Source of the DNA: Roseibaca sp. Y0-43
GTDB lineage: Bacteria; Pseudomonadota; Alphaproteobacteria; Rhodobacterales; Rhodobacteraceae
NCBI RefSeq assembly: GCF_020667835.1
Contig: NZ_JAFMPR010000009.1
Span: forward strand, 1-64,000
DNA length: 64,000 nt
Direction of reading: 5' to 3'
Below the pieces are notes generated by a model. The model was not told the DNA's origin. It searched no databases and was given only the letters and a program-made list of their open reading frames with translations. The translations under genes were made by a program, and so were the position numbers. Positions 1 through 64,000 of this stretch are shown here, in pieces (positions within the stretch are counted from its first letter, which is position 1; every line of letters starts with the position of its first letter).

Positions 1-93
1 CGCCGCCGTCAGCGTCGTCTTGCCGTGGTCAACATGGCCAATCGTGCCGATGTTCACATGCGGTTTCGTCCGGTCAAACTTTTGCTTTGCCAT
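1..93 (-). CDS. tuf: Elongation factor Tu, N-terminal 31 codons (cut by window edge)
   Basis: The first 31 codons on the minus strand read [20 protein letters not shown] followed by [11 protein letters not shown]. This is the canonical EF-Tu start, including the P-loop GHVDHGKT that binds GTP. The protein delivers aminoacyl-tRNA to the ribosome in the cytoplasm. The ATG lies at 93-91, and the rest of the gene is outside the window. Identity is very secure. Whether this is tufA or tufB cannot be told from the fragment. Confidence 0.95.
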
Positions 94-135
94 GGATAGG
101 GCACCCTCTGTTGGTGGGCCGATGTGGCGGGCCCG

Positions 136-168
136 AAAAGACACGCGCGCCAGTTACCGAAGCGCGCG
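136..168 (-). terminator. Possible terminator between a lipoprotein gene and tuf
   Basis: On the minus strand CGCGCGC (168-162) pairs with GCGCGCG (150-144) around an 11-nt loop. A short TTTT (139-136) lies a few bases downstream. It sits after the stop of the lipoprotein gene at 205 and before the tuf start, so it may separate the two transcripts. The U-run is short and offset, so confidence is modest. Confidence 0.4.
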
Positions 169-204
169 GGGGAAATCAAGCCGGAAAGGCGCGGCTGCGG
201 CGTC

Positions 205-843
205 TCAGCTGTCTTCGGTCGCGGCGGTGGCGGCCTGTGCGGGGTCGTCCTGCGCTTCGGCGGTCTCTTCCTCTTGGGTGTCGGGCTGCTCTGGCGCGGG
301 CGGGAACCACTCTTCCTGGGTGGCCAGCCAGCGCTCGATCGCGGCGACGCCGTTCTGGGTCAGGTTCTGCATCTGCTCTTCGGCGCTTTGGGTCAGCCCA
401 GAGCTGATGGCGGTTTCGCCCGACAGCGATTCGAACACGATGATGCGGTGCGGCTTGTCGTTCAGCTTCTGGCCCGCCGCGTCATCCCAGACGGTCACGC
501 CAAGGATGAGGAACGACTTGGGCGCGGCCACCAGCGGAATGCCCGGAATGGCCAGCACGTAGCCCTGCACCGCGACCCCCAGATGATAGAGCTTGTCCCC
601 CTGATAGCGCCCGAATCGACGCTGCAATTCAGCTTCAAGGCTCTCTTTCCAAGCATTCGGCTCTGCCTTGCGCGAGGCGGGGCCGGCGACGGCGTTTTCA
701 TCCACCACGATGGCATGGCCCAGCAGGAAATTGTTCAGCTCGGCGCGTTCTTCGCCCAGCTTCGCGCCGCTGGCGCAAGCCGACAACAGCCCGATCGCGG
801 CGACCAGCCCAAGCCTGCGCAAGAAAGCACCCGAAACCCGCAT
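205..843 (-). CDS. Predicted lipoprotein of unknown function
   Basis: A 212-residue protein with a basic N-terminus (MRVSGAFLRRLG), a hydrophobic segment and a lipobox LLSAC with the lipidated Cys at about residue 23. It should be exported by Sec, lipidated by Lgt (whose gene lies at 8.3 kb) and held in a membrane facing the periplasm. The mature part has no motif I recognise. The last 35 residues or so are very acidic and rich in Glu, Asp, Gln and Ala, and are probably disordered. It lies 81 bases downstream of parC on the same strand. Lipoprotein status is well supported; function is unknown. Confidence 0.75.
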   Translation of the reverse strand: MRVSGAFLRRLGLVAAIGLLSACASGAKLGEERAELNNFLLGHAIVVDENAVAGPASRKAEPNAWKESLEAELQRRFGRYQGDKLYHLGVAVQGYVLAIPGIPLVAAPKSFLILGVTVWDDAAGQKLNDKPHRIIVFESLSGETAISSGLTQSAEEQMQNLTQNGVAAIERWLATQEEWFPPAPEQPDTQEEETAEAQDDPAQAATAATEDS

Positions 844-924
844 GACGACACCCTTTCAGCCAAAGACCCGTCTGCCATAGCTTATTGAAGCCAAAGGCGC
901 AAACCCATGAGGCGGGCCAGCCGG

Positions 925-3222
925 TCAGGCGAAGCGGTTATCGCGTGGAAAGCCGCGCGGGGCCATGCGGCCCGCGCTAGCGCGTTTGCCCAGCCATTCG
1001 GTCAGGTCCGCCTCGTGCCGGGTGCGCCCTGCCGGGTCCAGCCAGCGCAGCCCTTCGGCCAGCGTGATCGTGGTCAGGTCCGACAGCCCGCCATCCTTGT
1101 AGGATTGCAGCCGCACCCCCTTGCCACGCCCCATTTCGGGCAGATCGGCCAGCGGGAAGACCAGCATCTTCCGATTTTCACCCACACAGGCCAGATGGTC
1201 GCCTGCCACGGGTCGACAGACCAGCGCGCGCACGCCTTCCTTGACGTTGAGCACCTGTTTGCCGCTGCGGGTTTGCGCTACCACATCATCGGCAGGCACG
1301 ACAAAGCCGTCGCCCGCACTGGAGGCCACGACAAGCTTGGTGCCGGGCTTGTGGATGAACAGATCAACGATTGCCGCTTCGTTCGGCAGATCGACCATCA
1401 GGCGCACGGGTTCGCCCATGCCGCGCCCGCCGGGAAGGTTGGCGGCCAGCAGCGTGTAGAACCGCCCGTTCGAGCCAAAGAGCACGATCTTGTCGGTGGT
1501 TTCGGCGTGAAACGCGAAGCGCCCTTCGTCGCCATCCTTGAACTTGAACGCCTGATCGAGCGCCACATGGCCCTTCATGGCGCGGATCCAGCCCATGGCA
1601 GAGCAGACGATGGTCACGGGTTCGCGTTCGATCATCGCCTCTAGCGGCACATCTTCGACGTCGGCGGCCTGTGCGAAATCGGTGCGGCGGCGGCCCAGAT
1701 CGGTATTCTTGCCGAACTCGGCCTGCACATCGCGCAACTCGCGCCCGATGCGCTTCCATTGCAGTTTGTCCGACCCAAGCAGGTCTTCCAGATCGGCGCG
1801 TTCTTTCAGCAACTCGTCACGCTCGCGGCGCAACTCCATCTCTTCCAGACGGCGCAAGCTGCGCAGGCGCATGTTCAGGATCGATTCGGCCTGAAGCTCT
1901 GACAATTCGCCCTCGCCCTCAGCCGGGGCGACATAATCCTTCTCGGACGTGGCGCGCGGGAAATCGCGCCCCCAAACCTCGCGCATCAGCGCGGCGCGGG
2001 GGTTGTCATCGTAGCGGATGATGTCGATCACGCGGTCAAGGTTCAGGAAGGCGATGATAAAACCTTCCAGCACTTCCAGCCGGTGGTCGATCTTGTCCAG
2101 CCGGTGGCGCGAGCGGCGCAGCAAGACCTCGCGGCGATGGTCCAGAAACGCGCGCAGCACTTCGCGCAAGGAACACACCCTGGGCGTGACCCCGTCGATC
2201 AACACATTCATGTTCAGGCTGAAACGGGTTTCCAGATCGCTGTTCTTGAACAGCATTCCCATCATCAGCTCTGCATCGACCGTGCGCGACTTGGGTTCCA
2301 GCACGATGCGCACATCATCGGCGGATTCGTCGCGCACATCGGCCAGAAGCGGCACTTTACGGGTCTGGATGACCTCTGCCAGCTTCTCGATCAGGCGCGA
2401 TTTGGGCACCTGGAAGGGAATTTCCGTGACCACGACCTGCCATTGCCCGCGGCCCAGATCCTCGACCTCCCACCGCGCGCGCAGACGGAAGGCACCGCGC
2501 CCGGTGGCATAGGCCTCGCGGATCGCCTCGGGCGGCTCCACGATCACGCCGCCTGTGGGAAAATCGGGGCCGGGGATCAGCTTGACCAGATCGTCATCGG
2601 GCAAATCGGGCGTGGCGATCAGCGCCAGACAGCCCTCGATCAACTCGTCCAGATTATGCGGTGGAATGTTGGTGGCCATGCCCACGGCAATACCGCTTGC
2701 GCCATTGGCCAACAGGTTCGGAAAGGCAGCGGGCAGAACAACGGGTTCGCTGAGCGTGCCGTCGTAATTCGGGCGGTAATCGACCGCGTTCTCGGCCAGC
2801 CCTTCGAGCAACAGCTCCGAGGCCCGCGCCATGCGTGCCTCGGTATAGCGCGCGGCGGCCGGGTTATCGCCGTCGATATTACCGAAATTGCCCTGCCCGT
2901 TCACCAGCGGGTAGCGCAGGTTGAAATCCTGCGCCAAGCGCGCCATCGCGTCATAGATCGCGGCGTCGCCATGTGGATGATAGTTGCCCATCACGTCGCC
3001 GGTGATCTTGGCCGATTTGCGAAAGCCGCCTGTGGGCGAAAGCTTCAACTCGCGCATGGCGAACAGAATGCGCCGGTGCACGGGTTTCAGCCCGTCGCGC
3101 GCATCGGGCAGCGCGCGGTGCATGATGGTGGAGAGCGCATATTGCAGATAGCGCGAGCCAAGCGCGCGGCGCAGCGGCTCGGATGTGTTCAGCTCGGGCG
3201 TCGGATCATCATCTTGGGGCAT
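925..3222 (-). CDS. parC: DNA topoisomerase IV subunit A
   Basis: A 765-residue type IIA topoisomerase A subunit, the cleavage-religation half of topoisomerase IV, which decatenates daughter chromosomes with ParE. The N-terminal winged-helix/tower domain has the DGLKPVHRR motif at about 43-51 and the catalytic Tyr126 in AARYTEAR. The C-terminal third shows degenerate beta-propeller blades. The length suits alphaproteobacterial ParC rather than GyrA, which is usually near 900 residues. The quinolone-pocket motif reads HGDAAIYD (84-91), with Ala87 where E. coli ParC has Ser80 and Asp91 where it has Glu84. The gene is divergent from the DUF4139 gene. parE is not in the window. Confidence 0.93.
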
Positions 3223-3378
3223 TCCTCTCGCATACCGCTATGGATGGGCTGCGTCCAGCCCTTGCTTTTGCTGCGCGCCAATCGCCGTGGCAAATACCCG
3301 CCGCTGCCCGCGCGTGCCTGTTTCCAGCGCATCTTGCACAGGCTAGGCTGCGTGAGCGTTTACATAAAGGACCGCCCC

Positions 3379-5226
3379 ATGCGCCCCATCGCCGCCCTTC
3401 TGCTTTGCACCGCGCTGACCCAACCCGCCTTGGCCCAGACCGACCTGCGCGCGGTCACGCTGTCGACCGCCGGGGTCGCCATGCTGGAGGGTGAGGGGCA
3501 AATGGGGCCGGATGGTCTGCGCCTGACGCTGCGGCACGCCGACATGAACGATTTCCTGAAATCGCTGCGGCTGGCCGACCCCACGGGGGCCACACCCCGC
3601 CTGACCATGCCGGGGCCGGGGGGCTTGGAAGATGCCTTTGCCACCCTGCCCTTCCCGCCAGAGGCCGTGTCGGACCTGACCGCGCTGATTGACGCCATGC
3701 AAGGCGCGCCCGCGCGGCTGACCCGGCGGGCAACCACGCTGGAGGGGCGGCTGATGGGCACCGGGCCAACCCCTTGCGACGACGGGCGCGCGGGATGCGT
3801 GGCCGTGTCGGTCATGGATGCCGACGGGCAGATCTTGCAGATGCCGCTTGATGATGCGACCACGCTTGTGCTGGACGATGCCGATGACCGCGCGGCGCTG
3901 GACACCGCGCTAAATGCCATCCGCGCCCAAGGCCGCGCCAGCCGCATCGAGGTGCAGATCGACAGCGCTGACACCAGCCCCCGCACCGTGGGCCTTGGCT
4001 GGCTACAACCCGCGCCCGTGTGGAAAACCGCGTGGCGCGCGGTGGATGGTCCGGATGGGCTGACGCTGACCGGCTGGGCGGTCGTGGAAAACACCACCGG
4101 CCAGGATTGGGACGGCGTGTCGCTGACACTGGCCACGGGGGCTGTCCGCGCGCTGGATGCGCGGCTGTATGACCGGGTGGATGCCCCACGCGAAAAAGCG
4201 CCGCAATTCGCGCCCGCGATGGCGGAAAGCGCCGTGATGCGCGGGATGGCTGACATGCCCGTGATGGAACCCGCCCCGGTCGAGATGGTCGAAGGCACGA
4301 GTTTCTCGGCCTATACGCTCAGCGACCCCGTGACCTTGGCCAGCGGCCAGATGATAAGCCTGCCCTTCCTGCAAGAGCAGGCGCAAAACGCGCGGCTGAC
4401 GGTCTATTACGGCGGCAGCTATGCGCCCCATCCGATGATGGCGCTGGAAGTGGAAAACCCCCTGCCGCTGCGCCTGCCTGCGGGCATTGTCACCGTCTAT
4501 GACGCCACGCGCGGCCATGCGGGCGATGCGATGATGCCCGAACTTGCCCCCGGCGACACCGCGCTGGTCGAGTTTGCCGAGGACACCGCCCTGTCCATCC
4601 GCGAGGATCTGGCAGAGCAATCGACCGTGACCGAGGCCACGCTCTCGGACGGGGTGCTGGTCGCGTCCGAGCGGGTGGAGCTGACGACAACCTACCGGAT
4701 CGAAGGGGCCGAGGCGGGCACGCGCGTGCTGACGCTTTTGCACCCGTTGCGCCCCGGTTGGGACATGCAGACCCAAGGCGGCGCGGCAGAACTGGACGCA
4801 ACCCGCTTCACCATCGACCTGCCGCAGGGCGAGATCACGCGCTTCGACGTGCTAGAGACCCGCACCACCCGCACGCGACTGGCGCTTCTGGATATGGACG
4901 CCGACGAGCTTGCCTATTGGCAGGGGCGGATGCCCACCGACGACACGCGTGCCCTGTTCGAGCGCTTGCGCACCCTGCGCGCCGAGCAATCGCGCCTGCA
5001 AGACCAGATCGCCGATCTGCGCGACGCCGAGGCGCAGCTTATCGCCGATCAGGACCGCTTGGCGGGGTTGATCGTGCAACTGGGCGACGAAAGCAGCGCG
5101 ACTGCCGAGCGTCGCGCGCGGGTCGATGCGATAGAAGGCGAAATCGCGGCCCTGCGCGCCGAGCGTATCGCGCGGCAGGCCGAGTTGGACGCCTCGGACG
5201 CAGCAATCGCGGAATTGCTGCGCTAA
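3379..5226 (+). CDS. Secreted DUF4139 domain protein
   Basis: The frame is open far upstream, but the real start is most likely ATG 3379, because MRPIAALLLCTALTQPALAQ is a textbook Sec signal peptide ending in ALA-Q. The mature protein is about 595 residues. The middle holds the DUF4139 signature (WKTAWRAVDGPDGLTLTGWA, then VVENTTGQDWDGVSLTLATG), as in proteins annotated as MuiA-like. The last 110 residues or so form a charged coiled coil (RALFERLRTLRAEQSRLQDQ and onward). Location should be periplasm or outer surface. The biochemical role is not established for the family. The next gene converges 7 bases beyond the stop. Confidence 0.8.
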   Translation: MRPIAALLLCTALTQPALAQTDLRAVTLSTAGVAMLEGEGQMGPDGLRLTLRHADMNDFLKSLRLADPTGATPRLTMPGPGGLEDAFATLPFPPEAVSDLTALIDAMQGAPARLTRRATTLEGRLMGTGPTPCDDGRAGCVAVSVMDADGQILQMPLDDATTLVLDDADDRAALDTALNAIRAQGRASRIEVQIDSADTSPRTVGLGWLQPAPVWKTAWRAVDGPDGLTLTGWAVVENTTGQDWDGVSLTLATGAVRALDARLYDRVDAPREKAPQFAPAMAESAVMRGMADMPVMEPAPVEMVEGTSFSAYTLSDPVTLASGQMISLPFLQEQAQNARLTVYYGGSYAPHPMMALEVENPLPLRLPAGIVTVYDATRGHAGDAMMPELAPGDTALVEFAEDTALSIREDLAEQSTVTEATLSDGVLVASERVELTTTYRIEGAEAGTRVLTLLHPLRPGWDMQTQGGAAELDATRFTIDLPQGEITRFDVLETRTTRTRLALLDMDADELAYWQGRMPTDDTRALFERLRTLRAEQSRLQDQIADLRDAEAQLIADQDRLAGLIVQLGDESSATAERRARVDAIEGEIAALRAERIARQAELDASDAAIAELLR

Positions 5227-5233
5227 GGGCCGC

Positions 5234-6355
5234 TCAGGCGGCGGACAAGATGGCGGCCAGATCGTCGAGGCTCAGGTCCACCGGGTTGGCCTTGTAGGAC
5301 GAGGACAGCCGCGCCTCGCGTGCAAGCTCTGCGTGCTGGTCCGGCTGCACGCCCAAGGCAGACACCCTTTGTAAGCCATGGCCCTGTGCCCATGCGTGAA
5401 AGTCGCTCAGCCCGCCAAATTCATCCGTGATCCGGGCGATCACCCAATCCATCCGCTGGGCAGCCTCGGTTTCCGGCGCGGCAGCGGCCCGGTTTGCGCG
5501 CAAGACCGGTACCAGAAGCGCGCCGCAGATCGCGCCATGCGCCGCCCCCGTGCGCCCGCCGATGACGCCCGCGAACCCATGCACTGCCCCCAGCCCCGCA
5601 TTGGCCAGCGCCAGCCCGCCGTAAAGGCTGGTCAGCGCCATGTCGTCCCACGCCGCACTCTCGCCATGGTCCATCAGGCGGTGCAGCGCGTGCAGCCCGC
5701 GCGGGATGGCGTCGCGGCACAGCGCATCGGTCATAGGGTTGGCGCGCGCGCAAATGAAAGGTTCGATCACCTGCGTAATCGCATCAAGGCCAGAGGCAAG
5801 CGTCACCCCGCGCGGGCAACTTTCCAACAGGTCTGGATCGACCAGCGCCAGTGCCGGATACAGGCGCGGATCGCGCAGGCTGACCTTGCGCCCGGCCTGC
5901 GGCACGCCGATGACCGCGTTGCGCGTGACCTCTGCACCCGTGCCGGCGGTGGTGGGAATGGCGATCAGCGGCAGGGGGGCGGCATCCAGCGGTTGCCCCT
6001 CGCCCACCACTTCCAGGTAGCGCATCGCGCCATGAGGCGCGGGCACAAGCGCGGCCAATGCCTTGCCATGGTCGATGATCGCGCCGCCGCCGATGGCGAC
6101 GATCAGATCGGGACCAAAAGCGCGCGCTTGCGCGAGCGTGGCCTCTAGCTGGGGCAGGTCCGGCTCGCCCCGCGCGACCATGTCCAGCACATCGCCCGGC
6201 AGCGCGCGGGCCAGATCCCCGGCCTGCGCGACAGAGGCCGAGCGCAGCAACAGCACCCGCCGCGCGGATGCGGCAAAGGGGGCGGCTTCCGCCAGCACCC
6301 CGCGCCCGAAGCGGATTTGCCCCGCCGTCGCAAAGCCGAAGGGCGGCACGCTCAT
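5234..6355 (-). CDS. Iron-containing alcohol dehydrogenase family protein
   Basis: A 373-residue NAD(P)-dependent dehydrogenase of the iron-type (group III) family. Start ATG 6355 overlaps the glpK stop by four bases (ATGA, 6352-6355), so translation is probably coupled. The N-terminal Rossmann-like half has the dinucleotide motif [10 protein letters not shown]. In the all-alpha C-terminal half the metal ligands are D in [10 protein letters not shown] and two His 14 residues apart (VHG...AHG). The second usual ligand His is Gln here (DAITQ rather than DALTH). The link to glycerol kinase suggests oxidation of glycerol or a related polyol/aldehyde pair, but the substrate cannot be read from sequence. 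Maleylacetate reductase-like or lactaldehyde reductase-like activity remains possible. Confidence 0.82.
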
Positions 6356-7839
6356 ACCCCCAACACGGCATTCACCGCGCGGCCCCAACGGTCATAGCGT
6401 GCGCTGCGTTCGCCCGCGTCCATCGCGGCGGTGAATTGCCGTTCGATCGCCCAACCCTTGGCAAACTCGTCCATCCCCGGCCAGACACCGGCACGTTGGC
6501 CTGCCAGCCAAGCCGCGCCCAGCGCGGTTGTTTCCAAGACCTGCGGGCGATCCACGGGCGCGCCGATAATGTCGGACAGGAATTGCATGGCATAGTCATT
6601 CGCGGCCATGCCGCCATCCACGCGCAGGCTGGGCCGGGTGCCTTTTGCGGTCCAGTCATCCTGCATCGCTTCCAACAGGTCGCGGGTCTGGTAGCCCACC
6701 GATTCCAGCGCCGCGCGCGCGAATTCAGCAGGGCCGGAATTGCGCGTCAGGCCAAAGACCGCGCCGCGCGCCTCTGGCTTCCAATAGGGCGCGCCAAGCC
6801 CCACGAAGGCGGGCACGAGGATCAGGTCTTGGGTAGGGTCGGCCTTTTCGGCCAGCGCCTGGGTTTCGGGGGCCGAGCGGATGATCTGGATGCCGTCGCG
6901 CAGCCATTGCACCACCGCGCCCGCAATGAAAATCGACCCTTCCAGCGCATAGGTGGGCGTGCCGTCCAACTGGTAGGCGATGGTCGTCAACAGCTTGTTC
7001 GACGACGCCACCGGCTTTGCGCCCGTGTTCAGCACGGCGAAACACCCTGTGCCGTAGGTGGATTTCATCATGCCGGGGGTAAAACAGGCCTGCCCGATGG
7101 TCGCGGCCTGCTGATCGCCCGCCACGCCAAGGATCGGGATCTCGCGGCCGAACAGATCGGCGCGCGTGACGCCGAAATCGGCGGCGCAATCGCGCACCTC
7201 GGGCAGCATGGACATGGGAATGTCGAAAAGATCGCAGATCGTCTTGCTCCACCGGCCCTTGTGGATGTCGTAAAGCATGGTGCGCGCGGCGTTGGTGGCG
7301 TCGGTCACATGGGCCTTGCCGCCGGTCAGGTTCCAGATCATCCAGCTATCGACCGTGCCGAAAGCGAGTTCCCCGCGCTTGGCCCGGTCGCGCGCGCCGT
7401 CGACCGTGTCGAGGATATACTTCACCTTCGTGGCAGAGAAATACGGGTCCGCCAGCAACCCCGTGCGCGCGGTAATCATCGGCTCGTGCCCGTCCTTGCG
7501 CAGACCGGCGCAGAAATCGGACGTGCGGCGGTCCTGCCAGACAATCGCGTTGTGGATGGGCTTGCCCGTTGCGCGGTCCCAGATCAGCGTGGTTTCGCGC
7601 TGGTTTGTGATCCCGATGGCGGCGATGTCACTGGCCGAGAGCCCCGCCTTTTCGATCGCGGCGCGGGCCGTGGCGGCGGTCGTCGCCCACAGATCGGACG
7701 GGTCATGTTCCACCCAGCCCGAGCTGGGGTAATGCTGGGTGAACTCTTCTTGCGCGATGGCCTTGATCCGCATCTGCGGATCGAACACGATCCCCCGGCT
7801 GGACGTAGTGCCCTGATCGAGTGCAAGAATATGGCCCAT
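6352..7839 (-). CDS. glpK: Glycerol kinase
   Basis: A 495-residue FGGY-family kinase that makes sn-glycerol 3-phosphate from glycerol and ATP in the cytoplasm. The start [16 protein letters not shown] (ATG 7839) carries the phosphate-binding DQGTTSSR motif and follows a strong ribosome site GGGAGGGG. Family motifs include [23 protein letters not shown], the hinge region YGTGCF and a C-terminal [12 protein letters not shown]. Length matches GlpK (about 500). It is the first gene of a two-gene unit with the iron-type alcohol dehydrogenase. No glycerol facilitator or glpD gene is nearby. Confidence 0.93.
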
Positions 7840-7935
7840 TGACCCCTCCCTGGAATTCCAACTTCTCAGAGAGGTTTTGCCCCGAAACCCCGCCATGTTG
7901 CAATCTTTGCGTGGCGGCGGGGCGCATGGGCCGTG

Positions 7936-8184
7936 TCAGCCCTTGGATTTGCCTTCCAGCGCATCCAGCCGCGCTTGCAGGGCCGCGTTTTCCTCACGGG
8001 CCTTTTGCGCCATGGCGCGGACCGCATCGAATTCCTCGCGGGTGACGAAATCGCGGTCGGCGAGCCACCGGTCGAGCAGGCTTTTCATGGCCGTCTCTGC
8101 CTCTGTGCGCGCGCCTTGGGCCACGCCCATGGCGTTGGTCACAAGTTGCGACATGTCGTCTAGGATCTTGTTGCGGCTTTGCAT
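7936..8184 (-). CDS. ubiK: UbiK/BMFP-type accessory factor
   Basis: An 82-residue protein starting MQSRNKILDDMSQLVTNAMG after the ribosome site AAAGGAG. The open frame continues 17 codons upstream, but only this ATG has a good site and matches the family start. It is a membrane-fusogenic/UbiK-type protein: an N-terminal amphipathic helix, then a C-terminal trimeric coiled coil (FDAVRAMAQKAREENAALQA). In enterobacteria UbiK helps the aerobic ubiquinone biosynthesis complex; that role is assumed here by family. The gene is divergent from lgt. Confidence 0.82.
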   Translation of the reverse strand: MQSRNKILDDMSQLVTNAMGVAQGARTEAETAMKSLLDRWLADRDFVTREEFDAVRAMAQKAREENAALQARLDALEGKSKG

Positions 8185-8300
8185 GACGGCTCCTTTGCCA
8201 GCGGCTTTTGCCTGATATGTGACCTGACGCGCCAAAACGCAAGGTTGACTTCCCTAGCCCCCACGCGCCAGACAGTCGCAACACTTGCCCGGACCTTGCC

Positions 8301-9194
8301 ATGCTGTCGCCCCTCGCCATTCTGTTTCCCGACCTGCGCCCCGAGATTTTCACGCTCGATATCGGCAATTTCAGCTTCGCGCTGCGCTGGTATGCGCTGG
8401 CCTATATCGCGGGGTTCCTGCTGGGCTGGTGGATCATCCAGCGCCTGATGGCGCGGCCCGCGCTTTGGCCGGGTGACACAGCCCCCATGGCCCCCGCCAA
8501 GGTCGAAGGGCTGCTGACATGGGTCATCATCGGGGTCATTCTGGGCGGGCGGCTGGGGTTCGTGCTGTTCTACCAGGCGGGCTATTACCTTGAATATCCG
8601 TCGCAAATCCTGCGCATCTGGGAAGGGGGAATGTCCTTCCACGGCGGGCTTGCGGGGGTGATCGTGGCGGGGCTTCTCTATTGCCGCCGCCACGGCGTGC
8701 CGCCGATGCAACTGGCCGATGCGATGGCGCTGGTCGCGCCCATCGGGATCGGGCTGGGGCGGGTCGCCAATTTCATCAATGCAGAGCTTTGGGGGCGGCC
8801 CACGCTGGCCCCGTGGGGCGTGATCTTTCCCGGCCCCGCCGCGCAAGACTGCCCGTGGGATTGGCCCAGCACCATCTGCGCGCGCCACCCCACGCAGCTA
8901 TACGAGGCAGCGCTTGAAGGCGCCCTTCTGTTCGCCGTGCTGGCATGGCTTGTCTGGCGGCGCGGCGCGCTGAAGCAGCCGGGGCTGGTGACGGGCGTGT
9001 TCATCGCGGGCTATGGGCTGGCGCGCTTCACGGTCGAATTCTGGCGGCAGGCGGATGCGCAATTCATCACGCCCGACAACCCGCTGGGGCATGTGCTATC
9101 GCTTGGCCCCCTCGGCGTCAGCATGGGGCAAATGCTGTCGCTGCCCATGGTGCTGATCGGGCTGGCGCTGCTGTGGCAGGCCCGGCGCACATGA
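8301..9194 (+). CDS. lgt: Prolipoprotein diacylglyceryl transferase
   Basis: A 297-residue polytopic inner-membrane enzyme that transfers diacylglycerol from phosphatidylglycerol to the lipobox cysteine of prolipoproteins. About seven hydrophobic segments are visible, with the family motifs GGRLGFVLFY, MSFHGGLAG and the signature GRVANFINAELWGRPT. Its substrates would include the lipoproteins encoded at 0.2, 13.0 and 40.3 kb. The stop overlaps the next start by four bases (ATGA at 9191-9194), giving a coupled lgt-midA-pgeF unit, an order common in Rhodobacterales. Confidence 0.95.
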   Translation: MLSPLAILFPDLRPEIFTLDIGNFSFALRWYALAYIAGFLLGWWIIQRLMARPALWPGDTAPMAPAKVEGLLTWVIIGVILGGRLGFVLFYQAGYYLEYPSQILRIWEGGMSFHGGLAGVIVAGLLYCRRHGVPPMQLADAMALVAPIGIGLGRVANFINAELWGRPTLAPWGVIFPGPAAQDCPWDWPSTICARHPTQLYEAALEGALLFAVLAWLVWRRGALKQPGLVTGVFIAGYGLARFTVEFWRQADAQFITPDNPLGHVLSLGPLGVSMGQMLSLPMVLIGLALLWQARRT

Positions 9195-10255
9195 CGGCGC
9201 TGGCGGACATCCTGCGCCGCCAGATCGCGGCGCAAGGGCCGATCACCGTGGCCGAGTACATGACGCAATGCCTGCTGCATCCGCGTCATGGCTACTATAC
9301 CACCCGCGACCCGCTTGGGCAGACGGGCGATTTCACCACCGCGCCCGAAATTAGCCAGATGTTCGGCGAACTCTTGGGCCTGCTGATCGCGCAGGTCTGG
9401 ATGGACCAAGGCGCAGCCCCCCGCTTCACGCTGGCCGAACTTGGCCCCGGTCGCGGCACGCTGATGGCGGACATCCTGCGCGCCACAGCCCGCGTGCCGG
9501 GGTTTCACGCGGGCGCAGAGCTGCATTTGGTAGAGGCGTCGCCCGTGCTGCGTGCGGCCCAGGCGCAGCGCGTGCCCGGTGCGGTCTGGCATGACAGCGC
9601 CGACAGCTTGCCCGACGACCGCCCCTTGTTTGTAGTGGCCAATGAATTTTTCGACGCCCTGCCCATCCGCCAGTTCCTGCGCCACCCCAAGGGCTGGGCC
9701 GAGCGTGTGGTGGGGCTGGACGGCGACCAGCTTGCCTTCGGCCTGACCCCACCCGCGCCCTTGGCCGCCTTGGACAACCTGCTCGACAACACGCCAGAGG
9801 GCACGATGGTTGAGTCCTGCGCCCCCGCCCTGCCCGTGATCGACGCGCTGAGCACCCGCATCGCTACACAAGGCGGTTTCGCGCTGATCGTCGATTACGG
9901 CGACTGGGGCAGCGCGGGCGACACGTTGCAAGCCATCTGGCAGCAGCAAAAGGACCACCCGCTGGCCCATCCGGGCGACGCGGACCTGACCGCGCATGTC
10001 GATTTCCGCGCCTTGGCCTATGCCAGCCCCTTGGCCGCCACACCGCTTGCCCCGCAAGGCGCACTTCTGGCGGCGCTCGGCATCGGCCAGCGCGCGCAGG
10101 TGCTTGCCCAAGGTCTGACGGACGCGGCGCTGGAAAACCACCTTGCCGCATATCGGCGCTTGACCGACGCGGGGGAAATGGGTCAGCTATTCAAGGCGCT
10201 GGGCCTTTACCCTGTAGGGGCGCCGCAACCGCCCGGTTTTGGACAAGTGACGTGA
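9191..10255 (+). CDS. MidA/NDUFAF7-family SAM-dependent protein arginine methyltransferase
   Basis: A 354-residue member of the Methyltransf_28 family. Start ATG 9191 lies inside the lgt stop. Motifs seen are the N-terminal MTQCLLHPRHGYYTTRDPLG, the glycine-rich SAM site LAELGPGRGTLMADILR, and VVANEFFDALPIRQF. The mitochondrial relative NDUFAF7/MidA methylates an arginine of a complex I subunit, so a complex I assembly role is plausible. For bacterial members this is inference. It is coupled to pgeF by a GTGA overlap. Confidence 0.85.
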   Translation: MTALADILRRQIAAQGPITVAEYMTQCLLHPRHGYYTTRDPLGQTGDFTTAPEISQMFGELLGLLIAQVWMDQGAAPRFTLAELGPGRGTLMADILRATARVPGFHAGAELHLVEASPVLRAAQAQRVPGAVWHDSADSLPDDRPLFVVANEFFDALPIRQFLRHPKGWAERVVGLDGDQLAFGLTPPAPLAALDNLLDNTPEGTMVESCAPALPVIDALSTRIATQGGFALIVDYGDWGSAGDTLQAIWQQQKDHPLAHPGDADLTAHVDFRALAYASPLAATPLAPQGALLAALGIGQRAQVLAQGLTDAALENHLAAYRRLTDAGEMGQLFKALGLYPVGAPQPPGFGQVT

Positions 10256-11010
10256 CGTTGGACATCATCACCTCGGACGCGCTACAGCCCTTTCGGCACG
10301 GGTTTTTCACCCGGCGCGGTGGGGCATCCTCGGGCATTTTCGCGGGGCTGAATTGCGGCACCGGGTCTTCCGACCAAAGCGACAGCGTGCGTATGAACCG
10401 CGCCCGCGTGGCAGAGGCGATGCAGGTTCCAACCGACGCGCTTGTCACCGTGCATCAGGTGCATTCAGCCGATGTGGCCAGCGTGAACGCAGCGCTTGGC
10501 GATGACGAGCGCCCGCGCGCCGACGCGGTCGTGACCGCCACACCGGGGCTGGCGCTGGCCATCCTGACCGCCGATTGCCAGCCGGTCCTGTTCGCCGACC
10601 GCGATGCGGGCGTGATCGGCGCGGCCCATGCGGGCTGGCGCGGCGCGCTGGACGGCGTGCTGGAACAGACGATAGACGCGATGATCGCGCTTGGCGCCCA
10701 ACGCGAGCGCATCACCGCGGTGATCGGCCCCTGCATCAGCCAACGCAACTACGAGGTCGGGCAGGATTTTCTGGAAAAGTTCCTCGACGAAGACCCCGAC
10801 CACATGCGCCATTTCGTCAATGGCGAATGCGGGCGCTACCAGTTCGACCTGCCGGGCTTTGGTCTGGCCCGTCTGCGCGCGGCGGGGGTCGATGCGCATT
10901 GGACCGGGCATTGCACCTATGCCGACCCGGCGGCATTCTATTCCTACCGCCGGTCCTGCCACGAAGGGCAGGCCGATTACGGGCGGCTGATTTCGGTCAT
11001 TCGCCTGTAG
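10252..11010 (+). CDS. pgeF: Peptidoglycan editing factor PgeF (laccase-domain, YfiH-like)
   Basis: A 252-residue cytoplasmic protein of the multicopper-polyphenol-oxidase/YfiH fold. The start is GTG 10252, overlapping the midA stop. Conserved segments are [48 protein letters not shown] and [13 protein letters not shown], which carry the His/Cys active-site residues. In E. coli PgeF removes L-Ser wrongly added to UDP-MurNAc in place of L-Ala. Relatives also act as purine nucleoside phosphorylases. The last 14 bases overlap the convergent YbdK-type gene. Confidence 0.88.
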
Positions 11011-12139
11011 CGTCCAGCCCCGCGCTGAATTCGCCCATCAGGGACCGCACCACGGCGCGCAGGGCTTCGGCCTGATCCGCGCTATCGGCCACGGCCTGCG
11101 CATGAACGGCGCGCTGCCGCTCGGCGCTGGTGCCTTGGGCGACGATGTCCTGCGCCGCGCGCAACTCGTTCAGGCAGCCCAAGGCCATGGCATCTGCGTC
11201 CAGCAGATCAATCAACTCGGCCACCAATTCGCCCATCGGCACAAGCGCGCCGCGCCCAATGTCCAAGAGCCCTTCGCGCGGGCCATAGCGTTGCGCCCGC
11301 CAGCGATTCTCGGCGATCAGGAAGCGGTCATAGATGCGCCAGCGTTGGTTGCGGCGGCGCAGCTCGACCAGCATCCGGGTGATGGATTGCACCATCGCGG
11401 CGATGGTCAGCGTATGCTCCATGATCGGCATGACATCGCAAATCCGCGCCTCGATGGTCGGAAAGCGGGCCGAAGGGCGAATATCCCACCAGATTTTCGA
11501 CGTGTCCTCGATCAGCCCCGCGCCGATCAGCATATCGACCGAGCGGCGATATTCGGCATATGAGATGAAATCAGGCGGTAGGCCCGTGCGCGGCAAATTG
11601 TCGAACACGCTTAGTCGGTAGCTATTGAGCCCGGTATCCTGCCCGCCCCAGAACGGCGAGGAGGTGGACAGCGCCAGCAGATGCGGCAGGAAATAGCTGA
11701 TCTGGCGCATGATATCCATGCGCAAATCGTCATCCGGCAGGCCCACATGCACATGCGTGCCGCAGATCAGCATCCGCCGCACCACGCCACCCAGATCGCG
11801 GGCCAGATCGTCATAGCGGGGCTTTTCGGTGTGCTTGCGCGATTGCCAATCGGCAAACGGGTGGCAGGACACCGCCAAGGGCGCCATGCCGTATTGCGCG
11901 GCGCAAGCGGCAATCGTGCGGCGCAGATGGCCCAGATCGGCGCGCGCCTCGGCCACGCTTTCGCAAATACCGGTGCCGACTTCGATCTGACAGGCTAGAA
12001 ATTCGGGCGAGACCTGATCGCCAAGCGCCTGCGCGCAGTCGCGCATCAGCGCATCGGGCACATCGACCAGCGCGCAGGTCTCGGCATCGACCAGCAGGTA
12101 TTCTTCTTCGATGCCAAGCGTGTATTCGGGCTGTGCCAT
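10997..12139 (-). CDS. YbdK-family carboxylate-amine ligase (glutamate-cysteine ligase 2 fold)
   Basis: A 380-residue enzyme of the GCS2 family. It opens with the characteristic [13 protein letters not shown], in which the Glu residues bind Mg-ATP, followed by [22 protein letters not shown] and [20 protein letters not shown]. coli YbdK has weak gamma-glutamylcysteine ligase activity, and its natural substrate is unclear. The gene converges on pgeF with a 14-base overlap and is divergent from the DUF3445 gene with only 80 bases between the starts. Confidence 0.88.
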
Positions 12140-12219
12140 GGGGCCATGCTGCCGCGAAATCCGCCCTTGCGCAAGAAATTGCTGTGGCGGGGCGAGCGCG
12201 GGCGCGGTAGCGATGGGGC

Positions 12220-12996
12220 ATGATCCTGAACGCGCGCCTGCCTTTTGCCCCTTGGGTGGACCCTGCCCGCCGCCGCTTGCCGGGTGTGATGCCCTTGGCG
12301 CGGGACGAATGGCTACTGATCTCGGACGCTTACGCGGCGCAGATGGCAGAACGCGCGCGGCTTTTGGCAGATCGCCCCGCCGAGGTGACGGCCTGCTTGG
12401 CCGAAGCCGAAGATGCGGCGGCGGAACTGTTGGCGACCGTTCTGGGCGACCTGCCCGCCTTGGGCTTCACGTGCGACGGTCCGCGCATCACATGCCCCGA
12501 TGGGCGCAGAGTGGACCTGTCCGCCCTGCCCCCGCTTCATGCGCTAGGGCTGCTGGTGCAAGAAGATTTCTGCATCCTGCAAAAGCGTGATGGCGCGGAC
12601 GAGCATGTGTTGACGGGCGCGGTGCTGTGTTTTCCGTCCAGCTGGACGCTGGCGCAGAAACTGGGCCGCCCGCTTCTGCGTATTCACGCCCCGGTCGAAA
12701 GCTATGATAGCCAGATGGGCGCGCGGGTGCAGCGGATGTTCGACGCGATCCGCCCGGAACAGCCGCTCTGGCGCGCCAACCTGCTGCGCTACACCAACGC
12801 CGCGCTTTACCAGCCACGCCAAGAATACGCGCCCAAGGACAAGCGCGACGATGGCGATTTCATCCGCTCGGAACGGCAATGCCTGCTGCGCTTGGCCCAA
12901 AGCCGGGCGGTGGTGTTTTCGATCCACACCGCTCAGGTACGGCGGGCGGATCTGACCAAGGCGCAAGCGCAAGCGCTGGCCGAAATTCTGGATTAA
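12220..12996 (+). CDS. DUF3445 haem-dependent oxidative N-demethylase-like protein
   Basis: A 258-residue protein of the DUF3445 family. Members studied elsewhere bind haem b in a PAS-like fold and oxidatively N-demethylate secondary amines such as dimethylamine. Family stretches are [50 protein letters not shown] and [12 protein letters not shown], with [20 protein letters not shown] near the end. The length fits the short subfamily, in which redox partners are separate. No partner reductase or DMG-dehydrogenase-like subunit is adjacent, so activity here is inferred from family only. The stop overlaps the next minus-strand stop by four bases. Confidence 0.78.
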
Positions 12997-13289
12997 CGCA
13001 GGCTGGGGCCAGAGGCGAGCAGCCGCGCGCGATCGGATGCCGCGATGACCGGGCCGCGCAGGCGGGCGGCGCGCGCTCGCAGAGCGGCGGCACGGGCTTG
13101 GGGGGCGGCGGCAAGGCTGACGGCGGTCAGGCTTTCGGGGCGTGCGGCTTGGTCAAGCAGGCCCGAAATCGGCACAAGGCTGGGGGCTGCGCCCTGCGCC
13201 TGCCGGTCGGCGGGCGGCAGGTCAGGGCTGGTCACGCAGGCGGCAAGCCCGGTGCAAAGGCAAAACAGCAAACTGGCGCGGCGCGGCAT
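12993..13289 (-). CDS. Small predicted lipoprotein
   Basis: A 98-residue protein with a signal MPRRASLLFCLCTGLAACVT, where LAAC is a usable lipobox giving a lipidated Cys at about residue 18. The remainder is Ala/Arg-rich, with one likely helix (QARAAALRARAARLRG). No family recognised. It lies downstream of the TadE/TadG-like genes on the same strand, separated from them by a hairpin at 13337-13368. Coding status rests on the lipoprotein start and the tidy convergent end. Confidence 0.55.
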   Translation of the reverse strand: MPRRASLLFCLCTGLAACVTSPDLPPADRQAQGAAPSLVPISGLLDQAARPESLTAVSLAAAPQARAAALRARAARLRGPVIAASDRARLLASGPSLR

Positions 13290-13336
13290 GGCATGGTCCG
13301 TTGGCGAGGCTGGCTTACCCTAGCCTTGGAACGACA

Positions 13337-13368
13337 CGGGGCGCAAGGCGATCTTGCCCTGCGCCCCG
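13337..13368 (-). terminator. GC-rich hairpin after the TadE/G-like genes
   Basis: CGGGGCGCA and TGCGCCCCG form a perfect 9-bp stem around a 14-nt loop, 25 bases past the stop of the long TadE-like gene. There is no clear U-run, so it could be a weak terminator or an mRNA-stabilising hairpin. Confidence 0.4.
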
Positions 13369-13392
13369 GTCTGTTTGCCGGTGGGGAAATTG

Positions 13393-15252
13393 TCAGTAAT
13401 GCTCGAACAGAATGTCGGCTTGACAGGTGCCCTGACTGTAGCGCCCACCCCAGATGATGTAGGTTCCGCTTTGTGCATGAGCCAGTTCCAGCCCAGCATT
13501 CCAGCCAAATCCTCTAAGGTCGTCGACCCAGAACCACTGGCCGTTGGGGTCGCGCATCAGCAACACGGCATCGCATTCCGCGCCATTGGCCCCGTCATCG
13601 GTGCGAATGCGGAAGCGGTTATTGTCCCAGTTGCCGGTGTCGTTTTCATATTCCAGAACCATCAGCGGCGAGGCGTTGAAAAAGCCATAGCCGTCACTGC
13701 GGCAGTTCCTCATCTGCGTATCCCCGCCGAAGGTGCGGCGCATCGGGATCGCACCGCCCCACAGGTCGTAATTGCCCAAGGACAGGGTATCTGCCGGGTT
13801 GTTGTTCACGAAACAGCCGGAATGCACCGGAAAGCCGGTCAAGCTATCGGTTCCAATCAGGGTAGCACGGTCGGGCACCCAGCGGTCGGGGTCTTGCGAC
13901 CCGGCAACAGCGCTGAGGGACATGCCGCCGAAACCGAAGGATTCATTGTCGAGGCCTTCGCTTGTGTTGGCAACGAAACCGATGCTGATCGTTTGCGCCG
14001 GATCGACGATACGAATCGACAAGGACCAAATCTGGTCCATCCAGTAATCCCCGTCGATATCGACCGCAGTTTCAACAGGTTCCAGTGTGACGCGGACGCG
14101 ACCATGTGCAGTATGGACCAAGCTTTCCCGAGCGCGCTCCGTAACCCCCCAAGGGTTGACTGCAAACGGCTCCAGCGCGACGACCTCGCCATTGACGGTG
14201 ATTCCGAGCGTCTCGCCCTCCGGCAAGTTCCAATTCCGATCGAAACCATCCCACGAGCCAAGGATGACCAAATCGAAATGGTAATCCGCCTGCGACATGG
14301 TCTGGCTGAACGTATTGGTAAAGGTGACGGGGCTGGTGCGGGTTTCATTGCCGAACGGACCCAGATAGCTGTTGCCCGCCGCGTTGCTACCGGCCGCCGC
14401 GGTTGTTTGCGTGCTGGACCAGCCGTCGTTCACACCCGCCGAAAAATCCGTGACCGACACCACATCGACCGTGTCGCCGGGGTCAACCGGGTCCACCGGG
14501 TCGGTAATGTCCCCCTCGGGGTCGCTGACCGGGTCCGAGGGCGTGCCGTCAAATTCCGAGAAATCCGGCGGAACCGCGTCGATCGCGCCTTCGAAATTGA
14601 TGAAGGGCGAGAAGCGCGGGCGCACCACGGCAATCGGGCTGAGGCGGCTGTTCTCCAGCAGGTCGAAGCCAAGGAAAATGCCGCGCGTGGGCGCTTGCCA
14701 CATGGTGAAGCTTTCGACCAAGATCAGCGCCTCACCCGGCATGACCGGCGGGATACGCTGGTGCAGGTCGGCGACCGGCGTCTGGGTAAAGCCGGAAATC
14801 AGGTTCTCGCCTTCCATGCCGTCCATGGCTTCTTGCAGCATGGCATATTCGCCGCTCGCCATAAGCTGGAAAGCGTTGTCGGGCAGCGGGTTCATGCCGC
14901 GCGTGCCATAGGACCACAGCACCATCGGCTCATCCGCGTCGCGGTCCCACACCACAGAGGTCACGCGCAGGCGCGACAATTCCTCGCCCCCGGTCAGGAA
15001 GTCATACACGTCGTTCATGCCTTCCAGGTATTCGGTCGTCAGAATGGTCGTGTTGCGCGAAATGGCGTCGGCCACATGCAGCGCCGCCGCCTGCGCTTGC
15101 GTGCGCGCGCGGTAGGCGTCGTTGAAGATCATGGTCGCGAAAAAGGCCCAAAGCAGCATGGGCAGAACCAGCACCAGTTCCACGGTAATGGCGGCGCGGG
15201 CATCTTGCGCGAAAAGCCGCAGGCGCAAGAAAAAGGCGTTAGCTAGGTTCAT
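13393..15252 (-). CDS. TadE-like pseudopilin with a long C-terminal beta-rich extension
   Basis: A 619-residue protein. Residues about 17-45 (DARAAITVELVLVLPMLLWA) carry the TadE-type motif: small residues, a Glu and then one membrane segment, as in Flp-associated minor pseudopilins. TadE proteins are usually 150-250 residues. Here a linker rich in Asp/Pro/Val (DPVSDPEGDITDPVDPVDPG, about residues 245-265) leads into about 350 residues of predicted beta-sandwich character ending in FEHY, with several Cys in the last 150. It overlaps the preceding tadE by 14 bases. It is probably anchored in the inner membrane with the extension outside. The function of the extension is unknown. Confidence 0.75.
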   Translation of the reverse strand: MNLANAFFLRLRLFAQDARAAITVELVLVLPMLLWAFFATMIFNDAYRARTQAQAAALHVADAISRNTTILTTEYLEGMNDVYDFLTGGEELSRLRVTSVVWDRDADEPMVLWSYGTRGMNPLPDNAFQLMASGEYAMLQEAMDGMEGENLISGFTQTPVADLHQRIPPVMPGEALILVESFTMWQAPTRGIFLGFDLLENSRLSPIAVVRPRFSPFINFEGAIDAVPPDFSEFDGTPSDPVSDPEGDITDPVDPVDPGDTVDVVSVTDFSAGVNDGWSSTQTTAAAGSNAAGNSYLGPFGNETRTSPVTFTNTFSQTMSQADYHFDLVILGSWDGFDRNWNLPEGETLGITVNGEVVALEPFAVNPWGVTERARESLVHTAHGRVRVTLEPVETAVDIDGDYWMDQIWSLSIRIVDPAQTISIGFVANTSEGLDNESFGFGGMSLSAVAGSQDPDRWVPDRATLIGTDSLTGFPVHSGCFVNNNPADTLSLGNYDLWGGAIPMRRTFGGDTQMRNCRSDGYGFFNASPLMVLEYENDTGNWDNNRFRIRTDDGANGAECDAVLLMRDPNGQWFWVDDLRGFGWNAGLELAHAQSGTYIIWGGRYSQGTCQADILFEHY

Positions 15253-15781
15253 TGACGAAAATCCCCCGAGACGCGATCACGTAATCACCGTCAGGATTGA
15301 TCGGCATCGCGTTGAAAAAACCGGTGAGCCGGATGAACGGGTTGGCCGAGACACAGGTCTTGATAAGCATCAATTCCTGCGCCGCGCCGCCAGAGCCGGG
15401 GTTGAAGGCCACGGCGGGCGTGAGCGCCAGCTCGCGGTTCACGCAGCGCACAGGGTCATTCAGCCCGGTGAAATTGGTAGTGTCGATCGGTTGCATTTCG
15501 ACCGCGATATTGTCGTGGCAATCGGAAAACAGGATCGCGCGGTCACAGATCAGTTGCGCCATGGTGACAGAGCCGTCGCTGGGCACCCGGCCCAAGCGCA
15601 CCTCGCGCACCGCCATGTCCACCGCGCGGTCCAGCATGACCTGGCGCAGCATGGTGATACCCGTGTCGACCGACGCGAAGAACAGAGTCAGGACAAAGGG
15701 CACGACGACGACGAATTCGACGGTGACAGCGCCATCCTGGCGCGTGGCCCATGATCGAAGGAAGTGACTGACACGCTTCAT
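15239..15781 (-). CDS. TadE-family pseudopilin
   Basis: A 180-residue protein with the TadE signature (RQDGAVTVEFVVVVPFVLTL, residues about 14-33): short basic leader, Gly-Ala, Glu at +5 and a single membrane helix. Four Cys in the exported part may form disulfides (CDRAILFSDC, CVNRE, KTCVSA). TadE/TadF proteins are minor pseudopilins of tight-adherence (Flp) systems. The gene ends inside the start of the long TadE-like gene, so the two are likely co-translated. No prepilin peptidase or Flp pilin gene is visible nearby. Confidence 0.82.
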   Translation of the reverse strand: MKRVSHFLRSWATRQDGAVTVEFVVVVPFVLTLFFASVDTGITMLRQVMLDRAVDMAVREVRLGRVPSDGSVTMAQLICDRAILFSDCHDNIAVEMQPIDTTNFTGLNDPVRCVNRELALTPAVAFNPGSGGAAQELMLIKTCVSANPFIRLTGFFNAMPINPDGDYVIASRGIFVNEPS

Positions 15782-15898
15782 GGTCTTACCTGTTCACACT
15801 CTTGGCCCGGACTGTCGGGCCTGTAGGTCTTGAAATCTAACGCGGCATTGCGGCCCTATCGGCGCGCAAAAATGGCAAAATCGGGGTTTTGGCGGATT

Positions 15899-15931
15899 GA
15901 CCCGGCGCAGGCGTTCGGCCCGCGCCGGGTC
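15899..15931 (-). terminator. Hairpin after the first TadG paralogue
   Basis: GACCCGGCGC and GCGCCGGGTC form a perfect 10-bp stem with a 13-nt loop just past the stop at 15940. A T-rich tract is not directly adjacent. It could terminate or attenuate transcription before tadE. Confidence 0.5.
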
Positions 15932-15939
15932 TGATGGCG

Positions 15940-17502
15940 CTATTCGATCAGGCGCAGCGCCTGCACCTGAACATGCGTGGCAATCGCGTCGAAAGAGGCG
16001 ATCAGCTCTTCCCCGCCGGTGTTGAAGAAGTGACCGGGCGAAGAGGCGCATTCGGCCAACAGGTCGATCCCGCCCTGCGGGGCTTCGAACGACACGGTGT
16101 AGACCGTCACGTCATTGGCGCGCAGACCTTCGCAGACTGCAAGCGTGTTGTCGTCTTGCGTGTCGCGGTTGAAGCGTGCGCCACAGCAGTTCTGACCGTC
16201 GGTCAGCAGCACCATGACCCGCGCGACATTGGGCTCGTCCCAGTCAAAGGGGCGGCCGCGCATGGATTCGGGCAATTGGCCTGCATCCACCAACGCGTCG
16301 ATGAAGGGGCGCATATCCGGGTCCAGAAGCATCGCCCCGAACCGTGCACCAAGGTCGATAGAGGTGGTGCCGCGCGTGGTGATCGCATCGACATAGCCCT
16401 CGAAGGCGGTCAGGTCATTGACCATGGGGCGCACTTCGTAAGCGGCATTGGTCGGGCAATTCACACGGGTTGCTTCGGCGTTGCGGCTATTTTGGCCGAC
16501 GGACGCATAGGGTTCGGTGCTGGCACCGTTCTGGAACGGCGGCGGTGTGCCCCCAACGCCCCAGCCGTTGCCGTTGGTGCTACCATTGCCGTTGCTGCCA
16601 CCGACACCAACGCTAACGCCAACACCGCCAACACTGACTCCAACGCCAATACCGTTGCTATTGCCGTTTCCGTTGTTGCCGCTGTTGCCGGGGCTTCCGC
16701 CGTCTTGGAACGGCGGCGGTGTGCCACCAACGCCCCAACCGTTGCCATTGCTGGGCGCAGGCGGGCCGTTTCCGGCGCGCACATCCGCCCAGTCGTCGAA
16801 TTCCATACAAGCGCCCGTGCCATCCACGCGCAGCATGTGGTTCAACATGCCCGGCGTCGGCAGCACCCAGGAATCGTAGGTGACAAGCGAGATCGACACG
16901 AGGTCGGGGTCAGACGTGGTCAGGATCTGGTTCGCGAAGGATTTCGCGGCAAGCTTCATCTCTTCAAGGCGCGTGTTCCCGGTAGAGGTCATGGACCCCA
17001 TCGACCCGGACGCATCCAGCACCATGACGATTTCCAGCTTGGTCGGCCCGCCCCGCCCTTCGACGGCAGCGGCCGGTGCGGACATGGCCAGCTGGTCCAC
17101 ACCCGACATGCGCAGGAACATCGTCTCCATCGGGGCTTCGGGCGTCACGCGCACAACACGGCCGGTTTCCGGCGTATCGGTCACGGAAATGCGGCCTTGG
17201 GAATACTGACCCAAACCTTCGGCATCGAAATAGGCTTGCGCCAGTTCCACGGGCGTCAAGGTCGTGTTGTTGTTCATCAACGATGTCGCGGCCAGAACCG
17301 CACGGTCCGACGTGCCTTGCAGGCGCACGCGTTCATTCTCGTAGCGCATGACATCGACGGCCAGACCGCTGACCATCAGCATCATGACGAAGATAATCAG
17401 GCCCAGCACGATGATCGCGCCGTCTTGTGCGCGGGCGAACCCGGCAGCCAGCCCTTGCGCCTTGCGGGCGGCGATACTTCCAATACTCGTAATCCGTTTC
17501 AT
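15940..17502 (-). CDS. TadG-like protein with von Willebrand factor A domain (paralogue 1)
   Basis: A 520-residue protein. ATG 17502 is chosen because AGAGG lies upstream and MKRITSIGS starts the usual basic leader. A TadG-type membrane segment (DGAIIVLGLIIFVMMLMVSG) comes first, then a TadE/G-like region and a VWA domain with the metal-site motif VLDASGSMG. Later conserved parts are VMVLLTDGQNCC and SSPGHFFN. Between the metal-site strand and the rest sits a Gly/Asn-rich insert (about residues 250-325) flanked by two copies of NGNGWGVGGTPPPFQ; it is absent from the neighbour at 17.7 kb. Probably inner-membrane anchored and exposed to the periplasm or cell surface, with a role in adhesion or pilus assembly. 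Confidence 0.8.
   Translation of the reverse strand: MKRITSIGSIAARKAQGLAAGFARAQDGAIIVLGLIIFVMMLMVSGLAVDVMRYENERVRLQGTSDRAVLAATSLMNNNTTLTPVELAQAYFDAEGLGQYSQGRISVTDTPETGRVVRVTPEAPMETMFLRMSGVDQLAMSAPAAAVEGRGGPTKLEIVMVLDASGSMGSMTSTGNTRLEEMKLAAKSFANQILTTSDPDLVSISLVTYDSWVLPTPGMLNHMLRVDGTGACMEFDDWADVRAGNGPPAPSNGNGWGVGGTPPPFQDGGSPGNSGNNGNGNSNGIGVGVSVGGVGVSVGVGGSNGNGSTNGNGWGVGGTPPPFQNGASTEPYASVGQNSRNAEATRVNCPTNAAYEVRPMVNDLTAFEGYVDAITTRGTTSIDLGARFGAMLLDPDMRPFIDALVDAGQLPESMRGRPFDWDEPNVARVMVLLTDGQNCCGARFNRDTQDDNTLAVCEGLRANDVTVYTVSFEAPQGGIDLLAECASSPGHFFNTGGEELIASFDAIATHVQVQALRLIE
16526..16750. repeat. Imperfect 51-bp direct duplication inside the TadG paralogue
   Basis: The segments 16526-16576 and 16700-16750 are nearly identical, with five mismatches by eye over 51 bases. 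They are separated by 123 bases of low-complexity Gly/Asn/Val/Ser coding sequence. Both are in frame and encode NGNGWGVGGTPPPFQ(D/N)G. The offset of 174 bases is a multiple of three, so a duplication or deletion between the copies would keep the frame. Confidence 0.85.
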
Positions 17503-17680
17503 GGCTAATACCTCTAAACTGGCCAACCTGCGCGAACCGCAAGCTGGAATGAGCAGCATCCATCTCTCTAGATACGTGGCTCAAATGGCTTTTCTGGGGC
17601 GCTGGCGGGGCGAAATATGGCGGGATTTTGGCGGTCTGGTGGCGCGTTGCCGGCCTTTGCCGACAGTTTTGCCGACCGGC

Positions 17681-18997
17681 CTAATGCACCAGCCTTAACG
17701 AGGTCGTTCGGATATGCGTGGCAATCGCCTCGAACGAATAGACAAGGTCATCAATGGTGCTGTTGAAGAAATGCCCCGGCGAGGATGCGCAAGCCTGCAT
17801 CACGTCGATCCCGGCCTGCGGCGCGGCGAAGGCGACGGAATAGATAATCACGCCCTGCGCTTTGATGGCGTCACAGGTCGCGATGGTCGCGGCGTCCATC
17901 TCTGCGCGCGTTGCGTAGCGGTTCCAATAATAGCCTTCGTTGAAGCAACAGTTTTCACCATCGGTCATCACGACGATTGCCTTGGTCGCGCGGTCATCGG
18001 TCCAGTCGGCCGGGTAGGCTTGGAACCGCGCGTCCAGATCGCCGCTGGCCACCAGCGCAGAGGTGATGGGGCGAATGCTGGGGTCCAGCAGCATGGCGGC
18101 GGTGCGGATACCCAAGTCGATATGCGTTTGTCCGTAGCGCGACAATTGCGCAATGGCATCTACCGCATCGGCATGGCTGTCAACAAAGGGGGATACACGC
18201 GCCATGATGTAGTCAGGCGCGGGCCGGACAATGCAATTCTGCCGGAACATGGGCGCGTTCAGACTGTCGACGACATTGGTGATGTCGACCCAATCATGGC
18301 ACCAGTCATTCTCGACCACAGGGGCGGGCGATGGTCCGACATTCGTGAAATGGTCCAGCCAGCCTTCGGGCAACCAAACCTGCGTGGAATAGGGCACGAT
18401 GCTGAGCGCAAGGCTCTCTTCCGGGCGCCCGTCCGCAAGGCTTCGCGAAAAGCGCTCCGCGGCGGCGCGCAGGGTGGGCATCATGGCCGAATCGTCCATC
18501 GAGGTGGACACGTCCAGCACCAGCGCCACTTCCAGCGTCAGCTTGTCCAGCCCTTCGCCTGCGGCGGCGGGTGCGGACACCCCCAACCCCGACACCCCGC
18601 CCAGACGCAGGAACATGGTATCCATCGACGCCTCTGGCGCGACCGTGACCACGCGGCCCGATTCGTTATTGCCCGACACGGAAATTCGGCCCTGCGAGTA
18701 GGCGCCAAGCCCCTCGGCCTCGAAATAGGCCTGCGCCAGTTCCTCGGGGGACATGGTGGTGTTGTTGTTCATCAGCGACGCCGCCGCCAGCACCGCCCGG
18801 TCAGAGGTGCCCTGCAGGCGCACGCGGTCGTTTTCATAGCGCATGGTGTCGACCGCGAAGCCGCCGACCATCAGCATCAGCACGAAGATAATCAGCCCTA
18901 GAACGATGATCGCGCCGCTTTCGTCGCGGGCATGGCGTTGCAGGGCGCGGCTGATACGGGGGAACGGGCGAAACGGGATCGAGGGAAACCGGGACAT
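17681..18997 (-). CDS. TadG-like protein with von Willebrand factor A domain (paralogue 2)
   Basis: A 438-residue protein from ATG 18997, preceded by GGTGAG. An ATG at 19009 and a longer open frame exist upstream, but they encode a Cys/Arg-rich stretch unlike a leader. Layout is basic N-terminus, membrane segment (SGAIIVLGLIIFVLMLMVGG), TadE/G-like region (VDTMRYENDRVRLQGTSDRA, close to paralogue 1), then a VWA domain with VLDVSTSMDD, AIVVMTDGENCC and CASSPGHFFN. It lacks the Gly/Asn insert of paralogue 1. The two genes are clearly a tandem duplication that has diverged. Confidence 0.8.
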   Translation of the reverse strand: MSRFPSIPFRPFPRISRALQRHARDESGAIIVLGLIIFVLMLMVGGFAVDTMRYENDRVRLQGTSDRAVLAAASLMNNNTTMSPEELAQAYFEAEGLGAYSQGRISVSGNNESGRVVTVAPEASMDTMFLRLGGVSGLGVSAPAAAGEGLDKLTLEVALVLDVSTSMDDSAMMPTLRAAAERFSRSLADGRPEESLALSIVPYSTQVWLPEGWLDHFTNVGPSPAPVVENDWCHDWVDITNVVDSLNAPMFRQNCIVRPAPDYIMARVSPFVDSHADAVDAIAQLSRYGQTHIDLGIRTAAMLLDPSIRPITSALVASGDLDARFQAYPADWTDDRATKAIVVMTDGENCCFNEGYYWNRYATRAEMDAATIATCDAIKAQGVIIYSVAFAAPQAGIDVMQACASSPGHFFNSTIDDLVYSFEAIATHIRTTSLRLVH

Positions 18998-19251
18998 GAC
19001 ACTCACCATGGCAAACAGGCTATGCCCCCGCAGAAGAGCGGTTGCATGATACAGTCTTGTCGTATCGCCGCAGAACACGGCAGGATTCGGGCAACAGCAA
19101 GGCAGATTGCGGCAAGTGCAGGCAACTGCGCGCATTACCCGACCAGGCCCGCGGAGCTGCCACGCCGGGGTTTCGCTGCGGCGTTTACCTGTTACTCTCC
19201 GAATCAATGTAGCAATATGCCGCAGCCACCGCGTTCATCTGGGAGGATTTC

Positions 19252-20682
19252 ATGCGCGACACGACCGAGCCGGGCTTTCGGGAAAATGTGGACATCATGT
19301 TCCGGCGTGCCGTCGAATATCTGGACCTGCCACCGGGGCTGGCCGACAAGATCCAGATCTGCAATTCCACCTACACCGTGCGTTTCGGCGTGCGGCTGCG
19401 CGGCAAGATAGAGACATTCGTCGGCTATCGCGCCGTGCATTCCGAACATATGGAACCTGTGAAAGGCGGCATCCGTTACGCCCCCGAAGTGCACCAGAAC
19501 GAGGTCGAGGCGCTGGCAGCGCTCATGACCTATAAATGCGCGCTGGTTGAAACCCCTTTTGGCGGGTCCAAGGGGGGCTTGTGCATCGACCCGCGCAAAT
19601 ACGAGGAACACGAGCTTGAACAGATCACCCGCCGCTTCGCCTATGAACTGGCCAAGCGCGACCTGATCCATCCCGCGCAGAACGTGCCCGCCCCCGACAT
19701 GGGCACCTCCGAGCGTGAAATGGCCTGGATCGCCGACCAATACGCCCGGATGAACACGACCGACATCAACGCGCGCGCCTGCGTGACCGGCAAACCGCTG
19801 AACGCGGGCGGCATCAAGGGCCGGGTCGAGGCGACGGGCCGAGGCGTGCAATTCGCCCTGCGCGAATTCTTCCGCCATCCTGATGATGTGAAGAAAACCG
19901 GGCTGAAGGGCGATCTGTCGGGCAAACGCATCATCGTGCAGGGCTTGGGCAATGTGGGCTATCACGCCGCCAAGTTCCTGCGCGAGGAAGATGACGCCAT
20001 CATCACCGCCGTCATCGAGCGTGACGGTGCGATCCTGAACGACAAGGGGCTGGACCCCGACGCCGTGCGCGACTGGATCGGGCAGCACGGCGGCGTCAAG
20101 GGTTTTCCCGATGCCGAATTCACCCCCGGCGGCGCGTCGGTGCTGGAGCATGAGTGCGACATCCTGATCCCGGCGGCGCTGGAAGGGGTCATCAATCGCA
20201 GCAATGCCGACCGCATCCGCGCACCCCTGATAATAGAGGCCGCGAATGGCCCGATCACGGCCGGCGGCGATGAAATCCTGCGCGAGAAGGGGACGGTTGT
20301 CATTCCCGACCTCTATGCCAATGCGGGCGGTGTCACGGTGTCCTATTTCGAATGGGTCAAGAACCTGTCGCATATCCGCTTCGGCCGGATGCAGCGGCGC
20401 AACGAGGAAGCCCATGCCATGACCCTTGTACGAGAGCTGGAACGGCTGTCGGCCGACAAGAACCTTGGCTGGGAATTGTCGCCCGATTTCAAGAAACGCT
20501 ACATGCAGGGCGCGGATGAGTTGACGCTGGTGCGCTCCGGTCTGGATGACACGATGCGCACCGCCTACCAGTCCATCTCGGAGGAATGGAACCAGCGACG
20601 CGACGTGCGCGACCTGCGCACGGCGGCGTTCATCGTCTCTATCAACCGCGTGGCCAGCAGCTACCGCGCCAAGGGGCTGTAG
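19252..20682 (+). CDS. Glu/Leu/Phe/Val dehydrogenase, probably glutamate dehydrogenase
   Basis: A 476-residue amino-acid dehydrogenase that interconverts an amino acid and its 2-oxo acid with NAD(P). The start follows a strong GGGAGG site. Motifs are KGGIRYAPEVHQNEVEALA, the catalytic-loop region PFGGSKGGLCIDP, PAPDMGT, VTGKPLNAGGIKGR and the Rossmann motif GLGNVGYHAAKFL. Overall it resembles glutamate dehydrogenases, and the longer form is common in Rhodobacterales. NAD versus NADP cannot be decided by eye. It is divergent from the TadG gene across 254 bases in which I find no clear operator. Confidence 0.9.
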   Translation: MRDTTEPGFRENVDIMFRRAVEYLDLPPGLADKIQICNSTYTVRFGVRLRGKIETFVGYRAVHSEHMEPVKGGIRYAPEVHQNEVEALAALMTYKCALVETPFGGSKGGLCIDPRKYEEHELEQITRRFAYELAKRDLIHPAQNVPAPDMGTSEREMAWIADQYARMNTTDINARACVTGKPLNAGGIKGRVEATGRGVQFALREFFRHPDDVKKTGLKGDLSGKRIIVQGLGNVGYHAAKFLREEDDAIITAVIERDGAILNDKGLDPDAVRDWIGQHGGVKGFPDAEFTPGGASVLEHECDILIPAALEGVINRSNADRIRAPLIIEAANGPITAGGDEILREKGTVVIPDLYANAGGVTVSYFEWVKNLSHIRFGRMQRRNEEAHAMTLVRELERLSADKNLGWELSPDFKKRYMQGADELTLVRSGLDDTMRTAYQSISEEWNQRRDVRDLRTAAFIVSINRVASSYRAKGL

Positions 20683-20858
20683 GCGCGACCGGTGGCACGG
20701 CACCTTATTTCGCGCCGCAAACCAAAGCGGCCGCAACTGCGCGTGACGCATTTCGCCCAAACAGGTCGCATTTAACGGGCTGATCGCCCGGAAGGCACAT
20801 AATCTGTAGGCGGTTATCCTGAAAAAATGCTGTGGTAATCGAAATAAAGAGTTATCGG

Positions 20859-20887
20859 TTGCATTGCGAAACCCGGTTCGTTTTACT
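20859..20887 (+). promoter_or_regulatory. Weak candidate promoter for the ABC transporter operon
   Basis: TTGCAT (20859-20864) and TTTACT (20882-20887) are spaced by 17 bases, about 50 bases before the GTG start at 20936. Both boxes are partial matches to the sigma-70 consensus, so this is only a candidate. The rest of the 253-base gap after the dehydrogenase gene shows nothing firm. Confidence 0.3.
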
Positions 20888-20935
20888 CTGTGACAGGAAA
20901 AGAGCGGATACCGCCGGTCCAACAGGGAGAAGAGT

Positions 20936-22039
20936 GTGAGCGCATCAGATAAGCGTGACGGCTTCGTCGTATTCGACAAAGTGCAGAAGAGCTACGATGG
21001 CGAAACGCTTGTCGTAAAAGACCTCAACCTCTCGGTCGCGAAGGGCGAATTCCTGACCATGCTGGGGCCGTCCGGGTCCGGCAAGACGACCTGCCTGATG
21101 ATGCTGGCCGGGTTCGAGACCGCCACCAATGGCGAGATTTTGCTGGACGGCAAGCCGATCAACTCGGTTCCGCCGCACAAGCGCGGCATCGGGATGGTGT
21201 TCCAGAACTACGCGCTGTTCCCGCATATGTCGGTGGGTGAAAACCTGTCCTTCCCGCTGGAAGTGCGCGGCATGGCCAAATCCGACCGCGAGGTGAAGAT
21301 CAAGCGCGCGCTGGACATGGTGCAGATGGGCAATTTCATCAACCGCCGCCCGGCGCAGCTTTCGGGCGGTCAGCAACAGCGGATCGCGCTTGCCCGCGCG
21401 CTGGTGTTCGAACCCGAACTTGTTTTGATGGACGAACCATTGGGCGCGCTCGACAAACAGTTGCGCGAACATATGCAGTTCGAGATTACGCGCCTTGCGC
21501 ATGAGTTGGGCATCACCACGGTCTATGTGACCCATGACCAGACCGAAGCGCTGACCATGTCCGACAACGTGGCGGTGTTCGATGACGGGCGCATCCAGCA
21601 GCTGGACCCGCCCGACAAGCTGTATGAGGAACCGCGCAACAGTTTCGTGGCGCAATTCATCGGTGAAAACAACACGCTCGACGGCGTTGTGAAAGAGATC
21701 ACGGGCGACGAATGCGTCGTGCAACTGGACAGCGGCGACCTGATCGACGCGCAGCCGGTCAATGTCTCGAAAGTGGGCGAGCGCACCCGCGTGTCGATCC
21801 GCCCGGAGCGCGTCGAGGCCAATAAAGAGCGCCTGAAAGAGGGCGCGCATACGATCAAGGCCCAAGTGCTGGAGTTCATCTATATGGGCGACGTGTTCCG
21901 CACGCGCCTGAAGGTCGCCGGCAACGAGAATTTCATCATGAAAACCCGCAACGCACCCGACCAGGTGCGCCACAAGCCGGGCGACATGATCGAAATCGGC
22001 TGGTTGCCGAAGGATTGCCGCGCGCTGGATCACGACTGA
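20936..22039 (+). CDS. PotA-type ABC transporter ATP-binding protein
   Basis: A 367-residue ATPase starting at GTG 20936 after GGGAGA. Walker A is GPSGSGKTT (44-52), Q-loop FQNYALFP (89-96), signature LSGGQQQR (142-149), Walker B LVLMDEP (162-168) and switch His in VTHDQ. The C-terminal 120 residues or so form the TOBE-type domain of the spermidine/putrescine subfamily. It energises import through the two permeases encoded downstream. The gene order ATPase, binding protein, permease, permease is a full PotABCD-like set. Substrate is probably a polyamine or related small cation, by family only. Confidence 0.9.
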   Translation: MSASDKRDGFVVFDKVQKSYDGETLVVKDLNLSVAKGEFLTMLGPSGSGKTTCLMMLAGFETATNGEILLDGKPINSVPPHKRGIGMVFQNYALFPHMSVGENLSFPLEVRGMAKSDREVKIKRALDMVQMGNFINRRPAQLSGGQQQRIALARALVFEPELVLMDEPLGALDKQLREHMQFEITRLAHELGITTVYVTHDQTEALTMSDNVAVFDDGRIQQLDPPDKLYEEPRNSFVAQFIGENNTLDGVVKEITGDECVVQLDSGDLIDAQPVNVSKVGERTRVSIRPERVEANKERLKEGAHTIKAQVLEFIYMGDVFRTRLKVAGNENFIMKTRNAPDQVRHKPGDMIEIGWLPKDCRALDHD

Positions 22040-22137
22040 TCCGGCATTGCGGCCAATAATTGCATAACCAGAGGGATGGGGATGCAAAAATGCGTATCGG
22101 CACGGACCGATCACGTTCACAACCTAGGAGGTTACGA

Positions 22138-23238
22138 ATGACGAAGAAATTGAAACTGATCGCGCTAAGCTCGGCCGCCAGCATGATCGCGCTGAGCGCC
22201 GCGGCCCAAGACCCGGTCTCGCTGACCGTTGTGTCCTGGGGCGGTGCCTATACCGAAAGCCAGCAGCGCGCCTATCACGAGCCCTATATGGCCGCGAACC
22301 CGCATGTCACCATCATCAACGATGACGGTTCCGCCAACGCACTGGCCGGTCTGCGTGCCCAAAGCCAGGCAGGCAACGTGACCTGGGATCTGGTCGACAT
22401 GCTGCCGTCGGATGCGCAGCTCGCCTGTGACGAAGGTATCATCCTGGAAATCGACCATGACGCGATGCTGGCCCCTGCCCCCGATGGCACGCCTGCCAGC
22501 GAAGATTTCCTGCCCGGCTCGCTGGGTGACTGCTTCATCCCGCAGATCGTGTATTCGACCATTCTGGCCGTGCGCCCCGGCGCGTTCGAAGGCGAGCAGC
22601 CCGACTCGATCGCCGACCTGTTCGACCTAGAGAACTTCCCCGGCAAGCGCGCGCTGCAAGACCGTCCCGGCACCAACCTGGAATGGGCGCTCTATGCCGA
22701 TGGCGTCGCCCCCGAGGACATCTATGACGTGCTGGCCACGCCCGAAGGTGTGGACCGTGCGTTTGCCAAGCTCGACACGATCAAGGACGAGATCATCTTC
22801 TGGACCGAAGGCGCGCAAGCACCGCAGCTTCTGGCAGATGGCGAAGTTGCCTTCGCAACCGGCTATAACGGCCGTATGTTCAACGCGATCGAGGTCGAAG
22901 GCATGGATGCCGCCATCGTCTGGGACGGCCAGATCGTGGAATGGGATGGCTGGGTCGTGCCCGCAGGTGGCCCGAATGTCGATGCCGTAATGGACTATCT
23001 GCGTTTCGCCACCGACACGCAGCGTCTGGCGGATCAGGCGAAGTTCATCAGCTACGGCCCGGCACGCGCCTCGTCGGCAGCACTGGTTGGCCAGCACGCC
23101 GATCTGGGCATCGACATGGCACCGCATATGCCGACCGCGCCCGCGAACTACTACTCGCCGATCGTTCTGGATAACGATTTCTGGGCCGACTATGGCGACG
23201 AACTGCGCGAGCGTTTCGCGAACTGGATGCTTCAGTAA
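22138..23238 (+). CDS. PotD-like periplasmic substrate-binding protein
   Basis: A 366-residue protein with start ATG 22138 after a perfect AGGAGG; the frame is open upstream but lacks a site. The N-terminus MTKKLKLIALSSAASMIALS with cleavage near AAAQD is a Sec signal. The mature part is a PotD-family extracellular solute-binding protein (LTVVSWGGAYTESQQRAYHE, VDMLPSDAQLACDEG, YVT-free hinge, EWDGWVVPAGGPN). It would capture the ligand in the periplasm for the two permeases. The strong ribosome site and the hairpin straight after the gene suggest this component is made in excess, as is usual. Confidence 0.88.
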   Translation: MTKKLKLIALSSAASMIALSAAAQDPVSLTVVSWGGAYTESQQRAYHEPYMAANPHVTIINDDGSANALAGLRAQSQAGNVTWDLVDMLPSDAQLACDEGIILEIDHDAMLAPAPDGTPASEDFLPGSLGDCFIPQIVYSTILAVRPGAFEGEQPDSIADLFDLENFPGKRALQDRPGTNLEWALYADGVAPEDIYDVLATPEGVDRAFAKLDTIKDEIIFWTEGAQAPQLLADGEVAFATGYNGRMFNAIEVEGMDAAIVWDGQIVEWDGWVVPAGGPNVDAVMDYLRFATDTQRLADQAKFISYGPARASSAALVGQHADLGIDMAPHMPTAPANYYSPIVLDNDFWADYGDELRERFANWMLQ

Positions 23239-23253
23239 CCAGAGGCAACCACC

Positions 23254-23283
23254 AAGGGCGCGCGGGTTTCGCGCGCCCTTTTT
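23254..23283 (+). terminator. Strong hairpin after the binding-protein gene, inside the operon
   Basis: AAGGGCGCGCG and CGCGCGCCCTT make a perfect 11-bp stem with the 5-nt loop GGTTT, followed by a run of T (to 23283). It lies 15 bases after the binding-protein stop and before the first permease start. It likely terminates most transcripts or protects the upstream message, giving more binding protein than permease. Confidence 0.85.
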
Positions 23284-23325
23284 CGGCCCTTCGGCCGATC
23301 ACGGATTTCCATGAAGGATGACGCC

Positions 23326-24633
23326 ATGGCACCGTCTGACGCTTCGGACACCCCCACAGCAATCGGAAACGAGACCGACAGCAAGGGCCGCTTGCTGACC
23401 TCGGACGGTCGCCCGCTGCGCGCCGCGCTGCAACGCGCCAACCGCCGGCGCAAGCTGACGGCGCTGGGGCTTGTCGCGCCGCTGCTGGCCTTCATCCTGA
23501 TTTTCTTCGCCTACCCCATCGTCCAGATGATGTGGCGGTCTGTCGACAACCCCGCCGTGGTCGAAGCCCTTCCCCGCACGCTCGCCGCGCTCGAGGAGTG
23601 GGACGGCAATGACCTGCCCGGCGAAGAGGTCTACCGCGCCCTTTACGAGGATATGCTGGCCGACGAGGAACTGCCCCGCGCCGAGCAGAAAATGGGCCCC
23701 CTGGCCGTGCGCCTGAACTACGAGATTTCGGCAGCACGCAGCGCGATCGTGCGCACCGCGCGCAACGTGGACGAGATGGAAGCGCCCTACAAGGAAGCCT
23801 TCCTTGACGCGCACCGGCTTTGGAACGACCCCACCATCTGGCGCATCATCGAACGCGAAGGGCGGCCCCTGACCGCGTCCTATTACGTTGCAGCCGTTGA
23901 CCGCGAGTATAATGCCGAGGGCGAGATCGTTCAGGCCCCCGAGAACCGCCAGATCTATGTCGCGCTCTTCGGGCGCACCTTCATGATGAGCGTGGTCATC
24001 ACCTTCATGACCTTCGCGCTGGGCTTTCCCATTGCCTATTACCTGTCCACCCTGCCGATGAGCAAAGCCAACCTGCTGATGATCGCGGTGCTATTGCCCT
24101 TCTGGACATCGCTTCTGGTGCGGACATCGGCGTGGATCGTGCTGTTGCAGGGGCAAGGGGTGATTAACGACATGCTCGTGGCGCTTGGCGTCATCGACGA
24201 TGAGAACCGCCTGACGATGATCTACAACCAGACCGGCACCATCATTGCCATGACGCATATCCTGCTGCCTTTCATGGTGCTGCCGCTCTATTCCGTGATG
24301 AAGACCATCCCCCCCAGCTACACGCGCGCCGCCAAAAGCCTTGGGGCCACGCCCTGGACCGCGTTCCGCCGGGTCTATTTCCCGCAGACCCTGCCGGGGA
24401 TTGCCGCGGGCGGTGTGCTCGTCTTCATCATCTCGATCGGCTATTACATCACGCCCGCGCTGGTTGGCGGTCAGGATGGGCGCATGATCTCGAACGAGAT
24501 CGCGCGGCATATCCAATCCTCGCTGAACTGGGGTCTGGCCGCAGCGCTCGGCACGATGCTTCTGGTCAGCGTGCTGATCCTCTACTGGCTCTTCAACAAG
24601 CTTGTCGGAACCGACAGCCTGAAATTCGGATAA
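23326..24633 (+). CDS. ABC transporter permease (PotB-like), with long periplasmic insert
   Basis: A 435-residue inner-membrane permease. ATG 23326 is preferred, with AAGGA seven bases upstream; ATG 23311 is an alternative without a site. The first membrane helix is at about 48-68. A hydrophilic stretch of about 140 residues follows before the next helices, longer than in typical PotB (about 280-310 residues). The later part holds five more helices and the coupling motif SLGATPWTAFRRVYFPQTLPG that docks on the ATPase. It pairs with the permease at 24644. Confidence 0.87.
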   Translation: MAPSDASDTPTAIGNETDSKGRLLTSDGRPLRAALQRANRRRKLTALGLVAPLLAFILIFFAYPIVQMMWRSVDNPAVVEALPRTLAALEEWDGNDLPGEEVYRALYEDMLADEELPRAEQKMGPLAVRLNYEISAARSAIVRTARNVDEMEAPYKEAFLDAHRLWNDPTIWRIIEREGRPLTASYYVAAVDREYNAEGEIVQAPENRQIYVALFGRTFMMSVVITFMTFALGFPIAYYLSTLPMSKANLLMIAVLLPFWTSLLVRTSAWIVLLQGQGVINDMLVALGVIDDENRLTMIYNQTGTIIAMTHILLPFMVLPLYSVMKTIPPSYTRAAKSLGATPWTAFRRVYFPQTLPGIAAGGVLVFIISIGYYITPALVGGQDGRMISNEIARHIQSSLNWGLAAALGTMLLVSVLILYWLFNKLVGTDSLKFG

Positions 24634-24643
24634 GGGGGCGCGC

Positions 24644-25495
24644 ATGTCACTTCCCGCCTATTACACCACCAAGGACAAGGTCTGGCATTACGCCTTCCGC
24701 GTGATCTGCTTCGCGATCTTCTTCTTCCTGCTGGCGCCGATCCTCATCATGATCCCGCTCAGCTTCAACGCGCAGCCCTATTTCACCTTCACCCGTGAAA
24801 TGCTGACGCTGAACCCCGAAGGCTACAGCCTTCGTTGGTATCAGGATTTCCTGGGCGATGACGGCTGGATGCGGTCAATCCGCAATTCCTTCCTGATCGG
24901 CATTGCGGCGACGATCCTGTCCACCACGCTGGGCACGCTGGCAGCCCTTGGCCTCTCGCGCGCAGAGATGCCGGCGAAGGGGCTTATCATGGGTATCTTG
25001 ATCTCGCCCATGATCGTGCCGCTTATCATCTCGGCGGCGGGGATGTTCTTCTTCTTCTCGCAGATCAATATCGCGCAAACCTTTCTGGGGGTGGTGATCG
25101 CCCACGCAGCCCTTGGCACGCCCTTCGTGGTCATCACGGTCACGGCCACGCTGGTGGGCTTTGACCAGTCGCTGACCCGCGCGGCGGCCAATCTGGGCGC
25201 GTCGCCCACGACCAATTTCTTCAAGATCACCATGCCGCTGATCTTGCCCGGCGTGATCTCTGGCGCACTTTTCGCTTTCATCACCTCTTTCGACGAGATC
25301 GTCGTGGTGCTGTTCGTGGCCGGCGTCGAGCAACGCACGATCCCGCGCGAAATGTGGTCAGGTATCCGCGAGGACATCAGCCCCACCATCCTCGCGGTGG
25401 CGACGATCCTTGTGCTCATCTCGATCGCGCTGCTGACGGTCGTGGAACTGCTGCGCCGCCGGGGCGAGCGGTTGCGCGGACTGTCGCCGCAATAG
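24644..25495 (+). CDS. ABC transporter permease (PotC-like)
   Basis: A 283-residue inner-membrane permease with about six helices and the coupling motif NLGASPTTNFFKITMPLILPG. Size and layout are typical of PotC. It starts 10 bases after the preceding permease behind a G-rich ribosome site. It is the last gene of the transporter operon, closed by the terminator at 25515-25543. Confidence 0.9.
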   Translation: MSLPAYYTTKDKVWHYAFRVICFAIFFFLLAPILIMIPLSFNAQPYFTFTREMLTLNPEGYSLRWYQDFLGDDGWMRSIRNSFLIGIAATILSTTLGTLAALGLSRAEMPAKGLIMGILISPMIVPLIISAAGMFFFFSQINIAQTFLGVVIAHAALGTPFVVITVTATLVGFDQSLTRAAANLGASPTTNFFKITMPLILPGVISGALFAFITSFDEIVVVLFVAGVEQRTIPREMWSGIREDISPTILAVATILVLISIALLTVVELLRRRGERLRGLSPQ

Positions 25496-25514
25496 CCCAT
25501 GGCAGAACGATAAC

Positions 25515-25543
25515 AAAAGGCGCGTCCCCGGACGCGCCTTTTT
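25515..25543 (+). terminator. Rho-independent terminator of the ABC transporter operon
   Basis: AAAAGGCGCGT and ACGCGCCTTTT form an 11-bp stem around CCCCGG, followed by a T-run. It lies 20 bases after the last permease stop and just before the left end of the island. Confidence 0.9.
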
Positions 25544-25609
25544 GCTTGGGCACCGAACAACGGCAACACCCGGCCCGAACGGGCCGAAACCTATGGAATT
25601 AAGGGAAAA

Positions 25610-25627
25610 ATGGTGCGGTCGAGAAGA
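25610..25627. repeat. Distal attachment site (copy of tRNA-Leu 3' end)
   Basis: An 18-bp exact copy of 33075-33092. The matching stops sharply on the downstream side (GACC here versus CTCG in the tRNA). The 317 bases between the transporter operon and the restriction-modification gene hold the operon terminator, this site and the repeats listed separately; the remainder shows no gene. Confidence 0.88.
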
Positions 25628-25655
25628 GACCGCTTTTCCAAGGCCTAGTCATTGT

Positions 25656-25709
25656 TTTTCAACGACTTTTTGTCACCCGAATTTTCAGCTTTGTAGCAGG
25701 TCTTTGTAG
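25656..25709. repeat. Left-end candidate integrase/excisionase sites
   Basis: TTTTCAACGACTT (25656-25668) is the exact reverse complement of 33024-33036 at the other end of the island. TTTGTAG occurs at 25690-25696 and 25703-25709. The same heptamer occurs twice near the right end (32990-32996 and 33002-33008) with similar spacing (13 versus 12 bases). CTTTGTAGCG is identical at 25702-25711 and 33001-33010. The layout fits arm-type sites flanking the core, but binding is inferred. Confidence 0.6.
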
Positions 25710-25812
25710 CGCAGGTCAAGCCAAAGCGCGCCCCGAACCCGCGCGTAGCAATTCAGCTTGCGATTGCGCGGCCCTCTCTGTTCAATAGCCGCAAATCCGA
25801 CAGGGGCATTCC

Positions 25813-28800
25813 GTGACATTGATTTCCGACTTCATCGCCCGCGTTCAGGACGTCCAGAAAACCGGCATTGCCCGCGAACATGCCTACCGGCCTGCGCTGC
25901 ATGACCTGCTGAAAGCTCTGGGCGATGATCTGGAACCCGTGAACGACCCCGCCCGCTCTGAAGTGGGTGCGCCCGATTTCATCATCCTGCGCGACAACAT
26001 CGCCATTGGCCACCTAGAGGCCAAGGATATCGACATCGACATCCGCGCGATGAAGGACGCGAACAAGCGCCAGAAGGACCGCTATGTGAAGGGTCTGGCC
26101 AACCTGATCTACACCAACTGTCTGGATTGGGATTTCTACCGCAATGGCGAGCTGGTCGCCTCGGTGAAGATCGCGGATTACCTGATGGGCATCCAACCCA
26201 TCCCCGACAACTACACCCAGCTTGAAAACCTGTTGCGCGACTTCATCGCCCAGCGCCCGCAGACCATCACCAGCCCGCGCGACTTGGCAGAGCGGATGGC
26301 GGGCAAGGCAATCCTGATAAAGGACGTGCTGTTCAACGCGCTGCGAACCGATGCCGACATGCAAAGCGAACTGACGGGCCAATACCTTGCCTTCAAGGAA
26401 CACCTTATCCACGACATCGCGCCAGAGGATTTTGCCGACATCTACGCCGAAACCATCGCTTACGGCATGTTCGCGGCGCGCCTGCATGACGACACGCTCG
26501 ACACGTTCAGCCGCCGAGAGGCGCTGGACCTTCTGCCCAAATCCAACCCCTTCCTGCGCAGCCTGTTCAGCTATGTCGCGGGCGTGGACCTAGACGACCG
26601 CATCGCGTGGATACTCGACGACCTTGCCGCCGTGTTCCAAGCCGCGAATGTCAAAAAGATCATGGCCAATTTCGGCAAGCTGACGGGCCAGCAAGACCCG
26701 TTCCTGCACTTCTATGAAACCTTCCTTGCCGCCTATAACCCGGCCAAGCGCAAGGCGCGCGGGGTCTGGTATACGCCCGAACCCGTGGTCAACTTCATCG
26801 TGCGCGCGGTGGATGAGGTGCTGCAAACCGAATTCGGCCTGCCCGACGGGCTGGCGGACACGTCCAAGGTCACGCTGGATTGGGACACGGGCCAGACCGA
26901 CAACAAGGGCCGCGCCGTCACCATCAAGAAAGAGGTGCATCGCGTCCAAATCCTTGACCCGGCCACCGGCACGGGCACCTTTCTGGCAGAGGTCATCAAG
27001 CAGATCGCGCCGAAAATCCAGGGCGTGGCCCCCGGCATGTGGTCGGGCTATATCGAGAATGACCTTATCCCCCGCCTGCACGGGTTCGAGCTGCTGATGG
27101 CGTCCTATGCGATGTGCCACATGAAGCTGGACATGATCTTGACAGAGATGGGCTATAAACCCACCAGCACCCCCCCGCGCCTGTCGGTCTACCTGACGAA
27201 CTCGCTGGAGGAAGGGGAACCCGCCACCCAGAACCTGCTGTTCAGCCAATGGCTGTCACGAGAGGCGAAGGGCGCGAACACCATCAAGCGCGACATGCCG
27301 ATCATGTGCGTCATCGGGAACCCGCCTTACTTGGGCGAGGGTGGCGTGTCCGAGGGGTGGCTTGGCACGCTGATGGATGACTACAAGAAGGAACCGGGCG
27401 GCAAGGAGAAGCTGCGCGAACGCAACCCGAAATGGCTGAACGACCTATATGTGAAGTTCATCCGCCTCTCGTCGCACCTGATCGAAAAGAACGGCGAAGG
27501 GGTCTTGGGCTTCATCACCAACCACGGCTATCTGGACAACCCGACCTTTCGCGGGATGCGCTGGCACCTGCTGCACAGCTTCGACAAGATCTGGGTTCTG
27601 GACCTGCACGGCAATGCCAAGAAGAAAGAGGTCACGCCCGACGGCAAGCCCGACAAGAACGTCTTCGACATTCAACAGGGCGTGTCGATCATTATCGGGG
27701 TGAAGAAGAAAGGCGCGCGCAAAGGTCTGGCGCAGGTCATGCAGGGCGACCTGTGGGGCGCGCGACAGGCGAAATACGAGGCGCTGGAAGCGGCCAGCCT
27801 GACCGCGCCGGTGTTCGAGAAGCTGGAAAGCCCCGCGCCGCAATATCCGTTGGTGCGGCGGGATTTTGCGACGCAGGAAGCGTATGACGCGGGGTTTCAG
27901 ATCAATGCTTTTATGCCGGTGAACTCGGTCGGAATCGTGACCGCGCGGGACGCGCTGACAATCGACATATCCAAAGACGAGCTTTGGAGGCGGGTGCAGG
28001 TCTTTGCCAGCCTTGAGCCGGAAATGGCACGCGAACGCTTCAAACTGGGAAAAGATGTCAGAGACTGGCAGGTCGCTTGGGCACAAGAGGACGCAAATGA
28101 GAACCTAACGCAGGACCGGCTTGAGAGAATCGCCTACCGACCACTCGACAATCGCTGGTCATTCTATACCGGGAACTCACGGGGGTTCATGTGCTACCCG
28201 AGATATGACGTAATGCGACATATGCTTGAAAAGAACTTTGCGCTTGCAACCGCGAGAAGCAACAAGAACCCAAGCCTCGATCATTTCTTCTGTGTCGACG
28301 CGATCATGGAAACGAAATGCGCAGAACGTAGCACTCAGTCCTGCCTTTTCCCCCTCTACCTCTACCCCGACGCGCAAGACCTCGACCAATCCCGCCGGGT
28401 CAATTTTGACCCGAAGCTCTATGCCAAGCTGCGCAAGCTGGCCACGCACCCCGACCACGGCACCCCCGATGAGGTGCAGGTCTTCGACTATATCTATGGC
28501 GTGCTGCATTGCCCCGCCTACCGCGACACCTATGCCGAGTTCCTGAAAATCGACTTCCCGCGCATCCCGTGGCCCAAGACGCCTGATGAATTCTGGGACG
28601 TGTCCGCCAAGGGCCACACCCTGCGCCAGCTTCACCTGATGGACCCCGCCACCATCGGCCCCACGCCCTACCCGTTCATGGGGGACGGCGACAATGTGGT
28701 CGAGAAACCGCGCTATGAGGACGGTCGCGTCTGGATAAACCCCACCCAGTATTTCGACGCAGCACCAGAGGTGTCTTGGGGCTTCTACATCGGCGGCTAC

Positions 28801-28950
28801 CAGCCCGCCCAGAAATGGCTGAAAGACCGCAAGGGCCGCGCGCTCAGCTTCGACGACGTGAAGCACTACCAGCGCATCCTGAAGATACTGGCCGAAACCG
28901 ACCGCGTGATGCAGACGATAGAGATGGATTTGGGGGATGACCCGGCCTGA
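25813..28950 (+). CDS. Single-chain restriction-modification enzyme (type IIG / type ISP-like, no helicase)
   Basis: A 1045-residue protein. Near the N-terminus GAPDFI (D55) and HLEAKD (E69, K71) fit a PD-(D/E)xK nuclease core. A helical connector follows, then an N6-adenine methyltransferase domain with SAM motif LDPATGTGTF (about 381-390) and catalytic NPPY (503-506). Residues about 710-850 resemble the target-recognition domain of type ISP enzymes (RPLDNRWSFYTGNSRGF). The Superfamily 2 helicase that true type ISP enzymes carry between nuclease and methylase is missing, so type IIG action is more likely. It should cut foreign DNA and methylate the host at one site. It is alone, without a separate specificity subunit or methylase. 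Confidence 0.83.
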   Translation: MTLISDFIARVQDVQKTGIAREHAYRPALHDLLKALGDDLEPVNDPARSEVGAPDFIILRDNIAIGHLEAKDIDIDIRAMKDANKRQKDRYVKGLANLIYTNCLDWDFYRNGELVASVKIADYLMGIQPIPDNYTQLENLLRDFIAQRPQTITSPRDLAERMAGKAILIKDVLFNALRTDADMQSELTGQYLAFKEHLIHDIAPEDFADIYAETIAYGMFAARLHDDTLDTFSRREALDLLPKSNPFLRSLFSYVAGVDLDDRIAWILDDLAAVFQAANVKKIMANFGKLTGQQDPFLHFYETFLAAYNPAKRKARGVWYTPEPVVNFIVRAVDEVLQTEFGLPDGLADTSKVTLDWDTGQTDNKGRAVTIKKEVHRVQILDPATGTGTFLAEVIKQIAPKIQGVAPGMWSGYIENDLIPRLHGFELLMASYAMCHMKLDMILTEMGYKPTSTPPRLSVYLTNSLEEGEPATQNLLFSQWLSREAKGANTIKRDMPIMCVIGNPPYLGEGGVSEGWLGTLMDDYKKEPGGKEKLRERNPKWLNDLYVKFIRLSSHLIEKNGEGVLGFITNHGYLDNPTFRGMRWHLLHSFDKIWVLDLHGNAKKKEVTPDGKPDKNVFDIQQGVSIIIGVKKKGARKGLAQVMQGDLWGARQAKYEALEAASLTAPVFEKLESPAPQYPLVRRDFATQEAYDAGFQINAFMPVNSVGIVTARDALTIDISKDELWRRVQVFASLEPEMARERFKLGKDVRDWQVAWAQEDANENLTQDRLERIAYRPLDNRWSFYTGNSRGFMCYPRYDVMRHMLEKNFALATARSNKNPSLDHFFCVDAIMETKCAERSTQSCLFPLYLYPDAQDLDQSRRVNFDPKLYAKLRKLATHPDHGTPDEVQVFDYIYGVLHCPAYRDTYAEFLKIDFPRIPWPKTPDEFWDVSAKGHTLRQLHLMDPATIGPTPYPFMGDGDNVVEKPRYEDGRVWINPTQYFDAAPEVSWGFYIGGYQPAQKWLKDRKGRALSFDDVKHYQRILKILAETDRVMQTIEMDLGDDPA

Positions 28951-29061
28951 CGCTCGCCCCCGCCCGCGATTGATTTTGCACCCCGCATCCGAGCGGCCAA
29001 GATCGACTACACGGCCCAGCGCCTACCCCCCTGCACCCCCTAGCATAGCCCAGAGGATACC

Positions 29062-29430
29062 ATGCCGACCCGCTTTCGTATGACCGCCCTGACCCTTGCC
29101 GCCAGCCTGATGGCCAGCACCGGGCAAGCCTATGTCTCTGGCGGGCATGAATACGGGCTGACCTGCAACCCGGACGGCTATGTGCTGACCTCGCGCTACC
29201 CCGTCGCGCGCACCAAGGGCTTTGGTGCAGCCACCCAAGTGGTGTCGGGTATCGAGAAGCTCTACCTTGGGAAAAGCTGCGATGCCTTCCACCCCATCTT
29301 TGGCGGCGGGCGTTGGTGCTGGGCGAATGGCGGTTTCGTTGCAGAGTTCGCAGAGTTCCGCTTTGGCTTCGCTCGGCAAGAGCTGCACTGCGAGGCAGAG
29401 CCGGGTTTGGGTCTGGAGTGCCTCTGCTAA
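29062..29430 (+). CDS. Small secreted Cys-containing protein, unknown function
   Basis: A 122-residue protein starting at ATG 29062 after AGAGGATACC, a good ribosome site. MPTRFRMTALTLAASLMAST is a Sec signal with cleavage near GQA-YV. The mature part has six Cys (in LTCNPDG, GKSCDAF, RWCWANG, LHCEAE and ECLC), suggesting disulfides in the periplasm or outside. I do not recognise the family. It lies between the restriction-modification gene and the recombinase of the island, so it is cargo. Coding status is supported by start, site and signal peptide. Confidence 0.65.
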   Translation: MPTRFRMTALTLAASLMASTGQAYVSGGHEYGLTCNPDGYVLTSRYPVARTKGFGAATQVVSGIEKLYLGKSCDAFHPIFGGGRWCWANGGFVAEFAEFRFGFARQELHCEAEPGLGLECLC

Positions 29431-29500
29431 GGTTCTGGAATCGGGCAGTTTTGGTGCGGTGTCCGTTAGCCTATACCCCAGCGGTCATGTTGAGGTGAGT

Positions 29501-29568
29501 CCGAAAGGGTGTCCGTAAGGGTTGACTCGGGCTTTCGGTCAGTCTACTCATCGGTCACTACCCTTTCG
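29501..29568. promoter_or_regulatory. Three related CCGAAAG sites around a candidate promoter
   Basis: CCGAAAGGGT (29501-29510) has its inverted match ACCCTTTCG at 29560-29568 (9 bp exact), and CTTTCGG at 29532-29538 is a third inverted copy of CCGAAAG. Between them TTGACT (29522-29527) and TACTCA (29545-29550) are spaced by 17 bases and form a plausible promoter for the recombinase starting at 29585. The cluster could be a resolution site, an autoregulatory operator, or both. Confidence 0.5.
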
Positions 29569-29584
29569 AACACTACGGACTGCC

Positions 29585-30223
29585 ATGACCACGATCTTCT
29601 ATGCCCGCGTCTCGACCACTGACCAGACCCTCGACCACCAAGTCACCCAAGCCCGGAAAGCGGGTTTCGAGATTGACGAGGTGATCGCAGACCACGGGGT
29701 CTCTGGGGTTGCCACGAAGCTCTCGGAACGCCGTGAGGGCCGCAGGCTGTTCGACAAGCTGCGCCGGGGGGATACCTTGGTTGTCCGTTGGGTGGACCGC
29801 TTGGGCCGCAACTATCAAGACGTGACCGACACCATCCGGCACTTCGTGCGGCAGGGGGTGACGATCAAGACGGTCATCAACGGCATGACCTTCGACGGGG
29901 CCACCACAGACCCCACGCAGCAGGCCGTCAGGGACGCGCTCATCGCCTTCATGGCGGCAACGGCACAGGCGCAGGCAGAGGCCACGAAAGAGGCCCAGAA
30001 AGCGGGCATAGAGGCCGCACGCGAGGGGAAACCGCAGGCCTACCGGGGGCGCAAGCCTAGCTATAGCCGGGAACAATTCGAGATGGTGCAGAACATGCTT
30101 GCGGGGGGCACGGCGGGAACCTCTGAGATCGCGAGGGCTACCGACTTGAGCCGCCAGACGGTGCTGCGCATTCGCAACGACATGGCAGAGGCAGAAGCCG
30201 CGTTGGCCCGGTGGGGGCTGTGA
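29585..30223 (+). CDS. Serine recombinase of the resolvase/invertase family
   Basis: A 212-residue protein beginning MTTIFYARVSTTDQTLDHQV, with catalytic Ser10 and nearby Arg8 (YARVS). LVVRWVDRLGRNYQD carries the conserved Arg residues of the catalytic pocket. The C-terminal part (EQFEMVQNMLAGG, SEIARATDLSRQTVLRIRND) is a helix-turn-helix for site binding. Length is typical of small resolvases. The frame is open 21 codons further upstream, but the family start is at 29585. It could resolve multimers of the excised element, invert a segment, or regulate its own promoter. No inverted gene cassette is obvious. Confidence 0.88.
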   Translation: MTTIFYARVSTTDQTLDHQVTQARKAGFEIDEVIADHGVSGVATKLSERREGRRLFDKLRRGDTLVVRWVDRLGRNYQDVTDTIRHFVRQGVTIKTVINGMTFDGATTDPTQQAVRDALIAFMAATAQAQAEATKEAQKAGIEAAREGKPQAYRGRKPSYSREQFEMVQNMLAGGTAGTSEIARATDLSRQTVLRIRNDMAEAEAALARWGL

Positions 30224-30355
30224 GGGAGCCTCAGGGTGCCCAGCGCCCGTTCCTGTCGCGGGGTATCTGTCTTGCCGAGGTGAATGTCCGCGTGGGCAAT
30301 TAACCCACACTTACGCCCTCACAAAACCGTTTCGGGCACACGCAAATCGACCGAC

Positions 30356-30383
30356 GGCCCCTGCCTGATGGCGGGGGTCTTTT
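30356..30383 (+). terminator. Terminator after the serine recombinase
   Basis: GGCCCCTGCC and GGCGGGGGTC form a 10-bp stem (two G-U pairs) with loop TGAT, followed by TTTT. It lies within the 207-base gap between the recombinase and the ParB-like gene, only 47 bases before the latter's start, so it may also act as an attenuator. Confidence 0.7.
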
Positions 30384-30430
30384 GCATTCCGGCCTTCTCA
30401 AGTGGCCGCGTGTTCACTCAAGGAAACCCC

Positions 30431-31240
30431 ATGACAGCCAAAGCGAAAACCCCACGAACCCCAACCTACCGCCGCGCCAATGTGAACCTGCGCGAGATCA
30501 ATTTCGACCCAGAGTTCTCCATCCGTGACATCCAAGAGCACCATGTCAGGACGTTGGTGGCTGCGCTGCGCACCAAAGGAAAGCTCGACCCGATCTTGCT
30601 TCTGGATGACAAAAGGAACCCTGAGCAGCCCAAGCTGACCTTGATCGACGGGCACCACCGGGTCGCGGCATACAAGACGCAGCAGCGGTCACAAAAACAC
30701 CCCAAGCCAGTGAATGCCCTCATCGTGTCATGTGATGAGATCACGGCGCACCGTCTGGCCGCCCAGCGCAACAGCAAAGACAAGCTACCTCTGACCACCA
30801 CAGAGAAGCTGAATCTGGCTTGGAAGCTGGTTTGGCTTTCAGAGGCCGCGCTCTCGAAGGCCGAGATTGTGAACGACACGGGGGTCAGTCGCACGACCGT
30901 CCACAACATGCGCAAGCGCCGCAGGCAGATGCTAGAGGCTGGAAAGGAACCGACAGGGGAATGGTGGAAAGACTCGAAAGACAACAGCCTAGGGACACAG
31001 GAGGAGACTGATTTGGACAAGAAGCTCGAGAAGTATGTCGACGCGCTGAAAGGTCCGGCTGAGGCGATGCGAAGGGAACCTGCCGAGGTGAAATGGGGCG
31101 TCCTTGAATATGTCTTCGGAACCTATGAAGCACGGCAAATTGCTTGGCACGGCATCTACACGGCACAAGACGATTTCGAGCTGGACGCACCCCAACTAGA
31201 ACATGTGATAACCGAACTAGACGAAAACTGCGACTTCTAG
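30431..31240 (+). CDS. ParB N-terminal domain protein with helix-turn-helix
   Basis: A 269-residue protein from ATG 30431 with AAGGA eight bases upstream. An N-terminal ParB/sulfiredoxin-fold domain is seen at about 15-105 (VNLREINFD, HHVRTLVAALRTKGKLDPIL, LIDGHHRVAAY). A helix-turn-helix follows (SKAEIVNDTGVSRTTVHNMR), then a charged C-terminus rich in Asp/Glu. Such proteins can bind DNA and CTP and act in partition, as nucleases, or as regulators. No parA gene accompanies it, so partition is unlikely and regulation or element maintenance is more plausible. It converges on the integrase gene. Confidence 0.75.
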   Translation: MTAKAKTPRTPTYRRANVNLREINFDPEFSIRDIQEHHVRTLVAALRTKGKLDPILLLDDKRNPEQPKLTLIDGHHRVAAYKTQQRSQKHPKPVNALIVSCDEITAHRLAAQRNSKDKLPLTTTEKLNLAWKLVWLSEAALSKAEIVNDTGVSRTTVHNMRKRRRQMLEAGKEPTGEWWKDSKDNSLGTQEETDLDKKLEKYVDALKGPAEAMRREPAEVKWGVLEYVFGTYEARQIAWHGIYTAQDDFELDAPQLEHVITELDENCDF

Positions 31241-31264
31241 CAGAGACACATGGTCACCTCTATT

Positions 31265-31280
31265 GTGGTCATATGACCAC
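31265..31280. promoter_or_regulatory. Perfect 16-bp palindrome between ParB-like gene and integrase
   Basis: GTGGTCATATGACCAC is its own reverse complement. It lies 24 bases after the ParB-like stop, in the 129-base convergent gap. It looks like an operator or binding site for a dimeric protein. A partial copy, ATGGTCAC, lies just upstream. Confidence 0.5.
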
Positions 31281-31286
31281 CTTGTG

Positions 31287-31313
31287 CGGCCCTGAGGGAT
31301 ACCCTTGGGGCCG
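31287..31313. terminator. Bipartite hairpin between convergent island genes
   Basis: CGGCCC pairs with GGGCCG (31308-31313) and, inside, AGGG pairs with CCCT around a 3-nt loop. There is no T-run on either strand, so it is only a possible bidirectional terminator for the ParB-like and integrase genes. Confidence 0.35.
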
Positions 31314-31369
31314 TCACGAACACGGCCAGACGCCCACTGAACCCCAAGAAAACGCGGCGTTTGGCACTG

Positions 31370-32989
31370 TTAGACGTCATATCGGGGGAATCGGCTGATT
31401 GCCTCTGCGATGTCCTCTAGCGAAGGCGTCTCATAGATTGCCCCAACACTACCCGAACTATGCCCGCAAATCCCGTCCCTCAGTCGCTGTTCGATTCCTG
31501 CCCGTGCAGCTCTGCGTTTGAACGTATGCCGCCAAGCATGGTTTGGCCGAATTCGCGGGTCTTCGACTCCCTGCTTCCGAACCCAGTCTGCAAGCTTGGT
31601 CCGCGCAATCACATGCGGGGGCCGAGGTGGGTTCAGCGGGTCTATCGGGGTATCGCTAGCAGGCTTGCAGAAGAGATAGCCGTCATTGCTATCAGCGACA
31701 AAATCAATGAGGCCTTGCTCCAAAAGGTGCTCATGCAGCACAACTTCACGAAACTTGTCACCCTTTACCGCTCCAGCTTCGGGTGTGATGGTGATGAACC
31801 AAAACCCTGAGCGGTGACGCTGGAAATCTTGCTTTCTTAGCTGAGTGATTTCCCCAACGCGCGCACCCGTGTAGGCACAAATCCAAGGCACCCAGCGATA
31901 CGCGGCCCGGAGTTGTTCCCCAATGCGCGGTGACATGGGGGCAAGGCTTGCGTTCAAGATCAGCTTGATTTCTGCGTCGTTAAATTCGTCTTGCCGCGTC
32001 TTCGGCGGTTTTGCTGGGCCAGCTACCTTGACGCCTTCGAATGGATTTTTAGGGATTTTCTTCTGCTCGACAACCCATCCGAACACCCGGCGCGCAGCAC
32101 TCAACCAGATTTCGTTCACTGTGCGAGTGCCCCGCCCCTCTGTAATCAGGCTGTTTTTCCAGTTGATGGCGTCCTCTGCGGTGAAAAGCGCAACGTCCTT
32201 ACCTTCATGGGCAACATCAAGAGCTTGGAAAACACCTCGCCAGCGGTTGACAGTCGACGCCGCAGGTTTCCTTTCTGCCACCCAAGCTTCGAATGCTTGC
32301 CACGCGGTCCAGCCTGCAAGCTTCTCCTTTCGGACGACGCGCGCCAGATCAGACACGTCAGGGAATCTTCGAAGCCTAGTGTCTTCCCCGAAATCGCCCA
32401 AAGCGCGACGCCTGCGAACCCCAAGTGCTGCAACGAAGTCATTCTCGAGTGCATCAATAAGTTCACATCGCTGACCTTCTGACAGCCCTACCCCTTCAGA
32501 GATCAGAAATGCATCAATGTCGGAATGCGCCGCAACGAAAGCTCTGACACGCGCGGCATGTTGTGGTGTCCGTTCTTCGCTTTCGTCAAAGTCCTCTGGA
32601 TTACCAAGGGTTGAACAGCCGCTTTCGACAACCTGTTCGTAGGCGTCGTAGATATGTTCGATCTCTTCGGCAGTTTCAGGCGGGTCTGTGCGCTCCTGCG
32701 TGAACTCTGCATACCAGCGCCCGATAAGAGCGTGCATTTGCCGCTGAGTGAGCGTTTGCACCGAACTCGCATTGCGAATTCTGTCTATGCGATCTTCGAT
32801 TTCGGCAAGCCAGTCGAGGAACTCTCGCTTGGCACGGCCTGACGGCAACCCCGAATCTCTGCGAAAGCGTTCTTCTTGAGATTTCCCATACGCTGCCCGA
32901 TAGGCATCCCGAATGTCCTTTGGGATACCCTTTCGGGCAAACCAGTCGCCGTTCCTATCGCGCTTGAGAGACGTCATGCAGATAGCCAT
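31370..32989 (-). CDS. Tyrosine recombinase / phage-type integrase of the island
   Basis: A 539-residue integrase from ATG 32989 (AAGGG nine bases upstream); ATG 32977 is an alternative. Catalytic residues in order: Arg377 in TGARVGE, a Lys near 412, His484 and Arg487 in HAWRH, His510 in GHSSG, and Tyr519 in AIYET. A SAM-like core-binding domain occupies about 225-320 and an N-terminal arm-binding part lies before it. At 539 residues it is longer than classic phage integrases (about 350-400) and like those of alphaproteobacterial islands. It faces away from the tRNA it uses, 86 bases from the core site, and should catalyse integration and excision at tRNA-Leu(GAG). Confidence 0.92.
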   Translation of the reverse strand: MAICMTSLKRDRNGDWFARKGIPKDIRDAYRAAYGKSQEERFRRDSGLPSGRAKREFLDWLAEIEDRIDRIRNASSVQTLTQRQMHALIGRWYAEFTQERTDPPETAEEIEHIYDAYEQVVESGCSTLGNPEDFDESEERTPQHAARVRAFVAAHSDIDAFLISEGVGLSEGQRCELIDALENDFVAALGVRRRRALGDFGEDTRLRRFPDVSDLARVVRKEKLAGWTAWQAFEAWVAERKPAASTVNRWRGVFQALDVAHEGKDVALFTAEDAINWKNSLITEGRGTRTVNEIWLSAARRVFGWVVEQKKIPKNPFEGVKVAGPAKPPKTRQDEFNDAEIKLILNASLAPMSPRIGEQLRAAYRWVPWICAYTGARVGEITQLRKQDFQRHRSGFWFITITPEAGAVKGDKFREVVLHEHLLEQGLIDFVADSNDGYLFCKPASDTPIDPLNPPRPPHVIARTKLADWVRKQGVEDPRIRPNHAWRHTFKRRAARAGIEQRLRDGICGHSSGSVGAIYETPSLEDIAEAISRFPRYDV

Positions 32990-33036
32990 TTTGTAGTGCC
33001 CTTTGTAGCGAAGGGGCAACCACAAGTCGTTGAAAA
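32990..33036. repeat. Right-end candidate integrase arm sites
   Basis: TTTGTAG at 32990-32996 and 33002-33008, and AAGTCGTTGAAAA at 33024-33036, match the left-end set: the heptamer in direct orientation, the 13-mer inverted. They lie between the integrase start and the core site, where integrase or excisionase would bind and where the int promoter should be, so binding could also autoregulate int. Confidence 0.58.
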
Positions 33037-33074
33037 CACCTAACTATTTGGCATCACAACATAAAAGGCAAGGG

Positions 33075-33092
33075 ATGGTGCGGTCGAGAAGA
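33075..33092. repeat. Proximal attachment site inside tRNA-Leu 3' end
   Basis: An exact 18-bp copy of 25610-25627, covering the CCA, acceptor strand and part of the T-stem of the tRNA gene. The tRNA remains complete, as expected for islands that carry a replacement 3' end. Confidence 0.88.
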
Positions 33093-33162
33093 CTCGAACT
33101 TCCACGGGAGTTACCCCACAGCGACCTCAACGCTGCGCGTCTACCAATTCCGCCACGACCGC
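33076..33162 (-). tRNA. tRNA-Leu, anticodon GAG
   Basis: An 87-nt gene including an encoded CCA. The acceptor stem GCGGTCG pairs with CGACCGC; the D-arm is GGCGGAATTGGTAGACGC; the anticodon stem-loop CAGCG-TTGAGGT-CGCTG gives anticodon GAG (codon CUC, with CUU by wobble). A long variable arm (TGGGGTAACTCCCGT) and a T-arm with GTTCGAGTC follow, as in class II tRNAs. It is the target of the island. Confidence 0.96.
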
Positions 33163-33254
33163 ACGTGGGTGGTATGGCCGCCTGATAATCATTTCGCTGC
33201 GCGTTGAAAAGGGGAAAAAGCCGCTTGCCGGATGCCCGCCCCAGAAAAACGGCC

Positions 33255-33284
33255 AAAAAAAAGCGCGCCCGTCGCGGGGCGCGC
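33255..33284 (-). terminator. Terminator of the peptidoglycan-binding-domain gene
   Basis: On the minus strand GCGCGCCCC pairs with GGGCGCGC around a short loop and is followed by eight T (complement of 33255-33262). It lies 31 bases past the stop of the gene at 33315. Confidence 0.85.
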
Positions 33285-33314
33285 CTGGTCGGGGCCGATG
33301 CGGTGGCGCCGGGG

Positions 33315-34958
33315 TTATTGCAGGCTGAAAACCGGCAATGTCGCCGTGGCTTTTTGGGTCTCTGCCTCTGCTGGAGTGCTGAACAGAACCGCGCGCAGCA
33401 ACTCGTCCCGTTCGGGCTGCATGGGCGCGAAGACGGCGGTTTTCGCCGGGTCCAGACCGTGTTCATACCACGCCAGCGACAGGTCATCGCGCTGCGAGGC
33501 GCCAAAACCCTCGGCCAGATGGTGGCCCATCAGCTCGCCATAAGCGCGCTCGCCCATGGCCACCAGCAACAGGCCGGAACCGATGGCCAGAACCATGTCA
33601 TCCTGCATGTAGCCCACGGCCAGGCAGATGCGGGCCGTCGCGCCAAGCTGTTCGGGGTTCATGCCGGTTTGCAGCACAAACCCGCCCACATCGCGCATCA
33701 CCTCGTCACGCGGCTTGACCGAAAGCGCGCTGACATGCGGCTGCAAGCTGGGGGCAAAGCCTGCGCATTGGGCCGCGATCTGGTCGGGCGTCACACCTTG
33801 CACCTTGGCGATCAACGCCTCGCCATCGGCCATGGCATAGGTGCGGGCCAGACAGAACTGTTCGGCAATTACGACGGCGCGGTCGGCCATCGTGTCGAGC
33901 GTGGCAAAGCCACCATTGGCGTTTGTCAGCAGGTTGACCTTGTTGCAATGCGATGCAAGCGAGCGCGCCCCCTGCCCGCCCCCGAAGAAATTGGGAATGG
34001 CCGGGGCGGCGGGCGCGGCAGCCATTTCGGCATTCGGGTTGCGCGCGGCGGGTTGCGCCGAGGGAACGGACAGCGCCACCTCCGTGGTGGGCGTGGCAGG
34101 GGCTGCGGGCACGGCCGGTTGCGCCACGCTGACCGGGGCGCTGGTATCGGTCATGGTGCAGGTGCCGCGCGTGCAAGAGAACATCGCAGGCGTGACGTTG
34201 AACGCCTGGAAGTCGTTGCGCACATAGCCGTCGGGCGTGGACATGAAGGTCTGCACCGTGCAGGCCTGCGCCGAACACCAGAAGGCAGAACCAGTCACGG
34301 ATGTATCAAGGATATAATCGGTGCGCCCATCGCCATTCATATCGGCCAGCTGAATGAAGCCCGCGCGCTGCACAAGCTGTTCGGCATTCGGATCGGACGA
34401 GGCCGCGATTTCATCGACCGCTGTCGCCACCAAGGCGGGCAACCCGTAATTGCCCGCGCTGCGCGCCGGGCTGCGGCCCGACATCTCGTCGCGCACCACA
34501 AGGATCAGCCCGCGCATTCCCTGCGGGTGCGATGACACGGTCTGCGCCACCTGCGGCCCGCCCACGATCGCGCGCTGATGCGCCGTGACAAGGATGTTGC
34601 GTTCGAAATCGGTCAGCACGCCCGTGCCCGAGAACCCGGCAAAGACCTGGTACTGGCTGATCCCCTCGCGCGAGCGGCGGCCCAGAACCCCGTCGGCACC
34701 GCCCACGTTCCAGCCGAAATGGTTCAGCGCGGTCTGCACCGAACGGTTCTGTTCGCGCTGCGCAGAGCTGACGGCGGGGGCAGAACGCACCACGCGCTGG
34801 GTTTGCGGCGCGGAGCGGCGCTGCCCATTGGCAATGGCACCGCCGATAATGCCGCCGATGATCCCGCCAACCAGCCCGTCCTGCGCACGCGCCTGCTCTA
34901 TCGGAAAGGCGGCCACGCTCAGCGACAGGACCGCGACCAGACTGAATTTTCCAAACAT
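33315..34958 (-). CDS. Secreted protein with peptidoglycan-binding-like domain
   Basis: A 547-residue protein from ATG 34958 after GGGGAGA. The signal is MFGKFSLVAVLSLSVAAFPI with cleavage near ARA-Q. A glycine-rich GGIIGGIIGGAIAN segment follows, then a PG_binding_1-type repeat (about 75-120: VQTALNHFGWNVGGADGVLG). The middle has a FG-GAP-like DMNGDGRTDYIL and an Ala/Pro-rich linker. The C-terminal half is helical and tetratricopeptide-like. No catalytic site is seen. It is probably periplasmic and bound to the wall. Function is unknown beyond the domain. Confidence 0.72.
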   Translation of the reverse strand: MFGKFSLVAVLSLSVAAFPIEQARAQDGLVGGIIGGIIGGAIANGQRRSAPQTQRVVRSAPAVSSAQREQNRSVQTALNHFGWNVGGADGVLGRRSREGISQYQVFAGFSGTGVLTDFERNILVTAHQRAIVGGPQVAQTVSSHPQGMRGLILVVRDEMSGRSPARSAGNYGLPALVATAVDEIAASSDPNAEQLVQRAGFIQLADMNGDGRTDYILDTSVTGSAFWCSAQACTVQTFMSTPDGYVRNDFQAFNVTPAMFSCTRGTCTMTDTSAPVSVAQPAVPAAPATPTTEVALSVPSAQPAARNPNAEMAAAPAAPAIPNFFGGGQGARSLASHCNKVNLLTNANGGFATLDTMADRAVVIAEQFCLARTYAMADGEALIAKVQGVTPDQIAAQCAGFAPSLQPHVSALSVKPRDEVMRDVGGFVLQTGMNPEQLGATARICLAVGYMQDDMVLAIGSGLLLVAMGERAYGELMGHHLAEGFGASQRDDLSLAWYEHGLDPAKTAVFAPMQPERDELLRAVLFSTPAEAETQKATATLPVFSLQ

Positions 34959-35044
34959 ATCAATTCTCCCCAAGAAACATCGGTCGATGCTACCCGAAGT
35001 TGAGGATTCGAGATAACAAAAAGTTCAAGACGGGAAAAAACGCC

Positions 35045-35551
35045 TTAGCGCGGGGTCGGGTGGCCTTGGAGACTGCGTTGCAAGCGCGGGTAAAGAATCA
35101 GACTCAGCGCGATGGTAAGCCCCAACGCGATCAGCACATAGCCAAGCTCGGGCAGTTGCGGGAACAGCGTGCGGTTCACGATCCGGCCCGGCAGAAAATT
35201 GAAAAGCCCAGCCACCATCAACCCGTACCAGTATAGGTTTCGAAAAACCCGCCGATGTGCCGCGACCTGCCTCATACGCGCGCGGCGAATGCCTTCCCAC
35301 AGCGACCATAGCGTCAGCAGGGCCAGACCATGCAGCGGGCTGAATGGCCCGATCAGCGCAAACCCGTGGATGCCGAAGGACGACAGCGCCAGCACGGCCA
35401 TGGAAGCAACCCAAAGACAGCCAATCATCTTGTGCGCCCCTTGCCCCGGTCGCATGTAGAGCGCGACAGGCCCGAGCAGGATGGCCAGACAGGCCGCCGC
35501 GATATGAAGTTGAATGACAGGGCTAGCGGTCAGGATTGCGGACATGGTCAT
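35045..35551 (-). CDS. DUF2306-like membrane protein
   Basis: A 168-residue polytopic membrane protein from ATG 35551 (GGAGA upstream); ATG 35545 is also possible. About five hydrophobic segments are separated by short loops. Conserved features of DUF2306 are seen: an early His in LHIAAACLAILLGPVALYMR, GQGAHKMIG, and RRVFRNLYWYGLMVAGLFNF. The family function is not established. It is divergent from the LytTR regulator across 101 bases, so that regulator may control it. Confidence 0.7.
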   Translation of the reverse strand: MTMSAILTASPVIQLHIAAACLAILLGPVALYMRPGQGAHKMIGCLWVASMAVLALSSFGIHGFALIGPFSPLHGLALLTLWSLWEGIRRARMRQVAAHRRVFRNLYWYGLMVAGLFNFLPGRIVNRTLFPQLPELGYVLIALGLTIALSLILYPRLQRSLQGHPTPR

Positions 35552-35652
35552 ATTGGGTCTCCGGGAATTGGCGTTGCAGTGGATCTGCGCTATGGCTGAC
35601 AGGAACCCGCGCTGCACCCAAGCGCCGATACGGCAAGAACAAGGATTGCTTC

Positions 35653-36423
35653 GTGACTGACGCCCGTTCGCAGTCTGCGCTTCGTGAATGGCGGGACCAG
35701 TTTCGCCAGCCCAAGGTGCTGGTCGTGCTAGCGGCGGTGGGTGTCACGCTTGCCATTGTCGCGCCATACGGCACCGACATATCGCTGCGTCCCCTGCCCC
35801 GGTTGGGCTACTGGGCTCTGGTTGTGGCCGCAACTTATGCGGCGGGTAGTCTGGTGGTGACGGTTCTGCGTGAAGTGCTGCCGCCGTGGGGCTTTGCACT
35901 GCGCATGGGGCTGTCGGGCATCGCGGCAGGGCTTGTCGTGGCAGTGGTCGTGTTGGCCCTGAATGCCGGGTTGCTTGGGTATGTGCCCGAAGCTGCCGAT
36001 CTGCCCGGCCTTGTCGGCAGTATTACGGGCGTGGCCCTGGTGGTGACGCTGACCATTGGCTGGCTCAGCCGGGAGGATCGGCCAAAGCTCGAAACGCCGC
36101 CCGCGCGCCCTGCCATTCTGGACCGCCTTCCACTGGAAAAGCGTGGCGCGCTTCTGGCGCTGTCGGTCGAAGACCATTATGTCCGGGTGCAGACAAGCAA
36201 TGGAACCGAGTTGCTGCTGATGCGCCTGTCCGATGCCATCCGCGAAACCGGCGATCTGGCCGGTGCGCAGGTTCACCGCTCGCATTGGGTGGCGTTCCCG
36301 GCGGTGCAAACGGCCCGGCGCGACGGCGACCGCGCAGTTCTGACGCTGAAGGACGGCACAGAAATTCCGGTCAGCCGCGCCAACCTGCCCAAACTGAAAG
36401 AGGCGGGGCTCTTGCCCCGGTAG
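35653..36423 (+). CDS. Membrane-anchored LytTR-type transcriptional regulator
   Basis: A 256-residue protein. The likely start is GTG 35653, since AAGGA lies eight bases upstream and the earlier open frame lacks a site. Four membrane helices (about residues 20-140) precede a cytoplasmic LytTR DNA-binding domain (about 160-250: [48 protein letters not shown]). There is no receiver domain, so it probably senses a membrane or envelope signal directly. It faces the DUF2306 gene and is four bases before lipB. Confidence 0.83.
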
Positions 36424-36427
36424 CGCC

Positions 36428-37120
36428 ATGGTGGAGTGGATCATATCGGACGGGCTGACGGATTACGACGCGGCAACCGCTTTCATGGAGGCCCGCGCAG
36501 AGGCCATTGCCCGTGGCGAGGCCCGCGAATGTATCTGGCTGGTCGAGCATCCGCCACTTTACACCGCCGGCACCTCTGCCCGCCCCGAAGACCTGACACA
36601 GCCCGACCGTTTCCCGGTCTACCCGTCCAAGCGCGGCGGGCAATATACCTATCACGGCCCCGGCCAGCGGGTCGTCTATGTCATGCTGGACGTGGGCAAA
36701 CGCGGGCGCGACGTGCGCTGTTTCGTGCGCGACCTAGAGGCCTGGGTCATCGCCGCACTGGCCGAGTTCGGCCTGACCGGCCATATCCGCCCCGGTCGCG
36801 TGGGCGTCTGGATAGAGCGGCCCGACAAAGCCCCCCTGCCCGATGGCAGCGCGCGCGAGGACAAGATTGCCGCCATTGGCATCCGCCTGCGGCGCTGGGT
36901 CAGCTTTCACGGCATCTCTATCAACGTAGAGCCGGATCTGGAACATTTCAGCGGCATCGTGCCTTGCGGCATCCGGGGGCATGGCGTGACCAGCCTTGTC
37001 GATCTGGGCCTGCCGGTCACGATGGCCGATCTGGACAGCGCCCTGCGCAGCAGTTTCGAGCGCGTGTTCAATGCCCCCGCAAGCTGTGACAACACAGGGA
37101 GCAACCCGGTTACAGCCTGA
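36428..37120 (+). CDS. lipB: Octanoyl-[acyl carrier protein]-protein N-octanoyltransferase
   Basis: A 230-residue cytoplasmic enzyme that moves octanoyl groups from acyl-carrier protein to lipoyl domains, the first step of de novo lipoylation. Motifs are [35 protein letters not shown], the catalytic Lys in [18 protein letters not shown] and the catalytic Cys in GIVPCGI. Length is typical. It starts four bases after the LytTR gene, so the two are probably co-transcribed; lipA is not adjacent. Confidence 0.94.
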
Positions 37121-37203
37121 CGAGGGCCGTGTCTTTTCAACAAGATGCCTGCCCCGACGACCCATGCCAAAGGTGCCTTGGTCGCGATTTCAAGAGCGCT
37201 GCG

Positions 37204-37224
37204 ACATTTTAGATCAAAAAATGT
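37204..37224. promoter_or_regulatory. AT-rich inverted repeat upstream of ctaD
   Basis: ACATTTT and AAAATGT flank a 7-base loop, in the 276-base gap between lipB and ctaD. It may be the end of lipB or an operator; no U-run follows. Further down, TATAGT (37275-37280) is a good -10 box for ctaD but lacks a clear -35 box at the right distance. Nothing else firm is seen in the gap. Confidence 0.35.
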
Positions 37225-37396
37225 GAATATGCCGCAGATCGCGCGTTGCGTCACGAAAAGAGACATTCTAAACCTATAGTATGCCGTGCCATGCCATTTG
37301 GGTTGCACGGAATGGAATCGGGCGCGCGGTTTTCGTCGCGCGCAGCTGCAAACAGCCGCCGAAAAGCGCGGCAGGAAACGGGAACTGGAGTAGCCA

Positions 37397-39064
37397 ATGG
37401 CCGACGCAGCCACCCATGACCATGGGCACGAAGATACCCGCGGGTTCTTCACCCGGTGGTTCATGTCCACCAACCACAAGGATATCGGTATCCTTTACCT
37501 GTTCACCGCAGGGATTGTCGGGTTCATCGCCGTAGCCTTCACGGTCTACATGCGCATGGAGTTGATGGAACCCGGCGTGCAATACATGTGCATGGAAGGC
37601 GCAAGCTTTACCGCACAGGAAAACTGCACCCCGAACGGCCATATCTGGAACGTGCTGATTACCGCGCATGGCATCCTGATGATGTTCTTCGTGCTGATCC
37701 CGGCGCTGTTCGGTGGGTTTGGTAACTATTTCATGCCGTTGCAGATCGGCGCGCCGGACATGGCTTTCCCGCGCCTGAACAACCTGTCTTACTGGCTGTT
37801 CGTGGCAGGGTCCGCGCTGGCCGTGGCTTCGGTCTTGTCGCCGGGCGGCAATGGTCAGCTTGGCTCTGGCGTGGGCTGGGTTCTCTATCCGCCGCTCTCG
37901 ACCAACGAGGCGGGCTATTCGATGGACCTCGCGATCTTCGCGGTGCACGTGTCGGGGGCGTCGTCCATTCTGGGCGCGATCAACATCATCACGACCTTCC
38001 TGAACATGCGTGCCCCGGGCATGACCCTGTTCAAGGTTCCGCTGTTTGCCTGGTCGATCTTTATCACCGCGTGGATGATCCTTCTGGCGCTGCCGGTTCT
38101 GGCGGGTGCGATCACCATGCTGCTGACCGACCGCAATTTCGGCACCACCTTCTTCGATCCGTCGGGCGGTGGCGATCCGGTGCTCTACCAGCACATCCTG
38201 TGGTTCTTCGGCCACCCGGAAGTGTATATCATCATCCTGCCGGGCTTCGGCATCATCAGCCATGTGATCGCGACCTTCTCGCGCAAGCCGGTCTTCGGCT
38301 ACATGCCGATGGTCTGGGCGATGATCGCGATCGGTGTTCTGGGCTTCATCGTCTGGGCGCACCACATGTATACGGTCGGTATGTCGCTGACCCAGCAGAC
38401 CTATTTCATGCTGGCCACGATGACGATTGCGGTGCCCACGGGGATCAAGATCTTCTCTTGGATCGCGACCATGTGGAAAGGCTCTGTCAGCTTTGAAACG
38501 CCCATGCTGTGGGCCTTCGGCTTCCTGTTCCTGTTCACCGTGGGCGGTGTGACCGGGGTAGTGCTGTCTCAGGCCCCCATCGACCGGGTCTATCATGACA
38601 CCTATTATGTGGTGGCCCACTTCCACTATGTGATGAGCTTGGGTGCCGTCTTCGCGCTGTTCGCCGGGATCTACTACTGGATCGGCAAGATGTCGGGCCG
38701 TCAGTATCCGGAATGGGCCGGTAAGACCCATTTCTGGCTGATGTTCATCGGCGCGAACCTGACCTTCTTCCCGCAGCACTTCTTGGGCCGTCAGGGTATG
38801 CCGCGCCGCTATATCGACTATCCGGAGGCCTTTGCTTACTGGAACTACATCAGCTCGATCGGCGCGTTCATCAGCTTCGCTTCGTTCCTGTTCTTCATCG
38901 GGGTCATCTTCTACACCCTGACGCGCGGTGCCCGCGTGACCCAGAACAACTACTGGAACGAACATGCCGATACGCTGGAATGGACCCTGCCCTCGCCGCC
39001 GCCCGAACACACGTTCGAGCAACTTCCCAAGCGCGAGGACTGGGACAAGCAGGCCGCTCACTAA
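37397..39064 (+). CDS. ctaD: Cytochrome c oxidase subunit I (aa3 type)
   Basis: A 555-residue inner-membrane protein with about 12 helices, the catalytic subunit that reduces O2 to water and pumps protons. Visible features are the N-terminal [12 protein letters not shown], the low-spin haem region [11 protein letters not shown], the D-channel asparagines in [21 protein letters not shown], the Cu-B/Tyr site [17 protein letters not shown], the K-channel region, HHMYT and the haem ligands in VAHFHYVMS. The sequence is of the Rhodobacter/Paracoccus A1 type. Subunits II and III are not next to it, as is usual in this group. Confidence 0.96.
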
Positions 39065-39080
39065 AGCAGCCTAGCTACCC

Positions 39081-39617
39081 ATGCCAGCAATCTGGACAAT
39101 AACGCCAAAGGCCCCGGGCACGCCGCCCGGGGCCTTTAGCGTGGCACAGGCGGATGGCGCGGAATACCTGCTGGTGCTGTCGCCGCATCTGTCGATGGGG
39201 GCCGAGGGATTCGTGGCGATCATCGGCATCAGCGCCAGCCTTTTGGCCCTGCCCCTGATCGGCGTCTTGGGCACGCCGGTTCTGTGGGGGCTGATCCCTT
39301 TCGCCGGGATTGTGCTATGGGGGTTGTGGTATGCGCTGCAACGCAACGGGCGCGAGCGGATGGCCCTGCGTGAAGAACTGCGCCTGACCCGCGAGCGGAT
39401 AGAGATTACCCGCACCAACCCGCGCACACCCGAACAACGCTGGGAAGCCAACCCCTATTGGGTGCGCCTGTCGCTGCTGGAAAAGGGTGGGCCGGTGGAA
39501 AACTACCTGACGCTCGACGGCGGCGGCCGCGCGGTGGAACTGGGCGCATTCCTAAGCCCCGAAGAGCGTGCGGCACTCCATGACGAGTTGTCGCGCGCGC
39601 TGCGCCATCTGCGCTAG
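39081..39617 (+). CDS. DUF2244 family membrane protein
   Basis: A 178-residue protein if started at ATG 39081. The family-like part begins at about residue 30 (EYLLVLSPHLSMGAEGFVAI), with two membrane helices (about 45-60 and 67-85), then ITRTNPRTPEQRWEANPYWVRLSLLEKGGPVE, the DUF2244 signature. A strong terminator hairpin (39107-39137) lies inside the first 19 codons, so GTG 39141 is an alternative start just after it (158 residues). It often follows ctaD in this order, suggesting a link to the oxidase, but the function is unknown. Its stop shares CTAG with the convergent amidase. Confidence 0.78.
   Translation: MPAIWTITPKAPGTPPGAFSVAQADGAEYLLVLSPHLSMGAEGFVAIIGISASLLALPLIGVLGTPVLWGLIPFAGIVLWGLWYALQRNGRERMALREELRLTRERIEITRTNPRTPEQRWEANPYWVRLSLLEKGGPVENYLTLDGGGRAVELGAFLSPEERAALHDELSRALRHLR
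39107..39137 (+). terminator. Terminator hairpin of ctaD, overlapping the next coding start
   Basis: AAAGGCCCCGGGC and GCCCGGGGCCTTT form a perfect 13-bp stem with a 5-nt loop, 42 bases after the ctaD stop. It ends in TTT followed by AGC, so the U-run is short. It lies in the annotated 5' part of the DUF2244 gene. Confidence 0.75.
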
Positions 39618-40279
39618 GCCGGCGCGCGCCGATTCGTGTCATATGCTTGCGCCACGCAAGCGGCGCGCCGGGTATCCTTCTCGCAAAGCGGCCCCGCCCC
39701 TTCTGGCCGAAACCGCGCCCGAAACGCGGCCAACCGATCCTCGGGCGGCGCGGGCGGATAGCCGATGCGGTCAAGGCTCGAACCGAAATCGCCCTCGCCC
39801 CCCTGCCCCTCTGGCCACAGCGCATGGCCCGCGCGGGCCAAGGCGCGCCAGTCGAACCTTGGGCCGGGGTCTTGCTTGCGCGCAGGTGACATGTCGGAAT
39901 GTCCGATCACGCCCTCTGGGCCAATGCTCCATCGCGCCATGATCCCCGGCAAAAGCCCTTCCAGCGCGCGCATCTGCGGCCATGGAAACGGCTCTGCCCC
40001 GGTATTGACCAGCTCTATCCCGACAGAGCGGGAATTGATGTCCTCCAGCCCCGCCCATGCGCCTGCGCCCGCGTGCCACGCGCGCATCTCTTCATCCACC
40101 ATCTGGAAACAGGTGCCATCCCGGTCGATCAGGTAATGCGCCGACACCTCGGCGCTGGGGTCGCACAAACGGGCCAGCGCCTCTGCCGCGCTGCCCATGG
40201 CCGTGTAATGCAACACGATAAACCGGGGCCGCAGCCCGTCGCGGCGCGGCCCAAAATTTGGCGAAGGGTGCCAGATCAC
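39614..40279 (-). CDS. N-acetylmuramoyl-L-alanine amidase (AmiD-like)
   Basis: A 221-residue amidase_2-family zinc enzyme that cleaves the MurNAc-L-Ala bond. The start is GTG 40279, one base past the stop of the upstream lipoprotein gene, giving VIWHPSPNFGPRRDGLRPRF. Zinc-ligand and fold motifs are IVLHYTAM, VSAHYLIDRDG, AWHAGAG, NSRSVGIELVNTG and GHSDMSPARKQDPGPRFDW. No signal peptide is seen, so it may be cytoplasmic (AmpD-like recycling) unless exported another way. It overlaps the DUF2244 stop by four bases, tail to tail. Confidence 0.87.
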   Translation of the reverse strand: MIWHPSPNFGPRRDGLRPRFIVLHYTAMGSAAEALARLCDPSAEVSAHYLIDRDGTCFQMVDEEMRAWHAGAGAWAGLEDINSRSVGIELVNTGAEPFPWPQMRALEGLLPGIMARWSIGPEGVIGHSDMSPARKQDPGPRFDWRALARAGHALWPEGQGGEGDFGSSLDRIGYPPAPPEDRLAAFRARFRPEGAGPLCEKDTRRAACVAQAYDTNRRAPA

Positions 40280-40280
40280 G

Positions 40281-41072
40281 CTATTCGCGGGCCTTGACCG
40301 TGCTCGCCGCTTGCCGGAACGGGGCCGGATCCCACCAGCAGGCAAAGCCGTCGCCATCTGGGTCCATATGGTCGGGGTCACGCTCTGGCCCGCCTGCGGC
40401 AAGGAATGCTTCCTGCGCCAGATCCTGATGCGGGTATTGCGCGCAGGCCGCTTCCCAACGGTTCCAGCGGAAGGGGTTGCGGCGCGTGTAACGCTCCTGC
40501 CCCACGTTATGCTGCGTCGAGAGCGCATACATGAACAGGTTCGGGCCAGAGGCTGCGGGCGCTTCCGCTTCTGTCACGCGCACTTGCGGAACATAATCCC
40601 GCCGCACCACGCGGTTCTGAATGGGCGTGCCGAACGGCTGCGCCTGATAGCTTTGCGTGCTGACCCCGGCCTCTGCCGGGGCGGGTGCCGCGGCGGCAAC
40701 GGTCTGCCCGGTGTTGAAGCTTTGCGCAGGCGATTGCGCGACCTGCTGCGGCAGGGGCTGGCTTTGCAGCGGGCTGGCCGCCACGGGCTGGCCCAAGGGC
40801 GCTTGCTGCGGCATCTGGGTTTGCGCGTTGCCAAAGCCCTGCGGCTGAAAGGCCACCTGCGCCGGGGCATCGGCGGGCGGCACCAATGCGGTGCGCGCGG
40901 CCGCGGCCTCTGCCCGGCGAATGCGCGACAGTTCTTCCTGCGCACGCATATACTGGGCGTAATCGCTGAAACCCACACCGCTGCCCGCCGTGTCGATCAC
41001 ATTGGAATAGGGCGCGTTAGAGGTGCAGGCCGACAGCAGACCAACTGCAACAAGAACTAGGGGCAAACGCAT
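40281..41072 (-). CDS. Lipoprotein with Excalibur-like calcium-binding tail
   Basis: A 263-residue protein with signal MRLPLVLVAVGLLSACTSNA, lipobox LSAC. The middle (about 80-160) is Gln/Ala/Pro-rich and probably disordered. Near the C-terminus DPDHMDPDGDGFACWWDPAPFR has the DxDGDGxxC pattern of Excalibur-type domains, preceded by NRWEAACAQYPHQDLAQEAF. It should be membrane-anchored in the periplasm. One base separates its stop from the amidase start, so the two are probably co-translated and work together on the wall. Confidence 0.78.
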   Translation of the reverse strand: MRLPLVLVAVGLLSACTSNAPYSNVIDTAGSGVGFSDYAQYMRAQEELSRIRRAEAAAARTALVPPADAPAQVAFQPQGFGNAQTQMPQQAPLGQPVAASPLQSQPLPQQVAQSPAQSFNTGQTVAAAAPAPAEAGVSTQSYQAQPFGTPIQNRVVRRDYVPQVRVTEAEAPAASGPNLFMYALSTQHNVGQERYTRRNPFRWNRWEAACAQYPHQDLAQEAFLAAGGPERDPDHMDPDGDGFACWWDPAPFRQAASTVKARE

Positions 41073-41108
41073 GGGGCAAATCTCGACGCTCGACTGTTTT
41101 GCCAGACG

Positions 41109-42590
41109 TTACCACCATTTGGCCGGTTTGGCCACAAAGCCCGCAGCCGTTTCCAAAACATGCGCGGTGTTCAGCAAATCGCCCTCTTCCCACGGCCGCC
41201 CGATCAGTTGCAGCCCCAGGGGCAAGCCTTGGCTGTCCAGCCCCGCAGGCACCGACACACCCGGCAAACCTGCAAGATTCACAGTCACGGTGAACACATC
41301 GTTGAGATACATCTGCACCGGGTCGGCGTCGGCCATTTCACCCAGACCAAAGGCGGCAGAGGGCGTGGCAGGCGTCAAGATCGCATCCACACCCGCCGCG
41401 AAAGCCTGCTCGAAATCACGCTTGATGAGCGTGCGGACCTTGCGGGCGCGGTTGTAATAGGCGTCGTAAAAGCCTGCCGACAGCACATAAGTGCCGATCA
41501 TCACCCGGCGCTGCACTTCGGGGCCAAAGCCCTCGGCGCGGGTTTTCTCATACATCTCGGTTATGCCATCGCCCGCCGACAGCGTGGCGCGGTGGCCATA
41601 GCGCACCCCGTCATAGCGCGCGAGGTTCGACGACGCCTCTGCCGGCGCGATCACGTAATAGGCTGGCAGCGCGTATTTCGTATGCGGCAAACTGATCTCG
41701 ACGATCTTCGCGCCCGCATCGCGCAGCATATCGGCACCCTTGTCCCAAAGTGCCGCGATCTCTGCGGGCATCCCGTCAATGCGGTATTCACGCGGAATAC
41801 CGATGGTCTTGCCGCGAATGTCGCCGGTCAACATCGCCTCGAAATTCGGGACCGGCAGGTCGGCGCTGGTCGAATCCTTCGCGTCATGCCCACACATGGC
41901 TTCCAGCATGATCGCCGCATCGCGCACGGTTTTCGTCATCGGCCCAGCCTGATCGAGCGAGGACGCGAATGCCACGATCCCCCAGCGCGAGCAGCGTCCA
42001 TAGGTCGGCTTGATCCCCACGGTCCCGGTAAAAGCCGCGGGCTGACGGATGGACCCGCCCGTGTCGGTGCCGGTCGCGGCCAGACACAGATCAGCCGCCA
42101 CGGCTGCGGCAGACCCGCCGGATGACCCGCCCGGCGTCAGGTCGCGCGCATCCACCTTCCACGGGTTGATGGCATTGCCGTAGACGCTGGTTTCATTGCT
42201 GGACCCCATGGCGAACTCGTCCATGTTCAGTTTGCCCAGCATCACCGCGCCCGCATCGCGCAATTGCGCGCTGACGGTGGATTCGTATTCGGGGCGGAAC
42301 CCGTCCAGAATGCGGCTGGCCGCTTGGCTGGCCACGCCTTCGGTGCAGAACAAGTCCTTGATCCCGATGGGCAAGCCGCACATCGCGGGCGCATCGCCTT
42401 GGGCCAGCCGTGCATCGGCGGCCTTGGCACGCTCCAGCGCCAGTTCAGGGGTCTTGTGCACGAAGGCATTCAGCGCACCCGCGCCCTCTATCGCGTCCAG
42501 ACAGGCCTCGGTCAGCGCCACGGACGTCACATCGCCCGTCCGCAGCAGATCGCGAGCCTCGGCCAGCGTCAGTTTGTTCAGATCGCTCAT
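41109..42590 (-). CDS. gatA: Aspartyl/glutamyl-tRNA amidotransferase subunit A
   Basis: A 493-residue amidase-signature protein, the glutaminase part of GatCAB, which converts Glu-tRNA(Gln) and/or Asp-tRNA(Asn) to the amides. The Ser-cisSer-Lys machinery is visible: Lys in IGIKDLF, the Ser-rich loop [19 protein letters not shown] and [14 protein letters not shown]. Length is typical. ATG 42590 overlaps the gatC stop (ATGA), so the subunits are co-translated. gatB is not in this operon. Confidence 0.95.
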
Positions 42591-42877
42591 TCCACCACCT
42601 TCGGTACCGCGAAAAAGCCCTCGCGCGCATCGGGCGCGTTGGACAGGATACGCGCCTGCATGTTGCCATCCGTCACCCCGTCGGCGCGCCGCTTCAGGCG
42701 CATGGGCGTGACCGATGTCATCGGCTCCACGCCCTCGACATCGACCTCGTTCAGCTCTTCCATGAAGGTCAGGATGTTGCTGAGCGATTGCGCAAGCTCT
42801 GGCAGGTCAGCCTCTGCCACGGCAATGCGCGACAGCTTGGCAACCTTGCGCGCGGTTTCCAGATCAATCTCGGACAT
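42587..42877 (-). CDS. gatC: Aspartyl/glutamyl-tRNA amidotransferase subunit C
   Basis: A 96-residue protein starting [20 protein letters not shown] after GGAGGG. GatC wraps GatA and GatB and stabilises the complex. Family stretches are [25 protein letters not shown] and [12 protein letters not shown]. The open frame extends upstream but without a site. The four-base overlap with gatA is typical. Confidence 0.95.
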
Positions 42878-42914
42878 ACGCCCTCCGCCGGGTAGTCGGG
42901 TTTCGCTTCGGGGT

Positions 42915-43568
42915 TTATCCAGATGCCGCGCGGGGTGCAAGCGCGCCCGCGCGCGCGTGGCGGCAATAGACAAGGATCATCCATCCCAGCATGATCCCGT
43001 TCAGGATATGCCACATGAAATGCGTGCCGATCGGCAGGCGCGCACAAACCACCTCATCCGCCATTCGAAAGCCAAGCGACAGGCACAGGATCGCCGCCCC
43101 GATCAACAAACCCCGACCCGTGTCGCTGCGGATCAGCCACAGGCCATAGGCGAAGATCAGCACCGCGACACTGGCATAAAGCGCATTGGCACCGGGCAAG
43201 ACACCGCTGAACACCGCGTGGAAGCCGAATGCATAGGGAAAGAACCCCAATGCCACGATCGCGGCCACGACCGCGGGTGCCCCCAGATAGTCGCGCGTGG
43301 CGGCATATATATAGACAAGGATGAACATGAGGATCGGCAACACATCGGCAAGGCTTGCCCAGCCGGTTGCATGGGTGTGCCACAGGAAAGACCCAAGCCC
43401 AATCATCGCCAAAATCACCGCCATCGCCCGCGCCAGAACCAGCCCCCGCGTCTGCGGCCAGACATGGAGTGCGGCTAGCACAAACGCGATATTTGTCAGC
43501 GCGTTGATGGGTTCGGCCCAATAAGAGAAATCCGTGCGTTCACAATAGGCTATGACCTGCTCGAACAT
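42915..43568 (-). CDS. Ceramidase-like (CREST family) membrane hydrolase
   Basis: A 217-residue protein with about seven membrane helices. It carries the alkaline ceramidase pattern: N-terminal EQVIAYCERTDFSYWAEPIN, ALTNIAFVLAA, a Ser then His in IGLGSFLWHTHATGWASLAD, and a late GTHFMWHILNG with two His. In CREST hydrolases these His and Asp residues bind zinc. The substrate may be a ceramide-like or other amide lipid; sphingolipids are not usual in Rhodobacterales, so it is uncertain. It lies between tadA and gatC on the same strand. Confidence 0.75.
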   Translation of the reverse strand: MFEQVIAYCERTDFSYWAEPINALTNIAFVLAALHVWPQTRGLVLARAMAVILAMIGLGSFLWHTHATGWASLADVLPILMFILVYIYAATRDYLGAPAVVAAIVALGFFPYAFGFHAVFSGVLPGANALYASVAVLIFAYGLWLIRSDTGRGLLIGAAILCLSLGFRMADEVVCARLPIGTHFMWHILNGIMLGWMILVYCRHARAGALAPRAASG

Positions 43569-43577
43569 GATCCGGCC

Positions 43578-44030
43578 TCAGCGCAGCTTTTCAAAAAACG
43601 ACATAAGCAGCCCGCGCGCGTCTTCTGCCTGCAAGCCGTCATAAAGCTCGGGCACATGATGGCATTGCGCATGCGAAAAGACCCGCGCCCCGTGCAGCAC
43701 CCCGCCCGATTTCGGGTCATCCGCCCCGAAATAAAGCCGCGCAATCCGCGCATGGGCAATCGCCTGCGCGCACATGGCGCAAGGCTCCAGCGTGACATAC
43801 AGATCGCAGCCCGTCAGCCGCTCTTGCCCAAGGCGCGCACAGGCCGCGCGAATGGCCAGAAGCTCGGCATGGGCCGTGGGATCGTTTCGCTCACGGGTCC
43901 GGTTGCCCTCGGCGGCAAGGATTGTCCCATCGGGCGCAACAATCGCCGCCCCCACCGGCACCTCGCCCCGCAAGGCGGCCTTGCGCGCTTCCTCCAGCGC
44001 CAGCGGCATATGGCTTCGAAACCGGGTCAT
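43578..44030 (-). CDS. tadA: tRNA adenosine(34) deaminase
   Basis: A 150-residue zinc deaminase that converts A34 to inosine in tRNA-Arg(ACG), needed to read CGN codons. Zinc and catalytic residues are His54 and Glu56 in THAELLAI, and Cys84 and Cys87 in LEPCAMCAQA. The sequence GVLHGARVFSHAQCHHVPEL is typical of TadA. Length matches. It leads a probable unit with the ceramidase-like gene 9 bases downstream. Confidence 0.92.
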   Translation of the reverse strand: MTRFRSHMPLALEEARKAALRGEVPVGAAIVAPDGTILAAEGNRTRERNDPTAHAELLAIRAACARLGQERLTGCDLYVTLEPCAMCAQAIAHARIARLYFGADDPKSGGVLHGARVFSHAQCHHVPELYDGLQAEDARGLLMSFFEKLR

Positions 44031-44068
44031 GGTCTTTCACTTGCCTTCAAAGGCGGAAAAAACAAGCC

Positions 44069-44137
44069 TCTTCATCCTTGCCCAAATATCCTGGGGGAGT
44101 CGCGGCACAGCCGCGACGGGGGCAAAGCCCCCTGAAA
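44069..44137 (+). repeat. Rhodobacterales-type intergenic palindromic element, copy A
   Basis: The element reads TTCATCCTTGCCCAAATATC, then two hairpins: GTCGCGGC-aca-GCCGCGAC (44099-44117) and GGGGGC-AAA-GCCCCC (44118-44132), then TGAAA. A related copy in reverse orientation is at 55959-56015. It fills the 122-base gap between ribD and tadA and may also end ribD transcripts. Confidence 0.65.
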
Positions 44138-44152
44138 CATAGACTTGGCGCG

Positions 44153-45238
44153 TCAGCGCCTCCGCCAGATTTGACACGTATCCGCGCCAATGCGGTCGAA
44201 CCCCACAAGATCGAACTGAGGGGCATCGGCCAAGGCGGCCAGCCCAAGCGGCCCCATGCCGGGCAAGCCATCCGCGCCGATCACCTTGCCCGCGGTGAAC
44301 AGCACCAGTTCATCCACAAGCCCCGCGCGCAGCAGGCTTGCGGCCAGCGCCCCGCCGCCTTCGCAAAACACACGCGTGATCCCTTCACCCGCAAGCGCCG
44401 TCATAATCGCGTGCGGATCAAGATACCCCTCGGATACGGCACATCCCATCATCCGCGCGCCTGTTGCGGCCCATGCAGCGGGCACATCCAGCCCGTCGCC
44501 ATGCAGCACCCAAAGGGGCACATCACGCGCGGAACGGCCCAAGCGCCCGTTCGGGTCCAGATCCAGCCCGCGGCTGGCCACCACCCGCACGGGCTGCTGC
44601 GTCACGCCCAGATCGCGCACCGTCAGGTCCGGGTCATCGGCCCGCGCGGTGCCGCCGCCCACCAAAACCGCGTCGTGGCGCGCACGCAGCGCGTGAACGG
44701 CGCGCCGCGCCTCTGGCCCCGTGATCCAGCGGCTTTCGCCGCGTGCCGTCGCGATCCGCCCATCCAGCGTTTGCGCCAGCTTCAACGTAACCCAAGGCCG
44801 CCCTTCCGTCACACGCAGCAGGAAACCGGCATTGACCAGCGCCGCCGCGTCCGCCTCGACCCCTTCGTCGACCGCGACCCCGGCGGCGCGCAGCCGCGCA
44901 TGGCCTTGCCCTGCCACGCGGGGGTCAGGGTCGGTCAGCGCGGTCACAACCCGCGCCACGCCTGCCGCGATCAGCGCATCGCAGCAGGGCGGCGTGCGGC
45001 CATGATGGGCGCAAGGCTCCAGACTGACATAGACGGTCGCGCCCCGCGCGTCGCAGCGCGCGAGCGCCATGGCTTCGGCATGGGGCCGTCCACCCGGTTG
45101 GGTCCAACCGCGCGCCAGGATACGCCCATCGCGCACGATGACGCAGCCCACCGCCGGGTTCGGCCAGACCCGCCCCAGCCCGCGCGCCCCCAAGGCAATC
45201 GCCAGCCGCATGAAGCGGCGGTCTGCGCGGCTTGCCAA
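44153..45238 (-). CDS. ribD: Bifunctional riboflavin biosynthesis deaminase/reductase
   Basis: A 361-residue cytoplasmic enzyme with two domains. The N-terminal deaminase (about 1-145) has HAEAMALAR (His53, Glu55) and the zinc Cys in PCAHHGRTPPC (Cys76, Cys85). The C-terminal reductase (about 150-361) has RWITGPEARRAVHALRARHD, LVGGGTARADDPDLTVR and FCEGGGALAASLL. It performs the second and third steps from GTP to riboflavin. It starts three bases after the nrdR stop, a common alphaproteobacterial pair. Confidence 0.93.
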   Translation of the reverse strand: MASRADRRFMRLAIALGARGLGRVWPNPAVGCVIVRDGRILARGWTQPGGRPHAEAMALARCDARGATVYVSLEPCAHHGRTPPCCDALIAAGVARVVTALTDPDPRVAGQGHARLRAAGVAVDEGVEADAAALVNAGFLLRVTEGRPWVTLKLAQTLDGRIATARGESRWITGPEARRAVHALRARHDAVLVGGGTARADDPDLTVRDLGVTQQPVRVVASRGLDLDPNGRLGRSARDVPLWVLHGDGLDVPAAWAATGARMMGCAVSEGYLDPHAIMTALAGEGITRVFCEGGGALAASLLRAGLVDELVLFTAGKVIGADGLPGMGPLGLAALADAPQFDLVGFDRIGADTCQIWRRR

Positions 45239-45241
45239 GGG

Positions 45242-45712
45242 TTACTCCGTGTCTTGCTGCGACGGCCGCAATTCCGAGACGAACTTGTCGAAATCGTCAG
45301 CTTCCTGGAAATTCTTGTAGACCGAGGCGAAGCGCACATAGGCGACCGTGTCGATCCGCGCGAGCGTTTCCATCACGATCTCGCCGATCAGTTTGGACGG
45401 GATGTCGCTGTCGCCCACGGATTCCAACCGCCGCACGATGCCGCTGATCATCTGGTCCACGCGCTCATGCTCGATATTGCGCTTTTGCAGCGCGATGCGC
45501 ACCGAGCGTTCCAGCTTCTCGCGGTCAAAGGCCTCGCGCCGCCCGTTCGATTTCACCACGACCAGATCACGCAATTGCACGCGTTCATAAGTGGTGAAGC
45601 GCCCGCCACAGGCCGGGCAAAAACGGCGGCGACGGATCGCGCCATGGTCCTCTGCGGGACGGGAATCTTTCACTTGCGTGTCGGTATTGCCGCAAAAGGG
45701 ACAGCGCATCAA
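45242..45712 (-). CDS. nrdR: Transcriptional repressor NrdR
   Basis: A 156-residue regulator of ribonucleotide reductase genes. A zinc ribbon is formed by Cys4, Cys7, Cys32 and Cys35 ([20 protein letters not shown] and [19 protein letters not shown]), followed by an ATP-cone domain ([20 protein letters not shown]). It senses dATP/ATP and binds paired NrdR boxes. Its own leader has a short hairpin (CCTTGG/CCAAGG at 45731-45747) but no NrdR box that I can recognise. It sits upstream of ribD. Confidence 0.94.
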
Positions 45713-45827
45713 AAGCCTCGGGGGTTATTTCCTTGGTTGCCCCAAGGACTATACCCAACGCCAAGGCTTTGGGTAGCGCTTTGTCACGACCACCAGATCA
45801 TGCGCGCTGCCCTGTGGCATCGGGGAC

Positions 45828-46247
45828 TCAGCGCACCACGATCACGCGGGTCTGATCCATCCCCTCTTCGCGGACCATGTCGAACAGCACGCTGGCATTG
45901 GCCGGGTCAAGCCGCACGCAACCGGCAGAGGCCGGCCGCCCAAGGCGGCTGATCTGGTCGGTGCCGTGAATGGCATAATGCCCCGAGTAGAAAATCGCGA
46001 AGGGCATGGGCGCGTTGTTGTAGCGGCTGGAGCGGTGGTATTTCGACAAAAGCTGGGGCCGCCATGTGCCCGTGGGCGTGATCTTGCCCGCCCGCGCGGT
46101 CGAGACGGGCCATTCATGCACCAGCATCCCGTGATGATAGACATACATCCGCTGCTCGGAAATGCTGACACGGGCCACCACGCGATCCGCCAGCGCGCCC
46201 TGCGCCATGAAGATCAAGGCGACCAGCGCCCCCAAAATCTTGTGCAT
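45828..46247 (-). CDS. Periplasmic L,D-transpeptidase family protein
   Basis: A 139-residue protein with a signal peptide (MHKILGALVALIFMAQGALA-DR). The YkuD catalytic motif is HGTDQISRLGRPASAGCVRL, with the His, Ser and catalytic Cys in the usual order. Such enzymes make 3-3 crosslinks or attach lipoproteins to peptidoglycan in the periplasm. It is short and has no wall-binding domain. It is divergent from the SDR gene. Confidence 0.88.
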   Translation of the reverse strand: MHKILGALVALIFMAQGALADRVVARVSISEQRMYVYHHGMLVHEWPVSTARAGKITPTGTWRPQLLSKYHRSSRYNNAPMPFAIFYSGHYAIHGTDQISRLGRPASAGCVRLDPANASVLFDMVREEGMDQTRVIVVR

Positions 46248-46384
46248 GTCCTATCCCCCCGGAAAAACGATGCAAAACCGGGTCAGACCCGTTCGACAAT
46301 CTGGCCCGATGCGCCATGCCCGAGTCAAGCAGTCTTTGCCGATTATATCTTGAAAAGCAGGGGGCACGGTGTCATTTGCGCCGG

Positions 46385-47038
46385 ATGGAACAAAACAAAA
46401 TCGCACTTGTCACTGGCGCATCGCGGGGAATTGGCGCGGCGCTGTCCGAAGAACTGGCCGCGCGTGGCTGGCATATCGTGGCCGTCGCGCGCACGATGGG
46501 CGCGCTGGAAGAGCTGGACGACCGCATCAAGGCGCGCGGCGGGTCCGCCACGCTGGCCGCTATGGATGTGACGGTGGATGACGCCATGCGCCACCTGTGC
46601 CGCGATATTTACGACCGCTGGGGCAGCGTGGGGCTGTGGGTGCACAGCGCCATTCAAGCGCCGCCCCTGTCGCCTGCGGGGCACATCGCGATCAAGGAAT
46701 GGGACAAGGCCTTGGCGGTGAACGCGCGCGCGACGGGCGTGCTGATCCCGATGGTCGCGCCCTTGCTGGCGGCCAGCCCCGATAAGGGCACGGCGCTGTT
46801 TCTGGCCGACCCCGCCGCAGAGCAACGTTTCCATAGCTGCTATGGTGCAACCAAGCTGGCGCAGATGGCGCTGGCGCGGGCTTGGGCAGAGGAAAGCGTC
46901 AAGACCGGCCCGCGCGTGCTGATAGAGGCCTGCGCGCCCATGCCCACGGCCCTGCGCGCGCGCTTCCATCCGGGTGAAAACCGCGATGCGCTGACGCCCT
47001 GCGCGGCGGAAGCCACGCGACTGGCGGACCTACTTTAA
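46385..47038 (+). CDS. Short-chain dehydrogenase/reductase
   Basis: A 217-residue NAD(P)-binding protein from ATG 46385. The cofactor motif is TGASRGIG near residue 12, and the catalytic Tyr-x-x-x-Lys is YGATKLAQ. The usual NAG motif is replaced by VHSAIQAPPL. It is slightly shorter than classical SDRs (about 250), mostly at the C-terminus. The substrate is unknown. It overlaps the TerB stop by four bases, tail to tail. Confidence 0.82.
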   Translation: MEQNKIALVTGASRGIGAALSEELAARGWHIVAVARTMGALEELDDRIKARGGSATLAAMDVTVDDAMRHLCRDIYDRWGSVGLWVHSAIQAPPLSPAGHIAIKEWDKALAVNARATGVLIPMVAPLLAASPDKGTALFLADPAAEQRFHSCYGATKLAQMALARAWAEESVKTGPRVLIEACAPMPTALRARFHPGENRDALTPCAAEATRLADLL

Positions 47039-47445
47039 CCGACTTCTGCCTGCACCGCTTGGCGGGCAAGCGCAGAGTCACGGTCGGCCATGCCCAGCAG
47101 GTTGCTGGCCAGCCGCATAAAGCCGTCTTCCTCGAAGTCTCGCGTCTCGTCCGCCAGCACCACGCGCCACAGGTCTTGCAGGTAGGCCATGCGATCATCA
47201 TGCGGGATTTCATCCTTGATGATCTTGGTCAGATGCACCGTGTCGCCCGCGTTTTCCTCGAACACCTCGGCCTGCGGCAACAACTCTGCGCTGCCGTAGC
47301 GGCGGGTCAGGATGTCGCGGATCACGGCCACCTCTGCCGCTGCATACTCGCCATCTGTTCGCGCCACGCGCACCAAAAGTGCCGCGACGGCCACGCGGCC
47401 GTCGGGCTTGGGGGCTTCGGGTTTGCGAAACAGCCGTCCGATCAT
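47035..47445 (-). CDS. TerB family protein
   Basis: A 136-residue, all-helical protein of the TerB type. Acidic helix-loop patterns typical of the family are seen (VARTDGEYAAAEVAVIRDIL and ETRDFEEDGFMRLASNLLG). Family members are linked to tellurite resistance and to membrane stress in other bacteria; here there is no ter operon, so resistance should not be assumed. ATG 47445 overlaps the msrB stop (ATGA), so it is co-translated with msrB. Confidence 0.8.
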   Translation of the reverse strand: MIGRLFRKPEAPKPDGRVAVAALLVRVARTDGEYAAAEVAVIRDILTRRYGSAELLPQAEVFEENAGDTVHLTKIIKDEIPHDDRMAYLQDLWRVVLADETRDFEEDGFMRLASNLLGMADRDSALARQAVQAEVG

Positions 47446-47963
47446 GCCACGGGCACCGGGTGGCCTTCGACAACGCCGGTCTCATCCGGGGTAAAGGTCA
47501 GCGCCAAGCCGTTGATGCAATGGCGCATTCCGGTGGGCGCAGGCCCATCGCTGAAGATATGCCCCTGATGCCCGCCGCAATTGCTGCAATGCACCTCTGT
47601 GCGGACCATGAAGAAGCGGCGGTCCTCGCGCGTGCCCACGGCCCCGTCCATCGCCTGCCAGAAGCTGGGCCAGCCGGTGCCGCTGTCATATTTCGTGTCG
47701 GACCGATACAGCCCTTGCCCGCACCCGGCGCAATTATAAGTGCCCGCGCGCGATTCCTTCAAAAGCGGCGAGCGTTCGCCCATCAGCGCATTTGTGAAAG
47801 CGCGCTCGGTCGCTTCCTCGCGCAAGACGGCGAATTGCGCGGGCGTCAGGCGGGCGCGCCATTCGGCCTCTGTCAGCTTGAACGGAAAATCGCCTTCCGA
47901 TGCCGCGGCCTTTGCCCCGTAGAATGCAAGCCCGGTTGCAGCTAGAAATGTGCGTCTGTCCAT
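47442..47963 (-). CDS. msrB: Peptide-methionine (R)-S-oxide reductase, exported
   Basis: A 173-residue protein from ATG 47963 after GGAGGGG. The N-terminus MDRRTFLAATGLAFYGAKAA has a twin-arginine motif, so it is probably exported folded through Tat and repairs oxidised methionine in the periplasm. Zinc Cys pairs are CAGCGQ and CSNCGG; the catalytic Cys lies in MRHCINGLAL. GTGWPSFW is the family signature. It is followed by the coupled terB gene. Confidence 0.9.
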   Translation of the reverse strand: MDRRTFLAATGLAFYGAKAAASEGDFPFKLTEAEWRARLTPAQFAVLREEATERAFTNALMGERSPLLKESRAGTYNCAGCGQGLYRSDTKYDSGTGWPSFWQAMDGAVGTREDRRFFMVRTEVHCSNCGGHQGHIFSDGPAPTGMRHCINGLALTFTPDETGVVEGHPVPVA

Positions 47964-48085
47964 CTTCCCCTCCAGTCTTGGGTTCCTGACCATATTACGC
48001 AAGAAACACGCGTCTTGTTTCATCATATAGGTCAGGATACCGAGAATCCTTCTACAACCCCGCGTGATCTGCCATTGTAGCGCCC

Positions 48086-49969
48086 ATGAGTCTGCCCCCC
48101 GGTTTTCTGGATGAACTGCGTAATCGAGTGTCGATCTCGTCCATTGTCGGGCGCAAGGTCATCTGGGACATGCGCAAATCCAACCAGGCCAAGGGCGATT
48201 TCTGGGCACCCTGCCCGTTTCACCAGGAAAAGACCGCGTCCTTTCATGTCGATGATCGCAAAGGGTTTTACTACTGTTTCGGCTGCCACGCCAAGGGCGA
48301 TGCGCTGACCTTCCTGCGCGAGAGCGAAAACATGTCCTTCATGGAAGCGGTCGAGCTGATGGCGCGCGAGGCAGGGCTGCCCATGCCCGAACGCGACCCG
48401 CGCGCGGCGGAAAAAGCCGACCGCCTGTCGGAACTGGCCGAAGTGACCGAAGCGGCGGTGCGGTTTTTCCGAATGCAGCTGAACACCTCTGCGGCGGCGG
48501 GCGCGCGCGACTACCTGAAAGGCCGCGCGCTGGCGCAATCGGCGCTGGACCGGTTCGAAATCGGCTTTGCGCCCGATGCACGACAAGCCCTTTGGTCGGC
48601 TCTGACCGGCGCAGGCATTGCGGGCGACAAGATCATCGAAGCGGGGCTTTGTGCAAAGCCCGACGATGGCAGCGCGCCCTATGACCGGATGCGCGGGCGC
48701 ATCATCTACCCCATCCGCGACGGTCGCGGGCGCTGCATCGGCTTTGGCGGGCGGGCGCTCAGTGCGACGGCGCGGGCGAAATACCTCAACTCGCCAGAGA
48801 CGCCTTTGTTCGACAAGGGCCGCGCGCTTTACAACCTTGGCCCTGCCCGCAGCGCTTGCGGCAAGGGCCAGCCCTTGATCGTGGCCGAAGGCTACATGGA
48901 CGTGATCGCGCTGGTCGAGGCCGGGTTCGAAGGTGCGGTCGCCCCGCTTGGCACCGCGATCACCGAAGACCAGCTGCGCCTGATGTGGCGCGTCGCCCCA
49001 GAGCCGATCATCGCGCTGGATGGCGACACGGCGGGCCTGCGCGCGGGCTTTCGGCTGATCGACCTTGCGCTGCCGCTGCTGGGTCCAGAGCAATCGCTGC
49101 GCTTTTGCCTGCTGCCCGAAAAGATGGACCCGGACGACATTCTGCGCCAAGGCGGGCCCGCCGCCATGGGCAAGCTGATCGAAGAAGCAGTGCCCCTTGT
49201 GCAATTGCTGTGGCGGCGCGAAACCGAGGGGCAGGTCTTCGACAGCCCGGAGCGGCGCGCAGCGCTGGACAAACGGCTGCGCATGGCGCTGTCCAAGATC
49301 GCCGATCCCGGCCTGCGCGGGCATTATACCGATGAAATCAAACGCTTGCGGGCCGAGTTTCTGCGCCCGCCCGCCCGCGGTTTCACCCCGCGCGGCGCGC
49401 GCAACGCCGCCCCGGTCAAACCGCTGACCGCCACCCGCAGCACCCGGCTGGCCAGCGCCCCCGATGACGCGATTGCCGAGGCGATGCGCGAAGAGCTGAT
49501 CGTCGCGACCCTGATCTGCCACCCCGCGCTGCTGCCCGAATTCGAAGGCGATCTGGAACGCCTGACCTGCCGCGACCCCGCCCTCTCGCAGCTTTGCGCC
49601 GCACTTCTGGCAGGCGACCGGCCCGACGGCGCGCAGGCCGACGCGCTGCTGTCGCTGCCGCATGTCGCCATCGCGCCCCCGGTGCGCGGGGCGGACCCGG
49701 ACTTGGCGCGCCTGTGTCTGCGCGACGAATTCGCCAAGCATTTCGCGCGCGGCGGCGTGGAAGCAGAGTTGCGCGAGGTGGTCGAGGATCTGGACGATCT
49801 GGCCGATGAAAGCGTGACCTACCGTCTGGCCCGCGCCACCGCCGCACGAAACGAATCAGAGCGGTCGCGCCTGAGTGATTCGACCGATCTGGGCGAGGAT
49901 CGCGCGGCGCTTTCCAACGAATTGCAGCGCTTGATCGAATCGGAAATCTGGGTGAAACGGAAAAAGTGA
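48086..49969 (+). CDS. dnaG: DNA primase
   Basis: A 627-residue primase that lays RNA primers at replication forks. The N-terminal zinc domain has Cys43, His46, Cys64 and Cys67 (CPFHQEKTASFH and YYCFGCHAKGD). The TOPRIM catalytic core contains IVAEGYMDVIAL and LDGDTAGLRAG. The C-terminal part binds helicase. Length is usual. It is followed by rpoD after 158 bases, the classic primase-sigma pair; rpsU is not in front of it here, as in other alphaproteobacteria. Confidence 0.95.
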   Translation: MSLPPGFLDELRNRVSISSIVGRKVIWDMRKSNQAKGDFWAPCPFHQEKTASFHVDDRKGFYYCFGCHAKGDALTFLRESENMSFMEAVELMAREAGLPMPERDPRAAEKADRLSELAEVTEAAVRFFRMQLNTSAAAGARDYLKGRALAQSALDRFEIGFAPDARQALWSALTGAGIAGDKIIEAGLCAKPDDGSAPYDRMRGRIIYPIRDGRGRCIGFGGRALSATARAKYLNSPETPLFDKGRALYNLGPARSACGKGQPLIVAEGYMDVIALVEAGFEGAVAPLGTAITEDQLRLMWRVAPEPIIALDGDTAGLRAGFRLIDLALPLLGPEQSLRFCLLPEKMDPDDILRQGGPAAMGKLIEEAVPLVQLLWRRETEGQVFDSPERRAALDKRLRMALSKIADPGLRGHYTDEIKRLRAEFLRPPARGFTPRGARNAAPVKPLTATRSTRLASAPDDAIAEAMREELIVATLICHPALLPEFEGDLERLTCRDPALSQLCAALLAGDRPDGAQADALLSLPHVAIAPPVRGADPDLARLCLRDEFAKHFARGGVEAELREVVEDLDDLADESVTYRLARATAARNESERSRLSDSTDLGEDRAALSNELQRLIESEIWVKRKK

Positions 49970-50074
49970 CCGATTCGTAACGATAGCGGTGGCATTAACG
50001 ACCAAATATGCACACCCTAACTGGAAAATCCGGCAATCTGCCCCTAAATCATACCCAGCACCGATGCGCGTTCA

Positions 50075-50094
50075 CCCGATTCGTCTGAATCGGG
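50075..50094. promoter_or_regulatory. Perfect inverted repeat upstream of rpoD
   Basis: CCCGATTC and GAATCGGG flank the tetraloop GTCT, 33 bases before the rpoD start. It is not followed by T, so it may be a weak dnaG terminator, a leader hairpin or an operator. The other 130 bases of this gap show no clear promoter. Confidence 0.4.
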
Positions 50095-50127
50095 GCGGGT
50101 ATCTTCGCAATTTACTTGGGAGCTTCC

Positions 50128-52119
<1,992 letters not shown>

Positions 52120-52156
52120 CAGGGTGCGGTTGCCTTGCAGCCGCGCCAAGACTTCG

Positions 52157-52189
52157 GACGCGTGCCCCAAAGGCGCGCGTCTTTTGTTT
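52157..52189 (+). terminator. Terminator of rpoD
   Basis: GACGCGTGCC and GGCGCGCGTC form a 10-bp stem (one G-U) with loop CCAAA, followed by TTTTGTTTT. It lies 38 bases after the rpoD stop. Confidence 0.9.
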
Positions 52190-52204
52190 TGGCGATGTGG
52201 CCTG

Positions 52205-53164
52205 TCACAAGATCAGCCGCGCCGAAGTCAGCCGTTCTGTCACCAAGGCCAGCCAATCCCCCCGCGTGGTCGTCAGTTTCGCGCGATAGGCTTGCCATTC
52301 CTGCGCCAATGTCGCCAGCAGATCGGCATCTGCGGCCACCTTTTCGACCACGCACCAGCGGTTCCATTCATAGGCGAGCGACCAATCCGCCTCGTCCAGC
52401 CGGGTTTCGGGCAAGCGGTAGTGAAAGGTCGGGCGCCCGCCTTTCAACTGGTCCTCGGGCACATCCGCGAGCGTGTCAGGGCAGGCGTCTTGCAACAGCG
52501 GCAGCAGGTCCAGCCCGTAGCCACGCGAGGGTGCCATTTGGGCATAAGCCCGCCCCAGATCGGCAAGCGACCAGTCCTCGGCCAAGGCCAGCGCATCGAC
52601 CAAGGGGCGGGGCCACGGATCGACGAAGGGCAGCACCCGGCGCGCGGGGTCCAGCGGGTCGGACGCGCGCAGCCAATCCTCCAGCAACGCGAAGGCGCGG
52701 GCAATCGCCACGGTCGCCGCGTCATCGGGGCGTTCGGGGTTCAGATGCACGCCAAAGCCATAGGCGAAATGCGCGCGCGATCCTTCGGCCCCGGCAGCGG
52801 CCAGCCTAGACAACAACGCCTCGACCTGCGGCAGATCGGCTTGGGCCATGGGCGCGGTGACAATCTCGACCGGGACCAGATCGCCCAAGATCCCCGCCGC
52901 CATATCTTCGGCCCATGCGTTTTTAAGGGTAATGTCGAGTTCGATCTTCACACGGCCAAACCGCCCATCCGCCACCACCAGATCGCGCGGCCCGTCCCGC
53001 GTGACCGTGCCGCCCCATTCGGCACGCACGATCTCGGCCGCCTGTTCGGGCGAGAGGCCCGCGAATTCCACCTCTATGCCCGTTTTGCGCCCCGCACTTG
53101 ACCCGGCATGGTCGGGCAAGGGCAGAAAACGGTCGCGGGGCAAGGCGGAATGCAGCGGGTCCAT
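52205..53164 (-). CDS. Amidoligase family enzyme
   Basis: A 319-residue protein from ATG 53164 with GAGGA seven bases upstream. It fits the putative amidoligase (COOH-NH2 ligase) family with a glutamine-synthetase-like fold. The core starts GRKTGIEVEFAGLSPEQAAE, where Glu residues would bind Mg-ATP, and continues FGRVKIELD, PVEIVTAPM and GFGVHLNPE. Family members are thought to form amide or gamma-glutamyl bonds on peptides or small molecules. The gamma-glutamylcyclotransferase-like gene two bases upstream supports a small gamma-glutamyl pathway. The product is unknown. Confidence 0.78.
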   Translation of the reverse strand: MDPLHSALPRDRFLPLPDHAGSSAGRKTGIEVEFAGLSPEQAAEIVRAEWGGTVTRDGPRDLVVADGRFGRVKIELDITLKNAWAEDMAAGILGDLVPVEIVTAPMAQADLPQVEALLSRLAAAGAEGSRAHFAYGFGVHLNPERPDDAATVAIARAFALLEDWLRASDPLDPARRVLPFVDPWPRPLVDALALAEDWSLADLGRAYAQMAPSRGYGLDLLPLLQDACPDTLADVPEDQLKGGRPTFHYRLPETRLDEADWSLAYEWNRWCVVEKVAADADLLATLAQEWQAYRAKLTTTRGDWLALVTERLTSARLIL

Positions 53165-53166
53165 AA

Positions 53167-53595
53167 TTAATCCTCGACCGCTTCCAGCCCTTGGGTGCCG
53201 ATCAGGCGGTAAACCCACGCGCTGGAGCCGTCTTCCAACATCATCAGATCGCGCCGGTAGCGTCGGCCCGTGCGCTCGTATCGGTCAAGGCGTAGCATTT
53301 CCTGTGGCGAGACCGTAAAGACAACGCCGTCCAAGACCATATCCGGCCCTTCGACGATATTGCGCCCGGCCCCGCGCCGCCAGCCCCGTAGGCGCGCGGG
53401 TTCCGCAGGTACCCACCGCCCGACCACAACCAGCCGCACCAAGGGGTTGGTCAGCGTGGCAAATCCGAACACCCGCGCGGGGCCATCCGGGAGCGCGGGC
53501 GTCGCGGCATCGGTGGGCGGCAGGTAGAACGGAGCGCGGGTGACAGCATACCACAGCGCCGCCAGCACGGTCAGGGCAATCAGGGTCAATTTCAT
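53167..53595 (-). CDS. Membrane-anchored gamma-glutamylcyclotransferase (AIG2)-like protein
   Basis: A 142-residue protein from ATG 53595. One N-terminal membrane anchor or signal (MKLTLIALTVLAALWYAVTR) precedes an AIG2-like fold: RVFGFATLTNPLVRLVVVG, where most family members have YGTL/YGSN, then LDGVVFTVSPQEMLRLDRYE with the conserved Glu. The fold cyclises or cleaves gamma-glutamyl groups. It should act at the membrane, probably on the periplasmic side, yet the neighbouring amidoligase has no signal, so the link is unclear. It ends two bases before that gene. Confidence 0.72.
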   Translation of the reverse strand: MKLTLIALTVLAALWYAVTRAPFYLPPTDAATPALPDGPARVFGFATLTNPLVRLVVVGRWVPAEPARLRGWRRGAGRNIVEGPDMVLDGVVFTVSPQEMLRLDRYERTGRRYRRDLMMLEDGSSAWVYRLIGTQGLEAVED

Positions 53596-53626
53596 CCCCC
53601 TCAAACTGGCACGGGGCGCGTGGCGG

Positions 53627-54514
53627 TCAAGCCTGCGCCGCGCGGCGGCGGCGCAGCACTTCAGAGATATAGAGCGCCATCGCCGCCCAGATCATGGGAA
53701 AGGCGATCAGGCGCGCACCCTCGAACGGTTCCTTGAAGGCCAGAACCGAGATCAGGAAAATGATCGTCGGGATCGAATAGCCCGCGATGGCGATGGTCGA
53801 CAGCCGCAACCCCTTGGCCCCGTTTGCATACAGGATCAGCGGCACGGCGGTGATGAATCCGCAGCCCAAAAGCAGCGCCCAGTCGAGCGCCCCGGCACGG
53901 GCCGCGAAAAGCTGCCCCTGCCCCGCTTGCCACGCCATGAAACCCAGCGCGAAGGGCAAAAGGATCAGCGCTTCCAGCGCGAAGCCCTGGTTCGGGCCGA
54001 TGGGCAAGGCACGCTTGAAAAACGCGTAGCCGCCCCAGGAAAAGACCAGCACCAGCGCGCCCATGGGCAGGCTGCCCGCCTCGATTGTCAGGACCAGCAC
54101 GGCGGCGATGGCAAGGCCCACCGCCCCCCATTGCCGCGCGCTCAGCCGCTCGCCCAAGAAGATCGCACCCAGAAAGACGCTGAAGATGGGGTTGATGTAA
54201 TAGCCAAGGGCCGCGTCCATCGCCTGCCCCGACTGGATCAACCACACATAGGTGCCCCAGTTGAGAGAGATCAGCGCCGCCGTCACCATGGCCATGCCCA
54301 ACATGCGCGGCGTGCGGATGGCCATGCGCAAATCCGCCGTGCGCCCAAGCCACAACAGCCAGCCCAAGGCCACGGGCACGGCCCAGACCACGCGATGGGC
54401 GACCACTTCCGGCGTGGGCACATGGCCCAGCGCGCGAAAGTAGAAGGGCAAGATGCCCCAGATCGCGAATGCGCCCAGCGCGAAGGCAAAGCCGCGCGGT
54501 GTGTCTTCGTTCAT
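53627..54514 (-). CDS. rarD: RarD-type EamA family transporter
   Basis: A 295-residue inner-membrane protein with about ten helices in two EamA repeats. RarD-like marks are [52 protein letters not shown] and [20 protein letters not shown]. RarD was linked to chloramphenicol tolerance, but its substrate is not known. ATG 54514 overlaps the murD stop by four bases, so it has become the distal gene of the cell-wall cluster. Confidence 0.85.
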
Positions 54515-55914
54515 GCCTGCCCCAGCCCCGCTTTCACGGCGGCGATGAAGGCCGCGCCGCGCGCTTCGAAATCGGGGAACTGGTCGAAACTGGCCGCTGC
54601 GGGGGCCAGCAGGACGGTATCGCCCGCCTCTGCCTCTGCCATGGCGCGGGCGGTGGCTTGGTCAAGCGTGTCGAACACCTCATGCGGGTGCTCGCCCAGT
54701 TGCAGGGCGAATTCGCGGGCGGAATGCCCGATCAGGTAGGCTTTGCTGACACGGTCCAGATGCGGCACGAGCGCGGCGATGCCACCCTCTTTGCCCAAGC
54801 CGCCCGCGATCCAGCGGATGCGCTCGAAGGCTTGCAGCGCTTTCGCGGCGCTGTCGGCATTGGTGGCCTTGGAATCGTTGATGTAGCGCACCCCGCCTGC
54901 TTCGGCGACCAACTGGCTGCGATGCGGAAGGCCCGTGAAGCTGGCCATCGCGTCTTCGATCGCGCGCGGGGCCGCGCCAAGGCTGCGCGCAACCGCATAA
55001 GCCGCACAGGCATTCTGGTGGTTATGCGCGCCCGGCAGGCCCGGCATGGCGCGCAGATCAATCGACGCCACTTGCCGCCCGCCCCGGTATTCGGCCAGAA
55101 ACCCCTTGCGCGCAAAGACATTCCAGCCCGGCCCGGTCAGCTTTTGCCCGGACGAAATGCGGATCACCCGCGCATCCTCGCGCGCCTCTGACAGCTGGCC
55201 CGCCATGAACAGGCCTTCGACCTCGTCCACGCCGATGATGGCGCGATCCGGTCCGCCCTCTGCGAACAGCCGGCGCTTGGCCGCGAAATAGCCGCCCATC
55301 CCGCCATGACGGTCCAGATGGTCGGGTGAAAGATTGGTAAAGACGGCAATATCGGGCGTCAGCGCGCGGGCCAGTTCGGTCTGGTAGCTGGACAGCTCCA
55401 GCACGATCACCTCGCCATCTTGCGGCGGGTCAATGGACAAAACCCCCTTGCCGATATTCCCCGCCATCTGGCAAGGCCGTCCCAAAGCGGTCAGGATATG
55501 GTGGATCAGCGCCGTGGTGGTGGATTTCCCGTTCGATCCGGTGACGGCCACGACCTTGGGCGGCGTGTCCATCTCCATGTTCGACAGCGTTGCCATGCTG
55601 CGAAAGAACAGGCCGATGTCGTTGTCGACCGGCACACCCGCAGCCAAGGCCGCCGCGATATGACGGTTCGGCGCGGGGTAAAGGTGCGGAATGCCAGGGC
55701 TGGTGATGAGCGCCGCTATCTGTGACCAGTCGGCGCGCGACAGGTCTTGCAGCGCGATGCCCTCGGCTTCGGCGCGGGCGCGGGAATCGGGGCTGTCATC
55801 CCATGCCAGCGGCACCGCGCCGCCTGTGGCCAGCGCGCGACAGGTGGCCAGCCCCGAGCGGCCAAGCCCCAGCACCGCAACCTGGCGCCCTTCAAACCCT
55901 TGCACCGGGATCAT
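54511..55914 (-). CDS. murD: UDP-N-acetylmuramoylalanine--D-glutamate ligase
   Basis: A 467-residue cytoplasmic ligase that adds D-Glu to UDP-MurNAc-L-Ala. Motifs are the N-terminal [18 protein letters not shown], the P-loop [16 protein letters not shown] (about 120-135), [19 protein letters not shown] and the C-terminal [16 protein letters not shown]. It is separated from mraY by 114 bases that hold a palindromic repeat, so its expression may be uncoupled from the upstream genes. Confidence 0.95.
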
Positions 55915-55958
55915 GTAACATGCCTTTCAACCGGAAGGGGCTGCGCACCCCGACGCCA

Positions 55959-56015
55959 TTTTTCAGGGGGCTTTGCCCCCAGTCTGGCCCCAGAGTATTT
56001 GGGGCCAGATGAAGC
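55959..56015 (-). repeat. Rhodobacterales-type intergenic palindromic element, copy B
   Basis: In reverse orientation to the copy at 44069. The hairpins are GGGGGC-TTT-GCCCCC (55966-55980) and TCTGGCCCCA-gagtatt-TGGGGCCAGA (55983-56009, perfect 10 bp). Read on the minus strand it has CTTCATC, CCCAAATACT and GGGGGCAAAGCCCCCTGAAA in the same order as copy A. It lies between mraY and murD. Confidence 0.7.
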
Positions 56016-56028
56016 TGCAAGATCGCGC

Positions 56029-57114
56029 TTAGCGCACTTTCAGCGTGGCAAGCCCGATCAGCGCCAGCACCAGCGCGATAATCCAGAACCGGATCACGAT
56101 CTGCGGCTCTGCCCAGCCCTTCTTCTCGAAATGGTGGTGGATCGGGGCCATCAGGAACACGCGCTTGCCGGTTTTCTTGAAGTAAAGCACCTGGATGATG
56201 ACCGACATCGTCTCGACTACGAAAATACCGCCGACGATGGCCAGCACGATTTCATGCTTGATCGACACGGCAATCGCGCCAAGCGCGCCGCCCAGCGCAA
56301 GGCTGCCCGTGTCGCCCATGAACACGGCGGCAGGCGGCGCGTTATACCACAAAAAGCCCAAGCCGCCGCCCGCAAGCGCCGCGGTGAAGATCAAAAGCTC
56401 GCCCACGCCGGGGACGTAATGCACATCCAGATAGGCCGTGAAATCGACCCGGCCCACGGCATAAGCGATAATGCCCAAGGTCGCGCCCGCGATCATAACG
56501 GGCATGATGGCCAGCCCGTCCAGACCGTCGGTCAGGTTGACGGAATTCGCTGCGCCCACGATGACGAACGCGCCGAAGGGGATGAAGAACCAACCCAGCG
56601 TCAATAGCACTTCAGAGAAGACAGGCACGGCCAATTGCCCCTGAAGCTCTGCCGGGTGAGCATACATGGCGGCCGCGCTGGCCAGCACGCCGATCAGCGT
56701 GCCAAGGGCCAGGCGCACGCGGCCCGGCACACCTTTGACATTGCCCTTCGACACCTTGGCCAAATCATCGGCAAAGCCGATCAGGCCGAAGCCGATCGTG
56801 ACCAGCAGCACGATCCAGACATAGGGATTGTCCAGCCGCGCCCAAAGCAGGGTCGAAACGGTCAAGGCCGAGAGGATCAGCAAGCCGCCCATGGTGGGCG
56901 TGCCGGTCTTGGTCAGAAGGTGGCTTTCCGGTCCGTCTTCGCGGATAGGCTGGCCGTTCGACTGGCGGCGCTTCAGCAGATTGATAAGCGGTCGCCCGAA
57001 GAAGAAGCCGAACACAAGCGCGGTGAAGAACGCGGCCCCCGCCCGGAAGGTGATATAGCGAAACAGGTTGAACCCCGGCAGGGTATCGGCGAACTCGGTC
57101 AACCAGAAAAACAT
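56029..57114 (-). CDS. mraY: Phospho-N-acetylmuramoyl-pentapeptide-transferase
   Basis: A 361-residue inner-membrane enzyme that makes lipid I from UDP-MurNAc-pentapeptide and undecaprenyl phosphate. About ten helices are present. Motifs are [14 protein letters not shown], the DD pair in [21 protein letters not shown] and [15 protein letters not shown], and the HHH in [13 protein letters not shown]. Its start shares a base with the murF stop. Length is standard. Confidence 0.97.
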
Positions 57115-58529
57115 TACGACCCCTTTTCCTGCGAGGATGTAGTATCAAGGCCGCGCAGCGCATCGACCACGCGCGATACACGGCTGCCCTTGGACCCTTT
57201 GACAAGCACGACATCGCCCGGCGCGACCAGATGATGGGCGTGATCGACCAGCGCCTCGGCGGTGTCGACCCGTTTGCCGCGCTGGCGGGCGGGAAGCGCT
57301 GCGTGCAAGCTGGCCATGCGCGGCCCGACACAATGGACAAGGCGGATTTGCGGCATCGCTGAGTCTTGCGCAAGCGCTTTGTGCATGGCCAGTTCATCGG
57401 GGCCAAGCTCCAGCATATCGCCAAGGATCGCGATGCGCCGCCCGCCGGGACCGGGGGTTGCCTGCGCCAGCAGCGCGAGCGCGGCTGTCATCGAGGCGGG
57501 GTTGGCGTTGAACGCGTCGTCGATCAGGGTAAAGCGCGCATCCTCGACCGGGTCGAGCAGGATGTCCTGCCGCAAGCCCCGGCCCGCGGGCGGCTGCCAG
57601 CGCCCCAAGGCATGGGCCGCGCGTGCAAGATCCAGCCCCAGCGCATGGGCCGCGCCGAGGCAGGCCAGCGCGTTGGTCGCGGCATGAACACCAGAATTGA
57701 CCAGGCGCACAGCCAGCGCCATGCGGCCGACCTTGGCGCGGACGACCAGCGCGGTTTCGGTCTGGCGGATGTCATGCAGGTGCAGGGGCACATCGCCTGC
57801 ACCAAAGGGCAGGCAGGTGGCGGCATGGGCTTTGGCGGCGGCATCGAGGATCGGGCTGGTGGGCAGGTCGGCGGGGTAAATCGCCGTGCCGCCGGGTTCC
57901 AGCCCGGCAAAGATACTTGCCTTTTCCTGCGCTATCGCTTCCAGACTGCCCAAGGATTCAAGGTGCGCGGGCGCTATCGCTGTCACTATTGCAACATTTG
58001 GCCGGGCTAGCGTGGTCAGGGGTTCAATCTCGCCCGCATTGCTCATGCCCATCTCGATCACGGCGAAATCGGCATCTTGCGGCAAGCGTGCCAGCGTGAT
58101 CGGAACGCCCCAATGGTTATTGAAACTGGCCTCTGCGGCATGGACCTTACCGAATTCCGCCAGCATCTCGCGCGCCATGTCCTTGGTCGAGGTCTTGCCG
58201 ACCGACCCGGTGATCCCGATGACCTTGGCCTTGGACCGCGCGCGGCCCGCTGCGCCGAGTGCGCGCAGCCCCTCCAGAACGTCGGGCACGACCAGAAGCG
58301 GCGCATCATCCGCCACACCTTCGGGTCTGCGCGACACCAACGCCGCGCCTGCGCCCTTGGAAAGCGCGTCGACCACGAAATCATGCCCGTCACGGGCGGC
58401 GGTCAGGGCCACGAACAAATCGCCCGGTTGCAGGCTGCGCGTGTCGATGGAAATGCCCGTGACCAGCCAGTCGCCGGTCGCCTTGCCCCCGGTGGCCGCA
58501 GCGGCGTCAGGCGCAGTCCAGAGGGTCAT
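57114..58529 (-). CDS. murF: UDP-MurNAc-tripeptide--D-Ala-D-Ala ligase
   Basis: A 471-residue cytoplasmic ligase that adds D-Ala-D-Ala to the UDP-MurNAc tripeptide. The ATP motif is [16 protein letters not shown] (about 105-120), then [39 protein letters not shown] and [13 protein letters not shown]. The start overlaps the murE stop (ATGA) and the end abuts mraY, as usual in the dcw cluster. Confidence 0.96.
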
Positions 58530-60010
58530 GCCCGTTCCTCCAGCGCGGCGATGGCCAGCGAGGCCTGTTCCAGATCATCGAACGGATAAACGGTGTCACC
58601 CACGATCTGACCCGTCTCATGCCCCTTGCCCGCGATCAGAAGCGCGTCGCCCGGACCAAGCGCATCGACCCCGCGCAGGATTGCTTCGGCGCGGTCAGCA
58701 ACTTCGGTCGCATCGGGGCAGGCTTTCAAAATCTCTGCACGGATTGCGACAGGTTCCTCGGATCTAGGGTTGTCATCTGTCACAAATACAACATCAGCAT
58801 GTTCCGCCGCCGCCGCGCCCATCAGCGGGCGTTTGCCCCGGTCGCGGTCGCCGCCCGCCCCGAACACGACCACCAGCCGCCCCATCACATGCGGGCGAAG
58901 CGCCTGAAGGGCCACTGCCAGCGCATCGGGTGTGTGGGCGTAATCGACAAAGACGGTCGCGCCGTTCGCACGGGTGCCCGCAAGCTGCATCCGCCCGCGC
59001 ACCCCGTCCAGCCGAGGCAATTGCGCCGCCGCCTCCGCAGGATCGGCCCCGCAGGCCAGAACAAGCCCATAGGCCACAAGCACGTTTTCCGCCTGAAAGC
59101 CACCGATCAACGGCAAAGTCTGCTGGTAGGTCACGCCGTCATAGCCGAAACGCAAGACCTGACCAGAGGCATCAAACCGCTGACCCAACAGGCGAATATC
59201 GGCATCCGGGTCGCGCCCGACGGTCAGCGTGCCAAGGCCGCGCGCCTCGGCAATTGCCAACAGGTCCGCCCCCCGCGGGTCATCCATGTTCAGAACCGCG
59301 ACGCCATCTTCGGGCAGAACGCGCTCGAACAACAGCGCCTTGGCGCGGAAATAGGCGTCCATCGTCTGGTGATAATCCAGATGGTCCTGCGTGAAATTCG
59401 TGAACCCCGCCGCGCGCAGGGTGACGCCGTCCAGACGGCGCTGGTCCAACCCATGCGACGACGCCTCCATCGCGCAATGGGTGACGCCCTCGCGCGCCAT
59501 ATCGGCCAGCAGACGGTGCAAGGTCACGCTGTCGGGCGTGGTATGGCCCAGTGGCGCGCTATAGGCGCCTTCGACCCCGGTTGTGCCCAGATTGGCCGCT
59601 TCATGGCCCAGCGCGGCCCAAAGCTGGCGGGTGAAGCTTGCGACCGAAGTTTTGCCATTGGTGCCCGTAACCGCCGCCATGACGGCGGGCTGCGCGCCGA
59701 ACCACAAGGCAGCCGCCCCCGACAAGGCCGCGCGCGGGTCTTCGGCCAGCACGAGCGCCGCGTCGGACGCGGCAAGCGCGTCTGCCGCGATGTCCGCGCC
59801 CGCGCGGTCGGTCAGGATGGCGCTTGCGCCGCGCGCCAGGGCGGTCGCGATATACTCGGCCCCGTGCACGCGGCTGCCGGGAAGCGCTGCGAAAAGCGCG
59901 CCCTTGGGGACCGCGCGGCTATCAAGGCTGATACCCGTCACCACCGCGTTTTCCCCGCGCACGGGGTTCAGGCCAAGCTCTGACAGGGGGCGGGCAGGCA
60001 GGTCGGACAC
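58526..60010 (-). CDS. murE: UDP-MurNAc-L-Ala-D-Glu--meso-diaminopimelate ligase
   Basis: A 494-residue ligase adding the third residue of the stem peptide. Motifs are VTGISLDSRAVPKGALFAAL, the ATP site VTGTNGKTSVASFTRQL, TPDSVTLHRLL, MEASSHGLDQ and the diaminopimelate signature DNPRSEEP near the C-terminus, which separates it from lysine-adding enzymes. It lies 95 bases after ftsI in the cluster. Confidence 0.96.
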   Translation of the reverse strand: MSDLPARPLSELGLNPVRGENAVVTGISLDSRAVPKGALFAALPGSRVHGAEYIATALARGASAILTDRAGADIAADALAASDAALVLAEDPRAALSGAAALWFGAQPAVMAAVTGTNGKTSVASFTRQLWAALGHEAANLGTTGVEGAYSAPLGHTTPDSVTLHRLLADMAREGVTHCAMEASSHGLDQRRLDGVTLRAAGFTNFTQDHLDYHQTMDAYFRAKALLFERVLPEDGVAVLNMDDPRGADLLAIAEARGLGTLTVGRDPDADIRLLGQRFDASGQVLRFGYDGVTYQQTLPLIGGFQAENVLVAYGLVLACGADPAEAAAQLPRLDGVRGRMQLAGTRANGATVFVDYAHTPDALAVALQALRPHVMGRLVVVFGAGGDRDRGKRPLMGAAAAEHADVVFVTDDNPRSEEPVAIRAEILKACPDATEVADRAEAILRGVDALGPGDALLIAGKGHETGQIVGDTVYPFDDLEQASLAIAALEERA

Positions 60011-60105
60011 GCGCGGGTTCCTTCAAACAGCCGGGGCATGGGGCGGATTGCCGTTCTGTTACCCCGTTTTGGCGCACGGGTTCAATGGCCCGCATGGCGC
60101 GGTGG

Positions 60106-61893
60106 TCATTGCGCGCGCAGGTCGGCTTGAAACTTCGCCTCGGCCTCTGCAAACGACACGGGCCGCAGACCCAGAAGCGGGGCCACGCGGCGCGTGATCT
60201 CTGCCGCCGTCGGCACCGCCGTCCAGCCCGCGGTGCGGCGCGGCTCTGGCCCGGTCGTATCGACGGCCTCGTCCAGCGTCACGATCAGCACGTATTTCGG
60301 GTCATGCGACGGAAAGACAGAGGCGAAGGTCGCCAGAACCGCGTCTTCCTTGTAGCCGCCATTGGGCGCGGGCTTGTCGGCAGAGCCGGTCTTGCCGCCG
60401 ACCGGATAGCCCGGAATGCGCGCGAAAGACGCCGTGCCCTCGAAAACCACGTCATGCAATATCTTGCGCATCTGGGCCGATGTGCGCGCGCTGATGATCT
60501 GCGCGCCCTCTTGCGGGGCATCGCGGCGCAAAAGCGTGGGCGTGATCGCGTAGCCGCCATTGACCAGCGTCGCATAGCCCGCGGCGAGCGCCAGCGGGCT
60601 GGTGGTCATGCCATGGCCGTAGGAAATGGTCATGGCCGACAATTCCGACCACGGATCGGGCAGCAAGGGGCGCGCACGAGCGGCCTCGGCCAGCTCTATC
60701 CGGGCCGAGTCGAGCAGGCCGAAACGCCGCAGAAACGCCTGCTGACGCTCTGCCCCCATGGCCTGCACCATGCGCGCGGTCCCGATATTCGAGGATTTGA
60801 CCATCACCTTGGTGACGGACATTTCGTTGCCGTAATCGCGGAAATCGTCGATCTCGAACCGGCCCCAACGGATCGGGCCACGCGTGTCGATGATCGTGTC
60901 GGGCGTGACCGCGCCTTCGTCGAGCGCCTGCGCGACGGCAAAGGCCTTCATCACGGAACCAAGTTCATAATACCCCTGCACGGCGCGGTTAAACAGCGGG
61001 CTGTCAGCCGGTTCGCCCGAGGTGGGCGGCGCGGGGCGGTCGTTGGGGTCGAAATCGGGCAATGACACAAGGCTCAGCACCTCGCCCGTATAGGCATCCA
61101 TCAAGACGGCGCTCGCCCCGCGCGCGTTCAGGACCGCCATGCTGCCGGACAAGACTTCGGTCACGGTGGCCTGAAGCGGCAGGTCGATGGACAGGCGCAA
61201 GGGCTGGTTGGCCTGGGCAGGGTCGCGCAGACGGTCCTCGAAATACAGCTCCGCGCCTGCGACGCCCAGCAATTCGGCCGCGCGCACCCCTTGTTCGCCA
61301 TAGCGCGCCCCGCCCAGCACATGCGCGGCCACCCGGCCATTGGGATAGACCCGCATCTTGCGCGGGCCGAACATCAGCCCCGGCTCGCCAATGTCATGGA
61401 CGGCCTGCTTTTGTTCGGGCGAAAGCTGCGTGCGCACCCAGACGAAGCGGCGGTCGGGGTCGGTGAAGCGGGCGGCCAGGCGATCCACATCCATATCGGG
61501 GAAAATGCGGCCCAACTCGCGCGCCGCGCGCAGCGGGTCAACCATGCGCCGGGTTTCGGCATAAAGCGCGTGGGTGGCAAGGTTCGTGGCCAACACGCGG
61601 CCATTTCGGTCGGTGATGTCCGCCCGCGCGCCAGAGATATCTTCCATCAGGCCCGCGCGCACCTCCAGCGGTTCGGTCGCGGCCAATAGCCCCATCCGCG
61701 CGCCCAGCAGCACGAAACCCGACAAGAAGATCAACGCCAGCAGCAACAGCCGCAATTCGGCCTGCATCCGCCCGGTATCGCGCAGCTCCTGACGGCGCAG
61801 GCGCAGGTTTTCCTGTTCGATGTAATCCGGGTTTTCGCCTTGTTCGCGGGCTTTCAGAATCCGGGCAAGGGGGCGCAGGGGCTTGCGGATCAT
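60106..61893 (-). CDS. ftsI: Peptidoglycan D,D-transpeptidase FtsI (PBP3)
   Basis: A 595-residue class B penicillin-binding protein for septal wall synthesis. A cytoplasmic tail is followed by a membrane anchor at about 46-66, a pedestal (ADITDRNGRVLATNLATHAL), and a transpeptidase domain with Ser313-x-x-Lys316 (GSVMK), Ser367-Ser-Asn369 (SSN) and Lys501-Thr-Gly (KTG). It works with FtsW and FtsL at the division site. ATG 61893 overlaps the ftsL stop. Confidence 0.96.
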   Translation of the reverse strand: MIRKPLRPLARILKAREQGENPDYIEQENLRLRRQELRDTGRMQAELRLLLLALIFLSGFVLLGARMGLLAATEPLEVRAGLMEDISGARADITDRNGRVLATNLATHALYAETRRMVDPLRAARELGRIFPDMDVDRLAARFTDPDRRFVWVRTQLSPEQKQAVHDIGEPGLMFGPRKMRVYPNGRVAAHVLGGARYGEQGVRAAELLGVAGAELYFEDRLRDPAQANQPLRLSIDLPLQATVTEVLSGSMAVLNARGASAVLMDAYTGEVLSLVSLPDFDPNDRPAPPTSGEPADSPLFNRAVQGYYELGSVMKAFAVAQALDEGAVTPDTIIDTRGPIRWGRFEIDDFRDYGNEMSVTKVMVKSSNIGTARMVQAMGAERQQAFLRRFGLLDSARIELAEAARARPLLPDPWSELSAMTISYGHGMTTSPLALAAGYATLVNGGYAITPTLLRRDAPQEGAQIISARTSAQMRKILHDVVFEGTASFARIPGYPVGGKTGSADKPAPNGGYKEDAVLATFASVFPSHDPKYVLIVTLDEAVDTTGPEPRRTAGWTAVPTAAEITRRVAPLLGLRPVSFAEAEAKFQADLRAQ

Positions 61894-62273
61894 GGCTGCT
61901 CCTCGGATGCGGGGTCGGTCGTGCCCGACAGGGTTTGCAACGCGCCAAACACTTCTATGCCCTCGCCCACCTGCAGATGCGCTTGCGGGGCGGGATAGGC
62001 GATGTCGCCGATCTCTCCGAAATGGTCAGCGGTGATGGGCACCAGCCTGAGCGTGTCGAAATTGAAATCCACAAGCGCGCGCAGCCGGTCGGGGCGGTTC
62101 AGATAGGCCCATTCCACCCGCTGCACGGAAATCTCGGCCTCTAGCCGGGAAATTTCACGCTCCAGGCTCGTGCGCATGTTCATCGCTTGCTGCGTCAGGT
62201 GGTTCTCGCGATAGGCCCATGTCGCAAGCCCGATCACGGCCAGCGCGGTCAATAGATACAGAATGCTTCGCAT
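61890..62273 (-). CDS. ftsL: Cell division protein FtsL
   Basis: A 127-residue bitopic protein. One membrane helix (MRSILYLLTALAVIGLATWA) is followed by a periplasmic coiled coil (NMRTSLEREISRLEAEISVQ) and a conserved stretch VEWAYLNRPDRLRALVDFNF. It links FtsI/FtsW with FtsB and FtsQ. Small size, position and overlap with ftsI all agree; sequence is weakly conserved in the family. Confidence 0.9.
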   Translation of the reverse strand: MRSILYLLTALAVIGLATWAYRENHLTQQAMNMRTSLEREISRLEAEISVQRVEWAYLNRPDRLRALVDFNFDTLRLVPITADHFGEIGDIAYPAPQAHLQVGEGIEVFGALQTLSGTTDPASEEQP

Positions 62274-62276
62274 GGC

Positions 62277-63254
62277 TTACACCTCTGTCATTCGGGGCAG
62301 TCCCAGCCCGCTGCGGTCGGCAGGCCCGGCGGGCGCATCGGTGCGCAAGGCCAGCCGCAACCGGGCCGAGCGCGCGCGCGGGTTCAGCGCCAGTTCCGCG
62401 TCATCCGCCGCAATGCCCTTCTTTTCCAATAGCTTGAAGCGCGCCTCTGTCTGCGGGGCCTCGGGTGCGAAGCGGTTCCCGCCGCCCCCCTGCCCCGCAC
62501 GCTGCGCGAGGAAGCGCTTCACGATCCGGTCTTCGAGCGAATGAAAGCTGACCACAGCAAGCTTGCCACCGGGCTTGAGCGCGCGCTCTGCCGCTTCCAG
62601 CCCATCGACCAGCGCGTCGAATTCCGCGTTCACGGCAATGCGCAAGCCCTGAAAGCTGCGCGTGGCCGGGTGGCTTTGACCGGGCTTGGGGCGCGGCAGG
62701 CAGGCCGCGACGATCTGCGCCAGCTGGCCAGTGCGCTCGATGGGCGCGTCTTGCCGGGCTTTCACGATGGCGCGGGCAATGCGGCGGCTGGCACGTTCCT
62801 CGCCGTAATGGAACAGGATATCGGCCAGCACTTCCTCCGAGGCGGTGTTGACGATGTCGCGCGCCGAGCGGCCCGATTGCGACATGCGCATGTCCAGCGG
62901 CCCGTCCTTGGAAAAGGAAAACCCCCGCTCGGGCAGGTCCAGCTGCATACTCGACACGCCCAGATCCAGCACGATGCCATCCAACGGCCCGCCTGCATGT
63001 TCGTCCAGCTGCGCGAAATTGCCCGCCACAAGGCGCAAACGGTCGCCATACTCCGCGCCCCAGTCGCGCGCCATGTCCAGCGCCAGCGGGTCGCGATCCA
63101 CCCCGATCACCTGCGCCGCGCCCGCCTGCAACAGCGCCCGCGCATAGCCGCCCGCGCCCAATGTGCCATCCAGCCAGACCCCGGAAATCGGGGCCAGATG
63201 CGTCAGGATGGGGGTTAGCAGAACCGGGATATGGGGGCTTGCGTCTTGCATCAC
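62277..63254 (-). CDS. rsmH: 16S rRNA (cytosine(1402)-N(4))-methyltransferase
   Basis: A 325-residue SAM-dependent enzyme (former MraW) that modifies C1402 of 16S rRNA. Motifs are [13 protein letters not shown], the SAM site [44 protein letters not shown], and the C-terminal [19 protein letters not shown]. It starts two bases after the mraZ stop and ends three bases before ftsL. Confidence 0.96.
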
Positions 63255-63256
63255 AC

Positions 63257-63823
63257 TTAATTGCGACGAGAGAGCAGGTCACGCAGCAGCGCTTCGGCAT
63301 CCATATCGGCGGGCCGCTTGGCCTTGCGCGGCGGCAGATGGATACGCGGGTCGAAATCGGGGTCTTGACCGACAAGGAACACCTCGGTGCGGCGCGATTT
63401 GACGGCCGTGAAGGTTTCTTCCTTCCAGATCTGGAAATGGTCGCCCTTCGCGATGAAGAAGGCGGCCTCGTTTGGCTCCAGCTCCAGCTTGTCGCGCAGG
63501 CGTTGCGGCAGCACGATACGCCCGTCCTCGTCAATCTGCGCGTCAAGGGCGTGACCGTGAAAGGTCAGTTCCAGCATTTCGCGCTCGGGGCTGCCGGGCT
63601 GCATGTCGCTGATGCCCTCTTCGATCTCTTCGATCGCGGTCATCGTGTAGCAATCCAGCCGTTTCTGGCTGTCCATGCCATGCACGATCACAAGATTGGG
63701 GCGCAGACCGTCGGTCCAGTCCGGATCGCCCTCTTCGATGACACGCCGGAAGCTGGCCGGGATGGAAACCCGGCCTTTGCTGTCCACCTTCTGGTGGAAA
63801 GAGCCTCTGAACCTGCGTGCCAC
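63257..63823 (-). CDS. mraZ: MraZ transcriptional regulator, first gene of the dcw cluster
   Basis: A 188-residue protein. The start is taken as GTG 63823, giving [20 protein letters not shown] with AAGGA nine bases upstream; the frame is open to an ATG at 63922 that lacks conservation. Two SpoVT/AbrB-like halves are seen (about 5-60, and [20 protein letters not shown] near 100-120), so it binds DNA. It is longer than E. coli MraZ (152) by a charged C-terminal tail. It normally controls the cluster from repeated TGGG-type boxes; only one TGGGA is clear upstream here. Confidence 0.9.
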
Positions 63824-63876
63824 GTTGGGCGGTCCTTCGTCTGTGCCCGGCGCCGGTCGGGTGCCGGAAATGAAAA

Positions 63877-63912
63877 CGGCGGATCGAGCTGCTGCCACTG
63901 CCCGATCCGCCG
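63877..63912 (-). terminator. Hairpin with T-run in the mraZ leader
   Basis: CGGCGGATCG and CGATCCGCCG form a perfect 10-bp stem around 16 bases. On the minus strand the stem is followed by TTTTCATTTCC. This is terminator-like and lies 54 bases before the mraZ start, so it could end an upstream gene or attenuate the dcw operon. The rest of the sequence to the window edge shows no gene I can support. Confidence 0.65.
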
Positions 63913-64000
63913 ACTGTCCCATCGCTGGGTGCCCGGTTGGCGCTCGCTTCCTTGGGGGGAGGGGATGCTGCTCGCGAGCGCGCCGGATCTGTGTTTTTGC

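Follow-up and report, generated by a model that had tools for sequence, protein, structure and literature searches.

The first 64,000 nucleotides of contig NZ_JAFMPR010000009.1 of Roseibaca sp. Y0-43 (hereafter, the window) contain a compact integrative element of 7.5 kb adjoining a leucine tRNA gene, whose identity and borders are near certain. The element is probably composed of an integrase acting at tRNA-Leu(GAG), a resolvase that would reduce multimers by acting on its own res site, a ParB-like maintenance factor, and a restriction–modification (R–M) enzyme carried as cargo (Table 1). By sequence comparison, it is a member of a recurrent class, similar small islands being seen in many alphaproteobacteria.

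Table 1. Features of the island and of its target site (positions in the window)
Feature	Positions	Strand	Basis and details
Distal attachment core, copy of the tRNA-Leu 3′ end	25610–25627	.	Exact 18-bp repeat; single core at the empty sites L003–L006
Distal arm, 23-nt inverted repeat (83%) paired with 33014–33036	25656–25678	.	Possible integrase or accessory site
Two distal arm-site candidates TTTGTAG (25690, 25703)	25690–25709	.	Motif count; comparable core offsets in the tRNA-Leu clade
Single-chain type IIG-like R–M enzyme (adenine methylase and Type_ISP_C specificity domain)	25813–28950	+	Profile matches
122-aa putative secreted protein, signal-like N-terminus, several Cys	29062–29430	+	Translation
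Predicted res: site I 29460–29487 (28 bp, centre AT), site II 29510–29541 (32 bp), site III ~29552–29580	29460–29580	+	Plan common to six islands
Small serine recombinase, read as resolvase	29585–30223	+	Resolvase and HTH_7 domains, 212 aa
ParB-like protein (ParB/Srx fold and helical domain) with disordered acidic ...DF tail	30431–31240	+	Profiles and structure model
Tyrosine integrase	31370–32989	-	Phage_integrase match
Two proximal arm-site candidates TTTGTAG (32990, 33002)	32990–33008	.	+68/+80 from the core
Proximal arm, 23-nt inverted repeat	33014–33036	.	Partner of 25656–25678
Proximal attachment core, within the tRNA gene	33075–33092	.	Repeat match and tRNA call
tRNA-Leu(GAG), target of integration, left intact	33076–33162	-	ARAGORN

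The borders are set by the 18-bp sequence ATGGTGCGGTCGAGAAGA, found in two exact copies by a repeat search of the window. The right copy consists of the last 17 nt of tRNA-Leu(GAG) and one additional base, and this gene, the sole tRNA detected by ARAGORN in the window, is intact, as the earlier note had proposed; the genes named there (tyrosine integrase, R–M enzyme, Cys-containing protein, serine recombinase, and ParB/HTH protein) are likewise all in place by domain and profile matches. The left flank of the island is matched in 36 of 37 genomes of the genus (the window's own counted), and 29 relatives with such a match were examined as loci L003–L031. Four same-genus relatives (L003–L006) have an empty site of the kind the earlier note had suggested looking for: the permease terminator is followed by a single 18-bp copy inside an intact tRNA-Leu(GAG), and the sequence past the tRNA matches the right flank of the window at 82–84%, with the island absent. 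The other 25 relatives have no tRNA-Leu in the stretch examined and are not scorable in this respect. The contrary outcome named in the earlier note, presence of the island or of its left repeat in all relatives, is not observed. The restored tRNA with a displaced copy of its 3′ end, the adjacent tyrosine integrase, and the empty site in relatives are the marks of a tRNA-targeted genomic island.

The nine nearest integrases (48–60% identity; eight of them come from the scan of genomes, the ninth from viral contigs) are each located 86–90 bp downstream of a tRNA-Leu gene, with the anticodon GAG in seven cases and TAA in two. The tRNA-Leu clade comprises ten elements including that of the window; in seven, a repeat of the final 17 tRNA nucleotides closes the island, L100 and L178 stop at contig ends, and L133 is decayed. 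The window has five copies of the motif TTTGTAG, all on the plus strand and all but one at the island ends; the complement does not occur. All seven closed islands of the clade have CTACAAA at positions +68 and +80 on the integrase side (L104 with a last-base change in one site) and at −69/−70 on the distal side; a second distal copy, at −81/−82, is present in five of the seven. Given this observed architecture and the empty site, the integrase, using the arm sites that flank the 18-bp core, would catalyze insertion of a circle into the 3′ end of tRNA-Leu(GAG), restoring the gene. The integrase matches 28 plasmid records, every one below 60% identity, and one fragment among the phage records, and searches of these two collections with the integrase and the ParB-like protein reveal no free plasmid form of the element.

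The same observations bear on whether the island is an old prophage remnant with a retained integrase and collected genes. The integrase family is common to proviruses, and the relative L133, at the same tRNA, has decayed, with int in broken frames; however, in the window none of the five reading frames is broken, the arm sites and the two attachment ends are preserved, and the same three kinds of backbone genes persist in a relative of 4.5 kb, so that a remnant is improbable.

To describe the class, we surveyed 81 loci of this integrase family, that is, the window and 80 of the 265 relatives found, 34 loci being extended with neighbouring stretches. A locus was considered closed if a tRNA is located upstream of int and at least 15 nt of the 3′ end of that tRNA recur exactly downstream. 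By this rule, 40 of the 81 loci are closed; they measure 4454–23073 bp (median 12.4 kb), occupy eight kinds of tRNA, and come from hosts ranging from Paracoccaceae to Sphingomonadaceae and Acetobacteraceae. One small serine recombinase is encoded in 35 of the 40 closed islands, and the five islands without it (L112, L116, L123, L134, L141) all belong to a single tRNA-Ser integrase subclade, which has six members in total. Among the 41 unclosed loci, of which nine have no tRNA found and many stop at contig ends, 11 show a serine recombinase match and 30 do not; five of these 30 have more than 26 kb past the tRNA. RNase H genes are present in 8/40 closed islands. The smallest island, L144 (4454 bp), encodes the integrase, a ParB-like protein (36% identity over 165 residues to that of the window), and a serine recombinase of another subtype; its only other frame longer than 200 aa overlaps the ParB-like gene.

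Prior to extension of the loci, a serine recombinase is seen downstream of int in 40/80 loci (668 kb) and upstream in 1/80 (741 kb). As a further control, we considered another integrase family, represented by ten regions from weaker integrase matches (26–28% identity). Seven of these are closed by the same rule, and two of the seven have a serine recombinase (Fisher p 0.0028 against 35/40, with kinship ignored). Excluded are G323, where the repeat ends short of the tRNA end, and G067 and G313, where the closed stretch is located between the tRNA and a second end copy ahead of the integrase; the excluded stretch of G313 encodes both a ParB-like protein and a serine recombinase, and with G067 and G313 counted the control is 3/9. 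In the earlier note, the serine recombinase was treated as part of the cargo; by comparison, it belongs to the backbone. The complete set of integrase, R–M enzyme, resolvase, and ParB-like protein, for which that note had suggested a search at tRNA-Leu(GAG) elsewhere, is not found: the tRNA-Leu relatives have in common only int and a serine recombinase, and the nearest pair of these, in L098 (60% and 61% identity, respectively), is accompanied by different other genes.

The serine recombinases form eight subtypes at a 45% identity cut. The subtype of the window comprises the window, L098, L104, L128, L152, and G749 (detected with the resolvase as sole query); the window protein has 61% identity to that of L098, 68% to that of L104, and 71% to that of G749. 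A search with the resolvase alone (E 1e-40) yields matches in 2 of 385 genomes: that of the window and a second one, where the match lies in a closed tRNA island of 9.5 kb. Within the tRNA-Leu clade, the recombinase subtype does not track int: the L104 integrase shows 65% identity to that of L103 and 50% to that of the window, and the L104 recombinase, 28% and 68%, respectively. Since the recombinase is replaced by unrelated subtypes, such swaps suggest that the function is kept, rather than the gene.

All six islands of the window's subtype have a res-like array in the ~130 bp upstream of the recombinase gene. The centres of sites I and II in the window are 52 bp apart, and site III is less clear; the start-to-start spacing of 50 bp is also kept in L098 and L152. 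Site II is the best 32-column block, with 21 columns the same in at least five of the six sequences (in 200 shuffles, mean 5.4, maximum 9), and the stretches between sites are poorly conserved; common ancestry of the six resolvase genes may explain part of this conservation. Half-sites were counted with TGTCYNNTA, which we take to be the half-site consensus. The count is a weak indicator by itself, as 52/500 shuffles equal that of the window, and hence the case for res rests on the conserved geometry. Upstream of the other recombinase subtypes the half-site counts are mixed, high in some and zero in several, and the res plan is established solely for the window's type. Tn3-type systems are characterised by a small serine resolvase that has catalytic and HTH domains and by a three-subsite res upstream of its gene; both attributes are seen here, the res as judged from sequence, and the resolvase function of the serine recombinase is likely.

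A close parallel is provided by the SGI1 family, where, as in the window, an integrated island encodes a serine resolvase of small size, immediately preceded by a res of three boxes, box I being 28 bp long (PMC12217951). The SGI1/Tn3 res spans ~120 bp, with boxes I and II centred about five turns apart; a resolvase with a full res prefers direct repeats on one molecule, and the SGI1 resolvase removes SGI1 multimers (PMC12217951). Allowing up to 8 or 10 mismatches, no second copy of site I or site II is found in the window. This single res of the window, together with the preference for direct repeats on one molecule, makes a multimer of the element the plausible substrate. The absence of a second copy also speaks against the enzyme being an invertase, or a passenger outside the life cycle of the element. 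The best PHROG match is indeed named DNA invertase, and PinQ, a serine invertase of a cryptic prophage, blocks phage by inversion (PMC12529663), but a serine recombinase, replaced by unrelated subtypes, occurs in 35/40 closed islands, and we regard the invertase or passenger role as having little probability.

In the preferred reading, the serine recombinase would work as a Tn3-type resolvase on the res that immediately precedes its gene; as the anatomy suggests, its natural substrate would be circles of the element joined as dimers or multimers, which it would reduce to monomers. With a resolvase of multimers, the excised element would pass through a stage of several joined copies, arising either from plasmid-like replication or because a helper phage packages and delivers the element as a concatemer. 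Against this reading, no replication protein, excisionase, relaxase, or packaging gene is recognised among the window's five proteins, and the multi-copy stage is accordingly an inference; the closed islands without a serine recombinase and the small share with a ParB-like gene also count against it. The ParB-like protein would be a DNA-binding maintenance or replication factor, and the type IIG-like enzyme, judging by its family, would be cargo that shields the host from phage and makes loss of the element costly. The description in the earlier note of a small defence element with its own maintenance genes is well supported by the empty sites, the conserved arms, the R–M cargo, and the resolvase with its res-like site; likewise, family profile searches recognise no capsid, replication, or transfer genes among the five proteins, as it had stated. 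Satellite-like, helped movement, suggested there as well, fits an island with no recognised capsid or transfer gene, with 40 compact closed relatives, and with an integrase family common to capsid-encoding proviruses.

As for the helper, a phage is slightly favoured over conjugation. In the phage-satellite variant, a special case of the main explanation that is tenable at somewhat less than even probability, a helper would replicate and package the island as a head-full concatemer, and the resolvase would make monomers prior to integration. The integrase family is common to proviruses with portal, head protein, and large terminase; L098 and L104 encode an internal virion protein family with an endolysin domain, L098 in addition encoding an antirepressor; and PICMI satellites are packaged as concatemers of ~8 copies with no capsid remodelling (PMC10803314). 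Against this variant, portal, head protein, and terminase are found in 0/40 closed islands, the window included, which sets the islands apart from capsid-forming satellites; the PHROG matches of the window are to integrase, serine recombinase, ParB-like, and methylase families only, none of them structural; and the main text of PMC10803314 does not mention a resolvase.

The other special case is an SGI1-type hitchhiker, mobilised by a conjugative plasmid, whose resolvase would clear multimers produced by plasmid-like replication. SGI1 has the same combination of an integrase and a resolvase–res pair, relies on IncA/IncC conjugative plasmids for its mobilisation, and possesses oriT and oriV (PMC12217951), whereas the window island, of 7.5 kb and at tRNA-Leu, has no recognised relaxase or transfer gene among its five proteins, and such a hitchhiker seems unlikely. 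One protein cluster is common to the four resolvase-less islands L112, L116, L123, and L134 and might also point to conjugation; from inspection by eye, it is presumably DotA-like.

To place the islands relative to proviruses, viral contigs were searched with the integrase alignment, which yielded 83 relatives; 80 loci were kept and, with L330 found by the resolvase, 81 were scanned. Single-protein searches of these contigs give two relatives for the integrase and one for the resolvase (L330, 73% identity, with a 26% ParB-like match); L330 gives no match to the window's integrase, a negative that carries no weight in this type of search. Portal is present in 64/81 viral-contig loci, head protein in 63/81, and large terminase in 52/81 (capsid gene names come from PHROG matches of two contigs, L276 and L266, and were spread by profiles). 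A serine recombinase is seen in 4/80 loci found by int, or 5/81 counting L330, although many viral loci carry only ~10 kb past int, and later genes were possibly missed. The tree of integrases (midpoint-rooted and built by a quick method from 100 rows, namely the 40 islands plus 60 of the 64 contigs with a portal gene) has 59/60 capsid-side integrases in one clade, many proviruses of which are 14–20 kb long, and the resolvase label requires 4 changes on it vs. 29 in shuffles. The exceptions are the viral contig L260, placed among islands, and the islands L132 and L148, placed beside the capsid clade. The contrast in capsid genes is partly due to selection, since viral contigs are chosen for viral genes, but the clade split is not. 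The capsid-encoding proviruses have the same integrase family as the island, but differ from it in having portal, head, and terminase genes, in seldom encoding a serine recombinase, and in their int mostly forming a separate clade (59/60).

The ParB-like protein combines an N-terminal ParB/Srx domain with a DNA-binding helical domain, as is characteristic of ParB, and the ParB-like fold is supported by the structure model. No ParA partner is seen among the window's five proteins, no match to the ParB-like protein is found in plasmid or phage records, and a search of viral contigs with this protein alone gives no relative. ParB-like genes are present in 7/40 closed islands; all seven proteins end in Phe, five of them in DF, and the remaining tail aligns poorly. 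Considering all ParB-like relatives in the examined loci (these seven included), 16/25 end in Phe vs. 95/2666 other frames of at least 250 aa, the relatives being kin and not independent; the Phe end is absent from all 40 integrases and all 35 serine recombinases of closed islands. In the model, tail residues 239–269 have pLDDT <50 and are disordered. The two SSB proteins of the host end in DMDDEIPF and DRDDEIPF; the acidic ...DF end of the ParB-like protein resembles these tails and may form an SSB-like contact tip.

The R–M enzyme, of 1045 aa, has REase_MTase_IIG as its best PADLOC model (1011.7 bits) and is likely to act in defence, judging by its family. Type IIG enzymes unite nuclease, adenine methylase, and specificity domain in a single chain; here the methylase and the specificity domain are identified by profile, whereas the putative nuclease is read by eye alone, from a PD-(D/E)xK-like stretch in the translation, where an NPPY methylase motif is likewise read by eye. 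The combination of methylase and Type_ISP_C is common to the Type IIG/Type ISP enzymes LlaBIII, LlaGI, and that of PDB 7lo5, but the window enzyme aligns only to the C-terminal half of LlaGI and LlaBIII (1406–1578 aa; the LlaBIII match starts from residue 898). It has no helicase family match, and thus differs from Type ISP enzymes, which have a helicase-like ATPase in the chain. Full-length relatives are plasmid-borne (up to 69.6% identity) or, at 55%, located in the resolvase-less island L141. The 122-aa Cys protein has no family match in four libraries, and its relatives are found in 8/294 other genomes of the family.

Cargo of the sister islands was scanned for selected proteins, 20 by PADLOC, 20 by Pfam, and 10 by PHROGs. 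R–M genes are seen in several islands: MmeI-type in L103, DrmMI/type IIG-like in L106, type I restriction subunits in L125 and L135, and, by eye, an HsdM-like cluster common to six islands. Other cargo includes Lamassu LmuA/LmuB (L160), caspase and TIR-like proteins (L152), a cytosine methylase with a SIR2/STAND protein (L150), a PD-T4-7-like protein (L102), and a QueC-like protein (L101). In the PADLOC scan, 8/20 proteins have no match at 1e-5, and two more (L157, L162) have weak matches only.

The design combining integrase and resolvase is already known from SGI1 (PMC12217951), and small satellites packaged as concatemers, from PICMI (PMC10803314); in PMC5704250, one naming of a resolvase was found, in a reference. 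PICMI satellites are, like the window island, very small and carry an integrase without capsid-remodelling genes, and they protect the host, but they are defined by a set of int, alpA, and primase beside fis in Vibrionaceae (PMC10803314). Assignment to PICMI was rejected given the tRNA-Leu site and no match to AlpA or primase among the window's five proteins, as was assignment to the Gamma-mobile-trio elements (GmtY 16.7 bits vs. a cut-off of 340). Judged by titles and abstract openings, searches of the open-access literature yielded no description of this alphaproteobacterial island group.

A broader and more speculative picture, which as a whole we consider rather unlikely, is that of an unnamed widespread family of capsid-less, defence-carrying alphaproteobacterial satellites with two recombinases, whose integrase would have a common ancestor with that of capsid-encoding proviruses. 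Their circles would replicate upon arrival of a helper; in one lineage, the SSB-like ...DF tip of the ParB-fold protein would recruit the replication-restart machinery of the host; and the elements would travel as concatemers, converted by the resolvase to monomers before re-entry into the tRNA. An SSB-like tip on a ParB-fold protein is, in any case, a testable idea of how elements without a replicase may be copied.

Small islands that combine an integrase with defence cargo and have no recognised replication or transfer genes are easily mistaken for remnants. The conserved resolvase with its res constitutes anatomical evidence for a multi-copy stage, and the question of whether such an island is a remnant or live becomes assayable. 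An integrase of this family beside a tRNA, with a small serine recombinase within 5–23 kb, may also serve as a search handle for such elements and their cargo in alphaproteobacteria.

The small putative secreted Cys protein of the window island matched no known family, and relatives of it occur in 8 of the 294 other genomes of the family; superinfection exclusion is a conceivable role for it. The restriction–modification (R-M) enzyme has a relative in the related island L141, which lies at tRNA-Ser and lacks a serine recombinase. The window ParB-like protein ends in an acidic C-terminal tip, ...DENCDF, similar to the C-termini of SSB; divergent relatives also have Phe as their last residue. 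Two related islands without capsid genes (L098 and L104) encode a protein of an internal virion family, phrog_342.

Features of the window island and of related loci
Feature	Location	Remark
R-M enzyme relative	L141, 9800-13036 (numbering starts at the tRNA end)	full-length, 55% identical to that of the window
Small putative secreted Cys protein	window 29062-29430	
phrog_342, large internal virion protein family (endolysin domain present)	L098:17725-20703; L104:14536-18381	
ParB-like gene end, acidic tip	window 31211-31240	resembles SSB C-termini
Decayed relative adjoining tRNA-Leu(GAG), Roseovarius	L133:9829-11435	integrase in several broken pieces

In a control-set region with another integrase family (G313, L250-L251), two copies of the tRNA-Ser end bracket a ParB-like gene and a serine recombinase that lie after the tRNA, and another integrase comes next; the layout resembles that of a tandem or split element.

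The integrase family of the window island is also found in a group of proviruses on viral contigs (L252-L326), many of them 14–20 kb long, with portal, head, and terminase genes and, seldom, a serine recombinase. This group possibly represents capsid-forming satellites.
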